From assembly GCF_010119195.1 (NCBI RefSeq), contig NZ_WRXL01000005.1, positions 62,001-126,000 of the forward strand: a stretch of DNA of 64,000 nt. The letters run 5' to 3'. Shown piece after piece: positions 1 to 64,000 of this stretch. A program made the position numbers and the translations under genes. Position 1 is the first letter of the stretch; every line of letters starts with the position of its first letter. Origin of the DNA: Haloarcula salina. GTDB taxonomy: Archaea > Halobacteriota > Halobacteria > Halobacteriales > Haloarculaceae. The notes beneath the pieces are model-generated. The model searched no databases, was not told the DNA's origin, and saw only the letters and a program-made list of their open reading frames with translations.

Positions 1-1
1 T

Positions 2-874
2 CGCGGCAAATCGGTCGAGGAGCTCATGCCGGAGCAGTACCGTAAAGAGCACGTGACGCTCCGAGAGGAGTACGTCGAAGACCCGACGCCCCGGCCGATG
101 GGCGCCGGACTCGACCTCACGGCGGTGCGACGCGGCGGCGAGCGATTCCCCGTGGAGATCAGCCTCGGGCCGCTCCACATCGACGGCGAGACGCGGATCA
201 TGGCGACGATCACCGACATCACGGAGCGAAAGCGACGCGAGCAGGAACTGAAACGGCAGAACAAGCGCCTCGACGAGTTCGCCAGTATCGTCTCACACGA
301 CCTCCGCGCCCCGCTCGGCCTCGCGACGGCGAACCACGAACTCGTCAGCGACAACTGCGAGGGCGAAGCGGTCGAGCGACTCGGAGACGCGCTCGACCGC
401 ATGGACGCGCTCATCGACGACCTCCTCACGTTCGCCCGACAGGGGACGCAGGTCATCGACGCCTCACCCGTTCCCCTGACGCGAGCGGTCAACTCGGCGT
501 GGACCGCGACCGGTGCGGACGAGGCGACGCTCGACGTGCCCGACGAGCTCGACACCATCGTCTGTGACGAGGCCCGACTCCTCCAGCTCCTCGAGAACCT
601 TTTCAGGAACGCGAGGGCACACGGTGGCGACGAGGTCACGGTCCGGGTCGGGCCGCTCTCGGACGGCTTCTACGTCGCGGACGACGGTCCCGGGATACCC
701 GCGAGCGAGCGCGAGAAGGTCTTCGAGACGGGATATTCGACGGCGGAGGACGGGACCGGCTTCGGACTGGCGATCGTCGAACAGATCGTCGACGCGCACG
801 GGTGGTCGATCCGGGTCGCGGCGAGCGAAGAGAGCGGCGCGCGGTTCGAGGTCACCGGCGTGACGGTCAAGTGA
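2..874 (+). CDS. PAS sensor histidine kinase, 5' truncated
   Basis: The reading frame is open to the first base, so the N-terminus lies outside the window; 290 residues are visible. They contain the second half of a PAS domain (ending at the usual DITERK junction), a short coiled coil, a HisKA dimerisation segment with H-box SHDLRAPL (His about residue 99 of the visible part), and an HATPase_c domain with N-box FRNARAHGG, DDGPGIP and GTGFGLAIV. It should autophosphorylate on His and pass phosphate to a receiver protein, but none is encoded nearby. Its H-box is of the ordinary HisKA type, unlike the RHDIRNDL type of the next two kinases. No membrane segment is visible. A second PAS kinase follows after a 145-bp gap on the same strand. 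Confidence 0.9.
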   Translation, partial: RGKSVEELMPEQYRKEHVTLREEYVEDPTPRPMGAGLDLTAVRRGGERFPVEISLGPLHIDGETRIMATITDITERKRREQELKRQNKRLDEFASIVSHDLRAPLGLATANHELVSDNCEGEAVERLGDALDRMDALIDDLLTFARQGTQVIDASPVPLTRAVNSAWTATGADEATLDVPDELDTIVCDEARLLQLLENLFRNARAHGGDEVTVRVGPLSDGFYVADDGPGIPASEREKVFETGYSTAEDGTGFGLAIVEQIVDAHGWSIRVAASEESGARFEVTGVTVK

Positions 875-990
875 CGACCGGCGCGCCACGTGCAGGATCC
901 GCGACGATTGTTTCCGACAGCCACTCGCGTGCAGGTTCGATTTCCGACTGTCTGCAGGGTACTCTCAGTTGGTGATAAGACGAGTGCAGT

Positions 991-997
991 TTTATTT
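991..997 (+). promoter_or_regulatory. TATA-like box of the PAS kinase at 1020
   Basis: TTTATTT lies 23-29 nt before the ATG at 1020, the spacing expected for an archaeal leaderless transcript. No Shine-Dalgarno sequence precedes the ATG. This is spacing and composition evidence only. Confidence 0.5.
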
Positions 998-1019
998 CTC
1001 TCTGGTCCCGAGATAGTAT

Positions 1020-2444
1020 ATGCCCAGTCTCTCGGCGGCCGACGAACTCTCGACGCTCTTGGCGCACTCTCACGACATCCTCACCGTCGTCGACGACGAG
1101 GGGACGATCGCGTACGTCAGCCCCGCCGTCGAGACGATTTTCGGATACGAACCGGAGAGCCGTATCGGAAGGAACGTCTTCGAGTCGATCCACCCGGACG
1201 ACCGAGGCGCGGTCGTAGAGCGCTTCGAGAGCCTGCTCGAATCGCCCGAAGAGGTCACCCAGCCGGTCACGTACCGACAGCGTCACCACGACGGCCACTG
1301 GGTATGGCTCGAGTCGGTCGCCGGGAGTCACACGGAGACGGCCCCCTACGGATACGTCGTCAACTCCCGCGATATCACGGAGCGCAAGGAGCGCGAGCGG
1401 GAACTCGCCGAGGAGCGACAGAAGTACGAAGCCCTCGTCGAACAGGGCACCGAAGGGGTCGTCATCGTCCAGGACAGTGAACTCCAGTTCGTCAATCAGG
1501 CGATGAGCTCGCTGACGGGGCTGCCGGAATCCGAACTCCTCGGCCGGTCTTTCCGCGACGTTATCGCCCCGGAGTACCACGACCTCGTCACGCGGCGGTA
1601 CGAGGAGCGGATCCACGGCGAGAGCCCCCCGTCGCGGTACGACATCGAGATCGTCACCGCCGACGGCGACCGGCGGGACATCGACCTCGAGGTGTCGTGT
1701 ATCCAGTATCGCGGCGAACCGGCGACGATGGCCACGCTCCACGATATCACCGACCGGAAGGCCTACGAGCAACGGCTGGAGGAGCAACGCGACGATCTCG
1801 ACCTCCTGAATCAGGTGCTTCGACACGACATCCGCAACGACCTCCAGTTGGTCACCGCCTACGCCGACCTGCTGACGGACCACGTAGACGACGAAGAGGG
1901 CGAAGCGTACCTCGAAACTCTCCGTGAGAGCTCCGAGCACGCGGTCGAGTTGACCCAGACGGCGCGGGACATGGCTGAGGTCATGCTCACGACGGCGGCG
2001 GACGACCAGCAGGTGTCCCTCCGGAAGGCGCTCGAACGAGAGTTCGAGAACGTCCGCGCGGACTATCCCCGGGCGGTGCTCTCCATCGACGATCCGATCC
2101 CGGCCGTCTCGGTTCACGCCGACGAGATGCTGAGTTCGGTGTTCCGGAACCTGCTGAAGAACGCGGTCCAGCACAACGACAAGTCGGTGGCCGAGGTCCA
2201 CGTCTCGGTGGCGGACGGCGACGACCGCGTCGTCGTCCGGATCGCCGACAACGGCCCGGGCGTCCCCGACGACCGCAAGGAGCGGATCTTCGGAAAGTGC
2301 GAGAAGGGCCTCGAGAGCGGCGGCACCGGCATCGGACTGTACCTCGTCCAGACGCTGGTCGACAGCTACGGCGGTGAAGTCCGGGTCGAAGACAACGATC
2401 CGGCAGGCGCGGTGTTCGTCGTGACGCTGCAGAAGACGACGTGA
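1020..2444 (+). CDS. PAS-PAS sensor histidine kinase (haloarchaeal RHDIRNDL type)
   Basis: A 474-residue soluble kinase. Domains in order: PAS1 at about 10-125 with the PAS-fold HPDDR motif, PAS2 at about 137-250, a linker helix, a dimerisation segment with H-box LRHDIRNDL (His about 269), then HATPase_c with N-box LLKNAVQHND, DNGPGVP and GTGIGLYLV. The H-box is the form widespread in haloarchaeal kinases, in which Asn-Asp follows the phosphorylated His-Asp rather than the classical Pro. No transmembrane segment is seen, so it should sense a cytoplasmic cue such as redox state or a bound ligand. The dimerisation and ATPase parts closely resemble those of the kinase at 5011-7914, so the two are paralogues. 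The partner receiver is not in the window. Confidence 0.92.
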   Translation: MPSLSAADELSTLLAHSHDILTVVDDEGTIAYVSPAVETIFGYEPESRIGRNVFESIHPDDRGAVVERFESLLESPEEVTQPVTYRQRHHDGHWVWLESVAGSHTETAPYGYVVNSRDITERKERERELAEERQKYEALVEQGTEGVVIVQDSELQFVNQAMSSLTGLPESELLGRSFRDVIAPEYHDLVTRRYEERIHGESPPSRYDIEIVTADGDRRDIDLEVSCIQYRGEPATMATLHDITDRKAYEQRLEEQRDDLDLLNQVLRHDIRNDLQLVTAYADLLTDHVDDEEGEAYLETLRESSEHAVELTQTARDMAEVMLTTAADDQQVSLRKALEREFENVRADYPRAVLSIDDPIPAVSVHADEMLSSVFRNLLKNAVQHNDKSVAEVHVSVADGDDRVVVRIADNGPGVPDDRKERIFGKCEKGLESGGTGIGLYLVQTLVDSYGGEVRVEDNDPAGAVFVVTLQKTT

Positions 2445-2593
2445 ACCGCCGAGCCGGGTGGACCACCGCTCGCGCGATCCGCCGCCGGCCCATTCGGTTC
2501 CGGCGCGTCTGGCCCGGAGGGGCCGCTGCCACAGCCGGTTTCACGGCGTACTGACACCGGACGTACTTTCCGGTCGCGGAGCGAAGCGGAACT

Positions 2594-3103
2594 ATGACGC
2601 TGGTCGTCCCGTTCGACGGCTCGGAACTCGCAGAAGCCGCGCTCGTCCGAGCGACCGAGTTCGGAACCGTCTTCGAGGAAGGCGTCCTGGCCGTGACCGT
2701 GATCCCGCGGGGCAACGCCGAGTACGCCAGAGAGCGCGACTGGCTCGGATCGGACGAATCGTTCGACATGGAGGCCGTCGTCGGGACGGTCCACGAGCAG
2801 GTGACCGACCTGTGTCCGAGCGCGGACTTCCGGCACAAGGTCGTCGACCGCTACGCACCGGCGGGGACGATCGCCAAGCGCGTCCGAAACGTCGCCGAAA
2901 CGGTCGACGCCTCGATGGTCTTCATCGGGAGCGACAACGCCGGCCACCTCGTCTCGACCGTCAGCAGCGTCGGCCGGTCGATCGCCATCGACGACCAATA
3001 CGACGTCGTCATCGTGCGCGATCGGAGCCCGGCCAAGATCGCCAAGATCAGGGACGCCTCGCCGTACAAAACGGGGAAATCGGACTTCTACCTCCCCGAG
3101 TGA
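2594..3103 (+). CDS. Universal stress protein (UspA family)
   Basis: A 169-residue protein with a UspA alpha/beta fold. It starts [16 protein letters not shown], the usual first strand with Asp and the first helix, and ends with a strand reading DVVIVRD. The glycine-rich ATP-binding loop is loose here ([18 protein letters not shown]) compared with G-x2-G-x9-G-S/T, so nucleotide binding is uncertain. The C-terminal 20 or so residues extend past the normal domain. A weak TATA-like TACTTTC at 2564 sits about 27 nt before the ATG, consistent with its own leaderless promoter. Its role in the cell cannot be said beyond the family's general link to stress. Confidence 0.85.
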
Positions 3104-3167
3104 CCGACGCCGGACTGGGCCGTGTCGCATCGCCAACGGGATTACCGACTACGGCGAATCCACGGCT

Positions 3168-3905
3168 ATGACGCGAGTCACGGTCTGGAACGAGTTCGTC
3201 CACGAGCGCGAGAACGACGCCGTCGCGGAGATCTATCCCGACGGCATCCACGGGACCGTCGCAGCGGCACTCGACGACCGCGGGTTCGAGACCCGGACGG
3301 CGACGCTCGACGACCCCGAACACGGCCTGACCGAGGACGTGCTCGACGACACCGACGTGCTGACGTGGTGGGGCCACACGGCCCACGACGCGGTCGACGA
3401 CGCCGTCGTCGCTCGCGTCAGAGAGCGCGTCCTCGACGGGATGGGGCTGCTCGTCCTCCACTCGGGGCACTACTCGAAGATTTTCAGGGAGCTGATGGGG
3501 ACGACCTGCGACCTCAAGTGGCGGGAGGCCGGCGAGAAAGAGCGCCTCTGGGTCGTCGAACCCGGCCATCCCATCGCCGACGGCCTCGATGAATGCGTCG
3601 AACTGCCAGAAGCCGAGATGTACGGCGAACGCTTCGACGTGCCCGCACCAGACAGCCTCGTGTTCACGTCGTGGTTCGAGGGCGGCGAGGTGTTCCGCTC
3701 GGGGTGTTGCTACCGACGCGGCGCGGGCCGGATTTTCTACTTCCGCCCGGGCCACGAGACGTATCCGATCTACCACGACGAGACGATCCAGCGCGTCCTC
3801 GCGAACGCCTGCGAGTGGGCCGCGCCCGGCGACGACCCGCCGGAACCGACGTTCGGGAACGCCGCACCGCTCGAGTCAATCGACGGCGACGGGTCCGAAC
3901 GCTGA
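3168..3905 (+). CDS. ThuA-like (trehalose utilisation) domain protein
   Basis: A 245-residue protein that matches the ThuA family, which has a class I glutamine-amidotransferase-like fold. Features visible: TVWNEFVHE near the start, [36 protein letters not shown], a YGERFDVP segment and [16 protein letters not shown] near the end. The family is named from a rhizobial trehalose/maltose catabolic gene, but the biochemical activity is not established, and nothing here proves a link to trehalose. The stop is followed after a short gap by an aldo/keto reductase on the same strand, so the two may be co-transcribed and act on a sugar or keto compound. Confidence 0.85.
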
Positions 3906-3966
3906 CGCGGCCGCCGCTCACCGGCCGAACCAAAGAGATATGACCCTCTCGCGGGACGTCTGGGCC

Positions 3967-4776
3967 ATGCAGGACCTGCCAGAAATCGGGCTCGGCACGT
4001 GGGAGAACACGGACCCGGAGACCTGTGCGGAGAGCGTGCGCATCGCGCTCGAAGCGGGCTACCGGCACGTCGACACCGCACAGCACTACGAGAACGAGGA
4101 CGCCGTCGGCGAGGGCATCGCGCGGGCCGACGTCCCTCGCGAGGAGCTATTCGTCGCGACGAAGGTCCACCCGGTGCGGTTCGGTCTGGCCCACAGCGAG
4201 GTCATCGAGGGCCTCGAAGCCTCGCTCGACCGCCTGGGGCTGGATCGACTCGACCTGCTGTACGTCCACTGGCCGGTCGGGAACTACGACGCCGCCGAGA
4301 CGCTGCAGGCCTTCGACGAACTCGTCGACCGCGGCCTCGTCGACCACGTCGGGGTGTCGAACTTCAGCGAGGAACTGCTTGACGAGGCGATGGACCATCT
4401 CGATTCGCCGCTGTTCGCCCACCAGGCCGAGACCCACCCCCTGCTCCAGCAGGACGACCTCGTCGCCCACGCCCAGGAGCACGACTACCACCACGTCGCC
4501 TACTCGCCGCTGGCGCGCGGCCGGGTCTTCGAAATGCCCGAAATCAGCGAGATAGCCGAGAGACACGACGCCAGCGCGGCGCAGGTGAGCCTCGCGTGGC
4601 TCCTCTCACGCGAGAACGTCAGCGTCGTCCCGAAGGCCACAGGAGAAGCCCACATCCGCGACAATCTCGGGGCGCTCGACCTCGAACTCGACGAGGAGGA
4701 CGTCGAACGGATCCGCGGTATCGAGCGCGAGGAGCGCTTCGTCGAACGCGACGGCGCGCCGTGGCAGGAGGGGTGA
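3967..4776 (+). CDS. Aldo/keto reductase
   Basis: A 269-residue NAD(P)H-dependent oxidoreductase with a TIM-barrel AKR fold. The catalytic tetrad can be read: Asp and Tyr in HVDTAQHYENED, Lys in FVATKVHP, and His in LLYVHWPVG. The cofactor-binding end reads SVVPKATGEAHIRDN. Family members reduce carbonyl groups of sugars and aldehydes; the substrate is not predictable. Two ATGs are possible. The one at 3967 gives MQDLPEIGLGTW, and AAAGAGATAT lies about 27 nt before it like a TATA box; the one at 3940 would add nine residues and falls inside that box. I prefer 3967 but either could be used. Confidence 0.9.
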   Translation: MQDLPEIGLGTWENTDPETCAESVRIALEAGYRHVDTAQHYENEDAVGEGIARADVPREELFVATKVHPVRFGLAHSEVIEGLEASLDRLGLDRLDLLYVHWPVGNYDAAETLQAFDELVDRGLVDHVGVSNFSEELLDEAMDHLDSPLFAHQAETHPLLQQDDLVAHAQEHDYHHVAYSPLARGRVFEMPEISEIAERHDASAAQVSLAWLLSRENVSVVPKATGEAHIRDNLGALDLELDEEDVERIRGIEREERFVERDGAPWQEG

Positions 4777-4851
4777 CAGCACACACCGGCCGGCTACCGG
4801 GAATGGCCGTTTCGTCCCGCGCTTTTCACCGATGATATTTGCGGTCGCACG

Positions 4852-4859
4852 TTTAAGTA
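4852..4859 (+). promoter_or_regulatory. TATA-like box upstream of the Cache-PAS kinase
   Basis: TTTAAGTA is the only good TATA-like sequence in the gap between the aldo/keto reductase and the long kinase gene. A start site about 27 nt downstream (near 4882) would leave a leader of roughly 130 nt if the kinase begins at 5011, and only about 6 nt before the small ORF at 4889. Confidence 0.4.
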
Positions 4860-4888
4860 CGCCGCCGGAATAGAGCTACCAGTATCTG

Positions 4889-5014
4889 ATGCTACTCGTA
4901 GCTGATCGGCTGTTCCCGGTGACGTGCCCGGCGATGGGACAGTCGTCGGGTACTCGCCAAGCGCTGGCCCGCCCGCGATCCGCGCCAGTGGACAGGTGGT
5001 GTGGAACCGCGTGA
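4889..5014 (+). CDS. Possible 41-residue leader ORF, coupled to the kinase
   Basis: ATG at 4889 opens a 41-codon frame whose TGA (5012-5014) overlaps the GTG at 5011 in the form GTGA, a classic arrangement for translational coupling. Its ATG is only about 6 nt past the start site predicted from the TATA-like box at 4852. Against it, the peptide is basic and Cys-containing, unlike haloarchaeal proteins, and such frames arise easily in GC-rich DNA. No family is recognised. Confidence 0.25.
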   Translation: MLLVADRLFPVTCPAMGQSSGTRQALARPRSAPVDRWCGTA

Positions 5015-7914
5015 AGCTCCGCGCGCAGTTCGGTCTGGTGCTGGTGGTCCTCGCGGTCGTCCTGTCCGGAATCGTGTTCACGGGCTTCCAGATGAACAAA
5101 CAGTCCGTGGCGGACCAGCAGACAGCGTCGGTCTCCCACGCGAGCGAGGAGGTCGCAAACGATCTAAACACGAGGATCGCCGGGCTGAAGCGGACGGTGC
5201 GGCTCCGGTCGACGAATCCGGCCATCACGGCCCACGGCGAGCCGCGACAGCACCGCGCGCTACAGGCGACGGTCGACGAGAGCGCGTTCAGCGGCGTCTC
5301 TGTCATCCACCGGAACGGGACGATGACCGGAATCGCCGCCGGGCTCGACGCCGAAACGCGCGATCGACTGGTCGGAAGCGACTTCAGCAATCGACGGTAC
5401 TTCCAGCGGGCCGTGCGCGGCGAGACGTACGTCAGCACGCCGGTGGTCGCCGAGTCGGGACACCACATCGTCACGTTCAGCACGCCGATATACCGGAACG
5501 GGACCGTCGTTGCCACGCTCAATGCGGCGCTGCATCTCGAGGACAGTTCGTTCCTCCGCAACGCGACGTACGCCGTAGACGGGTATCAGGGCGTCACCGT
5601 CCGGTCACGGTCCGAGGAGGCCATCTACGAGCGCCGTCCCGAGCCGACCACGAACCTCATCGTGGCGAGCGCGACCGTCGCGGAGACCGGCTGGACCGTG
5701 AGCGTGCAGGCGAGCCGAGACGTGCTCGCCGACGACCTCCGTCTCGTCACGCTCTATCAGTTCGGCGCGGTCGGGCTGGCACTCCTGCTGGTCGGCGGGC
5801 TCGGCGTCCTGCTGTACACGCGGACGCTCTCGTACCACGAGCGCCTGCTCGACGGCTTCGACAGGCTCTCGGGCGGGGACTACGGCTACGAGCTCGACAC
5901 CGACGCGACGGAGGACTGGAAGCGAATCCTCTCCGGCTTCAACGACATGAGCCGGACGCTGGCGGCCTACGAGCGCGAGCAGACCGAGCAAAACGAGCAA
6001 CTGCAACGCGAGCGAGACCGGTTTCGGGCGCTGTTCCAGGGAATCCCCGAGCCCGTCGTCATCGTCGAGTTCACCGGAGACGGGACGATCCTCAAGGACG
6101 CGAACGAGGCGTTCGAGACGACCTTCGGGTACGAGGTCGAGGAGACGAGCGGCGAGGACCTCAACGACCTCATCGTTCCCGAGAGTGAACTGGCCGAAGC
6201 GAGGGCCATCGACGAACTCGCGTCGGCGGGCGGGCAGGCGACCGAAGAGGTCCGACGCGAGACGGTCGACGGCGTGCGGGACTTCCTGTTTCGATCGACC
6301 CCGCTCGTCCACGAGGACGACACGGACCAGCAGTTCGGAGTGTACGTCGACATCACCGAGCGGAAGGCACAGGAGCGGGCGCTGAGAGCGCTCACCGAGC
6401 GGCTCGACATGGCGCTGGAAGGCGGGCGACTGGGCGTGTGGGACTGGAACGTGCAGACGGACGCGGTCACGTACGACGAGCGGTGGGCGGAGATGCTGGG
6501 GTACGACCTCGACGATATCGACAATCAGCTGAGCGCGTGGGAGAACCGGATCCACCCGGATGACCGAGCCGACGTGGACGCCGCGCTCGACGCGCACATG
6601 GACGGCGAGACCGAGTACTACGAGTGTGACCACCGGCTTCGGACGAAAGCCGGCGACTGGATCTGGATCCGCGACGTGGGCAGGGTCGTCGAGCGGAGCG
6701 ACGACGGCGAGCCGCTCAGAGCGGTCGGAATCCACCAGGACATCACCAAGCAGAAGTCCCGCGAGCGCACGCTCCGGGAGACGCTCGAAGGGACGCGGAC
6801 GCTCATTCAGGCCGAGACGGCGACGGAGGCCGCCGAGATCGCCGTCGACATCGCCGCGAACGTACTCTCGTTCCCCGTCAGCGGCGTCCATCTCGACGAG
6901 TCACGTCGCCGGCCCGATCCGACGGCGAGCGGCGACGGGGCGGGCGAGCGGATCGGGTTCGTCCCGTCGGGCGAGGCGGGCGGCGACCACGCCGTCCACG
7001 AGATCGTCCGCGACGCGTACGCGTCCGGCGAGACGCGCGTCGTGTGCGACGTGGGGGAGACTTACCCCGAAATCGCCGCCGAGGCGTCCGTCGAGAGCGT
7101 GCTCGTCCATCCGCTGTCGGCCCACGGCGTGTTCGTCACGGCCGCCCGCTCGGCGGCGGCGTTCGACGAGTTCGACCGAAACCTCGCCGAACTGCTGGCG
7201 GCGATCCTGACCGCGACGCTCGACCGCCTTCACCGCGAACAGCGGATCGAGGCCCAGCGGGACAATCTGGACCTCCTGAACCAGATCGTCCGTCACGACA
7301 TCAGGAACGACCTGCAGATCCTCCTCGCGCGACTCGACATTCTCGCCGACCGCGTCGACGAGGGCGAACTGGAACACGTCGAGATAGCGCTGAAGAGCGC
7401 CGAGAGCGCGGTCGAACTCACCCGCACGGCCCGGGACATGTCGGACGTGATGCTCCAGTCGGAGACGGACAGTCACCCCGTGTCGCTGCGGGGCGTCATC
7501 GACCGACAGCTCGACGAGTTCCGCTCGACGGAACCGCAGGCACAGCTCTCGGTCGACGGGCCCCTCCCGCCGGTCACCGTCGCCGCCAACGAGATGATCG
7601 ACTCGGTCGTCCGCAACCTGCTCAAGAACGCCGTCCAGCACACCGACAAGGAGACGCCCGAGGTCACCGTCTCGGCCGAGGAACGGGCCGACAGCGTCGT
7701 GCTTCGAGTCGCCGACAACGGCCCCGGCGTGCCGGAGGAGGTGCGGGACTCGATCTTCGGCAAGGGCCAGAAGGGGCTCGACAGCAAGGGGACCGGCATC
7801 GGGCTGTATCTCGTGTACGCGCTCGTCGACGGCTACGGCGGGGACGTGTGGGTCGAAGACAACGAGCCGGAGGGCGCGGTGTTCGCCGTGGAGCTTCCGA
7901 AGGCGTCGACGTGA
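5011..7914 (+). CDS. Membrane sensor histidine kinase: Cache-HAMP-PAS-PAS-GAF-HATPase
   Basis: About 967 residues. A first membrane helix (about 8-26, LVLVVLAVVLSGIVFTGF) is followed by an extracellular Cache-type sensor domain of about 220 residues. Then come a second membrane helix (about 250-270, GLALLLVGGLGVLLY), HAMP, two PAS domains (about 336-455 and 460-585), a GAF-like region (about 590-735), the dimerisation helix with H-box VRHDIRNDL (His about 762), and HATPase_c with DNGPGVP and GTGIGLYLV. It should sense a small extracellular molecule. The frame is open back to a GTG at 4924, which would add 29 residues. I chose GTG 5011 because it places the membrane helix at the N-terminus and overlaps the stop of a small ORF. 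The stop at 7914 is certain. Confidence 0.88.
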   Translation: MKLRAQFGLVLVVLAVVLSGIVFTGFQMNKQSVADQQTASVSHASEEVANDLNTRIAGLKRTVRLRSTNPAITAHGEPRQHRALQATVDESAFSGVSVIHRNGTMTGIAAGLDAETRDRLVGSDFSNRRYFQRAVRGETYVSTPVVAESGHHIVTFSTPIYRNGTVVATLNAALHLEDSSFLRNATYAVDGYQGVTVRSRSEEAIYERRPEPTTNLIVASATVAETGWTVSVQASRDVLADDLRLVTLYQFGAVGLALLLVGGLGVLLYTRTLSYHERLLDGFDRLSGGDYGYELDTDATEDWKRILSGFNDMSRTLAAYEREQTEQNEQLQRERDRFRALFQGIPEPVVIVEFTGDGTILKDANEAFETTFGYEVEETSGEDLNDLIVPESELAEARAIDELASAGGQATEEVRRETVDGVRDFLFRSTPLVHEDDTDQQFGVYVDITERKAQERALRALTERLDMALEGGRLGVWDWNVQTDAVTYDERWAEMLGYDLDDIDNQLSAWENRIHPDDRADVDAALDAHMDGETEYYECDHRLRTKAGDWIWIRDVGRVVERSDDGEPLRAVGIHQDITKQKSRERTLRETLEGTRTLIQAETATEAAEIAVDIAANVLSFPVSGVHLDESRRRPDPTASGDGAGERIGFVPSGEAGGDHAVHEIVRDAYASGETRVVCDVGETYPEIAAEASVESVLVHPLSAHGVFVTAARSAAAFDEFDRNLAELLAAILTATLDRLHREQRIEAQRDNLDLLNQIVRHDIRNDLQILLARLDILADRVDEGELEHVEIALKSAESAVELTRTARDMSDVMLQSETDSHPVSLRGVIDRQLDEFRSTEPQAQLSVDGPLPPVTVAANEMIDSVVRNLLKNAVQHTDKETPEVTVSAEERADSVVLRVADNGPGVPEEVRDSIFGKGQKGLDSKGTGIGLYLVYALVDGYGGDVWVEDNEPEGAVFAVELPKAST

Positions 7915-7941
7915 GGGGGGTCCGGGACGGTCGCAGGTCGC

Positions 7942-9303
7942 TCACTCGATCCAGACGGTCTTTCGGTTGACGAACTCGTGGATGCCGGCCGCCGATAGCT
8001 CGCGCCCGTAGCCGGAGTCCTTGACGCCGCCGAAGGGGACGCGCGGGTCGGACTTCGTGAGCTGATTGACGTACGTACAGCCGGCGTCGATGCGCGAGGC
8101 GACGCGCTCGCCGCGGTCCCGGTCCTCGGTCCAGACCGACGCGCCCAGGCCGAAGCGCGTGTCGTTGGCCTTCTCGACGGCGGCGTCCTCGCTCTCGACG
8201 CGGAACACCGACGCGACGGGGCCGAACAGTTCCTCGGCGTCGGCCGGACAGCCCTCGGGCACGTCGGTCAGCACCGTCGGGGGGTAGAACGCCCCCTCGC
8301 CGTCGAGCGGTTCGCCGCCGGCCAGCACCGTCGCGCCCGCATCGACGCTGGCCTCGACCTGCTCGTGGAGGTCCTCGAGGAGCGACTGGCTGGCCTGCGG
8401 GCCGACCTCGGTGGTCTCGTCCATCGGGTCGCCGACGGCGAGCGACTCGACCTCCTCGAGGAACGCGTCGAGGAACTCGTCGTAGACGGCGTCGTGGACA
8501 ATAAACCGCTTCGCGGCGATGCAGGACTGCCCGCCGTTCATGTTCCGGGCCCACGCGCCCGTCTCGGCAGCCGCGTCGATGTCGGCGTCGTCGAGGACGA
8601 CGAACGGGTCGCTCCCGCCGAGTTCCAGCACCGTCTTCTTGAGGTTCTCGCCGGCCGTCGAAGCCACGGCCCGGCCCGCGGGACCGCTCCCAGTGAGCGT
8701 CGCGGCGCGGACCCGCTCGTCTTCCAGCACGTCGTCCACGAGGTCCGAGGGGATGAGCAGCGACTGGAACGCGCCCTCGGGATAGCCCGCTTCGCGGAAC
8801 ACGTCCTCGATGGCCTTCGCACAGCCCGGGACGTTCGAGGCGTGTTTCAGCAGGCCGACGTTGCCGGCGGTGAGCGACGGCGCGGCGAAGCGAAACACCT
8901 GCCAGAACGGGTAGTTCCACGGCATGACGGCCAGTACGGGTCCGAGCGGGTCGTAGCGGGTCTTGACCGTCGCTTCGGGAGGACTGGGGTGGTGGTCTGA
9001 CGCGAGGTACGAGTCGGCGAACTCGGCGTAGTGGTCACACACCCAGGCGCACTTCTCGACCTCGCTCTCGGCCTGCGTTATCGGCTTGCCCATCTCCCGG
9101 GTCATCACCGTTGCCAGTTCGCGCGTGCGGTCGCGGAGCACCTCGCCGGCGCTGGCGAGCAGTTCCTGTCGCTCGCGCAGCGGCACCCCGCGCCACGACT
9201 CGAAGGCGTCGGCCGCGTCGGCGAGCGCCTGCTCCACGGCCGCAGGCGAGTCATCCTCGTACGTGTCGATTCGCTCGTTCGTCGCCGGATTGACCGCGTC
9301 CAT
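7942..9303 (-). CDS. Aldehyde dehydrogenase, succinate-semialdehyde type
   Basis: A 453-residue NAD(P)-dependent aldehyde dehydrogenase that should oxidise an aldehyde, plausibly succinate semialdehyde, to the acid. Catalytic residues are present: Asn130 in MPWNYPFW, Glu227 in LELGGSDP, and nucleophile Cys261 in NGGQSC. The C-terminal PFGGVKDSGYGRE and EFVNRKTVWIE are typical of the SSADH branch, as is the start MDAVNPATNE. Length is normal for that branch (about 450-460). An ATG nine codons upstream (9330) is also possible; the 9303 start fits the family better. It is divergent from the ACT-domain gene at 9497 and convergent with the kinase at 5011-7914. Confidence 0.9.
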   Translation of the reverse strand: MDAVNPATNERIDTYEDDSPAAVEQALADAADAFESWRGVPLRERQELLASAGEVLRDRTRELATVMTREMGKPITQAESEVEKCAWVCDHYAEFADSYLASDHHPSPPEATVKTRYDPLGPVLAVMPWNYPFWQVFRFAAPSLTAGNVGLLKHASNVPGCAKAIEDVFREAGYPEGAFQSLLIPSDLVDDVLEDERVRAATLTGSGPAGRAVASTAGENLKKTVLELGGSDPFVVLDDADIDAAAETGAWARNMNGGQSCIAAKRFIVHDAVYDEFLDAFLEEVESLAVGDPMDETTEVGPQASQSLLEDLHEQVEASVDAGATVLAGGEPLDGEGAFYPPTVLTDVPEGCPADAEELFGPVASVFRVESEDAAVEKANDTRFGLGASVWTEDRDRGERVASRIDAGCTYVNQLTKSDPRVPFGGVKDSGYGRELSAAGIHEFVNRKTVWIE

Positions 9304-9496
9304 GCGATAGCGTTGCAAGGGGGAGTGCATCAGGTTTTCTCCCACCGCGACGGGGACAACACGAGGGTCGGCCGAGCCGACCGGATTCGGCTGTCCGCTC
9401 GCGGACGCTCGTCCCGCAGTGCCCGAATAGAAGGTGATAATAGTTTTCGACTGTGAACCCCGACAATGACTTCCGCGAATCGGTGGTGGCTGTCCG

Positions 9497-10030
9497 ATGA
9501 GTGACGCACAGACGGACGTTCGCGCGTACACGCTGCGGCTGGAACTGGTCGACGAGCCCGGGGAACTCCTGCGGTCGCTGCGACCGATCGCCGAGCACGG
9601 CGGCAATCTCCTCTCGATCTTCCACGAGCGCGGGAACGTGACCCCGCGCGGGCACATCCCCGTCGAGGTCGACATCGAGGCGACGCCGGACCGCTTCGAG
9701 ACGATCGTCGATGGCCTCCGCGACGCGGGTATCAACGTCATCCAGGCCGGGACCGAGCGCTACAGCGAGGGGATGACCATCATCCTCTCGGGGCACCTCA
9801 TCGACACCGACCTCTCCGACACGCTCTCGCAGATTCAGGAGACCAAGAGCGCGACGGTCACGGACATCTCGCTGTCCGCGCCGGCGGGGGCGTCCGACAT
9901 CTCGAGCGCCCGGATGAAACTGGCGACCGAGTCGGGATCGACCGAGGAAGTCCTCTCGGTCATCCGCGACATCGCCGAGGAGAAGGACCTGCGGCTGGTC
10001 GAACCCCTCACGACCGGAGGCGCGGAATGA
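9497..10030 (+). CDS. ACT-domain amino-acid-binding protein
   Basis: A 177-residue protein with an N-terminal ACT domain (YTLRLELVDEPGELLRSLRPIAEHGGNLLSI is the usual beta-alpha start, with the LVDEPGEL turn), and a second ACT-like half after residue 90. ACT domains bind amino acids and regulate amino-acid enzymes. Its stop overlaps the start of homoserine dehydrogenase by 4 nt (ATGA), so the two are translated together. The likely role is a detached regulatory subunit giving threonine or methionine feedback on that enzyme, whose own sequence lacks an ACT domain. The role is inferred from context; the fold is seen directly. Confidence 0.88.
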   Translation: MSDAQTDVRAYTLRLELVDEPGELLRSLRPIAEHGGNLLSIFHERGNVTPRGHIPVEVDIEATPDRFETIVDGLRDAGINVIQAGTERYSEGMTIILSGHLIDTDLSDTLSQIQETKSATVTDISLSAPAGASDISSARMKLATESGSTEEVLSVIRDIAEEKDLRLVEPLTTGGAE

Positions 10031-10974
10031 GGCTCGCGGTCCTCGGTGCCGGGGCCGTCGGCGCGTCGGTCGTCGAACTGGCCGCCGACTACGGCCACTC
10101 GGTCACCGCCTTCGCCGACTCCAGCAGCGCCGTCGTCGACTCGGACGGCATCGACGCGGCCGACGCGCTGGCCGCGAAGCGAACGGACGGCGTCGTCGGG
10201 TCCGACGACCCGAGCGACGCGCTGTCGGCCGACTACGACGTGCTCGTCGAGGCCACGCCGACGACGCTCGGTGACGCCGAACCGGGATTCGGCCACGTCC
10301 GAACCGCGCTCGAACGCGACCGGCACGTCGTGCTGGCGAACAAGGGACCCATCGCCGAGCGCTTCCCCGAGATCAGGTCCCTCGAAGCGGAGAGCGCCGG
10401 CGAGGTCCGGTTCGGAGCGACGGTCGGCGGTGCGATGCCCGTCGTCACGACCATCGAGGACGTCGGCCCGTCGCGGATCTCGGCGATGCGCGGGGTCCTG
10501 AACGGGACGGCGAACTTCGTCCTCTCGCGGATGGCGGCCGAAGGGCTGGACTACGAGCACGTGCTGGCGGAGGCGCAAGACCTCGGCGTCGCCGAGGCCG
10601 ACCCCAGTTTCGACGTGGACGGGACGGACGCCGCGCTGAAGGGCGTCATCGTCGCCAACGTCCTCGACCCGGACGGCGGGTACACGCTCGCCGACGCCGA
10701 CGTGGACGGGATCGAGGACCTCCCGGGCAGTATGCTCGAACTGGCCAAAGAGGACGGCCGGACGATCCGACTCATCGTCGAGTTCGCCGACGGGCAGGTG
10801 CGCGTCGGTCCGCGCCTCGTCCCCGAGAACGCGGCGCTCGCGCCGGCGGGGACGCGCAACGCCGTCCAGTTGGAGACGGAACACGCCGGCCAGCTCGATA
10901 TCTCCGGTCGCGGAGCCGGCGGAGCGGAGACGGCGAGCGCGGTGCTGTCGGACGTCGAGCGGCTAGAATCCTGA
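10027..10974 (+). CDS. hom: Homoserine dehydrogenase
   Basis: A 315-residue enzyme reducing aspartate semialdehyde to homoserine with NAD(P)H, in threonine and methionine synthesis. It starts MRLAVLGAGAVGASVVEL (Rossmann GxGxxG). Other family marks are LANKGPIAERF with the conserved Lys, the substrate-binding GVLNGTANFVLSRM, and EADPSFDVDGTDAALK. It is shorter than bacterial enzymes of about 430 residues because the C-terminal ACT domain is absent; that domain is probably supplied by the upstream gene, which overlaps by 4 nt. Only 7 nt separate its stop from the convergent aroD gene. Confidence 0.93.
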   Translation: MRLAVLGAGAVGASVVELAADYGHSVTAFADSSSAVVDSDGIDAADALAAKRTDGVVGSDDPSDALSADYDVLVEATPTTLGDAEPGFGHVRTALERDRHVVLANKGPIAERFPEIRSLEAESAGEVRFGATVGGAMPVVTTIEDVGPSRISAMRGVLNGTANFVLSRMAAEGLDYEHVLAEAQDLGVAEADPSFDVDGTDAALKGVIVANVLDPDGGYTLADADVDGIEDLPGSMLELAKEDGRTIRLIVEFADGQVRVGPRLVPENAALAPAGTRNAVQLETEHAGQLDISGRGAGGAETASAVLSDVERLES

Positions 10975-10981
10975 GAACCGG

Positions 10982-11728
10982 TCAGTCAGAAAGCGTCAGT
11001 TCCTGCGGGACGGCGACCTCTTCGGCTTCGAGCATGTCGATGAGGTGCTCGCCCGCGCTCGCGTTCTTCGTCATGTCGATCAGCGTGCGGAGCTTCTCGA
11101 GGGGAATCTGGCCGGGCGCGTAGTCGTTGTCGTCGCCCTCCAGCGGCGCGTAGCCGAGTTTCGACCCGTAGAGGTGAGCGATGACGCGGGTGTGGCTTCC
11201 GATCTCGCCCATCGAGATACCGGCGACGTCGATACCGCGCTGGGTCGCGGTGTTGACGGCGTCGAGGAGCGTGAGGGCGTCCGCGTTGCTCCGGGGAAAC
11301 GTGGCAACCTTCGCGATGTCGCCGTACTCCGCGCACTGCGCGATGATGGCGTCGAGGACGTCCTGGTCGGGGGTCCCTTCGAAGTCGTGGTGCGAGATGA
11401 TCAACTGGACGTCGTTCTCGCGGAACTCGTGGACGATCCACTCTTTGGCGCGAGCGATTTCGAGTTCGATGTCGACGAACTCGACCGCGTCGAAGCGGGA
11501 GGCGGCGAAGAGGTCGTCGAGTCGGCCGGAGTCGGTCGCTTTGCCGCCGAACCACCGTGTCCGGTTCGTCGCGATAAGAGGGAGTTCGCCGTCGTACGAA
11601 GCGATCTGTTCTACGGGGTCGGTCGCTTTGTCCATCCGAAATTCGATGAGGTCTGCCACTCCTCGGGCGTCAGGTTCCCGTGTGAGATCGTTTGTTGTGG
11701 CCGCGAGAGCGAAATCGTCTATTTTCAT
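10982..11728 (-). CDS. aroD: 3-Dehydroquinate dehydratase, type I
   Basis: A 248-residue class I enzyme converting 3-dehydroquinate to 3-dehydroshikimate through a Schiff base. Conserved active-site residues by comparison with E. coli AroD: EFR near residue 29, Glu in FVDIELE, His114 in ISHHDF (general acid/base), Lys140 in DIAKVATF (Schiff base), Arg181 in SHTRV and Gln207 in APGQI. An in-frame ATG five codons upstream (11743) exists, but a TATA-like box at 11751-11760 lies 27 nt before 11728, so I chose the leaderless start MKIDDF. It is convergent with hom. A degenerate paralogue lies about 375 bp upstream on the same strand. Confidence 0.92.
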   Translation of the reverse strand: MKIDDFALAATTNDLTREPDARGVADLIEFRMDKATDPVEQIASYDGELPLIATNRTRWFGGKATDSGRLDDLFAASRFDAVEFVDIELEIARAKEWIVHEFRENDVQLIISHHDFEGTPDQDVLDAIIAQCAEYGDIAKVATFPRSNADALTLLDAVNTATQRGIDVAGISMGEIGSHTRVIAHLYGSKLGYAPLEGDDNDYAPGQIPLEKLRTLIDMTKNASAGEHLIDMLEAEEVAVPQELTLSD

Positions 11729-11743
11729 GGTATCCTTTACCAT

Positions 11744-12103
11744 TCCAGCGCATATAAAATTTGGTTCTGGATCCTACATAGTTATTAATCCATGTAGCGC
11801 GAAGGGGCACCGTTCGGCCTCGATGGGGGTTCGAGTTCGATTTTGGACGCGAAAATATAGAGTGTATCCCCATATGAGTGTGGGGTATTGAAATACTGGG
11901 AATTCTAATCACAGATTTCTGTTCGAGAAGGTGAATAGACCGTTATAAACACGTAATTCGGATGATCGTCCGAATCCGCGGACGTATTCGGCCCGGGCAG
12001 CAGCGTTCACGCATCCCCTCGAACCATATGAGCGTTCCACCGCCGTCGGTAGCCAGACCGTTCCGGCCGACCTGACCCAGATCGAAAAGAGCCCTCGCAA
12101 GGA
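11744..12103. other. Intergenic, AT-rich, between the two aroD homologues
   Basis: No convincing gene. The part next to 11750 carries the aroD promoter. A short hairpin can form around 11866-11888 (CCCCA pairing with TGGGG, flanked by TA), and the stretch 11850-11960 is clearly AT-richer than the genes around it. Confidence 0.6.
11751..11760 (-). promoter_or_regulatory. TATA-like box of aroD
   Basis: Read on the minus strand the sequence is ATTTTATATG, centred about 27 nt before the A of the ATG at 11728. This spacing supports a leaderless mRNA starting at MKIDDF and argues against the ATG at 11743. Confidence 0.6.
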
Positions 12104-12784
12104 TCAGCTCGGTGTCGTTCTCGGACGGACGGTCGTCTCGAAGAGTTCCGAGAGCGCGCCCAGTTCGATGTCGCCGGCGTCCGTTTCAGTCCCGGGAAGC
12201 GGCGCGTAACACAGTCGGGCACCGTAGAACACGCCGACGACGCGGGTGTGCTGGCCGATCGTCCCCCGGGCGTGACCGGTGACGGCCAGCCCGCGATTGG
12301 CGGCGTCGTTGAGCGACTGGAGCAATACCAGCGCGTCGTTTCGGGACTCCGCCCGGACGACGACCTTGCCCAGGTGACCGTACCGAGCGGTCTCCTCGAA
12401 CCACCGGTCGAGGGTCGCCTTCGAGGGCGTCCGGTCGGTGTCGTACGCCGAGACGATCAGTTCGACGCCCCGGTCGCGGAGCTCGTCGAGCACCCACCGC
12501 TCCTCGGTGAGCGTCTCCAGCTCCAGGTCGACCAGTCCGACGGCGTCGTCCGCGGCGGCCGCCACCAGCCGTTCCAGTCGCTCGGCTTCCCCAGCGGTTC
12601 CGCCCGCCCACGCCGGCCGGTTCGCGACGATCAGCGGCGCCGACCCGTCGTAGGCGGCCAACTGGTCGAGCGGGTCGTCCGCCCGGTCGAGTCGGAACTC
12701 GACGTAATCGGCGGCCGACGGCGCACCCGACACCGCGCGCAGGTCGTCCGTCACGCCCACGAGGGCGTAGTCGCTCTCCGTCAT
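12104..12784 (-). CDS. AroD-like paralogue without the catalytic histidine
   Basis: A 226-residue protein that aligns with the neighbouring AroD without gaps for the first 190 or so residues. It keeps EFRLD, the Glu of LVDLELE, the Schiff-base Lys140 (GHLGKVVV) and Arg181 (QHTRV). The catalytic His114 is Tyr (VSAYDT instead of ISHHDF), and the APGQ glutamine region reads DAGDIEL. It is therefore probably not a normal dehydroquinate dehydratase: it may be inactive, regulatory, or changed in reaction. The frame is intact and shows no stop, so it seems to be kept by selection. The start is the ATG at 12784 (MTESDYAL); the longer open frame upstream is non-coding in character. Confidence 0.82.
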   Translation of the reverse strand: MTESDYALVGVTDDLRAVSGAPSAADYVEFRLDRADDPLDQLAAYDGSAPLIVANRPAWAGGTAGEAERLERLVAAAADDAVGLVDLELETLTEERWVLDELRDRGVELIVSAYDTDRTPSKATLDRWFEETARYGHLGKVVVRAESRNDALVLLQSLNDAANRGLAVTGHARGTIGQHTRVVGVFYGARLCYAPLPGTETDAGDIELGALSELFETTVRPRTTPS

Positions 12785-12949
12785 GAATAGCCGTACCGAG
12801 CGAATCGACAAAAAGCTTCCAGGTGTGAACGGGTGTCGAGTCATCCGGTCGCGAACCGACCAGGCCCTTCCCGACGGCCGGTGTTCAGTAAAAGAGTCCC
12901 GAAAATGTGCGGGGAAAGGCCGGTAGGGCTGACCTGCGTATGAAACGCC

Positions 12950-13549
12950 ATGAGCGCCAAGCGAGCCTGCGATAACTGGGACAACGCCGAGTGCGAGGGG
13001 GCCGTGGGCTGCCCCCCACGATGTCCGCGGTTCTTCGACGACCGCGGTGCGCCGCTGTTGATCCGTGAGTTCTGTGACGACGACGGCGACGACCTCGTCG
13101 AGATGTACGCATCGCTCGGAGTCGAGTCGCGTACGATGGGTATTCCGCCGGCAGACGGGGACGCGCTCAGACGGTGGCTGACCGGGATCGTGTCGGACGG
13201 ATGGAGCCTGCTCGCGACCCGCGACGGGCGCGTCGTCGGCCACGCGGCCGTGACGCCCGAGGGGGACAGCGAACCGGATTTCGTGGTCTTCGTGCGCCGC
13301 GGGTTCCAGGGCCGAGGCATCGGGACGGAACTGGTCAAACAGGTGCTGGCGTACGCCGAGGACCGGGACCACGAGCGGTTGCTGCTCGACGTCTCGCCGG
13401 AGAACGAGCGAGCGATCACCGTCTATCAGAACGTCGGCTTCGAAACGGTGGAGCGGACCGGGATGAGCCGAACGATGGAACTCCCGTTAGCCGCGCCGGT
13501 CGTCGAGGAATGCCAGCGACCGCCGGCGGACCGCTATAGTAGCCATTGA
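12950..13549 (+). CDS. GNAT acetyltransferase with Cys4 N-terminus
   Basis: A 199-residue acyl-CoA-dependent N-acetyltransferase. The acetyl-CoA loop reads RGFQGRGIGTELV (Q/R-x-x-G-x-G), and the end of the domain reads ITVYQNVGFETVERTG. In front of the GNAT fold are four cysteines at 7, 15, 21 and 25 (C-x7-C-x5-C-x3-C) that could bind a metal. The substrate is unknown. The last residues (RYSSH and the TGA) are encoded by the left arm of the palindromic element at 13535-13618, so the C-terminus may have been altered by its insertion. It is divergent from the AroD-like paralogue. Confidence 0.88.
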   Translation: MSAKRACDNWDNAECEGAVGCPPRCPRFFDDRGAPLLIREFCDDDGDDLVEMYASLGVESRTMGIPPADGDALRRWLTGIVSDGWSLLATRDGRVVGHAAVTPEGDSEPDFVVFVRRGFQGRGIGTELVKQVLAYAEDRDHERLLLDVSPENERAITVYQNVGFETVERTGMSRTMELPLAAPVVEECQRPPADRYSSH

Positions 13550-13618
13550 AAGTCAATGCACACCCGATCGTACGACAGCAGTGCGATCGGTGTGTAAATC
13601 GTTTCAATTGTTACTATA
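13535..13618. repeat. 84-bp palindromic element (MITE- or PATE-like)
   Basis: Outer arms TATAGTAGCCATTGAAA (13535-13551) and TTTCAATTGTTACTATA (13602-13618) pair with 2 mismatches in 17. Inner arms CACACCCGATCG (13559-13570) and CGATCGGTGTG (13584-13594) pair with one bulged base. The whole could fold into one long hairpin. It overlaps the stop codon of the GNAT gene and lies just past the end of the convergent MFS gene. It carries no coding sequence. It could be a miniature mobile element or a bidirectional terminator; the nearly perfect ends favour the former. Confidence 0.6.
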
Positions 13619-13641
13619 GGCTCGACTGCGGCGCTCGCGTC

Positions 13642-14820
13642 TCAGTACTCTGCCGATCGATGCGGCGCCGGCGCATCCGCGGTTCCGGTCCAGAGCCACA
13701 GCCCCGCAATGGTGACGAGAAACAGAAGCGCGACGGCCGCCGTCGACACGAGGACCCGGCCGATGCCGTACGTCGCCGCGAACACGCCCACGACGGCGGG
13801 CGCGGTCGCGAGCCCCACGTACGTCGCTCCGTTCGTGACCGCGTTGACGGGACCGCTGTAGGCAGGCGCCGCCTCGACCGCGTAGCCCGAGAGGACCGGG
13901 AAGCCGCTGGAAATCGCGAGCCCGGCCACGAACACGGCGGCGAAGAGGACCGGGCCCGTGATCCCGGAGAAGGCGACAGCGAGCGCGGGGACCGCGGGAA
14001 CGAACACGACGAGGAGCAGGGAGAGCGAGGGAACGCGGTCGACGGCGACGGTACAGCCGAGCCGACCGGGGATGTACGCGAGCAGGTACGTGGACAGGAG
14101 CGAGTTCGCCAGCGCAGTGGGATAGAACGCGCGGGCGTAGTAGGCGAGCCAGGTGAACAGCGTCCCTTCGAGCGCGCCGACGAGGACCATGCCGAGACAG
14201 GTCCCGACGACCGCCGGGCGGCGACAGAGCGTCCGCAACGCCGCTGGCGAGACGGACCGCTCGGCCGCCATGGACGGCAGTTCGTATCGGCCGGCGAGCG
14301 CGAGCGCGGGGAGGAAGCAGCCCGCGAGGACGAGGAAGATCACGCGCCAGTCCGCAACGGAGAACACGACGCTGACCAACTGTGGGCTGAGGACCGCGCC
14401 GAACGCCCAGACGAGGGTGTACGCGGCGAACATCCGCCCGCGGGCGTCGGGGTAGACGTGGCTCAGGACGACGCGGTCGAGTCCGCGGAAGGCCCCCGCG
14501 GCGGTCCCCTGCACGGCGAGCGCGAGCAGGAAGACGGGGTAGCTCGGGGCGAACGCGGCCAGGACGAGCGCGAGCGGCGTGACGAGCGTCCCCACCGCCA
14601 GCAGTCGCCGCATCGGCAGTCGGCCGGCGAACAGGCCGCTCACCACGACTGCCCCGAGGAAGCCAACGGTTCCGGCGGGGGCGACGAGGCCCAACGCCGC
14701 CTCGGTCACGTCGAACACCTCGCCGATGCGTGAGAGAATCGGCCCCCGTGCCTGCATCGCCGCCGCGTCACCGAAGATGAACACGAAGACGGCGAGCGTC
14801 CACGCTCGAGAGCGGTCCAT
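13642..14820 (-). CDS. MFS transporter
   Basis: A 392-residue major facilitator with about 12 membrane helices; examples are LGLVAPAGTVGFLGAVVVSG and LSLLLVVFVPAVPALAVAF. The loop after the second helix, FAGRLPMRRLLAVGT, is a form of MFS motif A. The substrate cannot be predicted; the gene lies at the edge of a catabolic island, with TTTCAA-type palindromes upstream. The ATG at 14847 would add MPIIARSVG, but a TTTTGC TATA-like sequence lies there about 27 nt before the ATG at 14820, so I chose the shorter form. Confidence 0.88.
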   Translation of the reverse strand: MDRSRAWTLAVFVFIFGDAAAMQARGPILSRIGEVFDVTEAALGLVAPAGTVGFLGAVVVSGLFAGRLPMRRLLAVGTLVTPLALVLAAFAPSYPVFLLALAVQGTAAGAFRGLDRVVLSHVYPDARGRMFAAYTLVWAFGAVLSPQLVSVVFSVADWRVIFLVLAGCFLPALALAGRYELPSMAAERSVSPAALRTLCRRPAVVGTCLGMVLVGALEGTLFTWLAYYARAFYPTALANSLLSTYLLAYIPGRLGCTVAVDRVPSLSLLLVVFVPAVPALAVAFSGITGPVLFAAVFVAGLAISSGFPVLSGYAVEAAPAYSGPVNAVTNGATYVGLATAPAVVGVFAATYGIGRVLVSTAAVALLFLVTIAGLWLWTGTADAPAPHRSAEY

Positions 14821-14893
14821 ACCGACGCTTCGTGCGATGATGGGCAAAAGGGTACCGATGGCTCCTGTGCGAACCTACATCACACCGAGAGCA

Positions 14894-14910
14894 TTTCAAC
14901 GTCATCGAAA
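14894..14910. promoter_or_regulatory. Palindromic operator candidate, site 1
   Basis: TTTCAACGTCATCGAAA, a full match to TTTCAA-N5-TCGAAA. It lies about 75-90 nt before the MFS start. Confidence 0.55.
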
Positions 14911-14988
14911 CAATCGGCAGTCGGCCGAGCGGCCGAGAGTGTGAAACGGCACGCATCGACCCGATAGCCGCTGGATGCGGCCGGATCG

Positions 14989-15005
14989 TTTCAACGATAT
15001 CGAAT
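14989..15005. promoter_or_regulatory. Palindromic operator candidate, site 2
   Basis: TTTCAACGATATCGAAT, differing from TTTCAA-N5-TCGAAA only in the last base. Confidence 0.55.
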
Positions 15006-15101
15006 CCCGTTCCGTGACCGCCTCAGCCCGGAATATCAGGAATAATCCCCTCAGACACAAGTGTACGGCTGTTATTTTACATCGAAATCGCCTCGTCAGT
15101 A

Positions 15102-15118
15102 CTTCAATATCGTTGAAA
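15102..15118. promoter_or_regulatory. Palindromic operator candidate, site 3
   Basis: CTTCAATATCGTTGAAA. Read on the minus strand it is TTTCAACGATATTGAAG, so the core is the same as in site 2 but inverted. Confidence 0.55.
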
Positions 15119-15270
15119 CAGTCACTGGAGGGTGCCGAAAGCAGGAGATCCGTCCCACAGGAGTGACCGTTCTGGTAATGATTCCAAGGATAATCCGATT
15201 TCTGGGCAGATGTTGTCGATTCTATTGTGTTTCCTTCCATAGCGTCAGTAGATACCCGGATGGGCAAGGT

Positions 15271-15280
15271 TTAAATATTA
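15271..15280 (+). promoter_or_regulatory. TATA box of the epimerase gene
   Basis: TTAAATATTA is centred 27-28 nt before the ATG at 15304, so the transcript is probably leaderless. Confidence 0.6.
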
Positions 15281-15303
15281 TAGTTCCAAACCTACCCTCA
15301 CCG

Positions 15304-16200
15304 ATGGCTAAGCAACAGGTCCTCGTTACGGGCCCGTTCGGCGAGGCTGGGGAAGCGATTCTCAACTACCTGGCCGAGAAGGACGCGTACGAGTTCACGT
15401 ACCTCAACCGGAGCGAGCATCCCGACTACGAGACGTTCGTGGCGGACGTCGCGGACTACGAGGCGATCCGACCGGCGTTCGACGGGCAGGACGCCGTGAT
15501 TCACCTCGCCGCGCAGTCCGACGCGGGCGCGGAGTTCGAGGACATCATCGAGCCCAACATCGTGGGCACGTACAACGTCCTCAAGGCCATGGAGGACGCG
15601 GGCGTCGAGAAGCTCATCTACGCCTCCTCCCAGCGCGTCATGGGACTCTACGAGGAAGACCACGCGCCGGAGCTCTACGAGGAGGACTACCCGAGCGAGT
15701 TCGACCCGTTCCGTCTCACCCACGAGACGCTCCCCAAGCCGGACGGCTACTACGGAGCTTCCAAGATGTTCGGCGAGCACATCTGTCGGTCGCACGCGCG
15801 ACGCGACGGCGCGCCGAGCCAGGTGTACTCGCTTCGCATCTCCAGCGTCCGGACCGCGGAGTACGACCACCCCTACGGCGACGCCGAACGCGGCGTCGAC
15901 CGCGGCGACGAGCACGTCGTCGACGACGACGAGGTGTGGGACCAGTCCCAGACCGGGTCGTGGGAGCGCGGCAGCGAGGAGTACGAAGAGATGGTCAAGC
16001 GGCTCAAGGCGTCCTGGACCTCCCAGCGCGACTTCGCGCACCTGCTCGAATGCTGTCTTGAAGACGAAGACGTGACCTACGACGCTTTCTACGCCGTCAG
16101 CGGCAACGCGGCGCGGTGGTTCGACATCGAGCACGCGCAGGCCGTCCTCGGTTACGAGCCACAGGACGACGGCTCGGAGTGGGACAGCCCGCCGAACTGA
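15304..16200 (+). CDS. NAD-dependent epimerase/dehydratase family protein
   Basis: A 298-residue extended short-chain dehydrogenase. The N-terminal nucleotide loop reads VTGPFGEAGEAIL, a TGxxGxxG form. The core has VIHLAAQSD, and the catalytic YxxxK is in YYGASKMFGEH. The C-terminal half carries the substrate domain. Relatives include NDP-sugar epimerases and uronate or sugar dehydrogenases. The position beside an IclR regulator, an RraA-like aldolase and a Tct transporter, far from the glycan cluster, favours a catabolic sugar- or sugar-acid oxidation role over NDP-sugar synthesis. That is inference from context. Upstream frame sequence before 15304 is not coding in character, and the TATA spacing supports this ATG. 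Confidence 0.88.
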   Translation: MAKQQVLVTGPFGEAGEAILNYLAEKDAYEFTYLNRSEHPDYETFVADVADYEAIRPAFDGQDAVIHLAAQSDAGAEFEDIIEPNIVGTYNVLKAMEDAGVEKLIYASSQRVMGLYEEDHAPELYEEDYPSEFDPFRLTHETLPKPDGYYGASKMFGEHICRSHARRDGAPSQVYSLRISSVRTAEYDHPYGDAERGVDRGDEHVVDDDEVWDQSQTGSWERGSEEYEEMVKRLKASWTSQRDFAHLLECCLEDEDVTYDAFYAVSGNAARWFDIEHAQAVLGYEPQDDGSEWDSPPN

Positions 16201-16240
16201 GCGGCGACCACACACGGCCCCGGAGCGACGGCGACTCGCC

Positions 16241-17017
16241 TCACTCGGCGCGTTTCAGCTTCAGTTCGATGATGTTCTTCTTGTTCATCAGCGCCGGCGC
16301 GAGGTCGTCCTCGACCCGATCGGGCCCCATCCGGCTGAGCGGACCGCTGATGCTGATCGCGCCGACGGCGTCGTCCGGTTCGGAGACGATGGCCGTGCCG
16401 ATGGCCGCCACGCCGGGGAAGTGCTCGCCGCGGTTGATCGAGTAGTCCCGCTCTCGAATCGTCTCCAGTTCCTCGAAGAGCGTGTCCCAGTCGGTGATCG
16501 TGTCGTCAGTGCGTGCCGGCAGCCCCCGCTCGTCGAGAATCTCCTCGACCGTCTCGGCCGAGAGCTCCGAGAGGATGGCCTTCCCCGTCGCGGTCGTGTG
16601 CAGGTACAGGTGGTCGCCCAGCGGCGCGTCGTCGTCGATCGACTGCTGACTGTGTGACTTGTACAACTGGACCGCGTAACCGTCCTCCTCGACGGTGATG
16701 TTCGTGTGTTCGCCGGTCTGCTCCTGCAAGTCGTCGATCTCCGACTTGGCCGCCCGGAACAGTGCCATCTCGTCGCGCATCCGGCCGCCCCGTTCGAGGA
16801 ACCGGAAACTGCAGTGATAGTCGTTGCCTTTGCGCACGACGTAGCCCGTCTCGACGAGGGTCCCCAGGTGGATGTGCGCCGTACTGGGCGGCATATCGAG
16901 GGCCTCAGCCGTCTCGGAGAGCGTCGCCCCGTCTGCCTCGTCGAGGAACGCCATGACGGCGAACGCCCGTTCGACGCTCTGCAACCGCCGCGACCCGGAT
17001 TCGGACTGGTCTGCCAT
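16241..17017 (-). CDS. IclR-family transcription regulator
   Basis: A 258-residue regulator: an N-terminal winged helix (about 10-70, with TLSETAEALDMPPSTAHIHL as the helix-turn-helix) and a C-terminal IclR effector domain (about 80-255, with TTATGKAILSEL and a late SISGPLSRM). IclR proteins bind palindromes and respond to small carboxylates or aromatics, most often controlling catabolic genes. A TATA-like CTTAAC at 17041 fits a leaderless start at 17017, and one TTTCAA-type palindrome lies directly upstream of that box at 17058-17074, which suggests autoregulation. It is convergent with the epimerase gene and upstream of an RraA-like gene on the same strand. Confidence 0.92.
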   Translation of the reverse strand: MADQSESGSRRLQSVERAFAVMAFLDEADGATLSETAEALDMPPSTAHIHLGTLVETGYVVRKGNDYHCSFRFLERGGRMRDEMALFRAAKSEIDDLQEQTGEHTNITVEEDGYAVQLYKSHSQQSIDDDAPLGDHLYLHTTATGKAILSELSAETVEEILDERGLPARTDDTITDWDTLFEELETIRERDYSINRGEHFPGVAAIGTAIVSEPDDAVGAISISGPLSRMGPDRVEDDLAPALMNKKNIIELKLKRAE

Positions 17018-17057
17018 ACCGAGTGTCTATCGTCCGCAGGCTTAACGACTGCGAATT

Positions 17058-17074
17058 TTTCAACGATGTCGTAA
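17058..17074. promoter_or_regulatory. Palindromic operator candidate, site 4
   Basis: TTTCAACGATGTCGTAA, one base off TTTCAA-N5-TCGAAA. It lies about 40-57 nt before the IclR start, just upstream of its TATA-like box, a usual place for an autoregulatory or activator site. Confidence 0.5.
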
Positions 17075-17148
17075 CGGACGGATCAAAGTGCGGACGACGG
17101 ACGCCGGCGGGCGCGTCCTCGGACGGACAGAGCGGAGCGGCCGCGACG

Positions 17149-17838
17149 TTACTGGATCGAGTCTTCCGGGCCGACGACGTTCAGGTCCTCGAACAGTTCG
17201 TCGTAACCGTTGAGTTCGAAGAGGTACTCACCCTGGACGAGTTCGTCGCGCACGGTGTCTTCTGCGTCGAGTTTCTCGCGGGACCGTTCGAGGACTTCCG
17301 CCGCTCCCGACCCCGGGATGACGGCGAGGCCGTCGTCATCGCCGACGACGATGTCGCCGGGATCGACGCTGACGCCGCCGACGGAGATCGTGACGTTGAC
17401 CGACCCCGGATCCTGCTTGAGCGGTCCCTGGGGATTCGTCCCGCGCCCGTAGACGGGGAACTCCATCTCGGCTATCTCGCGGCTGTCCCGGTACGCGCCG
17501 TCGATGACGACGCCGGCGAGGTCGTTCACCTGACAGGACTTGCACATCAGTTCGCCCAGGTGGCCGGTGTCGGTGTAGCCGTCGCAGTCGATGACGAGGA
17601 CGTCGCCGGGCTCGGCCATCGTGATCGCCTTGTGGATGATGAGGTTGTCACCGGGGGAAGCGTTGACTGTGATCGCCGTTCCGGCCAGCTCGACGCCGTC
17701 GTACGCGGGTTCGATGCCCGCGTCCATCGTCAGTCCGATGTTCCCCGTCACGTCGGAGACGATAGTGCTGGGCACGTCCTCGAAAGCCTCGACGATTTCG
17801 CGGTCCGGTCGCTGCACCTCGTGCTCGATCGTGTGCAT
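17149..17838 (-). CDS. RraA-family aldolase-like protein
   Basis: A 229-residue member of the RraA/HMG-aldolase family. It shows the substrate-binding GELMCKS segment and the metal- and pyruvate-binding VVIDGAYRDSREI (Arg-Asp pair), followed by FPVYGRGTNP. Family members include 4-hydroxy-4-methyl-2-oxoglutarate and 4-carboxy-4-hydroxy-2-oxoadipate aldolases and oxaloacetate decarboxylases; true RNase E inhibition is not expected in archaea. In this island it could cleave or decarboxylate a keto-dicarboxylate. The open frame extends to a TTG at 17850, but the ATG at 17838 (MHTIEHEV) is 27 nt after a TATA-like ATTAATCAAT and is preferred. Confidence 0.87.
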   Translation of the reverse strand: MHTIEHEVQRPDREIVEAFEDVPSTIVSDVTGNIGLTMDAGIEPAYDGVELAGTAITVNASPGDNLIIHKAITMAEPGDVLVIDCDGYTDTGHLGELMCKSCQVNDLAGVVIDGAYRDSREIAEMEFPVYGRGTNPQGPLKQDPGSVNVTISVGGVSVDPGDIVVGDDDGLAVIPGSGAAEVLERSREKLDAEDTVRDELVQGEYLFELNGYDELFEDLNVVGPEDSIQ

Positions 17839-17860
17839 GCTGGGAAACAAGAGTATCGGT

Positions 17861-17870
17861 ATTGATTAAT
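17861..17870 (-). promoter_or_regulatory. TATA-like box of the RraA-family gene
   Basis: On the minus strand it reads ATTAATCAAT, centred about 27 nt before the ATG at 17838. Confidence 0.5.
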
Positions 17871-17885
17871 CTATTGGTCCGGGCA

Positions 17886-17903
17886 CTTCGCGGCTGCGCG
17901 AAG
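17886..17903. other. Hairpin between tctC and the RraA-family gene
   Basis: CTTCGCG and CGCGAAG pair perfectly around the 4-nt loop GCTG. It lies in the 3' region of tctC and just upstream of the RraA-family promoter. No T-tract follows on the minus strand, so a terminator role is uncertain. Confidence 0.4.
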
Positions 17904-17991
17904 GGACGAGGGAGGCGGGGCGCTCACCGAGACAGCTCTCGGAAAACGAGTCGCGGAAGTGGGGGGAAAGAAAGACCGCTCGGAGACGGCG

Positions 17992-19002
17992 TTACTGCTC
18001 TTCGATGCCCAGTTCGTCCACGAGGTTCCCGTAGTACTCGTACTGCTGCTCGAGGAACGAATTGAACTCCTCGGGGCCGCGCTGCACCCGGATGAAGTCG
18101 TTGTTGTTCATGAACTCGACGAAGCCCTCGTCCTCGTAGATGGAGTTGTAGACCTCGGTGATCTGCTGCTTGCGCTCGTCGGAGATGTCGGACTGGACGA
18201 AGTGACCGAGCCAGGAGCCGATGCGGACTTCGAGCCCCTCGGCGGTCAGCGTCGGCGTGTCCGGGAGGGCCTCGACCTGCTTGTCGAAGGCGACGCCGAG
18301 CGCCTGGAGCGGGCCGTCGCGGACCTGCGCCGCGGCTTCGGCCGCGCCGACAGCGGTACAGTCGGCTTCCTGGTTCACGACGGCCTGCATCGCGGGCGCC
18401 GCGCCGTCGTAGGAGACGTGCTCGACCTGGACGCCGGCCTCGCTGGCGATCGCCGCGGCGGCCATGTGCCACGAGGAACCGAACCCGGAGTTTGCCATCT
18501 GGTAGGTGTTGCTCTGGCCGTACTCGCGCCACTCCTGGACCGTGCTGAACTCGGCGTCCTCGTGGACGAGAAGCGCCGCCGGGAACTCGGTGTACTGCAT
18601 GATCGGCGTGATGTCGTCCGGGCTCAGGTCGGCGATCCCGAGGTGCTCGAACAGCGCGATCTCGGGGGCCGCGACGCCGATCGTGTGCCCGTCGGGGTCG
18701 GCGTTAGCGGCGGCGTTCATCCCGACTGACCCGGAGCCGCCGGTCTGGTTGCTCACGTTCCAGGCGACGTCTGTGTAGTTCTCGCCGGCCGAGGCCACGG
18801 CCCGACTCGTTCGGTCGGCCCCGCCGCCGGCGGCCCACGGCGAGACGATTTCGATCGGTCGCGCCGGCCACTCCTGCTGGCCCGAGAGGCTGCTCATGCA
18901 GCCCGCGGTCATCGCGATCCCACCGGCGCCCAGGCTCCGGAGGAGGTTACGACGGTTCACAACGGTACGGTCGCTCGTGCCGCTACTGGTGTTGTCCACC
19001 AT
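17992..19002 (-). CDS. tctC: Tripartite tricarboxylate transporter substrate-binding protein
   Basis: A 336-residue extracellular binding protein of the Tct/Bug family. The N-terminus has a twin-arginine signal with lipobox (NRRNLLRSLGAGG, then TAGC), so it is probably a Tat-exported lipoprotein. The mature part starts with WPARPIEIVSPWAAGGGADRT, the usual Bug-protein first strand and carboxylate-binding loop, and has TGGSGSVGM and TPTLTAEG further on. It should bring a carboxylate to the TctAB membrane part encoded 2.3 kb away on the other strand. A TATA-like CTTTTAAG on the minus strand near 19032 lies about 29 nt before the ATG. Splitting tctC from tctBA is unusual but not unique. Confidence 0.92.
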   Translation of the reverse strand: MVDNTSSGTSDRTVVNRRNLLRSLGAGGIAMTAGCMSSLSGQQEWPARPIEIVSPWAAGGGADRTSRAVASAGENYTDVAWNVSNQTGGSGSVGMNAAANADPDGHTIGVAAPEIALFEHLGIADLSPDDITPIMQYTEFPAALLVHEDAEFSTVQEWREYGQSNTYQMANSGFGSSWHMAAAAIASEAGVQVEHVSYDGAAPAMQAVVNQEADCTAVGAAEAAAQVRDGPLQALGVAFDKQVEALPDTPTLTAEGLEVRIGSWLGHFVQSDISDERKQQITEVYNSIYEDEGFVEFMNNNDFIRVQRGPEEFNSFLEQQYEYYGNLVDELGIEEQ

Positions 19003-19158
19003 TGTACCTGATAGTTCGTCGTATGTCCCTTAAAAGTTGGGTTTTTACTGAGGGAGATACCGTCCTGGGAACCGAACGCAAAGGGATTGTCTCTCGTGTG
19101 CGTGCTACGGGACGATTAGTGTCTTCACCGCGAACGTCTACAGACCGTATACCGTAGA

Positions 19159-19167
19159 TTTATAATA
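19159..19167 (+). promoter_or_regulatory. TATA box of the alcohol dehydrogenase gene
   Basis: TTTATAATA is centred 26 nt before the ATG at 19189, so a leaderless transcript is likely. It is the clearest TATA box in the island. Confidence 0.6.
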
Positions 19168-19188
19168 GGTCAACGGACTACACCAACC

Positions 19189-20229
19189 ATGCGCGGGTTA
19201 GCCAAGACTGCTCCCGAAGCCGGCAGTATGGAACTCATCGACGTCGACAGACCGACACCGGCGGCCGACGAAGTCCTCATCGAAGTGGACTACGCGGGGC
19301 TCTGTGGCAGCGACGCCGGAATCTATCAGTTCAAGTCGGCGTTCGAACGAATGAACTTCCCGACGATCATCGGCCACGAATACACCGGAAGCGTCGTCGA
19401 GCTCGGCGCTGACGTCACGCGGTTCGACGTGGGCGATCAGGTCATCGAGCGGCCGATTCGCGGCTGTGGCGAGTGCTATCAGTGCGAAATCGGGATGGAG
19501 AACATCTGTCAGGACACCGAGCTCACCGGAATTGACCACGACGGCGCGTACGCCCAGTACGTCGTCGCCCCCGAGACGTCGTTGCAGGCGGTTCCGAGTC
19601 ACGTCTCGCCGCGCCACGCCGCACTGGTCGAACCCACGGCCATCTGCACCCGAGCGGTCATCGAGAACTCGCGGGTGAGTCCCGGGGACCGCGTGCTCGT
19701 CGCCGGCCCCGGTCCGATGGGACTGCTGTCGGCTCAGATCGCCGACGCCCAGGGCGGCGAAGTCGTCGTCGCCGGGGTCGGCCAGGACACGAATTACCGG
19801 CTCCCGCTCGCGGGAGACCTCGGATTCCCGACCATCAACATCGAGGAAGAGGACCTCGCGGCGTACCGCGAGGACCGCACCGACGGCGTCGGCTACGACG
19901 TGGTGTTCGATACGACGGGGCATCCGTCCGGGCTGCCGATGGCCGCCCGGGAAGTCCGCAAAGGCGGACAGATCGTTCTCGTCGGACAGACGGGTGAGAC
20001 ATCGATGGAGTACACGCCGCTGGTCCGCGCCGAGGTCGAACTCCAGTGTACTTACGGTGCGATGTACCGAGACTTCGATCGAGCGCTCCGGCTGATCGGG
20101 TCGGGCGACGTTGACCACGAGACCTTCCTCGACGACCGTTTCAGCCTGCTTGACGCCGACGAAGCGTTCGAGGCGTTCCTCGCGGGCGAGACGTGCAAGC
20201 CGGTGTTCGACGTGTCCGTACTCCGATAA
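19189..20229 (+). CDS. Zinc-dependent alcohol/polyol dehydrogenase (MDR family)
   Basis: A 346-residue medium-chain dehydrogenase that should oxidise an alcohol or polyol with NAD(P). The catalytic zinc ligands are the Cys of LCGSD and the His-Glu of GHEYTG. The structural zinc site is four cysteines in CGECYQCEIGMENIC. The Rossmann loop reads AGPGPMGLLSAQ. The closest functional families are threonine 3-, sorbitol and galactitol dehydrogenases; the substrate is not predictable. It sits between tctC and a metallo-hydrolase gene inside the putative carboxylate/sugar-acid island, so it may oxidise the imported compound or a derivative. Confidence 0.92.
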   Translation: MRGLAKTAPEAGSMELIDVDRPTPAADEVLIEVDYAGLCGSDAGIYQFKSAFERMNFPTIIGHEYTGSVVELGADVTRFDVGDQVIERPIRGCGECYQCEIGMENICQDTELTGIDHDGAYAQYVVAPETSLQAVPSHVSPRHAALVEPTAICTRAVIENSRVSPGDRVLVAGPGPMGLLSAQIADAQGGEVVVAGVGQDTNYRLPLAGDLGFPTINIEEEDLAAYREDRTDGVGYDVVFDTTGHPSGLPMAAREVRKGGQIVLVGQTGETSMEYTPLVRAEVELQCTYGAMYRDFDRALRLIGSGDVDHETFLDDRFSLLDADEAFEAFLAGETCKPVFDVSVLR

Positions 20230-20371
20230 CACCGATCCGCCCTGATCGCACGGTACCGACCGACGAGGACGACTGTTTCTAGGTGGTTCGACTGACCGGG
20301 CAGTTGCGCGGTCGGGAACGAATTGAGCGAAGGAAACCGCAGGAAATGCCAGCGGACCGACCGGGACCGAG

Positions 20372-21043
20372 TTACTCCGTCCGGGGGTCCCACTCGTTCC
20401 ACTCGCGCTCGACCAGGAAGTCGTCGAGTTTCTGCTTGGGGTTCTCGAAGACGTGCGAGCCGTGGAAGACGAGCAGGGTGTCGAAGTCGTACTCCAGCAG
20501 ATTGTAGAGATTGAGTTCGGCTGCGCGGTGGTCGTCGTTGAACAGCGCGGGCGGTGGCAGGAGGTAGCCGGCCGGGAGACCGCCACGGTCGGAGCCGTCG
20601 AGCGTGTCGCCTGAGATCAGGATGTTGCGGTCCTCGAGTAGGAGCGCCGACGTGGCCTCGGTGTGCCCGGGGACCTGAATCACGCGGATATTGCCGTCGA
20701 GCACGTCGCCGTCCTCGTATGCCACGTCGGGCTCGAAGTCGAGGTCCTCCTCTTCGAGGTGCTCGTAGAGCTTCGACTCGTCGGCCGGCATGGCGAGTTC
20801 GGGGTCGAAGGCGTCCATGACGTGCGAGAGGCCGCCGTGGTGGCCGTGGTCGCCGTGGGTGATGACGACCCGGTCGACGCCCCCGTACTCCTCCTCCAGC
20901 GTCTCGACGAGTTCCGGGCCGTTCTCGTCGAAGGCCGTGTCCACGAGCGTGACCTCGCCCTCGGGAACGTCGGTGAGGACGAGGACACGGACGTGTTCGA
21001 ACTGGATCTGGTCGATACCGTCGACTACGTTGCTGACACTCAT
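20372..21043 (-). CDS. MBL-fold metallo-hydrolase, variant metal motif (copy 1)
   Basis: A 223-residue metallo-beta-lactamase-fold protein. The usual THxHxDHxGG reads THGDHGHHGG (residues 62-71): the second His is Asp65 and the catalytic Asp is Gly67. Other metal-ligand positions look normal: His127 in VPGHTEAT, Asp146 in ISGDTLDGS, and a late His in VFHGSHVFE. The reaction is unknown; a lactone or thioester hydrolase role would suit the neighbourhood. The ATG at 21043 follows a TATA-like sequence (minus strand GATTTACATA, 21071-21080), so the longer frame to 21133 is not used. A paralogue lies at 24331-24978. Confidence 0.87.
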   Translation of the reverse strand: MSVSNVVDGIDQIQFEHVRVLVLTDVPEGEVTLVDTAFDENGPELVETLEEEYGGVDRVVITHGDHGHHGGLSHVMDAFDPELAMPADESKLYEHLEEEDLDFEPDVAYEDGDVLDGNIRVIQVPGHTEATSALLLEDRNILISGDTLDGSDRGGLPAGYLLPPPALFNDDHRAAELNLYNLLEYDFDTLLVFHGSHVFENPKQKLDDFLVEREWNEWDPRTE

Positions 21044-21258
21044 GTTCGTCTCGGAAGTGCCCGTCAGACGTATGTAAATCCACCGGTTCGACCGAAACGC
21101 GGCCGTGTGAACTGTTCGACCCGCTGCCGACACAGGCGGTCACTCACGGTCGCGGTGTCGGCGCCGACACGGGGCCGATCAGGTCCGGCACCGAGTTCCC
21201 GATAGTCCCCGAAACGGGCGGAACGGGGGCTGTCGTGGGCGTTTTCCAGACCAGTACA

Positions 21259-21265
21259 TTTATAC
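21259..21265 (+). promoter_or_regulatory. TATA box of the tctBA operon
   Basis: TTTATAC lies about 40 nt before the ATG of tctB. The start site would leave a leader of about 15 nt containing GAGG, a possible ribosome binding site. Confidence 0.5.
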
Positions 21266-21302
21266 AGCGCTACGCCATTTCCACACGCAGAAGAGGATAC
21301 CC

Positions 21303-21827
21303 ATGATTAAACAGAAAGTAGCGGACTCTATTGACCAACTCGGACCGAGCAGTATCCGCTCGAACCCGCTCGCCGTGGTTTTCATCCTTCTCGCCGTCGT
21401 GGTCATCTTCAGCGCGAGCCAGTTCCCCGACGATGGACAGGTCGGGCCCGGATTCTTCCCGATTCTGGTCGCTGTCGGCATCGTCGTCTTCTCGTTTGCC
21501 GACATCCTGACGAGTACAGAGACGGACCTCGAAATCAGTGAGTTCAGCTTTCGACCGCCGGCAATCGTCCTCGGACTCCTGGTCGCGTACCTGCTGGTGA
21601 TGCCGTTCACTGGTTTCCTCGTCGGAACGATGCTGTACATGCCGGCGATCCTCTACTACTCGGGTATCAAGTCTAAGCCGCTCATGGCGGGGCTCTCGGT
21701 CGGGCTCCCGATCTTGCTGTTCTACATCTTCGCCCGGGTGTTCCTGATCCGACTCCCCGAAGGGATCGTCCCGATCTCGCGCCTGCTCCCGCGGCTCCCG
21801 CTGGTGGTGATCCCCGGATGGTTGTAG
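21303..21827 (+). CDS. tctB: Tripartite tricarboxylate transporter small membrane subunit
   Basis: A 174-residue membrane protein with four helices, as is usual for TctB: AVVFILLAVVVIFSAS, FFPILVAVGIVVFSFADIL, the pair around IVLGLLVAYLLVMPFTGFLV, and a last one near VGLPILLFYIFARVF. It helps the large subunit move the carboxylate delivered by TctC, driven by an ion gradient. Its last 10 nt overlap the start of tctA, so the two are translationally coupled. Confidence 0.9.
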   Translation: MIKQKVADSIDQLGPSSIRSNPLAVVFILLAVVVIFSASQFPDDGQVGPGFFPILVAVGIVVFSFADILTSTETDLEISEFSFRPPAIVLGLLVAYLLVMPFTGFLVGTMLYMPAILYYSGIKSKPLMAGLSVGLPILLFYIFARVFLIRLPEGIVPISRLLPRLPLVVIPGWL

Positions 21828-23299
21828 AGAACATCGGACCAGCGCTGGCGAACCTCGCGGACCCGTTCGTCATCTTTCTGATGACGGCCGGGGTCCTCCT
21901 GGGGATCATCATGGGATCGATCCCGGGGATGACGGCGACTATGACCATCGCCGTGCTCCTGTCGTTCACCTTCACGATGGATCCGGCCCACGGGATGATG
22001 CTCCTGCTGGGTATCTACGGCGGCGCGGTCTACTCCGGGTCGATCCCGGCGATACTGATTCGAACACCCGGGACGCCGTCGGCGGCCGCGACGCTGTTCG
22101 ACGGCCATCCGCTCTCGAAGAAGGGCGAGGCCGGGCGGGCGATCAAGGCGAGCACGGTCGCCTCGTTCATCGGCGGCGTCATCAGCGTGCTCGCGCTGAT
22201 GTTCTTCTCGCCGGTCATCGCCGGTGCGGCGCTGGAGTTCCGGTCGCCCGAGTTCTTCGCGCTCGCGGTCTTCGGGCTGACGATCATCGCCAGCGTGAGC
22301 GGTGACTCGATCACCAAGGGGATGGTGTCCGGCCTGCTCGGCATGCTGGTCGCGACGGTCGGCATCGACCCGATCACGGGCTTTCACCGGTACACGTTCG
22401 ACATGGCGAAGCTCCTGACGGGCGTCGAGTTCATCGCGGTGATGATCGGCCTGTTCGGCATCGCCGAGGGCCTGCGGAAGTACTCGCAGGGCATCGACGA
22501 CGATACCGACGAGGCCGCCCAGGAGATGACCGGCGTGTTCCCGTCGCGCGCCGACCTCAAGTCGATCATGCCGGTGAGCGTCGGCTCGGGGGTTCTCGGC
22601 GCGTTCATCGGCTCGATTCCGGGTGCGGGTGGTGACATCGCGGCGTTCATCACGTACAACGAAGCGACGCGGTGGCTCAAGGACAGCGTCCCCGCGTTCG
22701 GCGACGGGAACATCCGGGGCGTCGCCGCCGCGGAGTCGGGGAACAACGCCAGCACCGGCGGGGCGCTGATCCCGACACTGACGCTCGGTATCCCCGGCGA
22801 CTCGGTCTCCGCGATACTCATCGGCGCGCTGATGGTCCACGACATCAACCCCGGCCCCGGCCTCTACCAAGACGAACCGGAGCTCCTCTATACGATCTTC
22901 GTGGGTTTCCTCGTCATCTACATCCTCATCCTGATATTCGGTCTGCTGGGCGCGAACTATTGGGCCCGCCTCATCAACATCCCGTCGTCCCACATCTGGC
23001 CGGTGATCCTCGTCCTCTGTGTCATCGGCTCCATCGCGCTCCGCGGGAACGTCTTCGACGCGTGGGTGATGCTCGGCGCGGGCGTGCTCGGCTACGCCAT
23101 GCGACTGCGGGGCTACCCCCTGGCACCGATGGTGCTCGGACTGATTCTGGCCCCGATCGCCGAGGTGAACCTGCGGCGCTCGCTCGTGCTCTCGGGCGGG
23201 TCGCTCGACATCTTCTATACGAGCCCCATCGCCCTGCTCGTTCTCCTCCTCAGTGCCGCGGCGATCACCGTCCCGGCAGTGCGGTCTGTCCGCGGGTGA
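21818..23299 (+). CDS. tctA: Tripartite tricarboxylate transporter large permease subunit
   Basis: A 493-residue permease with about 11-12 membrane helices. The family signature is clear in GSIPGMTATMTIAVLL, IYGGAVYSGSIPAILIRTPG and the second half GSIPGAGGDIAAFITYN and LGIPGDSVSAILIGAL, reflecting the internal repeat of TctA. It forms the translocation path and works with TctB (overlapping by 10 nt) and TctC. The substrate is likely a di- or tricarboxylate or other acid; the family includes citrate, tartrate and aromatic-acid carriers, and the sequence alone does not decide. Confidence 0.93.
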   Translation: MVVENIGPALANLADPFVIFLMTAGVLLGIIMGSIPGMTATMTIAVLLSFTFTMDPAHGMMLLLGIYGGAVYSGSIPAILIRTPGTPSAAATLFDGHPLSKKGEAGRAIKASTVASFIGGVISVLALMFFSPVIAGAALEFRSPEFFALAVFGLTIIASVSGDSITKGMVSGLLGMLVATVGIDPITGFHRYTFDMAKLLTGVEFIAVMIGLFGIAEGLRKYSQGIDDDTDEAAQEMTGVFPSRADLKSIMPVSVGSGVLGAFIGSIPGAGGDIAAFITYNEATRWLKDSVPAFGDGNIRGVAAAESGNNASTGGALIPTLTLGIPGDSVSAILIGALMVHDINPGPGLYQDEPELLYTIFVGFLVIYILILIFGLLGANYWARLINIPSSHIWPVILVLCVIGSIALRGNVFDAWVMLGAGVLGYAMRLRGYPLAPMVLGLILAPIAEVNLRRSLVLSGGSLDIFYTSPIALLVLLLSAAAITVPAVRSVRG

Positions 23300-23634
23300 C
23301 GTTCTGCGCCGGGAATCGAGACCGTCGGATCGATTCTAACGCCTACACCGAACAGGTGTCGAAACCGTCGTGTACGGGCGTCAACGGGGACCGAACAGCA
23401 CGTGTCGAGACCCGCATCAGTTCTCGGTCGACTACGTACTGACCACCTCTCACGTCGAACAGTTGTCACCCACCCGGTAGACGGGTAGCGGCCCCTTCAC
23501 TACGAGCCGTTGCAGTCCGCCAGCCAGCTCTTTTCGACATTAGTGAAACGTCCGAAACGGGTGATATCGGCAGTTGAAGGCGTTCCTAACAGGCGTACAT
23601 TCGTTATGTAGATGCACATAATCAGCAACACAGA

Positions 23635-23651
23635 TTTCAATACTATCGAAA
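23635..23651. promoter_or_regulatory. Palindromic operator candidate, site 5
   Basis: TTTCAATACTATCGAAA, a full match to TTTCAA-N5-TCGAAA with a spacer unlike that of the other sites. It lies about 85-100 nt before the stress-protein start at 23735. Confidence 0.5.
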
Positions 23652-23698
23652 TATTTCCGTGCGTCACGCCACGCCCGCTGGCTGGGTATCGCGTCATC

Positions 23699-23709
23699 AA
23701 AAGAATAAT
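23699..23709 (+). promoter_or_regulatory. TATA-like box of the stress-protein gene
   Basis: AAAAGAATAAT ends about 26 nt before the ATG at 23735, favouring that ATG over the ATG at 23708, which overlaps the box. Confidence 0.45.
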
Positions 23710-23734
23710 GGTAGATAATGCAGTGTCATCACGT

Positions 23735-24166
23735 ATGGTCATCGTCGCGGCAGTCGACCGATCGGACAGAGCGTCCGTAGCTATCGAGGAAGCGGAAGCG
23801 CTCGCAGAGGCGTTCGACGACACGGTTCACGTCGTCCACGCACTCACGCGTTCGGAGTTTCTCGATCTCGGAATCACCAGCGCGCAAGCCGAAGAGCCAC
23901 TCGACATGGGACAAGTCCGCAGCGCCGCGGCGGAGATGGCTGAGGACGCTGTCTCGGATCTGTCGGTCCCGTACGAGACGGTCGGGCTGGTCGGGAAGCC
24001 GTCGGACGAAGTCGTGAAGTACGCCGAGGAGCAGGACGCCAGCTACGTCACAGTCAGTCCGCGAAAGCGGTCGCGAACCGGGAAAGTGCTGTTCGGGAGC
24101 GTAGCGCAGTCGATTCTTCTGAACGCGTCCTGCCCCGTCGTCACGAGCACGGTGCAGGAAGAGTAA
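23735..24166 (+). CDS. Universal stress protein (UspA family)
   Basis: A 143-residue protein, the normal length for a single UspA domain. It starts MVIVAAVDRSDRASVAIEEA, with the first strand and Asp, and ends with the nucleotide-binding segment KRSRTGKVLFGSVAQSIL and a last strand, CPVVTS. ATP binding is plausible. It follows the Tct operon and precedes the second metallo-hydrolase; a TTTCAA-type palindrome upstream may place it under the same control. Longer starts at 23612 and 23708 are open, but TATA spacing and domain length support 23735. Confidence 0.88.
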   Translation: MVIVAAVDRSDRASVAIEEAEALAEAFDDTVHVVHALTRSEFLDLGITSAQAEEPLDMGQVRSAAAEMAEDAVSDLSVPYETVGLVGKPSDEVVKYAEEQDASYVTVSPRKRSRTGKVLFGSVAQSILLNASCPVVTSTVQEE

Positions 24167-24330
24167 GATCACGGAGCACTGGCGGTCGCCCGACCGGCAG
24201 GTAGTCGGACTGTGAGTTCGATCCGCTCAGTACCCCGTATCTCGCCAGACTAGGGCGGTTAGGCGGCATTATATGATTCTGGGAATCGGGACAGTTCTTT
24301 ATGAGAACTCGGCGGCAGGTTGTAGTTGGA

Positions 24331-24978
24331 ATGTCTGTAGCAAACGTAGCTGACGGTATCCACACCGTACAGTTCGACCACGTCCGCGTGTTCGTGCTCG
24401 AAGACCGACCCCAGGGACAGACGACCCTCGTCGACGCGGCCTTCCCGGAAGACGGGGCGGAACTGGTCGACGTACTGGACGAGGAGTTCGGCGGCGTCGA
24501 CCGCGTCGTCATCACCCACGGCGACGAAGGCCACTTCGGCGGTACGCCCGACGTCGTCGACGCGTTCGATCCCGAACTGCTCGTTCCCGGCGGGGCCAGA
24601 GGATTCCACGACGCGCTCGATTTGCGCGTCGATGCGCACATCTCCGACGGCGACCTGCTCGACGGGGACCTTCGCGTCGTACAGGTGCCGGGCCATACGA
24701 TCGCGACGACCGGACTCCTCCTCGAAGCCGACGGCCTCTTCATCGCTGGTGACATCCTCGAAGGATCCGATCGGCGGGGACTTCCAGCGGGCTATCTGGT
24801 CCCGCCTGCTGAACAGTTCAACGACCACTCACACGCTGCAGCCGAACGGAACCTCGTGAAACTGTTCGAGCACGAGATCGAGACCGTTCTCGTCAGTCAC
24901 GGCTCACACGTGTACGAAGCGCCCCTGGAGAAGCTCAATGATTGGCTCATCGACCGCGAATGGGACCTCCAATACTGA
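24331..24978 (+). CDS. MBL-fold metallo-hydrolase, variant metal motif (copy 2)
   Basis: A 215-residue paralogue of the protein at 20372-21043, alike from MSVANVADGI through RRGLPAGYLVPP to VSHGSHVYE. The metal motif is THGDEGHFGG (62-71): His63, Asp65, Gly67, His68, the same change from THxHxDHxGG as in copy 1. His122 (VPGHTIAT), Asp141 (IAGDILEGS) and His190/His193 complete a probable metal site. It is about eight residues shorter in the middle. The ATG at 24331 is preferred to that at 24301, since TTCTTTATG lies about 30 nt before it. Function unknown; two copies in one island suggest related substrates. Confidence 0.87.
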   Translation: MSVANVADGIHTVQFDHVRVFVLEDRPQGQTTLVDAAFPEDGAELVDVLDEEFGGVDRVVITHGDEGHFGGTPDVVDAFDPELLVPGGARGFHDALDLRVDAHISDGDLLDGDLRVVQVPGHTIATTGLLLEADGLFIAGDILEGSDRRGLPAGYLVPPAEQFNDHSHAAAERNLVKLFEHEIETVLVSHGSHVYEAPLEKLNDWLIDREWDLQY

Positions 24979-25070
24979 CGACGAGCCGTTTGGACGCTCC
25001 CATCGACGGCCAGTAGCGTCTTCGGTGGGATCGAAGATCACCATAGAGAATAGCTATACCACATAACTAT

Positions 25071-25080
25071 ATTTTATTTC
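25071..25080. terminator. T-rich tract between convergent genes
   Basis: ATTTTATTTC sits between the convergent metallo-hydrolase (+) and HalOD1 (-) genes. Archaeal termination often uses such T-rich runs on the plus strand. No hairpin is needed or seen. Confidence 0.35.
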
Positions 25081-25147
25081 AGAAGGCGAGAGAGGGTTAC
25101 TTCGGCGACGACGAACACCGGGAAGCGACGAAACACCGTCGTTCAGG

Positions 25148-25438
25148 TCACTGATACACCTCGAGAGTCCCATCGCCGAAGACCGATATGTCGTAGGTCG
25201 CGTATTCGAACGTGAAACAGAGACGGCGTCCGGTTCGTTCGAGGGTATCAGCCGAAAAGAGTGCGTTCAGTGCGTCTACGTCGACGGCACCCTGAAACGG
25301 TGGCAACTCTACCGGTTCACAGTCCGCCGCGTCCGAGACAGCCTCGACGATCTCCCTGCTGACGGCGGTATCGCTATCCAGGGAGAGTTCAGTCCGGTAC
25401 ACGAGCTGCCGATCGCCTGGGTTGGGAGGTTTTTTCAT
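25148..25438 (-). CDS. HalOD1 output-domain protein
   Basis: A 96-residue protein consisting of the HalOD1 domain alone. It starts with a strand (LVYRTELSLDSD) and a helix (AVSREIVEAVSDAADCEP), has the conserved ELPPFQGAVDVDALNALF, and ends with strands RLCFTFEYATYDISVFGDGTLEVY. HalOD1 is a haloarchaea-specific small domain often found after receiver domains or alone, thought to act as an output or regulatory module; its target is unknown. It stands alone, with AT-rich DNA upstream. Confidence 0.85.
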   Translation of the reverse strand: MKKPPNPGDRQLVYRTELSLDSDTAVSREIVEAVSDAADCEPVELPPFQGAVDVDALNALFSADTLERTGRRLCFTFEYATYDISVFGDGTLEVYQ

Positions 25439-26366
25439 TCGAGTCGGGTGAGAGCGAGTAAGCGTACCCGCGAGGGGTGATCACCGAAATCGTTCGTCGG
25501 CTCGAGACCGTTTGAAACGACCTGCTCGAAGTGGCGCATCGAGATCCAACTTGATCGCGAACCCGGAGACGCTTCAATTAGGTCGACCATCGTATGTTAA
25601 CGCTTGACACTAGTGGATAATAAAATACTCGGTCCGGTATCGTCAAGTTCGAACATCGTATATCCAAGGAACGGAGATATAGACGACGTATCCGATAGTA
25701 TACTCTGATTCTGCGCAGATATAGCTGTCAAATGCCAAAAGTAAGTCCATACCAGGACTAAGAGCCTAATGTGCTCACAATACACTATCTAATACGGAAG
25801 TATTCGATTTTTCACCGCTCGAATCGTTTCTTTAGCTCTGGTCGCCGAGATATCAAGATCGAATCTGGCTCGACAGGAGAACACGGGCATGCTCCCTCCG
25901 TAGAGAAACAAAGCCGGGGTCAAGCAGTCCGACGACCCGATATTCGCCCCGTTGAGTCTTTCGGAATAACATCTGTACGTACGTTATTATAGTAGGACTG
26001 ATCCTGGAATGGTCCCCATATATACATAGTGGATCCGTTCGGTACCGCGACAGCGAAGGCCTGGTACCTCATCGTCAATACGTGAACGAGTACCCCGGCC
26101 CGAAGTGTCGACTCCCAGATTGTCGAACGGAAGCAGCGGCCAACGCTGCCGCCACGATGATACGATATCCACTGACGCACACGACGGACCCAAATCACGC
26201 ACCTTTGATTTCGTACGGTGGAGTCTGTGGGCATCGATTACCTAGAGTATGCCCAGTGGCCGGACTCGATCGGGGAGTGGGGCACTGCTGACGATTCCGA
26301 AAGTCACACCAGAACGTCGTTCACCGATTCCGAACGGAGAAGACGACAGTCAGTTGCTCCGTGACG
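25439..26366. other. Gene-poor AT-rich stretch upstream of the HalOD1 gene
   Basis: About 930 bp with no frame that looks like a haloarchaeal protein: the short ORFs on both strands are basic, Cys/Arg-rich and match nothing I recognise. The base composition is clearly lower in GC between 25590 and 26040. It may be decayed foreign DNA or a long regulatory spacer. Confidence 0.55.
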
Positions 26367-27437
26367 CTACAGTTCGACGACGTCGCCACTCTCTGCGGCC
26401 TCGTGGATTGCCCGAATAATACGCATGTCCTGCAGTCCGTGTCGTCCGTCCGGTGAAATATCGGCGTCTGTGAGAATCCGATCCGCGAAGTAATCGAACT
26501 CCTCACGCATCTCTCGTTGCGCGTCGAAGGCATCGTGTTCGATGGTCGCCGAGAGATCACCCCGTGAAAGATGGAGCGTGGCCTTCCCGTGGAACGCCGG
26601 TCGCAACTCGATCTGGCCCTCGGTTCCTGTGAGTTTGAGTTGCGTGTCTTCGTGTGCGTTCTGGCTGTCGGTGGTGACCATCTTGACACCGTCCTCTAAC
26701 GCGAGGAGTGCGCCGGAACGCTCGTCGGGGACGTCACCGAAGCCGTCGGCGTGCGAGCTCATCTGCGACTGGACGGCCGTCGGTTCTCGGTCCAGCAGGA
26801 ACCGGGTCGTGTTGATAGAGTAGATTCCGAGGTCCATCACCGACGTACCGTACCCGGAGAGGTCCGGATCGAGCCGCCACTGTTCCTTGTTGGGGTTCAT
26901 CTCCAGGAGAGGCTGACTGTTGTTTCCGTAGACGGATACCGGGTCGCCGAGGAAGCCGTCTTGGATGAGTTCCCGTGCGCGCCGGACGGCAGGATCCGTC
27001 TGCATCCGGTAGGCGATCATCAGTGGAGCGTCCGCGTCTTCACAGATTTCGACCATCTCGCGTGCGCGCTCGACCGTCGACTCCATCGGTTTCTCACAGA
27101 GGATCGCCTTGTCGAGTTCGGCGGCCGTCTCTGCATACTCGAGGTGATAGGCGTTCGGTGTCCCGATGTAGATCGCATCGTAGGCATCAGCTGCTTCACC
27201 GTCGTGGAATTCATCGTAGCTGATACCATGGTCGACGCCGTTCTCTGCAGCCAGCCGCTCGGCTTTCTCCGTCGAACTGCTCACGAAGGTCGTCACTTCG
27301 CCGAGATCCGACTCCTCGATCGCTGGTAGCGCGAGGTCGATTGTCCACCAGCCGAGTCCGAGGAGTGCGTATCGAACCGTTCCCTCGGTCGCCGATTGCC
27401 AATCGCGATCGTCGTAGGCGTCAAGCCATTCCTTCAT
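26367..27437 (-). CDS. Gfo/Idh/MocA-family oxidoreductase (sugar dehydrogenase-like)
   Basis: A 356-residue NAD(P)-dependent oxidoreductase. The N-terminal Rossmann fold starts RYALLGLGWWTIDLALPAIE, the nucleotide half ends with the hallmark EKPMEST (conserved Lys), and a C-terminal alpha/beta substrate domain follows. The GLGWWT start is like that of haloarchaeal D-xylose and glucose-fructose-type dehydrogenases as I remember them, so a pentose or hexose dehydrogenase is the best guess. A TATA-like GTTATTAGC on the minus strand at 27461-27469 fits a leaderless start at 27437, and a weak TTTCAA-type palindrome lies between the two. It is isolated, between two gene-poor stretches. Confidence 0.87.
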   Translation of the reverse strand: MKEWLDAYDDRDWQSATEGTVRYALLGLGWWTIDLALPAIEESDLGEVTTFVSSSTEKAERLAAENGVDHGISYDEFHDGEAADAYDAIYIGTPNAYHLEYAETAAELDKAILCEKPMESTVERAREMVEICEDADAPLMIAYRMQTDPAVRRARELIQDGFLGDPVSVYGNNSQPLLEMNPNKEQWRLDPDLSGYGTSVMDLGIYSINTTRFLLDREPTAVQSQMSSHADGFGDVPDERSGALLALEDGVKMVTTDSQNAHEDTQLKLTGTEGQIELRPAFHGKATLHLSRGDLSATIEHDAFDAQREMREEFDYFADRILTDADISPDGRHGLQDMRIIRAIHEAAESGDVVEL

Positions 27438-28313
27438 GTCGAGAGGGTTTCAACGCCGTTGCTAATAACTTTCTGGTCAGCGACGGTGGCGTGAGAGATT
27501 GCTTCGGGTACCCGTTCGACCCGTTTTCCGTTCCACCCAAGAGACGAGTGGGAGGGATGTGGAACTGCCCATATCACAGCGGACGCCCTCGGTCCAGCAC
27601 CGCTGTCGTCGTCCTAATGCGCGATTACGCGGCCCAACAGTGACCATGGAAACACAGGCTCCCGGCCGGCGCACTACATATTAAATACCAAATACAATCC
27701 AACTTTTATAAATATACATATGAATTATAAATTTCTATTTTCAAATTTGATTTCGTTTTGTACAATAGTATTTCAGAAGTTTACGATCGAGTAGTAGACT
27801 TTTAGATATACTCAGCGGAGGAACTTTTCTGTTCTCTCACATACTAGCTATCGGAGGGAAATGGATGTTCGGCCGCTGTGGTTGCGATTAGTTTGGCGAG
27901 TACTACCAGCGTCCCGAAACCAGTCACTTCCGTTCGCCTCCGGGTGACTTCCGACACGAACCGATTCGACGAACGGGAGGCGTCAATGAACGAAGCCCCG
28001 ATAGTGAGATGCGACTCAAAAGCTGTCGTGAAAGGCGGGACCTACGGAGGGATGAGGCGGTTCGAACGACGTGACTGCGTTAATAGGGTCCTAAACTCAC
28101 CGTAGAGAGTTTAGTGATTGTCTGCTCATCCAGAGAATAATAGCTGATTACTAAAGTATGATATCCTTACCCCAGCATGAGCGCGTCGTTACCACTCGCT
28201 GCAGTAGCGAGCGTTGCGAGACGACACGGTGGTCGGCACATTCCTCGCAAATTCGGTCGGTGAGAAGCAACCCGAATCGACGGCAGTGGTAGAAGGCTAG
28301 CTCGAGGTCGTCC
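27438..28313. other. Gene-poor stretch with very AT-rich core
   Basis: No gene supported. The first 35 bp hold the promoter of the Gfo/Idh gene. From about 27670 to 27840 the DNA is exceptionally AT-rich for this genome, with runs such as TTTTATAAATATACATATG. The short ORFs at 27878-28105 and 28151-28594 do not look coding; the latter runs antisense-frame through the next gene. Confidence 0.55.
27448..27464. promoter_or_regulatory. Weak TTTCAA-type palindrome at the Gfo/Idh promoter
   Basis: TTTCAACGCCGTTGCTA keeps the left half and TTG of the right half of TTTCAA-N5-TYGAAA. It lies between the TATA-like box and the ATG of the oxidoreductase gene, where a bound repressor would block transcription. 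The match is only partial. Confidence 0.3.
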
Positions 28314-28976
28314 TCAGTCGTCCGCTTCCTGCTCGCGTTCGGTCGACCAGTGGTAGACAGAACAGGCTCCGCCCACGCCGATGACACCCGCGAACAAACC
28401 CAAGACGATACTGCCTGGGAGAGAGAGTGCGACTGCTGCGGCGAGAACGGCGACGCCGAGCAGTGAGACTCCAGCGTAGTACCGATACCACTGGCGGTCC
28501 GGCTCCGCTTCGGGACGGTCGAGATACTCCTCGAAGGCGTCAGCCTTGTCGGTAAGCGTGATGTGACCGCGGTCCTGGTTAAATTCGACGACACCGATGT
28601 CGTCCATCTTCGGGAGGTGGCACTGGTACAGCCCTACGTACACGCGCTTGCGTTGGCTGGAGGTCAGCGCGTCAGTCGTGGTGTCGTTTTCGATCGCGGC
28701 GACGTGCTCCGCGAGCTCTCCCAGTGAGACGCGTTCGTCACGTTCACGGAGAAAGTGAAGAACCTCGCGGCGGCGGCTGTTCTTGAGCGTCTCGAAGATG
28801 ACGTCCAGTGACGGCTCTGTTTCCGTCTGTTGCTGCGTCGCGTCGTCACTGGTACTGTCGTTCTGGCTGTCCGGTGTCGCTGCCGACTGTTCGGACATGT
28901 CTTCGTGCGGTTCAGCCTGCGTTCGTGCGGTGTCTTTGACTCCCATATTTGACCCACTTCCTGTGTGCTGCGACAT
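28314..28976 (-). CDS. Winged-helix membrane protein of the DUF7344 type
   Basis: A 220-residue protein. Residues 1-55 are polar and low-complexity. A winged helix follows (about 57-150: LDVIFETLKNSRRREVLHFL, SLGELAEHVAAIEND, SQRKRVYVGLYQCHLPKMDD), then two membrane helices (about 165-208: YYAGVSLLGVAVLAAAVAL and VLGLFAGVIGVGGACSVY). This layout is that of the haloarchaeal family I know as DUF7344: a DNA-binding-like head tied to the membrane, of unknown function. A later ATG at 28946 (MGVKDTA) is an alternative start. No TATA box is close to either ATG; an AT-rich candidate lies near 29070-29100. Confidence 0.82.
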   Translation of the reverse strand: MSQHTGSGSNMGVKDTARTQAEPHEDMSEQSAATPDSQNDSTSDDATQQQTETEPSLDVIFETLKNSRRREVLHFLRERDERVSLGELAEHVAAIENDTTTDALTSSQRKRVYVGLYQCHLPKMDDIGVVEFNQDRGHITLTDKADAFEEYLDRPEAEPDRQWYRYYAGVSLLGVAVLAAAVALSLPGSIVLGLFAGVIGVGGACSVYHWSTEREQEADD

Positions 28977-29681
28977 CGTTTACCCGTCTGGACGCATCCA
29001 CACAGCCCCCCGGCTGTATCGACGGAACGTTACGCTGTCAGCAAGCATTTCAACTAAATGGCACCTTAGCACTTAATACTTTGTTATGTAACAAATTATA
29101 CAATATCTCCGAGATTACCGAGGAGAGTAGTCACCCGTTGCTTCGGTATTTTTGGAGTACTGCCAGTCTACGGCGGATTCCATCGTCCGCTCTGGTCGGT
29201 GAATCGGTAGTTGTGAACTGGTCCCGAAACATAGGGGATTAATTGGGATATTTTTCGCACAGGTTCCGAAACGAATGATTTCGATGCCCCCGAAAGAGTC
29301 TCGAGAGAATCCCTGACGATTATATCAGAAGTAACTAATCCTTACGGCCGTAAGAAGGCGACAACTTCGGGAACTAGTGGTCCAGAGAGACCAATGGGGC
29401 TGTAGATCGCGCGCCCTATCGGACGCACTCAACGCTGTCCGAACGATTCCAGCAACGGCTGAACAAGCTGACCAAATTCGGCACCCTCAGCGTGAGATAG
29501 CGATTCTCGCACGTATCAGAAGGCACGATACGCCACATGATGTGGGTGGCTACCGGCTGTCGCACATGCAGAACAAAATAACACTAGCGAAACAATTAAC
29601 CGAAGGCACATGGAATAACCATGCACACGAGTTCGTATCCAGAGTGCGTAGTTGGTACACTCGTGAATACGAATAGATACG
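28977..29681. other. Gene-poor stretch between two small regulators
   Basis: About 700 bp without a supported gene. It has AT-rich patches (29070-29105 and 29230-29340) that probably contain the promoters of the divergent DUF7344-type and winged-helix genes. A 99-codon frame at 29377-29676 ends just before the winged-helix gene but has non-haloarchaeal composition. Confidence 0.5.
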
Positions 29682-29963
29682 ATGGCAGACTTTGACCAGT
29701 GGGACGAAGTGAGTTACGTGATCAGTTCACGGTATCGGGTCGAAACACTCCGGCGACTTTCAGAGGGGCCTGCGACACCGTCGCTCATCGCAGACGACCG
29801 AGAGATGAGCATCGCACACGTCTCTCGCGCGCTGCAGGAGCTGCGAGAATCAGATCTCGTTGATCTACTCGTTTCGGAAGATCGGAAAAAAGGGCGCGTG
29901 TACGACATAACGGAGAAGGGACTCGACATCTGGGAAACGATCGAACAGAAGAACATGGCTTGA
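29682..29963 (+). CDS. Small winged-helix transcription regulator
   Basis: A 93-residue protein that is almost entirely a winged helix: VSYVISSRYRVETLRRLSEG (helix 1), TPSLIADDREMSIAHVSRAL (helix-turn-helix) and the wing LLVSEDRKKGRVYDITEKG, ending in a helix. It resembles the ArsR/MarR-like one-domain regulators common in haloarchaea. No ligand site is visible. The targets are unknown; the next gene downstream, beyond 258 bp, is the large surface protein at 30222. Confidence 0.82.
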   Translation: MADFDQWDEVSYVISSRYRVETLRRLSEGPATPSLIADDREMSIAHVSRALQELRESDLVDLLVSEDRKKGRVYDITEKGLDIWETIEQKNMA

Positions 29964-30221
29964 CCGAGTCGGTTAGCGGTGAGAGCGCATCCCCGTGACA
30001 CCGGTACCGTCGGGCTAGAGACATCTTTCTCACCGGTTCGCAAACATCAGGACCGTCGCGGAACGGCCACACCGTCAGCCAGTTCTGGCTTGGAATGTCA
30101 ACTACATAGCGGCTGACGATACCTCACCTATCGAAGTGTTTTACACCAATAACAGCCAGTGAGTGTATAACACGCGGTAAATTGTACGTAACAATAGTAT
30201 TGAATATCCAAAAATAACGCC

Positions 30222-32060
30222 ATGTCCACTTCAGGATACGGACTAGTACTGGTCGGTGGGGTTCTCGTGCTCCTCGTCGTCGGTGGCGTAACGACGGGGC
30301 TGGTCGGGAGTACGGGAGAAACGGGGCCAACACTCGCAAGCGAGAGTCCCGGCAGTGGGGACGCGCTGACTGTCACCGGGGTCGAGAGTCCCAGTGAGAT
30401 CAGGCCCGGAGATTCCCTGCGCGTGCGAGTCCGTCTCGAAAATTCGGGAGATCGGGGAATAACCGAACCACTCACAGTGCGCGTGCGTGATGAAGATGGA
30501 ATGGTGTCTGAGACGAGCACCACCGTCAAACTCGGCCCGGATGAATCGACGGCCACGACACTCGTCGTCGATACCGAGACGCTCAAACCGGGGCAGTACA
30601 CGTACGAAGTCGATTCAGGCGCGAACTCGGCGGCGACCGGTGCCGTCGCTGTACTGCACCCGCCAGCGTTTTCGTTGTCTGACGAATCCAGCGGACTGGT
30701 CGTCGTCAAAGGGGCCTCGGCAACACTGACCGCCAACGTGACGAACACCGGTGACTACCGCGGACTCCAGCGAGTCCACTTCGCGATCGACCGAGATCGG
30801 AACGGTAGCGTCTCAGCAGCGGAAACCACCGACGAACGCGTCCTCTCGATAGCAGGCGGTCAACAGCAGACCGTTGAAGAACGTGTCGAAACGACCGAGC
30901 TGGAACCGGGTCAGTACGAATACCGGATCGCATCCGAGAACGAATCGGTCAGTGGAACGCTGATCGTCCAGCGACCGGCGACGTTCAACGTTCTGAACGC
31001 CAGCGCACCCACCAGAGTCACACGCGGGGATCCGGTCACCGCGTCAGCGACGATCGAAAACGTCGGTGACGTCGACGGGACCACGACGGTCGAGTTCAGC
31101 GGACCGAACGGGACCGAACCCATGACTCGCACCGTGACGCTCGACGGGGGCGAGTCGACGAACGTGTCGTTCACCGCGAGCACGGCGAACGTGAGCCGCG
31201 ATACGCACAACTACACCACATCCACGGAGACCGACACCGCGACGGACGCGGTGAGGGTAGAGAGCAGTTACTTCGAGGTCAGCCGTCTAGAAGGACCGAG
31301 CGTCCTCTACGTCGGTGAGACCGCAGTGTTCTCCGCGAGAGTGACGAACGTCGGGAACGTAACCGGAACACAGAGCGTCGAGCACCGGATCGACAGCGAC
31401 GGTGACGACCGTCCGGAAGCTTACGGCGTCGAAGAGTCCGTGACGCTGAAGCCGGGCGAGCAGACCCGCGTACGCTTCGAACTAGAATACACGCTGATCG
31501 ACGACACCGACTACCCGGTCGAGCCACTGAAGCTCGAGACCTACGTGTACGGGATCTACAGCGCGGACACGCGCGCCTCGTCCGCGCTGTCGGTCAAGCC
31601 GGCGTGGGCTTCCGGCAGCGGTGGGTCGAACGGAGGGGGCGACGGGAGCAGCGTTTCGAACGGTGAGAAGGCGTCGCTCGACGAGATTACGCAGGACAAG
31701 TACGGATACTACTACCACGAGGTGAGCGGAGAGACCCAACGGCAGGTCCGCGAGATCTACGACAGACAGCCGTTCGCAGACGGACTCGTCGCGGTGGAGG
31801 TCAGGACCCGCGAACAGATCGCCCGCCAGGACTACGGCGCGGACATCGAACCGGGCGATGAGTTCGACTTCACCGCGCTCGACATCGAGACCCAACAGCG
31901 CGTCGAAGCGGACTTCGACGCACAGTTCGAGAGCGAGAGCGGAGACAGAATCGAATCCTGGGATGAACTCGCGCAGGCAGAATACGGCACCTCGTACGAG
32001 AACCTGAGCGACACCCGACAGTCGTCGGTGAGGGCGGCGTATCAGGAACAGTTCGACTGA
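30222..32060 (+). CDS. Surface protein with four CARDB/Ig-like domains and a repeated C-terminal module
   Basis: 612 residues. An N-terminal membrane segment (LVLVGGVLVLLVVGGVTTGLV) is followed by a linker and four domains of about 100 residues (about 45-145, 150-250, 255-350, 350-465). Each has CARDB-like cell-adhesion features such as N-V/T-G-D/N and EPGQY or KPGE turns. After a Gly/Ser linker (about 465-484), the C-terminus has three helical repeats at about 485, 529 and 580, each with a DE/REQ-I/L-x-Q-x-x-YG start and a Q-x-x-V-x-x-x-[YF]-x-x-Q end. Many N-x-S/T sites suggest glycosylation. It is anchored by its N-terminus and faces outward. Its place at the edge of the glycan locus suits an adhesin or glycan-binding role, but no enzyme motif is seen. 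Confidence 0.8.
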   Translation: MSTSGYGLVLVGGVLVLLVVGGVTTGLVGSTGETGPTLASESPGSGDALTVTGVESPSEIRPGDSLRVRVRLENSGDRGITEPLTVRVRDEDGMVSETSTTVKLGPDESTATTLVVDTETLKPGQYTYEVDSGANSAATGAVAVLHPPAFSLSDESSGLVVVKGASATLTANVTNTGDYRGLQRVHFAIDRDRNGSVSAAETTDERVLSIAGGQQQTVEERVETTELEPGQYEYRIASENESVSGTLIVQRPATFNVLNASAPTRVTRGDPVTASATIENVGDVDGTTTVEFSGPNGTEPMTRTVTLDGGESTNVSFTASTANVSRDTHNYTTSTETDTATDAVRVESSYFEVSRLEGPSVLYVGETAVFSARVTNVGNVTGTQSVEHRIDSDGDDRPEAYGVEESVTLKPGEQTRVRFELEYTLIDDTDYPVEPLKLETYVYGIYSADTRASSALSVKPAWASGSGGSNGGGDGSSVSNGEKASLDEITQDKYGYYYHEVSGETQRQVREIYDRQPFADGLVAVEVRTREQIARQDYGADIEPGDEFDFTALDIETQQRVEADFDAQFESESGDRIESWDELAQAEYGTSYENLSDTRQSSVRAAYQEQFD

Positions 32061-32437
32061 CTGACTCGACACGTACCCAGGGCACGACCTTTTCGAACCA
32101 AAAACGAGATTCAGCAGTTTCCTCGGTACCTGTATACTCCCGCTAATTCTGGAAAGTGAGGAATAACAATAGAATGACTTGTCCAAGGTGATAGCAAGGG
32201 GGCCGTGTGTTGTGACTCGGCAAGCGGCTCCACGAGCTACCATGATCATCACTGCAATCGACGCTGATACAGACGCATGGGTTCGGCACCACTGCCGACC
32301 CGAGACGACGGACGGCCGGTTTGGGTATTCACCTGAGGCTTCCGGCGGAGTTCGCCGCTGTACCGGAAGTGACGGAACGAGCCCGGCGAGACGACTGACA
32401 CGCCACGCTACGACGCTAGCTTCGGGGGGGGCGTAAC
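32061..32437. other. Intergenic stretch before the GT2 gene
   Basis: 377 bp. An 85-codon frame (32179-32436) ends just before the GT2 start but is basic and Cys-containing and resembles nothing known. A T4 run at about 32089 may end the surface-protein transcript. No TATA box is close to the GTG at 32438. Confidence 0.5.
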
Positions 32438-33283
32438 GTGGCTTATAAGGGGTCTGAGGTCGGCGTCGTAATCCCAGCGTATAACGAGGAGGGGTTCATC
32501 GGGGAGGTTATCGACTCGTTGCCGCAGTTCGTCGATAAAGTGTTCGTTATCGACGACTGTTCGACTGACGACACCTGGACGGAGATCAAAGAGTACGTCG
32601 ACGCTGCGGTCCCGCAAGCCGCCGTCACCGACGACTCGGCCGAACAAGTCTTAGTCGCAGACGGTGCCGGAACGTCAGTCGGCTCGAACCAGTCGTTCCT
32701 CGACAGACGGATCGTCCCCGTCAGACATCAGACGAACGGCGGGCGTGGGGCCGCGGTGAAGACTGGCTACGACCTCGCCCTGATGAGCGACATGGACGTC
32801 GTCGCCGTCCTCGACGGTGACGGACAGATGGACCCGGACATCCTCGATCGGATCATCGACCCCGTCGTCACGGGGGAAGCGGACTACGCGAAGGGGAACC
32901 GCCTCATCTCGCGGCAACACTGCGCGCAGATGTCCAGATGGCGACTGTTCGGGAACGTTGTCCTGACGCTCTTGACCAAGTTCGCGAGCGGCCAGTGGAA
33001 CATGCGCGATCCCCAGAACGGGTACACGGCGATCTCCGCGGAGGCGCTGGACGAGCTCGACGTCGACGAACTCTTCGACGACTACGGGTTCCTGAACGAC
33101 GTGTTGATCCACCTCGATAGCCACGGACTGACTGTCCAGGACGTGCCGATGGACGCGATCTACGGCGACGAGTCGAGCGGAATCAGATACGGGTCGTTCG
33201 TTCCGAAGCTGTCGCTCCTGTTACTGCAGGGCTACCTCTGGCGGGTACAGCAGAAGTATCTCTCCCGGACGGAGTCAGAGTAG
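32438..33283 (+). CDS. GT2 glycosyltransferase, dolichyl-phosphate-sugar synthase type
   Basis: A 281-residue GT-A-fold transferase. It starts with VGVVIPAYNEEGFIGEVIDS, then has VIDDCSTDDT, the HQTNGGRGAAVKTGYDLA loop and the catalytic DGDGQMDP. This pattern is that of dolichyl-phosphate mannose/glucose synthases (DPM/AglJ-like), which load a sugar on the lipid carrier. No membrane helix is seen at the C-terminus. The start codon is GTG; the frame has an ATG only later, so GTG is likely. It is the first transferase of the glycan locus and could start lipid-linked glycan assembly. Sugar specificity is unknown. Confidence 0.9.
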   Translation: MAYKGSEVGVVIPAYNEEGFIGEVIDSLPQFVDKVFVIDDCSTDDTWTEIKEYVDAAVPQAAVTDDSAEQVLVADGAGTSVGSNQSFLDRRIVPVRHQTNGGRGAAVKTGYDLALMSDMDVVAVLDGDGQMDPDILDRIIDPVVTGEADYAKGNRLISRQHCAQMSRWRLFGNVVLTLLTKFASGQWNMRDPQNGYTAISAEALDELDVDELFDDYGFLNDVLIHLDSHGLTVQDVPMDAIYGDESSGIRYGSFVPKLSLLLLQGYLWRVQQKYLSRTESE

Positions 33284-33383
33284 CCGCACATCGTGTGTTC
33301 GTGAGTGACATCGCCACCTCTCCCGGAGATCAATCGGTTCCAGCGATCGAGATCGGGATTGTCTGTCCCCCGTTATGCGGTTG

Positions 33384-33392
33384 TTACTTATG
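33384..33392 (+). promoter_or_regulatory. TATA box of the first DUF1616 gene
   Basis: TTACTTATG is centred 29 nt before the ATG at 33417, so a leaderless transcript is likely. Confidence 0.45.
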
Positions 33393-33416
33393 ATGACGGG
33401 GGCGTGAGCGGAACGT

Positions 33417-34358
33417 ATGGGTAGGTGGTCGGATACGTCGCCAGCGACCGTCGATTTGCTTGCTGTCGTGGGATACACAGCGATTACGCTCCTCGCAACG
33501 CTGTCGCCACTCGAAGGAATCCCCCTCGCAGCCATCGCAATACCGTTCTTGCTGTTCGTTCCGGGCTATGCCGTGGTCGCGTCCCTCTTTCCGACTCGGA
33601 ATCCAAGATACGAACAGCATCGGCTAATCGCCACCGAGCGAATACTGTATTCGGTCGCGGCGAGCATCTGTCTGGCGATCATCGTTGGAGTCAACCTCGA
33701 ATTCACGCCGTGGCCGATCCGCCCGACACCGGTCGTCACCGCCCTCGCTATCGTGACGGTTGTGGCGAGCGCAATCGCTCTGTTCCGTCGCTACAGCAGG
33801 GCGCCGGCGGGATCGAGCCAGACCACGACGCCATACGGGAACGCAGGTGACACCAGCGGGGGTTCTGAAGGCGACGGGATTCAGCTCGGGACGATCGTCG
33901 TCGGCCTGGCGATTCTCGTCACGTTTTCGTGCGTGACACTGGTCGCGGCCCAGCCACAGCGGGGCGAAGCGTACACCGAGTTCGGACTGCTGACCGAGAA
34001 CGAGACCGGAGTGCTGGAGGCGAGCGGCTACCCCGAGCAGATCACGCTGGGTGAGTCCGAACAGCTGTACTTCTCAGTCACGAACCGCGAGATGGAGACG
34101 ACAGAGTACGTCGTCGTCGTACAGTTGACCAGAACCGCACCGACGGGCGAAGTCATCGAGCGGGCGCGTCTCGATACCTACGACAACCGAACAGCAGCCG
34201 GAGATCGCTGGCTGCAGCGCCACACCGTCACGCCCGTACTCGAAGGCGAACGGCTCCGGCTGACGTATCTGTTGTACAAGGACGGGATTCCAGAACAACC
34301 CACGGCGGAGAACGCGTACCGTGAGGCCCACATCTGGGTCGACGTCACCGTGAGCTAG
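33417..34358 (+). CDS. DUF1616 membrane protein (copy 1)
   Basis: A 313-residue protein with four N-terminal membrane helices (among them LLAVVGYTAITLLATLS, PFLLFVPGYAVVASLF and VTALAIVTVVASAIALF), a fifth at about 160-175 (IVVGLAILVTFSCVTLVA), and an extracellular C-terminal beta domain with EAYTEFGLLTENETG and YVVVVQLTRT. This is the DUF1616 architecture, common in archaeal surface-polysaccharide loci and of unknown function. A second member is at 40968-41972. It lies between a GT2 gene and an FG-GAP gene. N-x-T sites in the outer domain may be glycosylated. Confidence 0.85.
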   Translation: MGRWSDTSPATVDLLAVVGYTAITLLATLSPLEGIPLAAIAIPFLLFVPGYAVVASLFPTRNPRYEQHRLIATERILYSVAASICLAIIVGVNLEFTPWPIRPTPVVTALAIVTVVASAIALFRRYSRAPAGSSQTTTPYGNAGDTSGGSEGDGIQLGTIVVGLAILVTFSCVTLVAAQPQRGEAYTEFGLLTENETGVLEASGYPEQITLGESEQLYFSVTNREMETTEYVVVVQLTRTAPTGEVIERARLDTYDNRTAAGDRWLQRHTVTPVLEGERLRLTYLLYKDGIPEQPTAENAYREAHIWVDVTVS

Positions 34359-34475
34359 AACGACGTAGCAGTCACGGGCCGTCGAAGTCAGGTTTTTGAT
34401 ATTTCGTCGGTGACGCGGCCTGTCGGTGAGAACGGCGATTTTACCACTATGCGAAACGTGACAGCTAGATAAGAG

Positions 34476-34484
34476 TATAATAAC
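34476..34484 (+). promoter_or_regulatory. TATA box of the FG-GAP gene
   Basis: TATAATAAC is centred about 32 nt before the ATG at 34512. Confidence 0.5.
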
Positions 34485-34511
34485 AATACCGGCATCGGCC
34501 GAGAGGGCAGT

Positions 34512-35648
34512 ATGCAGTTCTCCCACGAGCGTATCGACGATCACCCACCCTGTAGCAAGCTCAGTAGCTTGCAGACGGGTGATTTTACCGGTAGCGGGCG
34601 TCCAGATGTCATCGTCGTGGGCATGGGCGGAAACCCGGCTGTCACGGTCGCGGGAGCAGACGTACAGCTACCGACGGTCGGTCCGCTCAGTCGGGTGACA
34701 CCGCGATTTGAGACGAACATCTTCTGGTACGAGAACCCCGGATGGGAGCGACACGTGCTGGCACCCGAGACCGATCTCCATCCGGGCGTCGGCAGCGATC
34801 TCGCCGATATCGACGGCGACGGTCTCCTGGACCTCGTCGTGGGGCAGGGGTTCGGTCGCTCCGACGTCTACTGGTATGCCCAGCCCGAGAACCCGAGAGA
34901 GCCATGGGGGCAGTACCACATCTCCAGTCGGTTCGAGAAGTACCACGACCTGCTCGTCGCTGACGTCGACGGCGACGGGAACGACGAACTCGTGGGCCTC
35001 TCGCAGGACAGCGAAACCGTGTTTTACTACGATGTCCCGGCCGATCCGTATCAAGAACCGTGGCCGGACGCGAACCTCCACGTGATCGACAGCGGTACCA
35101 GAGTCGAGGGGGTCGCCGTGGCTGACGTGGACGGCGACGGAGCGCGAGAGGTGATCGCCGGGACGAACGCGTATCATCGAGAGGATGAGGACTGGCGACG
35201 CGCAGACATCTGTACGGACTGGGACGATACACGGGTCGCCGTGGCCGATCTCGACCGAGACGGAACGCCCGAGATAGTCCTCTCCGAGGGCGATTCACCC
35301 ACCTTCGGCACGCATCCGGGACGCGTCGCGTGGGTCGAGTACCCTGACGGGGAGCCGACAATCCTCCGGGACGACATGTTCTGCCCCCACAGCCTCCAGA
35401 CGGCTGACCTGACCGGCAACGGATACCCCGACATCTACGTCGGGGAGATGTCCCTCGGGGAGAACGACCGACCCGTCCAGCTCGTCTTCGAGAACCTCGG
35501 CGAGTTCGAGTTTCGCGAGCACGTCGTCGAGCGGAACATCGCCACTCACGAGGCGAAGCTCGTCGACATGACCGGCGACGGCCGGCTCGACATCGTCGGT
35601 AAGTCCTACGGTCCGGACCACCACGTCGACGTCTGGTACCGACAGTAA
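34512..35648 (+). CDS. Seven-repeat FG-GAP/VCBS beta-propeller protein
   Basis: A 378-residue protein with seven copies of the FG-GAP/VCBS calcium-loop motif: GDFTGSGRPDVIVVG, ADIDGDGLLDLVVGQ, ADVDGDGNDELVG, ADVDGDGAREVIAG, ADLDRDGTPEIVLSEG, ADLTGNGYPDIYVGE and VDMTGDGRLDIVGKS. Seven blades make a closed integrin-like propeller. Such proteins usually bind sugars, proteins or calcium outside the cell. No Sec or Tat signal is visible at the N-terminus (MQFSHERIDD), which is odd; either it acts inside the cell or leaves by another route. It may bind or measure the glycan made by this locus. No enzyme motif is seen. Confidence 0.85.
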   Translation: MQFSHERIDDHPPCSKLSSLQTGDFTGSGRPDVIVVGMGGNPAVTVAGADVQLPTVGPLSRVTPRFETNIFWYENPGWERHVLAPETDLHPGVGSDLADIDGDGLLDLVVGQGFGRSDVYWYAQPENPREPWGQYHISSRFEKYHDLLVADVDGDGNDELVGLSQDSETVFYYDVPADPYQEPWPDANLHVIDSGTRVEGVAVADVDGDGAREVIAGTNAYHREDEDWRRADICTDWDDTRVAVADLDRDGTPEIVLSEGDSPTFGTHPGRVAWVEYPDGEPTILRDDMFCPHSLQTADLTGNGYPDIYVGEMSLGENDRPVQLVFENLGEFEFREHVVERNIATHEAKLVDMTGDGRLDIVGKSYGPDHHVDVWYRQ

Positions 35649-35717
35649 GGTCGAACTCTGCGAGCGAGGATACCGGGTTAAATCTGTGATGGACAGCCCG
35701 TACCGTTCGCCGCCTCC

Positions 35718-36998
35718 TCAGATGCCGACGAGTTCGAAGCCGTGTTGCTCCCACGAATCGGCATCCATGAGAGCGAGGGGGTCGACCATCACGCGCTCAC
35801 CGAGAAGCGATCCCACCCGACGGGGATCGAGGTCGGCAAATTCGTCGTGGGCGCTGGTCAGGACCGCCGCATCGGCACCGTCCAACGCGTCGGCGAGCGA
35901 TTCTAGCTCGAGGGTGGGACTGGTGACGTGCGGATCGCACAGCCTGATTTCAGTCGCTCCCATGCCCCCGTCCGCGACTCGGAGCTCAGCTGTTTCGGGG
36001 TCGGACAGAATCCGCGCGATCTCCAATCCCGGACTATTCCGCGTGTCGTCGACGTTGCCCTTGTACGCGACCCCGAGGATGGCGACCGTCTTGTCCTCCA
36101 GCGTGCCGAGCGCCTCTGCCACCAGGTCCGCGACGTAGCCGGGCATGCGATCGTTTACCCTGCGGGCTGCGTCCACGAGCTGTGTCTCGTCGGATCGCTC
36201 GGCGAAGAACAGGGGGTCGACCGGGAGGCAGTGACCGCCGACGCCCGGTCCGGGACGAAGGATGTCTACGCGCGGGTGATTGTTCGCCAGCCGGATCGCC
36301 TCGCGAACGTCGACGCCGTAGTCTCTGGCGGTGAGCGCAAGCGTGTTGGCGTAGGCGATGTTGACGTCACGGAACGCGTTCTGGACGAGCTTGACGAACT
36401 CTGCGGTGGTGGCGTCGGGAGCGACCCTGAGATCACCGGTCGGAACCGTCCCGTACAGTTCCTCGATCGCCGCGGTCGAATCGGCGTCGATCCCGCCGAG
36501 GATACGGTCGTTCGACTGGAGTTCCGTCACGGCATTGCCGGGAAGCATCGTCTCCGGCACGTAGCCAAGTCCGATATCAGTACCGGGCTCCAACCCCGAC
36601 TCGGCGAGAATCGGAGAGAGGACTGTCGCGGTTGTTCCGGGGGGGACAGTCGATTCGAGTACGACCACGTCGTCCGCTCGGAGGAGCGGGCGGACATTCC
36701 GGGCGGCGGCCTCGACGTACTGCAGATCAGCCCGACCTGCGTCTCTATCGTACGGTGTCGGGACGCAGATGAGCTGGTAGTCGGCCGCTTCGGGGTGGGA
36801 ACTGATTGTGAGTTCGCCGTCCAGTGCGTCACGAACGTACGTCTCGAGTTCCTCCTCCGTGACCTCGGGCTCACCGCGCTCCAGTCGGCGACGCACACGG
36901 TCGTCGGTATCGTAGCCGATTACTTTGTGACCGTTATGGACGAACAACGACGCTGTCGCCAGCCCGATGTATCCGAGCCCGTGGACACAGATTTCCAT
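35718..36998 (-). CDS. wecC: UDP-N-acetyl-D-mannosaminuronate dehydrogenase-type nucleotide-sugar dehydrogenase
   Basis: A 426-residue NAD-dependent enzyme that oxidises the C6 hydroxyl of a UDP-sugar to the uronate in two steps. It starts ICVHGLGYIGLATASLF, a GxGxxG form; other marks are CVPTPYDRD, VVLESTVPPGTT, GYVPETMLPG and the catalytic Cys in GVGGHCLPVDP. With the UDP-GlcNAc 2-epimerase at 51697-52845 it would make UDP-ManNAcA, a common sugar of haloarchaeal glycans. UDP-glucose or UDP-GalNAc dehydrogenase activity is the alternative. It is convergent with the FG-GAP gene, and its promoter faces the gene-free stretch before the flippase. Confidence 0.9.
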   Translation of the reverse strand: MEICVHGLGYIGLATASLFVHNGHKVIGYDTDDRVRRRLERGEPEVTEEELETYVRDALDGELTISSHPEAADYQLICVPTPYDRDAGRADLQYVEAAARNVRPLLRADDVVVLESTVPPGTTATVLSPILAESGLEPGTDIGLGYVPETMLPGNAVTELQSNDRILGGIDADSTAAIEELYGTVPTGDLRVAPDATTAEFVKLVQNAFRDVNIAYANTLALTARDYGVDVREAIRLANNHPRVDILRPGPGVGGHCLPVDPLFFAERSDETQLVDAARRVNDRMPGYVADLVAEALGTLEDKTVAILGVAYKGNVDDTRNSPGLEIARILSDPETAELRVADGGMGATEIRLCDPHVTSPTLELESLADALDGADAAVLTSAHDEFADLDPRRVGSLLGERVMVDPLALMDADSWEQHGFELVGI

Positions 36999-37453
36999 CG
37001 TCTCCTACTTGTCGGTTAGTCACTCTGTTATGTGTCAGATACCGAGAGTCAAAGCAACTGAGCGGATGTGAAACCGCTAGCAGCTAGACCTTACCACCAC
37101 GTGGTGTGCCGGCGTGTCGCGTTTAGTAATGCGTGTCCGACTATGGAACCCAGGGGCGAGGGGGAGTTCGCAGGAGAACGTGTGGACTCCACGGCGAACA
37201 ACGGCGCGCTGTGCGGCCCAGATCCACCGTATCGGACCGAAAAGTGTAGCAAGAAGGACCATTATTACTATCTAGGACCATTAACTAACGAACGACGAGC
37301 GCATCGGCTCACAGACTGCATCGGGACTGGAAAGGTCGCCCGGAGACAACAGATGGACACGATTCCGTACGAGATCGAACCAGTCAAAGACGGGTGGCAA
37401 TACCGCCGGCGCTGGCTCCCTGGCGTGCGTTCACAAGTGGAGCGGTGGCTGCC
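36999..37453. other. Gene-free stretch between wecC and the flippase
   Basis: 455 bp. The first 40 bp hold the wecC promoter (minus-strand CATAACAG near 37029). AGGACCATTA is directly repeated at 37255-37264 and 37274-37283, with an AT-rich stretch between that may be the flippase promoter. A 129-codon frame at 37068-37457 is not haloarchaeal in composition. Confidence 0.5.
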
Positions 37454-38962
37454 GTGAGAGATCGACTGAAAGCGATTTTCGGACGAATACGGGCGATACT
37501 CACACCAGGAGAGAGCCTGATCGAACAGTCGGTGACGGGAGGAATATGGCTGACGCTGCTGAATATCACCGGTCGCGCATTTCAAATTTTAACGGTCGTC
37601 TTTCTCGCACGCCTCCTGGACCCACGCGCGTTCGGAATCGTGGGATCGGCGATGCTCGTCATCACCGGCCTCAGGCGAGTCTCGAAACTCGGGCTCAACG
37701 ATGCCCTCATTTACAACGAAAGCGAGAACGTCGACCCCTACCTGAACACGGTGTGGATCCTGAACGGGGGAAGAGGGATCGTACTCGGGGTCCTGCTCTT
37801 CGCGGCGGCACCGGGAATCGCCTGGTTCTTTTCGGAACCGAACATCGAGCCGATCCTCCGTGCGATGGCTATCGGTCCAGTCATACTCGGGCTGAGAAAC
37901 CCGTCCATCGTGTATTTCAAGAAAGACCTGAACTTCCACAAGCAGTTCGTGTACGACGTCAGCGGTGACGCCGCCTACTTTTTCACCGCGCTCGCGTACG
38001 CGGTGTTCGACCCAACCGTCTGGGCACTCGCGTTCGGATACGTCGCTCGCAACGTCGTCCGCAGCGGCTTTTCGTTTGTACTCAGCGGATACAGGCCCTG
38101 GCCGTCTATCGACGTCGCGCGAGCCGCGGAAATGATCGATTACGGCAAGTGGATCACCGCGTCGAACGTGTTGAACTACGTTAGTAACCAAGGAGACGAC
38201 ATCTTCGTCTCGTGGTTGCTCGGCTCCTCGGCGCTTGGCTTCTATCAGCTCGCCTACCGGCTATCGAACGCACCGGCGACCGAGTTAGCCCACGTCGTCT
38301 CACAGGTGAGCTTTCCGGCGTATTCGAAAGTCCAAGACGATCCCGAGACGGTCCGGTCAGCCTTCTATCGGACGATCCGTCTCTCGATGTTCCTGGTCGC
38401 ACCGATGGCTATCGGAATCGCGCTCGTGACCGAACCGTTCGTCACCGGCGTTCTCGGGGAGCAGTGGGTACCGATGATCGTCCCTATGCAGTTGCTAGCG
38501 ATCTACGGGTTGCTTCGCGGCTATCTCGCCTCGTTCGGATCGGTGTGGCGTGCGACCGGGAACCAGGATTATCTCGTTAAAGTTCAGCTACTCACCATCG
38601 TCCTCATCGCGATCCCGATCTATCCGGCCGCGAGCAGATACGGTATCTCGGGGGTCGCGATGGTGATCGTCGCCGTCTACGCGTTCGTGATGACGCCGGT
38701 GGATATGTACTTCGCCGTAGAGGCGGTCGACGGCAGTTTCCGTCGGCTGGCGAAGGAGTTCGCCTATCCGCTTCCCGCGGCCGGGATCATGGGACTAGTG
38801 GGCCTGTGGATCCAACGTGTCGTCACGATAGCGCCGCTGGTCGAATTCGTGCTACTCGTGGTCGTCGGTATCGTCACGTACGCCGCTGCAGTCCTCGCGA
38901 TCGAATCGCGGATCGAGTGGGGGATTGTCGACGAAATTCGAGATCTCGCATCGTTCATCTGA
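37454..38962 (+). CDS. Polysaccharide flippase (Wzx/RfbX type)
   Basis: About 502 residues with 12-14 membrane helices, MATE/MVF-like polysaccharide exporter fold. Landmarks are GGIWLTLLNITGRAFQILTVVFLARLLDPRAFGIVG at the start (first helix and conserved LARLLDP loop) and QGDDIFVSWLLGSSALGFYQLAYRLSN in the middle. It should move lipid-linked oligosaccharide across the membrane. I chose GTG 37454 (VRDRLKAI), which gives the usual short tail before helix 1; the frame is open to a GTG at 37394. The stop at 38962 is certain. Confidence 0.88.
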   Translation: MRDRLKAIFGRIRAILTPGESLIEQSVTGGIWLTLLNITGRAFQILTVVFLARLLDPRAFGIVGSAMLVITGLRRVSKLGLNDALIYNESENVDPYLNTVWILNGGRGIVLGVLLFAAAPGIAWFFSEPNIEPILRAMAIGPVILGLRNPSIVYFKKDLNFHKQFVYDVSGDAAYFFTALAYAVFDPTVWALAFGYVARNVVRSGFSFVLSGYRPWPSIDVARAAEMIDYGKWITASNVLNYVSNQGDDIFVSWLLGSSALGFYQLAYRLSNAPATELAHVVSQVSFPAYSKVQDDPETVRSAFYRTIRLSMFLVAPMAIGIALVTEPFVTGVLGEQWVPMIVPMQLLAIYGLLRGYLASFGSVWRATGNQDYLVKVQLLTIVLIAIPIYPAASRYGISGVAMVIVAVYAFVMTPVDMYFAVEAVDGSFRRLAKEFAYPLPAAGIMGLVGLWIQRVVTIAPLVEFVLLVVVGIVTYAAAVLAIESRIEWGIVDEIRDLASFI

Positions 38963-39050
38963 TAGGCGGAGTCGAGAAGAGACGCTGGACGTGGAGAAAC
39001 GTCACGCTACACTCAGTTCCGCCGATGAAACGAGATTGACCGAGGAACGG

Positions 39051-40223
39051 CTATCGGAGAGACGTCTGAATGAACCGTTCGTAATCGTCGAGGACTTCCG
39101 CTGGTGAGAAGTCGTTTGCTCGTCGCTTTAGGGCCGACGTATCCGTTTCATCGTCGAGTGTTTTCTCGACGGCCGTCGCGATCTCCGAGACGTCACCGAC
39201 GGGTGTGAGACGACCGTACTGGCCGTCGGCGAGGATTTCACGCGGCCCGCTGGGGCAGTCGGTCGAGACGACCGGACAGCCACAGGCCATCGCCTCGATG
39301 AGTACCGTCGGGAGCCCCTCGAAGCGAGACGTGAGCAGGAAGACGCTCGCCCGGTGCATGTACCGATACGGATTGTCGACATACCCGGGAACGGAGACGG
39401 CGTCGCTGATCCCCATCTGTTCCGCGCTGTCGTGGAGTTCTTCGCGAAGCGGGCCCTGACCGGCGACGACCGCTCTGGTGTCGGGCCTCGATTCGTGCAC
39501 CCGGTCGAACGCCCGAAGCCACGTCTGGAGGTCCTTTTGCGAGTCGAGTCTGCCGACGAAGAGCACCACGTCGAGGTCGTCGTCTTCGATCCACTCGTGA
39601 TCGACCGACTGGTGTGCGCGCTCCCGGACCCGCTCGATTTCGATCGGGTTGTGCAGAACTGTCACGTCGTCCTCTCGGAGCGACATCTGCTCAACGAGAC
39701 TGTCTGAGACCCCTTGCGAAACGGCGATCACTCGGTCGGCCGACGGGAGCAACCGAACGGCCAATTTCCGGAGCAGTTTCGACTTCAGAGTGGTGGCCGG
39801 TTCGACGTCGAACGCGTTGTGCTCCGTCGGGATGAGTTTCGTCCGAGTGTCTGCGACGAGCGACGCCGCGAGACAGACCGTATTCGCGTGAGTTACCTGG
39901 GAGAGCAGCGCGTCCGGCTCGCTTTCTTCGAGATAGGACACGAGCTTCGGGACGTGTGCCGTAATGCCCGCCACCGGAACACGTGAGTCCCCGAGCGCGA
40001 CGACGGGGACGTCCTCGTCGATCTCCGAGTGGAGTTTGCCGTACGGGTGAGAAAGCACCAGTTCGACGTCGTATCCTCGGCGGGACAGTCCGTTGACGAT
40101 GTTCACCGTCACCTGCTCCGCACCGCCGACCGTGAGGTTCGGAATGTAGAACCCGAGCGACGGACGCTCCCCGTCCTCATCGACGGCACGCGAGCTATCG
40201 GTCGCAGAATCGGGACGGGTCAT
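39051..40223 (-). CDS. GT4 glycosyltransferase (copy A of a paralogous pair)
   Basis: A 390-residue retaining GT-B transferase. The acceptor domain starts FYIPNLTVGGAEQVTVNIVNGL. The donor domain has VLFVGRLDSQKDLQTWLRAF and the EX7E motif in RFEGLPTVLIEAMACGCPVVSTDCPSGPREI. It is closely related to the protein at 59208-60377, mainly over the donor half and the N-terminal GGAE loop. Donor and acceptor sugars are unknown. It is convergent with the flippase. A TATA-like sequence near 40252 (minus strand, CTAACAAAG) suggests a leaderless start at 40223. Confidence 0.9.
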   Translation of the reverse strand: MTRPDSATDSSRAVDEDGERPSLGFYIPNLTVGGAEQVTVNIVNGLSRRGYDVELVLSHPYGKLHSEIDEDVPVVALGDSRVPVAGITAHVPKLVSYLEESEPDALLSQVTHANTVCLAASLVADTRTKLIPTEHNAFDVEPATTLKSKLLRKLAVRLLPSADRVIAVSQGVSDSLVEQMSLREDDVTVLHNPIEIERVRERAHQSVDHEWIEDDDLDVVLFVGRLDSQKDLQTWLRAFDRVHESRPDTRAVVAGQGPLREELHDSAEQMGISDAVSVPGYVDNPYRYMHRASVFLLTSRFEGLPTVLIEAMACGCPVVSTDCPSGPREILADGQYGRLTPVGDVSEIATAVEKTLDDETDTSALKRRANDFSPAEVLDDYERFIQTSLR

Positions 40224-40293
40224 CTGGTTCGACTGTTTCCGTTCGCCTTCTTTGTTAGAAGCTCGCTACGGGGCGAAGCAGACACCGACGGAG

Positions 40294-40701
40294 TCAGACC
40301 GTATACTGCACGAACCGTTGGACGATGAGATACACCAGAACACCGAACCCGAGGTAGACGAACCAGTTCAGACGACGCCACCAGTCCGGATTGCCACGTG
40401 CCGGTGCAAGCAACACTCTGGCGAGCAGTAATCCGTTGAACGAGAGGATGAAATACAGATCAAGCGCCCACATATCGAAGAGGAACAGGAGTGCGAGTGC
40501 GACCACCATCCATCCCGTTTGAATTGCGACGAGTCTCCAGAAGCGACTGGACTGGTCGATATCCGACCCGCGGTGGCTATAGTTCCGGTCCAGGGTCGAA
40601 TCAGCCCCGTCCGAACTGTCGAAACGGGCAGTGGTGATTCGATCCCAGAACGACGGTTCGACGTACTCGTCAGTGTCTTCGCTCACGGTCCAGTCACCCA
40701 C
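40294..40701 (-). CDS. Small Trp-rich membrane protein of unknown function
   Basis: About 135 residues from GTG 40701. An acidic N-terminus (SEDTDEYVEPSFWDRI) is followed by two or three membrane helices (GWMVVALALLFLFDMWALDLYF, and YLGFGVLVYLIVQRF at the end). The open frame reaches an ATG at 40785, but those extra residues are not acidic, and a TATA-like TTTATTATGG on the minus strand at 40721-40730 lies about 25 nt before the GTG at 40701. I do not recognise a family. Its place beside a GT4 gene suggests an accessory part of the glycan machinery. Confidence 0.6.
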   Translation of the reverse strand: MGDWTVSEDTDEYVEPSFWDRITTARFDSSDGADSTLDRNYSHRGSDIDQSSRFWRLVAIQTGWMVVALALLFLFDMWALDLYFILSFNGLLLARVLLAPARGNPDWWRRLNWFVYLGFGVLVYLIVQRFVQYTV

Positions 40702-40967
40702 CGAATCCCACGCGTCGAAGCCATAATAAAGGTGTGAGAAACTCAGGCATAGAGGTATATGGCGTTTACTCTGGTCCGAGAGCAACTCGGGAGAAGAAAC
40801 CGCACAAAAACCGCATCAGACGGTTGGTAGACTCAAACTAACAATGCGGGTCTGCATTCCAAGGGGGAACGCAATGAGTTCATGGCGAGGGACGGTAATC
40901 GTCAGCGAAATCTGCCACACGTCTTACTCGTAACGATGGGGCGCCAAGAGCAGTGGGAGCGGTCGCG

Positions 40968-41972
40968 GTGAGTCGCCCCGAGGATCGAGGGGGCCGGGCC
41001 CTCACCAATCTGGATCTCCTCGTGGTCGCTGTGTTAGCGGTCAGTACCTCGGTCGTCGGTCTCTGGCTGCCCGACGTGTTACCCACGCCCTTTCGCGTCG
41101 TGCTCGGGTTTCTCTTCATCTTCGTGCTCCCCGGCTATGCCGCCACTGCGGCGCTCTACCCGACGATGTATCGACAGGTCGTCCCGGCAACCGGGATCTC
41201 AACCACCGCAGCCGATTCTCAGCTGTTCGGAACCGAAATCGCAGTGTTAACAGTCGGTCTCAGTCTCTTTTCGGTCCCACTCCCGCTGTTGTCCGTGACG
41301 CTCCTCGGCTTTGACATCGGTCCAGGGACGACTTTCGTGCTCGTTACGGCGGTCACAGTGGTGTGTTCCATCGCCGCCGTACTGCGGCGAGCGCGAGCTC
41401 CCTCAGAGGGTGCCGGCGTACCAGTCGCTCACCTCAGTCAGCAGGTGACGAGCGACTTTCGTGCCCAGTTTTCCAGCGGGCCGACCATCGGAGCGGTCAC
41501 CATCGTACTCCTGTTGGCCGCGGCAGGCGTCGCGAGCGCGACGCTGATCAGTCAGCCACAGGGGGAGACCTACACCGAGTTCTCGCTCCTCACAATCGAC
41601 GACGAGACGGGGAACCTGACGGCGGACGGGTATCCCACGTCGGTTACGGTGGGAGACCCCCAGTCAGTAGTGGTGTCGGTTACCAACCGTGAAGGGGCCG
41701 AGACGAACTACACCGTGGTCGTGGAACAACAACGGCTCGGCCGAGAAGGCGACATTCGACAGGTCCAGCAGTCGACTACCGTCGACCGGTTCTCGTTAAC
41801 GCTGGCAAATCGAGAAACTGAACGACGCAACCGATCCATCGAAGTCTCCCGGATCCCCGGACCAGAAGAGTCCCGTCTGGCGTTTCTCCTCTACAGAGGC
41901 GACCCGCCAGAACGACCGAGCATCGACAGTTCCTACCGCCATACCTACTTCTGGGTGAACGTCACGGGGTAA
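40968..41972 (+). CDS. DUF1616 membrane protein (copy 2)
   Basis: About 334 residues. N-terminal helices are LLVVAVLAVSTSVVGLWL, VLGFLFIFVLPGYAATAAL and two more around VSLLTVG-like and FVLVTAVTVVCSIAAVL segments, then IGAVTIVLLLAAAGVASATL, and an outward beta domain with QPQGETYTEFSLLT and YTVVVEQQ. It is a paralogue of the protein at 33417-34358, sharing FVLPGYA/FVPGYA and the YTEF[SG]LLT entry to the outer domain. GTG 40968 and GTG 40953 are both possible. It is followed after 70 bp by the large membrane protein at 42043, so the two may form an operon. Confidence 0.85.
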   Translation: MSRPEDRGGRALTNLDLLVVAVLAVSTSVVGLWLPDVLPTPFRVVLGFLFIFVLPGYAATAALYPTMYRQVVPATGISTTAADSQLFGTEIAVLTVGLSLFSVPLPLLSVTLLGFDIGPGTTFVLVTAVTVVCSIAAVLRRARAPSEGAGVPVAHLSQQVTSDFRAQFSSGPTIGAVTIVLLLAAAGVASATLISQPQGETYTEFSLLTIDDETGNLTADGYPTSVTVGDPQSVVVSVTNREGAETNYTVVVEQQRLGREGDIRQVQQSTTVDRFSLTLANRETERRNRSIEVSRIPGPEESRLAFLLYRGDPPERPSIDSSYRHTYFWVNVTG

Positions 41973-42042
41973 CTATGCTCGGGACAGATCCGCCGGCCGA
42001 AACGGCACTATCGAACGCTCGGTCAGAGCGGGAGCGGCGCTT

Positions 42043-43842
42043 ATGAACGAACGACTGCGGAATCGCGTCACACGAGCGGCGGTCCTGAGCGGCGGCGGCA
42101 TCGTCTTCCTCCTGGCAGTCATCCTCTCCCTGACGCCGCCGGCGACCGGATACGAATTCTCCGTCTACCGGGCACTGCCGGTCGAGTTCTGGATACTGGC
42201 GATATCGGGACTGGTGCTGTGTCAGTTGCTGATCGTGCGCTACGCGCTCTGGGACGACGACGCGCCGGTATCGTGGCGGTACGGAGTGGTCATCGCACTC
42301 TCGATCGAGACGCTGATTCTGTCGCTCCCGTACTTTCGCGGCTATCAGGCCTACGACCGCGCGGACGTCCTGACGCACATCGGCTACATCCGGAGCATCC
42401 ACCAGTACGGAACGCCGCCCGCGAAGGACATCTATCCGAATATCCACATCGTTACGCTCTCGCTCTCGTACGCGACCGGGATCGAACCGCTACAGATCAT
42501 CAACACGATCTCGGTCGTCGTTCCGGTGTTTTCGGTGCTGGCGTGGTACGCGTTCGTCGTCCGACTGTACGACCGGCGACGCGCGCTGTTGACGCTCCCC
42601 TTCGCGATACTCTTCGTCGCCGGGAGCGCGTACACAAATCCCTCGCCCTACACGCAGATCTCACTGGTAGTGCCGTTCGTCCTCTATCTGTTCGTTCGAG
42701 AGCGCCAGACTCGGTCCATTCCGGCTCGAGTCGCGCTCGCGGTCACCGCGGTATCGCTCGTCATCTACCACCCGATAATAACGCTGTTCGTCAGCGGCAT
42801 ACTGCTCGTGTACATCCTCGTCGAACTGGTGGTGAGCGCTCGTTCTGGCGTCGACAGGCCGCGGGCATCTGTCGGCAAAGCGGTAACGTTCCAGTTGCTG
42901 GTCGGCCTGTTCCTCTCCTGGTATCACGGCTTCGGTCCCGTCATCAGACGGAGCCGAGAAGCGATTCGCGGGCTGTTGGGAACGTCCGGTGGCCAGTCGC
43001 CGCTGGGGCAGTACAGCTCGGCCGTCAGTTCGACCTCACCGAAGCTCTCGGACATCCTGGTCATCGGCTTCATCGAGTACGGCGTCTCTGCGGTATTCCT
43101 GGGTATCGGTGGCCTGTACATACTCACGAAGGCGTACGACGGGCTCACGGGTCGGTTCGACATCGACGTCTACGAGGGGACGTTCGTCGTGTCGTTCGTC
43201 GCGTTCGCCGGCGCGTCGGTCTGCTTTCTCGTCTTCGACCTCATCGTCGGGTTCGGCCGCCCGCTACTGTACGTCAACATCTTCGGCGCGCTGCTCGCCG
43301 GGCCACTGTTTTACTGGGGGTACCGACGACTGGACTTCCGGCGAGGCGTCACGCTGTTCCTCTGTGTCACCCTCGTCGCGTACAGCACGTTCGGCGTGCT
43401 GAGTCTCTATCACTCGCCGCTGAAAGCCGAACCCGGACGCCACGTGACCGACGCCGAACTGGAGGGGTCACAGTGGTTGCTCGATCACCGGAACCGGTTC
43501 TTCGGGACCGTCGAGTACGGAATCACGCTGTGGCGGTTCGGTGACACGTATTTCGGGGTGAACAAGAGCTCGCGACGCGAGATGGTCGATCCCGAGAGCC
43601 CGTTACCGCCACCGAGCTTCGGCTATCGGACCAACGACACGCTCGGCTCGTCGTACGAGACGAACCAGTACATGGTGATCACGACCAAAGGGCGCGAGTT
43701 CTACCCGTCGATGTACCCGGACTACCGGGATCAGTGGCGGTTCCACGACCGGGACTTCGAGCAGTTGCAGCGCGACCCGACGACATCGCAAGTGTATCAC
43801 AACGGAAACGTGAACGTGTACCGCATCAACGGGACCGGGTAG
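42043..43842 (+). CDS. Large multi-pass membrane protein, candidate glycan polymerase (copy A)
   Basis: 599 residues, with about 11-12 membrane helices in the first 475 and a soluble C-terminal part of about 130 residues. It starts with a helix, GGGIVFLLAVILSLTPPATGYE, and has an early loop with YDRADVLTHIGYIRSI, reminiscent of the first outer loop of GT-C transferases, and an internal YHPIITLFVSG. It could be a Wzy-like polymerase or a lipid-linked-sugar transferase; no family motif settles this. A paralogue starts at 62217: both share TGYE near helix 1 and the C-terminal DPT-x-x-x-VY-x-NG. It directly follows the DUF1616 gene. Confidence 0.8.
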   Translation: MNERLRNRVTRAAVLSGGGIVFLLAVILSLTPPATGYEFSVYRALPVEFWILAISGLVLCQLLIVRYALWDDDAPVSWRYGVVIALSIETLILSLPYFRGYQAYDRADVLTHIGYIRSIHQYGTPPAKDIYPNIHIVTLSLSYATGIEPLQIINTISVVVPVFSVLAWYAFVVRLYDRRRALLTLPFAILFVAGSAYTNPSPYTQISLVVPFVLYLFVRERQTRSIPARVALAVTAVSLVIYHPIITLFVSGILLVYILVELVVSARSGVDRPRASVGKAVTFQLLVGLFLSWYHGFGPVIRRSREAIRGLLGTSGGQSPLGQYSSAVSSTSPKLSDILVIGFIEYGVSAVFLGIGGLYILTKAYDGLTGRFDIDVYEGTFVVSFVAFAGASVCFLVFDLIVGFGRPLLYVNIFGALLAGPLFYWGYRRLDFRRGVTLFLCVTLVAYSTFGVLSLYHSPLKAEPGRHVTDAELEGSQWLLDHRNRFFGTVEYGITLWRFGDTYFGVNKSSRREMVDPESPLPPPSFGYRTNDTLGSSYETNQYMVITTKGREFYPSMYPDYRDQWRFHDRDFEQLQRDPTTSQVYHNGNVNVYRINGTG

Positions 43843-43906
43843 CCGCCAGAAGGGAATGGATTACAGGGGCGAGAGACAGGGCTGATTTCTCACGATGCGA
43901 GCCGAA

Positions 43907-45703
43907 TCAGTCGAGGTGCTCCCGAATCCAGTACTCGAGCGTCGTGATCTGCGCGAGGAGGGTGGCGTTGTTCGCTCCGTCCATATGGGCGGCGTAGACC
44001 GCTTCGACGGCGTCAGCGTCGAACAGATTGCGATCCATCGCGGCGTCGACCAGTTCCGTCACTCGCCGGTGCACGTACGTATCCGTGTCCCTGATCCAGA
44101 AGTCCTGTAGCTGTCCATTGGCGTACGTCGGCTTCGATCGGAGCCGATTCACGACGACGTTTCCGACGAACCCGCCGACGTGGAGGTGATAGGGCCTGGA
44201 CGGTTTGGTCTTCGTTCGCTCGTACGTGATCTCCGATAGCTCGGGCGAGATCCGACGGCACAGTTCGAGCTTTGCGATCGACGTGCCGTACGGAATCCCG
44301 CCGGCGTCGGACTGGAAGAACAGATGTGAGAGGGGAAACGTCCCCTTCCGGTAGTACTGCGGAATCCTGGCGCACCACTCGAGATAGTCACCGTCCACCT
44401 GTAGCACTCTGTTGCCGGTCCAGTCACGCATCACCCTGTTGCTCGCCAGCCCCAGTCGCGCGTAGTAGTTCTGGAAGTGGATGTCGAGCACCTTGCCGCG
44501 GTGTGTCCGTTCGGACGTTCGATCGGCTTCTGCCTTGAACGTGGCAAGCGGATCGACGTCGACGGTCAGGAGGTTCTGGACGGTCTCGACGGCAGTCGAG
44601 GCCTCGCTGTTCTGCTGGGCTTCGACGATGGACTGCGAGTCGTCGAGGTGATAGCGAAGCAGGTGATCGCCGATGAGTTCACCCTGCATTCCCTCCATGA
44701 GCACCGGCACGTCGTCCCGGATGTGGTAGGTCGGCGAGAGGTTCGCCGTGGTGTTCCAACGGAGCATTCCATCGGTCGCTTCGATGACGCGCTCGAAGTC
44801 CTCGCCGAACGTTTCTGCCGAGAGCGGGATCTGATTGTACTCGATCTCGAGCGTCTCAGCGATATCGCGGGCGATGCGCGGGTTGTCGTTCGTGGGCGGG
44901 TTCGCGTCGTATCCGTATGCGACGAGCGACTCCAGCGACCCCTCGGGAGATTCCGCGAGCAGTGCCGCAGCGGTGGTTCGACTGTCGAGGCCGCCGGACA
45001 GCCAGATACCCGCGCTCTCGGGGAGCGTCCCGCCGAACCGGTTTGCGGCCTGTCGGTACCGATCCGCCAGTTCGTCGAAATAGCCCGCTCCGGGGTCGGC
45101 CGGCTCGTAATCGGGCTTCCAGTACCGCCTCGTCGAGACGCTTCCACCCGTGACCTCCATGACGGTTGCCGGACGCATCGCCCGAACCCCCTCGACGAGC
45201 GTCCGTTCTCCCCACATGTGTCCCATGAGCAGCATGTCGCTTGCGCCCTGGAAATCCAGCTCCGGGTCGTCGAGAAACGCCAACAGGACGTCGACATCCG
45301 TCGCGTAGTACACCCCGTCGGCCCTCGTGTAGTAGCACGAGCGAGCGCCGAGTTTGTCGGTTACGACGACGTGGTAGTCACGATCGCTGTCGTAACACGC
45401 GATCAGGAATTCGCCTTCGAGCGTGCGAGCGGTCTCTGCGGGTCGATCCAGTAATCTGTCGAACACCTCGCTCTCCGTGAGGCCGAGTTCGTTTCGGTTC
45501 GTGACGACGCCGTAAATGACACCAGCACGAGACCCGTCATCCCAGACAGTCACCCCCTGTGGGTCCGCCGTCGTGTACGACAGCCCGAGTCCCGACCCAC
45601 CGTGTTCGTACAGCCACGATTTCTCTCGCGTCCGACCGCCGAGTTCGGACACCGCCTTCTGGAGTCGGGACCCGTTGACAGCCCCACCGATCATCCCGCT
45701 CAT
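43907..45703 (-). CDS. Asparagine-synthase-like protein lacking the glutaminase Cys
   Basis: A 598-residue protein with an N-terminal Ntn-amidotransferase-like domain and a C-terminal asparagine-synthase (PP-loop ATPase) domain. The PP-loop reads LSGGLDSRTTAAAL (about residue 235). The true enzymes start Met-Cys-Gly, with Cys as the nucleophile; here the start is MSGMIGG, so Cys2 is Ser. It probably cannot use glutamine and may take free ammonia, or it may amidate or adenylate another substrate such as a uronic acid of the glycan. Similar genes are frequent in surface-polysaccharide loci. A TATA-like TTATCA on the minus strand (about 45731) suits a near-leaderless start. Confidence 0.85.
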   Translation of the reverse strand: MSGMIGGAVNGSRLQKAVSELGGRTREKSWLYEHGGSGLGLSYTTADPQGVTVWDDGSRAGVIYGVVTNRNELGLTESEVFDRLLDRPAETARTLEGEFLIACYDSDRDYHVVVTDKLGARSCYYTRADGVYYATDVDVLLAFLDDPELDFQGASDMLLMGHMWGERTLVEGVRAMRPATVMEVTGGSVSTRRYWKPDYEPADPGAGYFDELADRYRQAANRFGGTLPESAGIWLSGGLDSRTTAAALLAESPEGSLESLVAYGYDANPPTNDNPRIARDIAETLEIEYNQIPLSAETFGEDFERVIEATDGMLRWNTTANLSPTYHIRDDVPVLMEGMQGELIGDHLLRYHLDDSQSIVEAQQNSEASTAVETVQNLLTVDVDPLATFKAEADRTSERTHRGKVLDIHFQNYYARLGLASNRVMRDWTGNRVLQVDGDYLEWCARIPQYYRKGTFPLSHLFFQSDAGGIPYGTSIAKLELCRRISPELSEITYERTKTKPSRPYHLHVGGFVGNVVVNRLRSKPTYANGQLQDFWIRDTDTYVHRRVTELVDAAMDRNLFDADAVEAVYAAHMDGANNATLLAQITTLEYWIREHLD

Positions 45704-45814
45704 ATTTTGGCGCTAATTTGTCATCATTCGTGATAAGAAAAAGGACCATACTGTCGTGGTTCGGCGTGTGGCGGCCGATACACCTGTCGTCACGAACGGC
45801 GTTTCCACGAGAAC

Positions 45815-46777
45815 TCACGCCGAGGGCAGTGGCATTCGAGAAAGCGCAGTCCGAACGGTTTGTGCCGTCCTGTGAGTGAGACGACCGCCCGATGCGGCGA
45901 ACGCGTAGACGTAGAACGAGGGCTCGAACGGGTAAGTCGCAATCGCACGCCGCGAGTAGTGGCGTGCGCCGGCGTAGTTACCGGCGTACACGCACGACTG
46001 GGCGACCCGGTGGTAGGCCCAGCCTCGCATCTTGCGCTCGAACAGAATTCCGTACTCCCGCGCGAGGCCGCTGTACTTCTCGATGAACTGGTTGACAGTC
46101 GTCTGTAGTCGGTCGAAGTCGTCGGATATTCGATTTCCTGCGTCGAACGTGTAGATGACGAGCGGCTCCGATACCGCGTGGAAGTCACAGACCTGCGAAA
46201 CTCGAATGTACCACTCCAGATCGGCCCAGCGCTTGATCTCCTCGTCGAACCGAACCTCCCGAGCGATCTCCGTCCGGACCATGATGCTGGACTGGGTCCC
46301 CACGACGTTCCGACAGAGGAGTTGCTTCGTAACGTCTCCCTCGATTGAATCAGGCATCTTGCGTTCGGTGACGTCGCCGTCACCCACGTGCTTTCGCCCC
46401 GTGAACACGAGACCGACATCGCCGTCTGTACGCTCGAACGCCGCAACCTGTCGCTGCAGTTTGTCCGGAGCCCAGCGGTCGTCGTCATCGAGGAAGGCCA
46501 CGTACGACCCGTTCGCCTCTGCCACACCGGTGTTCCGTGCGGCGTTCGCGCCCCGATTCTCGTCGTGGCGGATACAGCGGAGACCCGCCACGTCGGGCGA
46601 CAGCTTCCGCACGGTATCTGATGCCGGGACCCGCGAGCGGTCGTCGACCACGAGGACCTCTACCGGCGAATACGTCTGGGCTGAGACGGTCTGGATAGCT
46701 CGCTCGAGGCACTCCGGTCTGTTGTACGTGGTGATGACGACCGAAACGAGAGGGGGGTCCGAGACAGTGTCACTCAT
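45815..46777 (-). CDS. GT2 glycosyltransferase
   Basis: A 320-residue GT-A transferase. It starts LVSVVITTYNRPECLERAIQ, has VLVVDDRS, NRGANAARNTGVAEANG and the metal-binding DDDDRW, followed by a C-terminal helical region with YFYVYAFA-like ends that may associate with the membrane. This is the inverting GT2 family of polysaccharide loci, transferring a sugar from a nucleotide donor to the growing lipid-linked chain. The sugar is unknown. It lies on the same strand as the asparagine-synthase-like gene, 111 bp upstream of it. Confidence 0.9.
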   Translation of the reverse strand: MSDTVSDPPLVSVVITTYNRPECLERAIQTVSAQTYSPVEVLVVDDRSRVPASDTVRKLSPDVAGLRCIRHDENRGANAARNTGVAEANGSYVAFLDDDDRWAPDKLQRQVAAFERTDGDVGLVFTGRKHVGDGDVTERKMPDSIEGDVTKQLLCRNVVGTQSSIMVRTEIAREVRFDEEIKRWADLEWYIRVSQVCDFHAVSEPLVIYTFDAGNRISDDFDRLQTTVNQFIEKYSGLAREYGILFERKMRGWAYHRVAQSCVYAGNYAGARHYSRRAIATYPFEPSFYVYAFAASGGRLTHRTAQTVRTALSRMPLPSA

Positions 46778-47031
46778 CGGCCCGTTGCCGTGGCTCGGGG
46801 GTATCTCTCGTATGCCGGTGTTGCCGACGGGACGCCGGGTTCGTGAGGTGGTATCTTCTCATGACCAGACGGTGAATATCCGAACGATTGCTGCGAAAGT
46901 CGCATAGTTACACGCAGATTATACCGTGAGAGAGACGATATCCGTGGAAGCCGGTTCCGGGTCACGTCGGCGCCCGATCGACGTCCTCGAGAACCGACGC
47001 AAAACGAGAGTTCGGACCGAAAGCGGCGCAG

Positions 47032-48390
47032 TCAGTGGTTCTGTTCGAGTTCTGCGATTCGCTGGGCGAGGTCGCGGACATCCTGTTCGATGCTCTCGAA
47101 GTTCTCGTTGAGCGGGACGTGCCACTCCAGGCTACCGGCCGCCGGCGTCGAATACCCGCCGTAGTCGACCGTCTCGGTCGAGTCGCTAGTGTCGGTCGAC
47201 CCGTCGGAGTCGCTGGAGTCGTCACTCGAAGTAGAGCTAGAGACCGGACCGATTTCGGAGAGAGACGGCACGTCTGGAGAGATCGGGTCGCCACGCGTGG
47301 CGCCCTCGAGAGTCGTCCCGTCCGCCGAACCGACGCCTGAGACGCCGTCGTACACGAGTCCGGAGATCGTCCCACCGCCGTTCTGAATGGAGACCGCGTC
47401 ACCGTCGCTGTTCGAACCCACGTCGTGGACGGAGAACGGACCGGAGGAACTCCAGTCGATTCCGTCGGTGTAGATACCGTACCCGCGCATGTCGCTTCTG
47501 TCGACGTTCTTGAAGGCGCAGTCGACGACCGTGATTGAGCCCGGTGCGGGGAAATCGAGCGCCGGTCGGTCGCTTCCGTCGACGAGGACGTTATCGAGGA
47601 GGATCGAACCGATATCCTCCGTCTGCGGATTGCTCTTGACGGCCATCGTCCCGCGATTCTGCGAGATACACCGACGGATCGTGACGTCGCTGGGTCCGGG
47701 GTTGATTTTGAGAAGCGCCGAATACTCGGTCCGACCCATCCCGATGCAGCGGTCCATCGTCAGCGTCGCACCGGAACCAGTCATCACGTCACCGTCGGTA
47801 CCGATCATGTTCTTGAAGACCGAGTCCTCAACGCGTACCGTTCCGTCGGTGTTCAGGGAGAACGCGTGGCCGGCCAGGCCAGAGATCCGGTGGGCCGCGT
47901 GACCACACCGTTCGAACTCACAGCGCTTGATGACTAGGTCGCCACTGTCGCAGGTGATGCCTGTGTTAGCCCAGTCTTCGAATCGGCAATCGATCAGGCT
48001 GGTCGTTCCCCGGATGTCGTCAGCGTGAACGCCGACGCCGATGCCGTAGTCCTGATTGCGACCGTTACCGTTGATCGTCAGCTGCTCGATCGTGACGTTC
48101 GAAATCGGTGTCGAGGGAGTGACGTTCCAGAGACTGTGGAATTTGGTATTGCCTCCAGCGAGCCTGATAGTGGTATCGGCGTGGTCTTCGCCCTTCCATG
48201 TCAAGTCATCCCACCGGCCGTCTTCCGGAAAGTCGAGCGGTAAGCGAGAGTTCGCACCGACGTCGTACGTACCGGACGGGAAGAAGACCGTGCCGGCGGG
48301 TGCGGCCTCGTCCGCGGCCGACCGAATCGCTGCCGTATCGTCCGTACCGTCGTCGGGCGTCGCGCCGTGGTCAGTGACGTAGACAGTCAT
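47032..48390 (-). CDS. Right-handed beta-helix (pectate-lyase-like) protein, copy 1
   Basis: A 452-residue protein. It starts with a Pectate_lyase_3-like cap (VYVTDHGATPDDGTDDTAAI, then FFPSGTYDV), followed by about ten coils of parallel beta-helix rich in V-T-I-R/E, a Ser/Asp/Thr linker (about 380-410), and a C-terminal coiled coil (NENFESIEQDVRDLAQRIAE). No Sec or Tat signal is seen at MTVYVTD or further upstream in the frame. It could be a polysaccharide lyase, epimerase or depolymerase; catalytic residues are not certain. A twin with a Tat signal lies at 49963-51348 and shares the [SE]PDVP[ST]xSE[IV]G motif. The ATG at 48432 is an alternative start. Confidence 0.85.
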   Translation of the reverse strand: MTVYVTDHGATPDDGTDDTAAIRSAADEAAPAGTVFFPSGTYDVGANSRLPLDFPEDGRWDDLTWKGEDHADTTIRLAGGNTKFHSLWNVTPSTPISNVTIEQLTINGNGRNQDYGIGVGVHADDIRGTTSLIDCRFEDWANTGITCDSGDLVIKRCEFERCGHAAHRISGLAGHAFSLNTDGTVRVEDSVFKNMIGTDGDVMTGSGATLTMDRCIGMGRTEYSALLKINPGPSDVTIRRCISQNRGTMAVKSNPQTEDIGSILLDNVLVDGSDRPALDFPAPGSITVVDCAFKNVDRSDMRGYGIYTDGIDWSSSGPFSVHDVGSNSDGDAVSIQNGGGTISGLVYDGVSGVGSADGTTLEGATRGDPISPDVPSLSEIGPVSSSTSSDDSSDSDGSTDTSDSTETVDYGGYSTPAAGSLEWHVPLNENFESIEQDVRDLAQRIAELEQNH

Positions 48391-48879
48391 CGATGCTGGA
48401 CCTCGTCTCGACGAGTGAAACCGGTGGACCATGGAAGAGACGACCCATGAGATCGCACTGAACGGGGTCGGCCGTGTGGCCGTGTTTCGATATGAACAGA
48501 TGGTTGCTGGGACATCATACAGCCAGAGGATTCGGAGGTGGTCTAATAAACGAACTAACCGAATATCAGTGTTCAACCCCACAGCTACGCGCGGAGGAGT
48601 CATACGTATGCACTTTTTTGTTACCAAATTGTTCCCACAGTAAGTGTTTACTACCAATTCCCGCTCCATAGTAAGACTCTATTACTGCTTGTCGAATCGA
48701 TTAAATGGTCAGAACACAGTTCCAGATCGAACGGGAGGGCGGCTCACTCCGAGCTCGAAATGGGTCGGTTATAGGGCGACGACGTGCCCGAGGCGCTCTA
48801 CGGAGATACCTGGTTACGTCCGATCAGAATCGGCGTTTTTCCGAATATAACTATATTCGATTCGTCCGAGTACGGCACC
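48391..48879. other. Gene-free stretch before the sulfatase-like gene
   Basis: 489 bp between divergent genes. It has T-rich and AT-rich patches (about 48610-48640) and the TATA box of the downstream gene (48849-48858). No frame looks coding; the open frames that run through here are extensions of the flanking genes. Confidence 0.5.
48849..48858 (+). promoter_or_regulatory. TATA box of the sulfatase-like gene
   Basis: AACTATATTC is centred 27 nt before the ATG at 48880. It supports that start over the upstream in-frame GTG at 48784. Confidence 0.6.
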
Positions 48880-49866
48880 ATGCAAACCGATGCTCGCAGC
48901 TGGGCTAGCGAGCTCTCCCGGGGACTCAAGGAGCGGGATTTGCAAGGAGTCGCTCGGGCACTTCGGGGTGCGTTTAACGGACCGTACTACACGCTGACGA
49001 CGCGCTATCCGATCGGAACGAACATCTACGATCGAGACTGGGATCTGCTGCTCGTTCTCGACGCCTGTCGGGTCGACGCCCTCCGGAGCGTCGCGCCCGA
49101 GTACGACTTCCTCGAGGATATCGAGTCGATCTGGTCGGTCGGTAGTGCGTCCCACGAGTGGATTTCCAAGACCTTCACGAACGAGCACCGCGACGCCATC
49201 TCGAAGACGGCGCTGATCACGTCCAACCCGTTTTTCCCACAGACCTTCAACGACAGGACGCTCCCGCCGAAGGCGTATTCCATTCCGGTGATGTGGCCGG
49301 ACTGGGACGTCGTCGAGAAGTCGACGTTCGCGAAATTCCTCCACGTCCACAGACACGACTACGACGAGCACTTCCCCGAAGCACCACCGGATATCATGAC
49401 GGACTACGCGATCAATGCGGCCCGAAACGGGACGTTCGATAGGATGGTCGTCCACTACCTCCAGCCCCATACACCGTACATCGCGGACGCGTACGCGGAG
49501 AACAGATCGCCGACTGCCGTCGAGTCAGATCCGTGGACGGCACTGGACCAGGGTGTAGCCACGGTCAAAGAAGTCAAGCAACGCTACCTCGAAAATCTCC
49601 GATTCGTACTGGACTCGATCGAGACGCTCCTGCGTAACGTCGACGCACCCGATGTCGTCATCACTGCCGACCACGGGGAACTGTTCGGTGAGATGGGTCT
49701 GTACGGTCATCCGGAGGGGTTCCTCCACCCGTCGTTGAAGAAGGTCCCGTGGGCGACGGCGACGGCGACGGATCACGGCGAACGGATGCCCGAGGTCGAG
49801 GAGTCCAGACAGGACAGCGCGGCTGCAGAGACGGAGCAGCGACTTGCGGACCTCGGTTACCTCTGA
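48880..49866 (+). CDS. Sulfatase/alkaline-phosphatase superfamily protein
   Basis: A 328-residue protein that starts MQTDARSW. The first strand of the fold reads WDLLLVLDACRVDALRS, so the metal-binding Asp and the nucleophile region are D-x-C-R-x-D. Later metal ligands are in ITADHGELFGE and GHPEGFLHP. The family holds sulfatases, phosphoglycerol transferases and phosphodiesterases; the DACR-D-A-L form, with no C/S-x-P-x-R, argues against a standard formylglycine sulfatase. It has no signal peptide or membrane helix. Between two beta-helix genes it may add or remove a sulfate or phosphate group on the glycan. Confidence 0.82.
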   Translation: MQTDARSWASELSRGLKERDLQGVARALRGAFNGPYYTLTTRYPIGTNIYDRDWDLLLVLDACRVDALRSVAPEYDFLEDIESIWSVGSASHEWISKTFTNEHRDAISKTALITSNPFFPQTFNDRTLPPKAYSIPVMWPDWDVVEKSTFAKFLHVHRHDYDEHFPEAPPDIMTDYAINAARNGTFDRMVVHYLQPHTPYIADAYAENRSPTAVESDPWTALDQGVATVKEVKQRYLENLRFVLDSIETLLRNVDAPDVVITADHGELFGEMGLYGHPEGFLHPSLKKVPWATATATDHGERMPEVEESRQDSAAAETEQRLADLGYL

Positions 49867-49962
49867 ACCGCTCGTCGGTGGCCGTTACGTTCTCGATTGC
49901 AGATCCGATCATTGGACAGGGTACGCGGTCATCGGCACGCTCTGCGCGGGCAGCCGTCACGC

Positions 49963-51348
49963 CTACATCGAGTGATCGACCAGACCAACCTCGGACTCGG
50001 TCGGGACGTCGGGTTCGATCGGTGGACCGCCGCGTCTATCGGCATGCACCGTCACGCCCTCGGTCCGCCCGAGTCCGCCCGTTCCGTCGTGTCTGACTTC
50101 GTCGATCGATCCGCTCCCCTCGAAAATCTTGAGCGCGGGGCCCTCGTTGTTCACGCCGACGTTGTGTATCGAGATTCGTCCGGAGGAGCCGAAGTCGAGT
50201 TCGTCTGTGCGGATACCGCCTCTGTCCCGACCTCTGCTCTCGTTGTTCTTGTCGACGTTTTTGATAGCGACGTCGTGGAGTTCGAGCGCGGTCGCGTTCG
50301 GGAAGTCGATTCCCGGCCACCCACCTCCGTCGATGAGGACGTTGTCCAGTTCGACGCTGCCCATGTAGAAGTCGTACGGATTCATCTTGACCGGAATCGT
50401 CGTCGACTCACCGCCGAGTATCTGGGTGTTCCTGATCGTCACGGCGGCGGCTGTCGGGTTGATCTTGATGCCGCCGATGCTGTCTTTCAGGACGCACCGC
50501 TCGATATGGACGGTCTGTCTGTCACCGCTGCGGCCCTCTCCGACGTCGATAGAGACACCCCGCTGATTCGTACAGAACACGTTCTTGATCGTGGTCGTGG
50601 TCTTTCGGCGAGACTGTTTTGGCGAAATCGCGTGACCGTACGCAACTACGCCGTTTTCTTCGAACCGGCAGTTTCGGATGTCACCGTTCATTCCGCCCAC
50701 CATCTTGACCCCCGAGTTGCGCGTCCGCACAATCCGGCAGTTGCGAAGCGTGAACGTTCCGTTCGCGCCGTTCGTCCTGATGGCCGTTCCGACCGTGTCC
50801 TGTCGGGGGGAGTGAAGATCGATCGTGAGGTTGCGAATCGCGATCTCGTCGTTTGCTTCCAGGGAATCCCCAGTGATGCGAAACGCGTAGTGGACGTGGT
50901 CCTGGTTCGGAGCCATGTGGAGCGTACTCCTCGTCTCACCGTCGACGCTCCCGCGAATCGTCACGTTTCGGTGGTCGTCGGTGAGTGAGATTGCAGCTCG
51001 CACGTCCTCGGGCGTGTCGATCAGGATGTCACCCGGTGGTAACTGGAGAACGCCGCCCGGGTGAACGGCATCGAGCGCGCGGCGTATCGCTGGTGTATCG
51101 TCCGTCTGTCCGTCGACGCGAGCACCGTACCGCCGGATATCGACGACGGACGGCTCCTCCGTCTGGGCCTGTGGACCGTCGGGTGTTCGGCTCCGCTCTC
51201 CGGCGGGACGAGGCGTCGGAGTTTCCGACGCCGGGACCGGTTCACCGGTCGGGTCGCCGTCCGAATACGCCCGGAGCGCCACCGTTCCCACACCCGTGGC
51301 ACCGAGCAGAGCGAGCAGTTTCCGGCGGTCCAATCTTCCATCCGACAT
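49963..51348 (-). CDS. Right-handed beta-helix protein, copy 2, with Tat signal
   Basis: A 461-residue protein. A twin-arginine signal (LDRRKLLALLGATGVGTVAL) precedes a Pro/Thr-rich linker, then a Pectate_lyase_3-like entry (VDIRRYGARVDGQTDDTPAI) and a long parallel beta-helix with coils such as VTIRNTQIL and VELDNVLIDGGGWPGIDF. It ends with IEPDVPTESEVGLVDHSM, shared with the twin at 47032-48390, but lacks that protein's coiled coil. It should be exported and may bind or cleave the surface glycan. A long 5' leader is likely, as the nearest TATA-like box (minus strand, near 51515) is about 160 nt upstream of the ATG. Confidence 0.85.
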   Translation of the reverse strand: MSDGRLDRRKLLALLGATGVGTVALRAYSDGDPTGEPVPASETPTPRPAGERSRTPDGPQAQTEEPSVVDIRRYGARVDGQTDDTPAIRRALDAVHPGGVLQLPPGDILIDTPEDVRAAISLTDDHRNVTIRGSVDGETRSTLHMAPNQDHVHYAFRITGDSLEANDEIAIRNLTIDLHSPRQDTVGTAIRTNGANGTFTLRNCRIVRTRNSGVKMVGGMNGDIRNCRFEENGVVAYGHAISPKQSRRKTTTTIKNVFCTNQRGVSIDVGEGRSGDRQTVHIERCVLKDSIGGIKINPTAAAVTIRNTQILGGESTTIPVKMNPYDFYMGSVELDNVLIDGGGWPGIDFPNATALELHDVAIKNVDKNNESRGRDRGGIRTDELDFGSSGRISIHNVGVNNEGPALKIFEGSGSIDEVRHDGTGGLGRTEGVTVHADRRGGPPIEPDVPTESEVGLVDHSM

Positions 51349-51696
51349 CAGTAGGGACTCCAGCAGGGTACACAGCGGCGAGTGATGCCACCGTCGGAAG
51401 AGACCCCGTCCCTCCTCGTAGCGAAAGACGGCGTCCGGAGGCCGACGCCACGAAGCGGTGATGGCTGCGTCACTACCACTGTCTCGCCCCGAGAGTAGGA
51501 ATCGGTGACTAATAAATAGTAAGTAGTTACCTGCGGAATTAACGGGCCACCAGGTCCGAGAACGCCCTGTAGAGATGGGATCCGGTTCGATACTGTCGTC
51601 CAGCGCCACGGCGCAGGGACGCGACCACTCCTGACGCCCTCCTCAACGCAGTCACGTAGCGGACAGAAACCCGATAAAACAGACGAGCCGTGTCCC
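51349..51696. other. Gene-free stretch between beta-helix copy 2 and wecB
   Basis: 348 bp. It holds the probable promoter and long leader of the beta-helix gene (AT-rich GACTAATAAATAGTAAGTAG near 51508-51530). No coding frame is supported. Confidence 0.5.
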
Positions 51697-52845
51697 CTAC
51701 AGCTCTCGGGGCGCCTCTTTCGTCGCAGTCTCAGCCCTCCGTTCCGCGTGCTGATCCTCAAGTCCGACATCGTCGAGAATGTGTTCCGCGGCGTGCCCGT
51801 CGCCGAACGGTGGCTCCCACTCACCCGATTTCGACTCCATCCGACGAGCACCCGCAACGATGTCGTCCGGTCGATGCCCGACGATACAGTTCGCACCCAC
51901 GAATGCAGTTTCGGGTCTCTCGGTTCCGTTTCTGAGCGTGACACAGGGTGTCCCGAGAATACACGTCTCCTCCTGAACACCGCCCGAGTCGGTGAACACG
52001 AGCGACGCCGTACTCTCGAGACGCAAGAAGTCGAAGAAATCGAGAGGGTCGATCGTCCGAATGCAGTCCGGAACCGCGAGGTCAAACGATTCGAGTCGGT
52101 CCGCCGCACGCGGGTGGACTGGATAGATCACTTCGTTATTGCGGTGTCGTGCGGCCGCCGCGACACCGAAGAGGATGTTCGCAAATCGGTCACGGTCGTC
52201 GACGTTCTCGGCCCGGTGCGCCGTCAGCAGGTCGAACTCCCCTTTGTCGACGCTGAGTCTCGTGAGAGTCGAACTCGTCGACGCGGCCGTCTCGTCGTAC
52301 ATCTCGACCGCGTCGACGATCGTGTTTCCGGTCACCGTGATTCTGTCGCCGGGAATTCCCTCGTCTCTGAGCAGCGCCGCCGTTTCTTCGGTCGGTGGGT
52401 ACAGTCGGTCGACGGCGTGGTCGACGATGATCCTGTTTCGCTCCTCGGGCATGTTGCGGTCGTAACTCCGGAGTCCGGCCTCAATGTGTGCCACGTCGAT
52501 GTTATCGAGTTTACAGGCGGCCAGGGCCCCGGCAAGCGTCGAATTCGTGTCCCCCTGGACGAACAGCACGTCGGGCGTGGCGTCCATGAGTTGCTCTTCG
52601 ATCCCGAGTACCATCTCGCTCGTCTGTTGCCCGTGGCTTCCCGACCCGACACCGAGGTTAACGTCGGGTGGGTCGAGTTCGAGTTGACTGAAAAAGATCT
52701 CGTCGAGCGACTCGGAGTAGTGCTGTCCCGTATGTATTACGAGCGTCGAGACATTCCTGCGCTGACATGCTTTGATGACCGGTGCGAGTTTGATGATCTC
52801 CGGACGGGTTCCGAGAACGAAGGCCGCTTTCGAGTCAGTCACCAC
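51697..52845 (-). CDS. wecB: UDP-N-acetylglucosamine 2-epimerase (non-hydrolysing)
   Basis: A 382-residue GT-B-fold enzyme that converts UDP-GlcNAc to UDP-ManNAc. It starts AAFVLGTRPEIIKLAPVIKA, with HTGQHYSESLDE, VQGDTNSTLAGALAA, HIEAGLRSYDRNMPEERNR and, near the C-terminus, DSGGVQEETCILGTPCVTLR, all family hallmarks. With WecC (35718-36998) it makes UDP-ManNAcA, so the glycan of this locus probably contains ManNAcA. The start is GTG (two in a row, 52845 and 52842). The two ManNAcA genes are 15 kb apart inside one locus, which argues for rearrangement. Confidence 0.93.
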   Translation of the reverse strand: MVTDSKAAFVLGTRPEIIKLAPVIKACQRRNVSTLVIHTGQHYSESLDEIFFSQLELDPPDVNLGVGSGSHGQQTSEMVLGIEEQLMDATPDVLFVQGDTNSTLAGALAACKLDNIDVAHIEAGLRSYDRNMPEERNRIIVDHAVDRLYPPTEETAALLRDEGIPGDRITVTGNTIVDAVEMYDETAASTSSTLTRLSVDKGEFDLLTAHRAENVDDRDRFANILFGVAAAARHRNNEVIYPVHPRAADRLESFDLAVPDCIRTIDPLDFFDFLRLESTASLVFTDSGGVQEETCILGTPCVTLRNGTERPETAFVGANCIVGHRPDDIVAGARRMESKSGEWEPPFGDGHAAEHILDDVGLEDQHAERRAETATKEAPREL

Positions 52846-53646
52846 GTCTCACCCCCCGATTCAGCTGGCCTCGAGGGATGTCAGGGCATACCATGACACT
52901 GGTTCGTAGACGAGAATGTTTTGTTATAGACAACTTGTTACTCGGTAACATCTCTGTTCGATTAGGTCCTCCCTGACAGTCACGAGAGAGGCGAGCGTCC
53001 GTCGAAGATACCCCAAACGATACGACAGTGACAATGTTACAGATCCGCCACAGACGGTGGAAATAGTAACAGGCGGAATAAAACGGACCGTCAAATAAAA
53101 GACCGGCGTCACGGACATAGTTGAGGCAGAATGTACCCCCACAGTCCGGTCCGCATGGTAAGAATTACCTACTGCAGAGAGCGATCCCGAACGTTTTGTC
53201 ACTCGCCAGATTGGCGGCACACTTTGTCGCCGAGGAACGGTTTCAGACCGTCAGAACCTCTGACCGCGGCGATACGCCCGCTGTTGAACCCACCAACTGC
53301 GAAACCCGTCCGTCTTGACACGGTGCCAGAGAGGGAGAGTCATTTCCGAACCGCGGGATTCGGATCAGGAATCTTCGAACGAAGACGTGGCACAGATAAA
53401 CCGTCGAAGAGCGTGCACCAGGGTTCAGCCCCGGTCAAACGTTCACAACGTGAGAGGCAGGAGGTCCATGCAGTCCAGTGCAGTGACAGAGCCACTCGTC
53501 GAATACGCCCTCAGACAGCCCTCTCGGACCGGGTGAATCACACGGTCACTCCGGGTCGTGTGACGGACACTGGGAATAGAGTCACGGACGTCGGTCAGAC
53601 GGTAGAAAGGTCATAACTTTAGTTCGGAACCAACAGGTCAGTGCAA
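52846..53646. other. Long gene-free stretch between wecB and a GT4 gene
   Basis: About 800 bp. wecB's TATA-like box lies near 52921-52929 (minus strand CTATAACAAAAC), and that of the GT4 gene at 53613-53621. The frames at 53131-53616 and 53315-53536 have basic, non-haloarchaeal composition. The middle part may be the trace of a lost gene; I see no family resemblance. Confidence 0.5.
53613..53621 (+). promoter_or_regulatory. TATA-like box of the GT4 gene
   Basis: ATAACTTTA is centred about 30 nt before the ATG at 53647. Confidence 0.45.
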
Positions 53647-54834
53647 ATGAGCGTCTCAGTGTTGGCAAGCGCTGTCAACCACCCGGACGCCGTCAATCCG
53701 TACATCGGGCTCTTCAACCACCGAATCGTACGCTCGCTACGGGACGCTGAGATGTCTGTAGACGTTGTCTCCCCCCGGCCGTTTGCGCCCCCGTTCGGGC
53801 CGAAGTCGGAATACGCTGCGTTACCCGAATCCGAGGACTGGGGCGAGTACGACGTTCACCACCCGCGATTCTGGTATCTGCTCCCGAAACGATTCTTCTA
53901 CGGCAAGGCCGGTGACTCGTTCGCGGCACGCGTCCCGAGATACGTCGAGGACACCTTCGAAGTCCCCGACGTGGTACAGGCCTGTCACATCTACCTCGAC
54001 GGCTACGGGATGCTCCCGTACTGCCGGGCGCACGACGTTCCGCTGTTCGTCATCTCACACGGCCACTTCCTGAACGAGTACGAGGCGCTCCCCGGCGGAG
54101 TGCGAGCCCGCGTCGACGAGACGCTTGAAGCCAGCGCGAAGGTGCTCTGCGTGAGCGACGCGCTCGCAGACAAGGCGACCTCGCACGTGTCTGACGAGAA
54201 GGTCGAGACGGTTCCTATCGGAGCGTCGCCCGGCCGCTATCCGGTGAATCGGAAACGGCAGCTTCGAGAAGAGCTGTCCATCGACCCAGACGCGACCGTC
54301 GCGCTGTTCGTCGGCGAATTCTGCGAGCGAAAGGGGATCCCGGAACTCGTCGACGTACTCCCGCGGCTGTCGCTTCCAGACACGGAGTTCGTGTTCGTCG
54401 GACACGGCGGACCGATGCGCTGGGACCTCCAAGAGGCGCTGGTGGAGAGCGAGTTCACCGACAGACACGTCTATACAGGAATCACGTCGATGGCGCTCCG
54501 GCGGTGGCTTACGGTGGCCGACCTGCTGGTACTGCCGAGCCGATCAGAGGGGAGACCGACAGTGATCTACGAGGCGATGGCGGCTGAAACCGCGGTCCTC
54601 GGCACGGATATCGGCGGCGTCACCGAGCAGGTCTCTGACGGCGAGACCGGGGTGATTATTCCGCCGGAGGCGCCACGGAGGCTCGCCGACGCGCTGACCG
54701 CACTGCTGCGAGACCCCAACCGACTCGACAGCATGGGTCAGCGCGGGAAGGACCGACTCGTCGAGCAGGGGTGGACCTGGACGGCGTATGCCCAGCGCGT
54801 CGAGTCGCTCTACCGCGACGCACTGAGCGAGTGA
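53647..54834 (+). CDS. GT4 glycosyltransferase
   Basis: A 395-residue retaining GT-B transferase. It has VNPYIGLFNHRIVRSLRDAE at the acceptor end, VALFVGEFCERKGIPELVDVL at the start of the donor domain, and the EX7E region in SRSEGRPTVIYEAMAAETAVLGTDIGGVTEQV. It is different in sequence from the paralogous pair at 39051 and 59208. A GTG two codons upstream (53641) is the alternative start. It is convergent with the heparinase-like gene. The sugar is unknown. Confidence 0.9.
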   Translation: MSVSVLASAVNHPDAVNPYIGLFNHRIVRSLRDAEMSVDVVSPRPFAPPFGPKSEYAALPESEDWGEYDVHHPRFWYLLPKRFFYGKAGDSFAARVPRYVEDTFEVPDVVQACHIYLDGYGMLPYCRAHDVPLFVISHGHFLNEYEALPGGVRARVDETLEASAKVLCVSDALADKATSHVSDEKVETVPIGASPGRYPVNRKRQLREELSIDPDATVALFVGEFCERKGIPELVDVLPRLSLPDTEFVFVGHGGPMRWDLQEALVESEFTDRHVYTGITSMALRRWLTVADLLVLPSRSEGRPTVIYEAMAAETAVLGTDIGGVTEQVSDGETGVIIPPEAPRRLADALTALLRDPNRLDSMGQRGKDRLVEQGWTWTAYAQRVESLYRDALSE

Positions 54835-54865
54835 GTGCGCCACTGGATCCGGCCGAAAAGAGGAA

Positions 54866-56809
54866 TCAGTCGACGGTCGCTGGGAGCACCTGGGTCCGAC
54901 CGTCGAGCGAGAGTTCGACCGAAGCGGCGTCACCGCTCGATACCCCCACGGCGTCGTAGGAGTGTCGTGACAGAAGATAGCCGAGGGACACGTCCTCACC
55001 GTGGGAGTGTAATGTCAGACACGTGCGTGGGACCGACTGACCGAACGCCGGGAAATACCGGCTCTGGGAGCGCGATACGCTGCGGGCGTCGACTGGATGA
55101 CAGTACGCGAGCGGGTCCGAGTCGCGTTCCGCTCGGTGGACCTGGACACGTGATCGGTCCGGCTCGGGGTCAGGTTCGATGCGGACTGCGGGGTCGAAGT
55201 GGAGTCTGCTTCGAACACGATCCGGGGCCGACGCCGTGAGCCGATCCCAGACGAGCCACCAATCGTCACCGCCGTAGATACGACGACGGTGTCGGTATCG
55301 GCCGTCCCGTGAAATGTGCCGGGTGTAACTCCCGTCGAAGTACGCGATTCCGTCGTCGGTCCCGTACCGAATCGTCGGCTCGATGCGCCGCCCGAACAGG
55401 TAGCTCCCGCCGATCGGAATCGGTTCGAGGGCACCGTATTGGACGGTGTTGTGGGCCGCGACGCTACGGGCGTGCTGCCGTTCGTCGGTCGGGAGGTATT
55501 CGTAGACGCCCGTGTCACAGAGGAGGCGCTGTCCGTCGACCCACCAGAGAACGGCGAAGTGGTCGTTGTGCGAGTGCGCGGGGAGGTGGGGCGGGCCCAC
55601 TGCGCCGCCGTCCGCGAGCAATCGGTCCGTCCCGTCGCCGATCCAGTAATAGCCGGACGCCTCTAGTCCGTTCTGGTCCGGGAGCGGCGACTGCTCGGCC
55701 TCGGCCGAAGCGTCGATGTCGATTCCGACGGACCGCGCGTAGTCGAGGCAAGCGTCCATCGGAAGCGCCATCCCGAACGCCGCGTCGTTGAGGAGAGGGA
55801 GGCGGCCGTCTGGTGGCCGGAGGGCATCGAGGTGCCGGGCAGCAGCGGCGGTGGTCCGCCAGAGATCACGCGGAACCTCACGTCCGGTCCGCTCGAGGAG
55901 GTCACAGACCGTCAGGTAGCGGGTGAGCGTGATCACGTGATACATCGGACTCAGTTCGAAGTGTCCGCCGTCGGCGAGGAACTGTGCCGCTGCCGTCTGG
56001 AGGACGTCGACGCCTTGCCGAAGGAACCCCGAACCGTCAGCTTCGAAAAACAGCCCCGCGAGCGCGAGCGCCGCCCCGTTCTCGATGAGGTGATTCCCGC
56101 CGACGTCGTGTTCGACGTGGTTCGAGAGAAACCCCGCGTTCTTGTATATCAGCCGACGGAGCAGTCTCGCGTGCTCGGTGCCGTGGTCGTCGACAGCCCA
56201 CGCGTAGTACCGAACGAGGTGGATGACACGGAGGGAGACCGTGTGCGGCGTCCACACGCGCCGAAGGTACGCCGCGCGACCGATTTCCGTCCCATCGGCG
56301 GTCGACCAGTCGTCGATCCAGTCCCGGAGCGTCTCGGCAATCGGACGGCAGGAGTCGACGGCACCGTATCCGAGGACTGGCCAGACCAGGAAGGTAAGCC
56401 CGTAAAACTGGACCCCCCAGAGCGTCGACGGAGACGGGACCGATTCGCCGAGCCAGTCGACGCCGCGGGGACCGTCCACGGCCACGGTTCGATTTCGGAA
56501 CGTGACCTCGCCGGCTCCGAGACCGTCGGTCAGCCTCCGGAACCGCATTCGCGCAGTCGGCGACAGGCACCCGCGCAGGGTAGCGGTGTTCGCTGCGATC
56601 GGTTCCGAACGCACCGATAGCGGCTCCGGTATCGCCGACTCGTAGCGAGCGTCGAAGTCGATCGGTATGGACGGAACGACGAGATGACGGAGTTTACGCT
56701 CGGCAATCCCGAGGATCTGACGGGACTGCATGTTGCGGGCAGTGTGATACAGCAGTGGGCTCCGGCCGGCGTCCGCGAACGCCCAGAGACTCGTGTCGCT
56801 CTCACTCAT
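54866..56809 (-). CDS. Heparinase II/III-like protein
   Basis: A 647-residue protein. An N-terminal alpha/alpha-toroid-like region (about 60-390) includes the conserved GGNHLIENGAALALAGLFFE. The C-terminal heparinase II/III beta-sandwich starts with LADGGAVGPPHLPAHSHNDHFAVLWW, with the His of the active or metal site, and DTGVYEY. Family members are lyases that cleave acidic, uronate-containing polysaccharides. No signal peptide is seen at MSESDTSLW. Many such genes sit in glycan loci, and a role in trimming, or in polymer synthesis, is possible. Its start overlaps the end of the GT4 gene at 56802 by 8 nt, so the two are co-translated. Confidence 0.85.
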   Translation of the reverse strand: MSESDTSLWAFADAGRSPLLYHTARNMQSRQILGIAERKLRHLVVPSIPIDFDARYESAIPEPLSVRSEPIAANTATLRGCLSPTARMRFRRLTDGLGAGEVTFRNRTVAVDGPRGVDWLGESVPSPSTLWGVQFYGLTFLVWPVLGYGAVDSCRPIAETLRDWIDDWSTADGTEIGRAAYLRRVWTPHTVSLRVIHLVRYYAWAVDDHGTEHARLLRRLIYKNAGFLSNHVEHDVGGNHLIENGAALALAGLFFEADGSGFLRQGVDVLQTAAAQFLADGGHFELSPMYHVITLTRYLTVCDLLERTGREVPRDLWRTTAAAARHLDALRPPDGRLPLLNDAAFGMALPMDACLDYARSVGIDIDASAEAEQSPLPDQNGLEASGYYWIGDGTDRLLADGGAVGPPHLPAHSHNDHFAVLWWVDGQRLLCDTGVYEYLPTDERQHARSVAAHNTVQYGALEPIPIGGSYLFGRRIEPTIRYGTDDGIAYFDGSYTRHISRDGRYRHRRRIYGGDDWWLVWDRLTASAPDRVRSRLHFDPAVRIEPDPEPDRSRVQVHRAERDSDPLAYCHPVDARSVSRSQSRYFPAFGQSVPRTCLTLHSHGEDVSLGYLLSRHSYDAVGVSSGDAASVELSLDGRTQVLPATVD

Positions 56810-58079
56810 TCCCTGTCACCGCGCTGTCGGTTGCGTCTCCCGGGGCCGTCTCCCCGCGATCGATGAGATGGCACAGCCGTTCGTGGAGCGTCTCGGTGAT
56901 CGCCGACCGATCGTACCGGGACCGGACGTATGCCTGCCCGCTCTCGCCGAGTCGTTCGCGGTGGTCATCATCAGCGAGCAGCCGGTCGAACGCACGCGCG
57001 ATGCTATCGACGTCGCTCTCGGCGTGGATACCGCCGTTCGACGAGGCGATGAACCGCTCCACTTCACCGCGGCCGGTCGTCACGACCGGGAGTCCGGCCC
57101 CCATGTACTCGTACACTTTCGTCGGCATCGCGTAGGCGAGTTCGCCGTCATCGACGAGAGGGGCGATCCCGATATCGGCCGACGCAAGCAGCGAGGGAAT
57201 CTCCTCGTGCGGCATCGGTCCGGCGAACGTGACCGAGTCCGAAACCCCAGTGGCTTCGACCGTTTCCCGAAGTTCGGGCACGGTATCTCCGCCGCCGATC
57301 AAACGCAGTTCCACGTCCCGTTCCATCTCGCCCATCGCACGAATGCACGTACCCAGATTCTGGGCGTGACCGATGTTTCCGACGTACACGATCAGAGGGT
57401 CGTCGGACTGTTCGCTGGGTTCGACGCTGCCAGCCGACTCGAATCGGTCGACATCGACGCCGTTCGGGACGAGAAAGATCTTCTGAGAGAGGTCCGCTCC
57501 GTACTGCTGACAGAGGTGTTCGCCGAGCGTCTCGGTCGTGACGGCGATCGCATCTGCGGTCTGGAGGACGGCCCGCTGGAACCGACGACTGGTCCGTTCC
57601 AGGACGCCACCCTCAGTGATGAATCCGAGCGAAACCGACGCGTCGATCCAGAGATCGCGTACGTCGACGACCCAGGGCAGTCCCGAAACGGCCGTCACGA
57701 ATCCCGCGACGCCGGTCGAAATCGGAGGCGTCGTCGTCAGGACGGCGTCGTATCGCCGGGTTCGGACCGTCAGCCAGAGCGCCGCGTGCAGGGCAAAGGT
57801 GATGTAGTAAGCGAGTCTCGAGAGTGTTCCGGGGTCCGCTTCCGTCGGTTGCCACGCCCATAATCGCCGAACCGTGACACCGTCGACCGTCGTCTGGTTG
57901 GTCCGATACCAGTCACGATCGAACTCCCCGTGGGGAAAACACGGCGGCGGGGCAAGCACCTCGACCGCCCAGCCGTGATCCGTCATGTTCCGAGTGACGT
58001 CGTTCATTCGGGACGCGTGGCCGCTTTTGTCCGGCGGATACTGCTGTGTGACGACTGCGATCCGGTCCGTCCCGGTCAT
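56802..58079 (-). CDS. GT4 glycosyltransferase (WcaI/WbuB-like)
   Basis: A 425-residue GT-B transferase. The N-terminus VVTQQYPPDKSGHASRMNDV, followed by VLAPPPCFPHGE, is typical of the WbuB/WcaI branch, and WVVDVRDLWIDASVSLG, IVYVGNIGHAQNLGTCIRAM and a C-terminal GAGLPVVTTGRGEVERFI complete the fold. These enzymes often add L-fucose-like or amino sugars. It begins a two-gene unit with the heparinase-like gene, overlapping by 8 nt. Confidence 0.9.
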   Translation of the reverse strand: MTGTDRIAVVTQQYPPDKSGHASRMNDVTRNMTDHGWAVEVLAPPPCFPHGEFDRDWYRTNQTTVDGVTVRRLWAWQPTEADPGTLSRLAYYITFALHAALWLTVRTRRYDAVLTTTPPISTGVAGFVTAVSGLPWVVDVRDLWIDASVSLGFITEGGVLERTSRRFQRAVLQTADAIAVTTETLGEHLCQQYGADLSQKIFLVPNGVDVDRFESAGSVEPSEQSDDPLIVYVGNIGHAQNLGTCIRAMGEMERDVELRLIGGGDTVPELRETVEATGVSDSVTFAGPMPHEEIPSLLASADIGIAPLVDDGELAYAMPTKVYEYMGAGLPVVTTGRGEVERFIASSNGGIHAESDVDSIARAFDRLLADDDHRERLGESGQAYVRSRYDRSAITETLHERLCHLIDRGETAPGDATDSAVTGNE

Positions 58080-58396
58080 CGGCGTTGCCTCCTCAGCGGG
58101 AGACGTGGTCGCGTTGGAGTACGCGGGAGCGAACCACGAGCGAGGCGATCGAGGCGGTGGATTCCACCGTGGCCCGCGTATTCGGAGGTAGGTCGGCCGA
58201 TCTTCGGGATGCCGGGCACAGACTGGGTAGTCGGCATCTGACAGTCGAACCGAATCCGACTGATTTTGTTAGTTACTACCTATACGCACGGAGACATCCC
58301 TCGGACGGTTTCGAGAGCAATCAGCGTATCGTTACTCGAAGACCCCCAATTATTCAGACACGTTAACCAAGGTCACCCGACGAGAACACCCAGTAA
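58080..58396. other. Gene-free stretch between GT4 and GT2 genes
   Basis: 317 bp between divergent genes, likely to hold both promoters. AATTATTCAG near 58350 is a TATA-like candidate for the plus-strand GT2 gene with a short leader. No coding frame is supported. Confidence 0.45.
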
Positions 58397-59194
58397 ATGC
58401 CCGAGCTATCTATCATCGTCCCCACGCTGGACCCTGGCAGAGAGTTCGGGTGGGAGGAAAAAATGGCGGCGGCAGACATCGAAGTGGAGCTGCTCGTGTG
58501 TACCGAAGGGAGCGCGTCCGCAGCGAGAAACGAGGGGATTCGCGAGGCCGATGCGGACAAACTGGTCTTTCTCGATGATGACTCTGTTCCACAGGGAGAG
58601 TACTTCGACCACGTCGCGGAACTGTTGGACGAGTATCCGGCGGTTACGGGCCCGATCCGAGATACCGGGTCAACGGTAACCCGAGGGCTCTCGTCACAGT
58701 ACGACCAGGGATCCGTCGGGCATCCGACGGAAACGGTGGTCGGGTGCAACATGGCGATTCGACGTGACGTCCTCAATGACGTGGGGACGTTCGACGAACG
58801 TCTCCCGTACGGACACGAGGAGACCGAGCTGACCGATAGAATCTGTGAGTCCTACACGGTGTGGTACGACCCCGAACTGACTGTCGAACACCCGTTCGCC
58901 GACTCGCTCTCGGATTACCTCGAAAAACAGTACCGACACGGCAGGGAGTCGATACCGTACTACGAGATCAGGGACGCCGACGTCCACAAACAGATGGCCA
59001 AATTCATCTTCGTCCCGAGCCACTACATCGACTCGACCGTTCGGCGGACCGCCCTCGCCACGCTCGGCCAGGTAGTCAGCAATATCGGCATGCTGCAAGG
59101 ATACGTTCAGTACAAGCTGAAAGACACTCGACCAGCGGACACGATGTCGTCAGAGTCCGACGCAGGGACCACGGACCGAGACGGCGTACCGTAG
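58397..59194 (+). CDS. GT2 glycosyltransferase
   Basis: A 265-residue GT-A transferase: LSIIVPTLDPGREFGWEE at the start, ASAARNEGIREADADKLVFLDDDSVP with the DDD metal motif, NMAIRRDVLNDVGTFDERLPYGHEETELTDRI (acceptor loop with ED-like residues), and a C-terminal tail reaching an Asp/Ser-rich end. It is shorter at the C-terminus than the GT2 at 45815-46777, and the two are not close relatives. It is convergent with the GT4 gene at 59208. Confidence 0.88.
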   Translation: MPELSIIVPTLDPGREFGWEEKMAAADIEVELLVCTEGSASAARNEGIREADADKLVFLDDDSVPQGEYFDHVAELLDEYPAVTGPIRDTGSTVTRGLSSQYDQGSVGHPTETVVGCNMAIRRDVLNDVGTFDERLPYGHEETELTDRICESYTVWYDPELTVEHPFADSLSDYLEKQYRHGRESIPYYEIRDADVHKQMAKFIFVPSHYIDSTVRRTALATLGQVVSNIGMLQGYVQYKLKDTRPADTMSSESDAGTTDRDGVP

Positions 59195-59207
59195 CTCTCC
59201 TGAGCCG

Positions 59208-60377
59208 TCACGAAGAGGTGAGCGGTTCCGACCGCCTCTCCACTCCCTCCGTGTTTTCCACCGTCACGTAGTTCTGGATGAACGCTTCGTACTGGTCGAT
59301 CACGGCCGCCGGAGCGAAATCGTTCGCGCGTTCGACCAGCACGTCTCTCGGGAGCGGATCGTCGAGGGTCGCCTGGATAGCCGCCGCGAGTCCCTGGTCG
59401 TCGTCGACTTCCACGAGCGGGCCGTACTCACCCCCTTCGAGGATCTCCGCCGGGCCGCTGGGGCAATCGGTCGAGACGACCGGACACCCACAGGCGAGCG
59501 CCTCGATGAGGACGGTCGGGAGCCCCTCGTGAATCGACGACATCGCGAGGACGTCAGCACCGGCCATGTAGCCGTAGGGGTTGTCGACGAAGCCGGGGAA
59601 CGAAACCGCGTCTTCGATGCCCAGTTCGGCCGCCAGTTGTTCGAGTTCGTCCCGCTTGGACCCGCGACCGACGATGATCGCTCGCGTGTCCGGCCTTGCG
59701 GCGTGGACGCGTTCGAACGCGCGGAGGAACGACCCGTAGTTCTTCGCTCGCTCCAGCCGTCCGACGCCGAGGACGACGTCCAGGTCTTCGGACTCGATCC
59801 ACGGATGATCCACCGGCTCCCCGGCACGGTCCCGTACCTCGTCGACGGGGATCGGGTTGTGAAGGACGGACACCTTTTCGCGATCGACGCCGACGTACTC
59901 GACGACGCTCTGGGCGACACCCTCCGAAACGGCGACGAACTGGTCCGACCGCCCGGCGAGGCGACGCTGGAGCCACTGAACGAGTTTCTCCTTCGATTCC
60001 TCCTGCATCCCGAGGGTATTGTGGATCGTCGAGATAGCGACGGTGTCGGACCCGGTCACGAGCTGTGTGGTCAGGTGGATGACGTTGGCGTACGTCATCT
60101 GGGAGAACAACATCGCGGGCTCGCGTCGTCTGAGATAGCGTGCAAACTGCGGGACGCTCGCGCCGATTCCGAGAATCGGCACATTTGGCGTCTCGAGATC
60201 GACGAGAGTCACTTCCGCGTCAACCTCCTCGCGGAACGCACCGCGGTTGTACGACACGAGCAGGTCCACGTCGTACCCCCGCTCGGCGAGCCCGTTCGCG
60301 ACGGACACGGTCACGCGCTCGGCGCCACCAACCGTCAACGACGGGACGTAAAACGCAATCGGCCCAGTATTTACCAT
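59208..60377 (-). CDS. GT4 glycosyltransferase (copy B of a paralogous pair)
   Basis: A 389-residue GT-B transferase, close to the protein at 39051-40223. Shared parts are FYVPSLTVGGAERVTVSVAN at the start, DLDVVLGVGRLERAKNYGSF in the donor domain, and HEGLPTVLIEALACGCPVVSTDCPSGPAEI. A TATA-like sequence on the minus strand near 60405 (CACTATAAAC) lies about 30 nt before the ATG, suggesting a leaderless transcript. Both copies sit a few kilobases before a large candidate polymerase gene on the opposite strand, so the pair looks like part of a duplicated module. Confidence 0.9.
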   Translation of the reverse strand: MVNTGPIAFYVPSLTVGGAERVTVSVANGLAERGYDVDLLVSYNRGAFREEVDAEVTLVDLETPNVPILGIGASVPQFARYLRRREPAMLFSQMTYANVIHLTTQLVTGSDTVAISTIHNTLGMQEESKEKLVQWLQRRLAGRSDQFVAVSEGVAQSVVEYVGVDREKVSVLHNPIPVDEVRDRAGEPVDHPWIESEDLDVVLGVGRLERAKNYGSFLRAFERVHAARPDTRAIIVGRGSKRDELEQLAAELGIEDAVSFPGFVDNPYGYMAGADVLAMSSIHEGLPTVLIEALACGCPVVSTDCPSGPAEILEGGEYGPLVEVDDDQGLAAAIQATLDDPLPRDVLVERANDFAPAAVIDQYEAFIQNYVTVENTEGVERRSEPLTSS

Positions 60378-60792
60378 CGGTTCGTCGTACGACGCGGACG
60401 GGTTTGTTTATAGTGTCCCTACGGGAGCAATTGCCGTCAGAGTTCGCACCGCTGACATCGAAGCCGATTCGACGCGGTACTGCGACCGAAGGCGACGATC
60501 GCGCCGGTCAACGGATGGATCCACTGTACGGCGGACGTAGATGGGTGACTCGTAGGTGAGTGCCCAGCCGAGATCTGTTGTCAGGAATTGCTGTATTCAA
60601 TGTCAGACAAGGTATGCAGCGAGTGTCAGGGTCCGAACAAGCCGACATCCGTGATAAGTACCCACTCGCTGAATGTCGACAGGCGGCTGTTGAGGGGAGT
60701 ACAACATTTCTCACTCCCGGTGTAGAAAGGTGCTACTCGAAAAATACGACTATTAACTAAACCCGTCTATCGGTAAGACTCTGCCGACACAA
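60378..60792. other. Gene-free stretch between divergent GT4 genes
   Basis: 415 bp. It includes the promoter of the minus-strand GT4 gene and, at 60750-60760, a TATA-like CTATTAACTAA for the plus-strand GT4 gene, which would give a short leader. The frames at 60508-60714 and 60560-60760 do not look coding. Confidence 0.5.
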
Positions 60793-61989
60793 ATGCGTAT
60801 TCTCCGGGTCGCCCAAGACATCTTCCCTGAAACTGTCGGCGGAGCACCGTACCACATACACGCTCTCAGCCGTGATCAGGCGGCGAACGGGCACGACGTG
60901 ACGGTACTGACCGTCGCAGACGAATTGGACGAGAGAGAGATCGTCGAACGAGAGGGCTATACGCTGGTCAGACAGCCACCGAAGCTCGAACTCCTCGGCA
61001 ACCAGCTGTTCACCGATACGATCGGATACCTGCGCGGGACAGACGATTACGACATCGTTCACGCCCACTCGCATCTATTCTTTTCGAGCAATGTGACTGC
61101 GGGATACTGCCGCTACACCGACACGCCGCTTGCGGTGACGTGCCACGGACTCAATTCCCAGCGTGGGCCGTTCTGGTTTTCGCGTGCCCACCTGCGAACG
61201 CTCGGCAAGTGGACGTACGATTCGGCGGACGTGACGTTCTGCTACACCGACGTGGAGCAGTCACGGCTTCGGGAGCTCGGCGTCGACGCCGATATCGCAG
61301 TCGTCAACAACGGTATCGACACCGAACGATTCTCGCCGACCGGTCCCCAGCACGACGAGATCGAAGCGGCAGACGGACCGGCAGTCGTCTTCGTCGGCCG
61401 TCTGGTAGACGGAAAGCGCCCACAGGACGCACTCGCAGCGTTCAACACCGTTCGCGAACGGTGTCCGGACGCGAAACTGTTCTTCTGTGGGGACGGGCCG
61501 CTTCGGGAGCGCCTCGAGAGCACCGTCGCCGAGGAAGGCCTGAGCGATGCCGTTCGTTTCCTCGGACGAGTTCCCTACAGCGAGATGCCGACCGTGTTCA
61601 GAGCAGCAGATCTGTTCGTCCTCCCGAGCCGAACGGAGGGATTCCCGCGGACCGTTCTGGAGTCACTAGCCTGCGAAACGCCGGTCGTATCGAGCAATTT
61701 GGAGCAGACGGCGAAGATCGTCGATCAGACTGGGAAGACGGTGGAGGTCGGCGACGTAGCCGGGCTCGCCGACGCCATCTCGAGTCTCGTGACCGACCGG
61801 CAGCGACTGGCCGACCTCGGTGACCACGGACGGGACATCGTCACGACGAGATACGATTGGCAAGACACAGTCCGTGAAACGACGCGAGTGCTCGGTCAGA
61901 TCGCCGATATCAGTGACCCGACACCGAAAGAGCGCAAGGGACGGGCCAGCAGCCTGCCGCTCGCCCAGGACGAGCTAGACGTAAAATGA
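60793..61989 (+). CDS. GT4 glycosyltransferase
   Basis: A 398-residue GT-B transferase. It starts MRILRVAQDIFPETVGGAPY (acceptor domain with the GG-A loop), has AVVFVGRLVDGKRPQDALAAF and the EX7E region SRTEGFPRTVLESLACETPVVSS. The C-terminal 25 residues are a charged tail. It is not a close relative of the pair at 39051 and 59208. It is followed after 227 bp by the candidate polymerase on the same strand, so the two may share a role in chain extension. Confidence 0.9.
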   Translation: MRILRVAQDIFPETVGGAPYHIHALSRDQAANGHDVTVLTVADELDEREIVEREGYTLVRQPPKLELLGNQLFTDTIGYLRGTDDYDIVHAHSHLFFSSNVTAGYCRYTDTPLAVTCHGLNSQRGPFWFSRAHLRTLGKWTYDSADVTFCYTDVEQSRLRELGVDADIAVVNNGIDTERFSPTGPQHDEIEAADGPAVVFVGRLVDGKRPQDALAAFNTVRERCPDAKLFFCGDGPLRERLESTVAEEGLSDAVRFLGRVPYSEMPTVFRAADLFVLPSRTEGFPRTVLESLACETPVVSSNLEQTAKIVDQTGKTVEVGDVAGLADAISSLVTDRQRLADLGDHGRDIVTTRYDWQDTVRETTRVLGQIADISDPTPKERKGRASSLPLAQDELDVK

Positions 61990-62216
61990 TGGCTCGGGCG
62001 AGATTTGTCGGACCACAGGCCACCGGGGAACGTGTCTCCGTCGGCGACGCCACACACAACGGCTGGAAGCGTGCTGACCAGGCCGGCCAGCCACCGAGAT
62101 CGACCAGCTCTCACGTGGGGTTAACTACTGATTACTTAATAGCGGAAGAACAGAATCACGACCAAGACCTGGGCCTGTTAGCAGTTCCGGGAGTCCGCGG
62201 TCCACGAGGGTAATAT

Positions 62217-64000
62217 ATGGGTTACGAGACAGATATTGAACAGGGACTGTTCGACAGCTACCAGTTTGCGAACCGCGACTTACAAGAGTATCTGGTCATC
62301 ATACTCGCCGGGTTCCTGGTGCTCGAGAGCGGGATATTCCTCACCATCCAGCCGGTGACGGGTTACGAGACATCGCTCGTGAACGCTCTTCCGCAGTCTT
62401 TCTGGTTCCTGTTCTACGCGGTCCTAGCGGGTGGGATCCTGACGCTGATCGCCGCAGCAGTCACAGGATCGGGGTACTGGCGACACGGGATCGCCATGGT
62501 CATCGCGAACTACGCGCTGTACTTCTTCCTTCCGAAAGCGCGCGGATATCGGTTTTATGGGCAGGGAACCGCCGACGCTCTGCGCCACTTCGGAGACGTG
62601 AAAGCGATCATCGACACAGGGTCGCTGCCCGGCATCTGGTATCCCGGCGAGCACGTACTAATGGCAGAGATGACAATGCTGGGCGTCCCGATGTCCGCGA
62701 TTCCCTACGTCACCGCCCTGCTGTTTACCGTGCTCCAGATCGTCGGAATCGGTATCCTCGTGCGCACGATTTCGGGAAAACGAGGGAGTCTGGCGGCTGG
62801 GCTAGCGGCCGGGAGTCCCCTGGTTTACACCACGTTCCACCTGTCGAATCATCCAGCGATGAACTCGTTCATGCTGATTCCGGTGTTGCTTGGGCTTGCG
62901 GAGCTCTATCGACGGAGCAACGACAACGAGTATCTCATCCTCTTTCTCCTCATCGGCATCTTCGTCATCTACTCGCATCCGATGACGACGCTGTTCATGG
63001 TCGGACTGCTGTTGCTCACGGCCGTCTACTCGGGCGTGTTCGGTCGGCTATCGACCGCACCAATCAGGCAGCTGAGTCCGAGAGTCGGCGTGGCGTTTCT
63101 CCCACTGTTGTTCGCCTGGCTGACGAACTTCGGTCAGACGCGACAGGCAATTGCAAAAGTCGCGGCCACGCAGAACGACGCGACCCCCGCGGCGAGAGAG
63201 CTACAGAAGGCCGGTTCGGTAGAGTTCACCCTCCCGCAGCTCGTCAACAAGTTCGTCACGCTGTACGGGTCGACGACCATTTACTTCGCCGTTGCCGGGC
63301 TGTTTACCCTGTTGACACTGTACTGGTTCCTCTGGCGAGGGCCCCGATACGACTGGGGGCTCGGGACGAGCCACTTCGTGGCCGGACTAGTCATCGCCGC
63401 GACCTTCCTGCTCGGGAACCTCATCGTCAAAGGGATAATCCGCGCGAACCGGTATTCGCTCCTGTTCTCCGCGGTCCTGGTGGCACTGGCGCTCGTCTAC
63501 TGTGCCAGTAACCGGTACTCGACTGTTACAGTCGCACTGACCGCGCTCGTGTTACTGAGCGCGGGGCTCGCAGCCGGAGCGGCTTACGAGCCAAACAACC
63601 ACATGACGTACGCCGAGTACGACGGGACCCAGTTCATGGCGACCCACGACGACCCCGGCGTGCCGATCCACTCGATGGACACGTCACACAAGATGGAGGC
63701 GTTCGTCCTCGGACGGAATCACCCGCAGTACTACCCGATGAGTTTCAGTATGAACAATAATCTCCCGCGAAACCTCGGGTACTATAGCGAGGACATCACG
63801 GCCGCGGACACGTTCGGGCGGAGCTACGTCGTGACGAAGACTCACGACACCGAACAGCACACCGCCTCGTACTACACGGCCCAACAGCAGGAGTACCTCT
63901 TCAGGTACGGCGAGGAGAGTCTCGCCCGAATCGACAACGACCCGACGGCCAACAAGGTTTACACGAACGGCGGGTTCACTGGTTGGTCCGTGTCGCCGGA
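62217..64000 (+). CDS. Large multi-pass membrane protein, candidate glycan polymerase (copy B), 3' truncated
   Basis: 594 residues are visible, and the frame runs off the window with no stop. By comparison with its paralogue at 42043-43842 only a few residues are missing. It starts MGYETDIEQGLFDSYQFANR, then has helix 1 (LVIILAGFLVLESGIFL), IQPVTGYETS, many further helices, and IYSHPMTTLFMVGLLLL. A soluble C-terminal part ends with DPTANKVYTNGG, matching DPTTSQVYHNGN in the paralogue. Like that one it could be a polymerase or GT-C-type transferase. An upstream TATA-like ATTACTTAAT (62131-62140) would give a leader of about 60 nt. Confidence 0.85.
   Translation, partial: MGYETDIEQGLFDSYQFANRDLQEYLVIILAGFLVLESGIFLTIQPVTGYETSLVNALPQSFWFLFYAVLAGGILTLIAAAVTGSGYWRHGIAMVIANYALYFFLPKARGYRFYGQGTADALRHFGDVKAIIDTGSLPGIWYPGEHVLMAEMTMLGVPMSAIPYVTALLFTVLQIVGIGILVRTISGKRGSLAAGLAAGSPLVYTTFHLSNHPAMNSFMLIPVLLGLAELYRRSNDNEYLILFLLIGIFVIYSHPMTTLFMVGLLLLTAVYSGVFGRLSTAPIRQLSPRVGVAFLPLLFAWLTNFGQTRQAIAKVAATQNDATPAARELQKAGSVEFTLPQLVNKFVTLYGSTTIYFAVAGLFTLLTLYWFLWRGPRYDWGLGTSHFVAGLVIAATFLLGNLIVKGIIRANRYSLLFSAVLVALALVYCASNRYSTVTVALTALVLLSAGLAAGAAYEPNNHMTYAEYDGTQFMATHDDPGVPIHSMDTSHKMEAFVLGRNHPQYYPMSFSMNNNLPRNLGYYSEDITAADTFGRSYVVTKTHDTEQHTASYYTAQQQEYLFRYGEESLARIDNDPTANKVYTNGGFTGWSVSP

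Follow-up and report, generated by a model that had tools for sequence, protein, structure and literature searches.

The closest described relatives of the protein studied here are the type I dehydroquinases (AroD; PF01487, TIGR01093), whose standard haloarchaeal member, OE1477R of H. salinarum, is reported as proven by knock-out and enzyme assay (PMC4162585). According to PMC9074039, the H143Q mutant of E. coli AroD is inactive and the H143A mutant severely impaired; the same source describes the dehydroquinase domain of the Candida albicans fusion protein Aro1, also a PF01487 domain, in which Gln replaces the catalytic His and the Lys is lost. The fungal repressors QutR, GaaX and TanX, which are tied to catabolic gene sets, are described as homologous to the last three AROM domains, including PF01487; they are multi-domain AROM descendants with a zinc-cluster activator (PMC10512348).

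The window, i.e. the whole stretch of 64,000 nucleotides from Haloarcula salina analysed here, carries an AroD paralogue that differs from each of these systems (the Tyr gene, encoding the Tyr protein; Table 1). The Tyr protein resembles type I AroD in fold, length, Schiff-base Lys, Glu46, Arg48 and Arg213 (H143 and similar numbers follow E. coli/Salmonella AroD), but His143 is replaced by Tyr and Gln236 by Asp or Glu, Met205 is lost, Glu86 is mostly Ala, the score lies below the aroD equivalog cut-off and the gene is located in a catabolic island. Like the C. albicans domain, it has lost the catalytic His, but it keeps the Lys and the anchoring residues. With QutR, GaaX and TanX, likened here by their description, it shares a PF01487 origin and a tie to catabolic genes, but no zinc-cluster partner occurs here, and their three-domain homology (shikimate kinase, dehydroquinase, shikimate dehydrogenase) is not found in a protein of 226 aa whose sole Pfam match is PF01487. 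Class I aldolases with a Lys/Tyr pair, e.g. the archaeal first aromatic-pathway enzyme, use the Tyr to move a proton. They share with the Tyr protein, as an idea, the TIM barrel, the Schiff-base Lys and a Tyr as acid/base, but they form a different family with no sequence link shown to it. Among the titles and abstract openings listed for haloarchaeal papers in PMC, we found no published description of the paralogue or of the island.

Table 1. Features of the locus, in positions of the window
Feature	Position	Strand	Remarks
Tyr-type AroD paralogue	12104..12784	-	226 aa, ATG at 12784, stop at 12104; open ORF, PF01487, alignment, fold
Tyr114 codon	12443-12445	-	in Tyr-type AroD paralogue
Lys140 codon	12365-12367	-	in Tyr-type AroD paralogue
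Ala60 codon (Glu86 position)	12605-12607	-	in Tyr-type AroD paralogue
Asp205 codon (Gln236 position)	12170-12172	-	in Tyr-type AroD paralogue
FGG-type aroD	10982..11743	-	start probably ATG at 11728; PF01487, tree
Homoserine dehydrogenase-like gene	10027..10974	+	PF00742; convergent to aroD
177-aa protein	9497..10030	+	ACT-like by eye; clusters with homoserine dehydrogenase-like gene and FGG aroD
GNAT acetyltransferase	12950..13549	+	divergent from Tyr gene; relative adjoins Tyr gene of G187
MFS transporter	13642..14820	-	PF07690
Island SDR (EPI)	15292..16200	+	nearest solved relatives are uronate dehydrogenases
IclR-type regulator	16241..17017	-	
RraA-like aldolase	17149..17838	-	174.1 bits vs cut-off 179 for 4-carboxy-4-hydroxy-2-oxoadipate aldolase
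TctC-type solute-binding protein	17992..19002	-	PF03401
Zn-dependent dehydrogenase	19189..20229	+	threonine-dehydrogenase-like
MBL-fold hydrolase	20372..21043	-	
Two membrane genes (21303-21827 and 21818-23299)	21303..23299	+	TctB, TctA by eye and place
Universal stress protein	23612..24166	+	PF00582
Second MBL-fold hydrolase	24331..24978	+	

By descent, the Tyr protein belongs to the type I dehydroquinase family (PF01487, 94.1 bits, E 1.8e-26, against a cut-off of 22.2). With the NCBIfam aroD equivalog (TIGR01093) it scores 63.8 bits, under the cut-off of 139.3; the neighbouring AroD, with 126 bits, is also slightly under it. The two proteins share 43% identity over 220 residues (E 6e-60), the first ~200 ungapped, which bears out the gap-free alignment described in a sequence-only reading of this DNA. 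As that reading had seen, Tyr114 faces His114 of the neighbour, and thus takes the catalytic His position by alignment, and Lys140 and Arg181 are kept, as are Glu29 and Arg31. Its replacement of APGQ by AGDI needs a shift of one residue, since APGQ is aligned with DAGD and Gln236 with Asp205. Its statement that the Glu residues are kept is correct for Glu46 and Glu116 but not for the Glu86 position, where the neighbour has Phe and the Tyr protein Ala. AlphaFold2, run on the Tyr protein with 39 aligned relatives, gave a confident barrel (mean pLDDT 90.4), an earlier model with 9 rows having a poor C-terminus (mean pLDDT 71.2). All 50 of the 50 Foldseek matches listed for the model are type I dehydroquinases or proteins containing one, and VIA-align against 3m7w gave Z 25.4 and an rmsd of 2.1 over 217 residues. 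The predicted fold is the dehydroquinase barrel. No Lys/Tyr aldolase was prominent among the VIA-align matches listed, which proves nothing by itself.

We then investigated the distribution of such proteins. From 292 genomes of the class searched with PF01487, 12 gave two matches. A profile made from nine Tyr-type proteins was run on overlapping sets of genomes: the genus (32), genus g31 (15), a class sample (391), family f4 (170) and the window's family f1 (146). In the class sample, nine genomes scored above 370 bits, and the Tyr genes of G392 and G369 were recognised in addition from their aroD neighbourhoods, as were those of G404 and G405 in family f4. We thus have 13 Tyr-type genes, two in genus g1, seven in g31, three in g64 and one in g24. 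Further members may exist, since the cut-off of 1e-62 used for f4 and f1 was too strict (the members of G369 and G405 fell below it). In all 13 proteins, catalytic H143 is Tyr, the lid residue Q236 of the APGQ motif is changed (Asp in 10, Glu in 3), M205 is lost, and the Schiff-base residue K170, E46, R48 and R213 are kept; R82 is kept in 12, and the E86 position holds Ala in nine, Glu in two, Val in one and Arg in one. K170, Q236 and E86 are named in the titles of mutant structures among the Foldseek matches; E46, R48, R82, M205 and R213 we take to have roles in AroD. Forty positions are invariant among the 13, including Y114, K140, E29, R31 and R181, and the most distant members share just 35-40% identity with the window protein. 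Out of 56 positions conserved at 95% in FGG-type (the neighbour's type) and standard aroD, 21 are kept across 11 Tyr proteins; these 11 are the only ones without His143 among 139 unique AroD-family sequences aligned. One common set of changes in 13 proteins, the window's included, excludes chance.

In a tree of 78 rows (11 Tyr, 45 FGG, the second copy of G325 and 21 further rows; the genes of G404 and G405 and G392's fourth copy, found later, are outside it), the Tyr rows form one clade (100/99) and the FGG rows another (99/96). Tyr, FGG and the G325 row are grouped at 99/97, with the Tyr clade sister to the neighbour's clade and with long branches present. The altered AroD proteins are a real clade, a duplicate of the adjacent aroD lineage that is now separate and selected. 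All 13 genes descend from one change and are therefore not independent events. The idea of a separate clade beside another aroD is supported; each Tyr genome has another aroD with His, and every one of them carries the FGG type, without Glu86.

All 13 frames are intact, and in seven g31 genomes the Tyr gene is under purifying selection (dN/dS 0.24 by Nei-Gojobori counting, vs 0.065 for FGG aroD), so the initial view that this is not a decaying copy stands. The ratio comes from g31 alone because synonymous change between the two Tyr members of the window's genus is near saturation. Nine other locus genes, aroD included, have values of 0.04-0.13. The Tyr gene has the highest value of the ten locus genes measured; it is constrained, though more weakly than the genes around it. 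Outside the island, two flanking genes reach 0.24 and 0.33. G155, which belongs to the same genus as the g31 carriers, does not have the Tyr gene.

Other second copies of AroD show different changes. That of G325 keeps His and APGQ, with R48 changed to Asn; in an AU test, the tree holding it with the Tyr clade was better by 5.24 (p-AU 0.633), and kinship of this His-bearing copy with the Tyr clade is not rejected. A further paralogue of G392, at the far end of the island (L284 5201-5935, minus strand, open frame), is 43% identical to the G325 copy and has H143 changed to Arg and K170 to Tyr. In G286, which retains standard aroD, a relic of the same gene pair (L069 7446-7979) consists of the C-terminal part of a relative of the Tyr gene, with His still in place, followed by the 17 initial codons of an aroD of the FGG type. 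Broken copies in related genomes had been named as a sign against the sequence-only reading; this fragment, from a relative that still has His, is the one weak instance. A sensitive scan of 75 loci gave no further diverged second copies beyond those described here. These three copies indicate that Tyr is not the sole fate of second copies and suggest that the ancestor of the Tyr gene had His, and the G392 paralogue, having lost both His and Lys, shows that AroD copies can live without Schiff-base chemistry. A recombinase-like gene (by eye) adjoins that paralogue. In G030, a distant PF01487 match (52 bits; L062 1501-1833) lies in a protein unlike AroD, perhaps of another family with the same fold.

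The neighbouring AroD had been taken as genuine, but with Phe at the Glu86 position it is itself unusual, as is its clade (Phe, or Ala in two). It is encoded by the only other PF01487 gene in the window's genome, from which the housekeeping aroD is missing. Both here and in G187, the place of the standard gene beside the PF01959 gene (archaeal dehydroquinate synthase) is cleanly empty, and the flanks align at 77-90% to the genus-mate G106, which has it (L203, L204 vs L189). A search of 10 genomes, the window's among them, gave no type II dehydroquinase. Since the standard aroD is missing and no type II enzyme was found, the FGG aroD, the only intact His-bearing dehydroquinase gene found in the window's genome and in that of G187, is probably the working dehydroquinase here. 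FGG aroD is present in 45 of the 391 class-sample genomes; among 34 of these searched with PF01487, 29 are without standard aroD and five have it (G236, G339, G349, G392, G325). The 177-aa and homoserine dehydrogenase-like genes accompany it in most loci, even without catabolic genes; the 177-aa protein has no Pfam or NCBIfam match.

The Tyr gene and the FGG aroD are both situated at a catabolic island with a conserved set of genes (SDR, IclR, RraA-like aldolase, TctC, Zn-dehydrogenase, MBL hydrolase, TTT/TRAP uptake genes and universal stress protein); the putative TctB and TctA genes have no NCBIfam match. This island contains or borders every one of the 13 Tyr genes; the counts given here are phylogenetically non-independent. 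Twelve stand immediately upstream of FGG aroD and in the same direction, separated from it by about 360-480 bases in the window and in g31. The exception is G187, whose Tyr gene sits some 12 kb away from aroD, at the island end that carries the SDR. The island SDR (at least 74% identity) occurs in 33 of the 391 class genomes, 32 of them FGG genomes, the remaining one (G317) having another aroD inside its island; 13 FGG genomes of the class sample are without it. Every Tyr genome carries FGG aroD. FGG aroD and the island SDR occur together in 32 class-sample genomes, of which 21 have no Tyr gene. The island and FGG aroD are found across family borders, which suggests that they spread horizontally.

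By analogy with the E. coli H143Q and H143A mutants (PMC9074039), normal dehydroquinase activity of the Tyr protein is unlikely, and another job, already proposed from the letters alone, is likely. Regulation of AroD had been offered as one such job. However, the neighbour, of a Glu86-less type, replaces the housekeeping gene, and the two genes are located within or next to the catabolic island; the likely role therefore shifts from regulating AroD to serving the island. We tentatively favour a Schiff-base enzyme whose pocket pairs Lys with Tyr and whose substrate would be a keto-acid from the island pathway. The Tyr protein would no longer be a dehydroquinase; Lys140 would form an imine with a keto-acid intermediate whose carboxylate would be held by Arg181, and Tyr114, perhaps with Asp205, would move a proton, as Tyr does in the Lys/Tyr class I aldolases. 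The outcome would be an accessory lyase, aldolase or dehydratase step. The invariant pocket, the single clade, the dN/dS of 0.24, the presence of all 13 genes in or beside the island (in G187 still at its SDR end), the barrel fold, the inactivity of H143Q in E. coli and the dehydrogenases, aldolase-like protein, hydrolase and uptake genes of the island are consistent with a modified enzyme. Against it stand the G392 island paralogue without His and Lys and the fact that the 13 cases are one change; against a core enzyme, its absence from 21 of 32 genomes and the highest dN/dS of the locus.

Binding of an island keto-acid without turnover, by a ligand-sensing pseudoenzyme that would modulate the IclR regulator, the transporter or another island protein, is a serious rival given the precedent of QutR, GaaX and TanX (as described in PMC10512348), but we consider it somewhat unlikely. 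An accessory protein of this kind would fit the optional presence and the high dN/dS, as well as the paralogue without Lys in the same kind of island (G392). Yet the Tyr protein has no DNA-binding domain, the island already has its IclR regulator, and an invariant Tyr/Lys pair would be needless for a sensor.

Another possibility is a dispensable duplicate without distinct function, weakly constrained and on its way out. The highest dN/dS of ten genes, the absence from G155 and the fragment of a relative in G286 fit such a duplicate; nevertheless, the intact frames, a dN/dS clearly below 1, the same residue in place of His in 13 of 13 and a pocket constant at 35-55% identity make it improbable. 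A decaying duplicate was rejected as the leading answer on the intact frames, the dN/dS and the uniform replacement of His. Gene order would also fit a partner or regulator of the FGG AroD, e.g. a heterodimer subunit, since 12 of the 13 genes are directly upstream of FGG aroD and every Tyr genome has it. This is quite doubtful: the G187 gene is far from aroD beside the island SDR, the gap elsewhere argues against a tight operon, and FGG aroD usually occurs without a Tyr gene (34 of 45 class genomes). That the protein is still a dehydroquinase, in which Tyr has taken over from His and Lys170, Glu46, Arg48 and Arg213 are kept, is hardly credible given the changed lid motif in all 13, the other His-bearing aroD in every Tyr genome and the published H143 mutants (PMC9074039), which rule it out as the leading answer.

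The preferred reading of a Schiff-base enzyme can be widened to a new AroD-born enzyme, which would act through Lys and Tyr as a lyase, aldolase or dehydratase; its home would be a mobile catabolic island of haloarchaea, from which some hosts would also have obtained their only dehydroquinase. This is possible, and we put it forward with reserve. Such islands would then breed AroD paralogues, one of them without Lys, and a shikimate enzyme would be re-tooled for catabolism or sensing, as for fungal QutR. At this locus, a relative carried by the island has taken the place of an essential biosynthetic gene. The Tyr protein also offers a natural experiment, with the same barrel, lysine and anchoring residues and a general base changed from His to Tyr, kept in 13 genomes and in surroundings suggestive of catabolism. 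A catalytic Tyr protein would add a new reaction to a Schiff-base fold that is among the most thoroughly studied; a sensor would be an archaeal equivalent of the fungal QutR-type repressors.

Two kinds of route come into question for the pathway served by the island. A sugar-acid or uronate route is suggested by the SDR with its likeness to uronate dehydrogenases, by the RraA-like aldolase and by a glycerate-2-kinase-like gene cluster that occurs in 9 of 41 loci (one representative scanned). A quinate/shikimate or lignin-aromatics route is suggested by aroD itself and by a gene resembling syringate/vanillate O-demethylases, which lies near FGG aroD in 5 of 41 loci (L162, L164, L166, L171, L173); the one representative scanned scored 493.6 bits, below the cut-off of 800. 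The island may serve either route. Further along the window, positions 32400-62000 hold many glycosyltransferase-like genes, judged by eye from the ORF list to be for polysaccharide or S-layer glycan synthesis.
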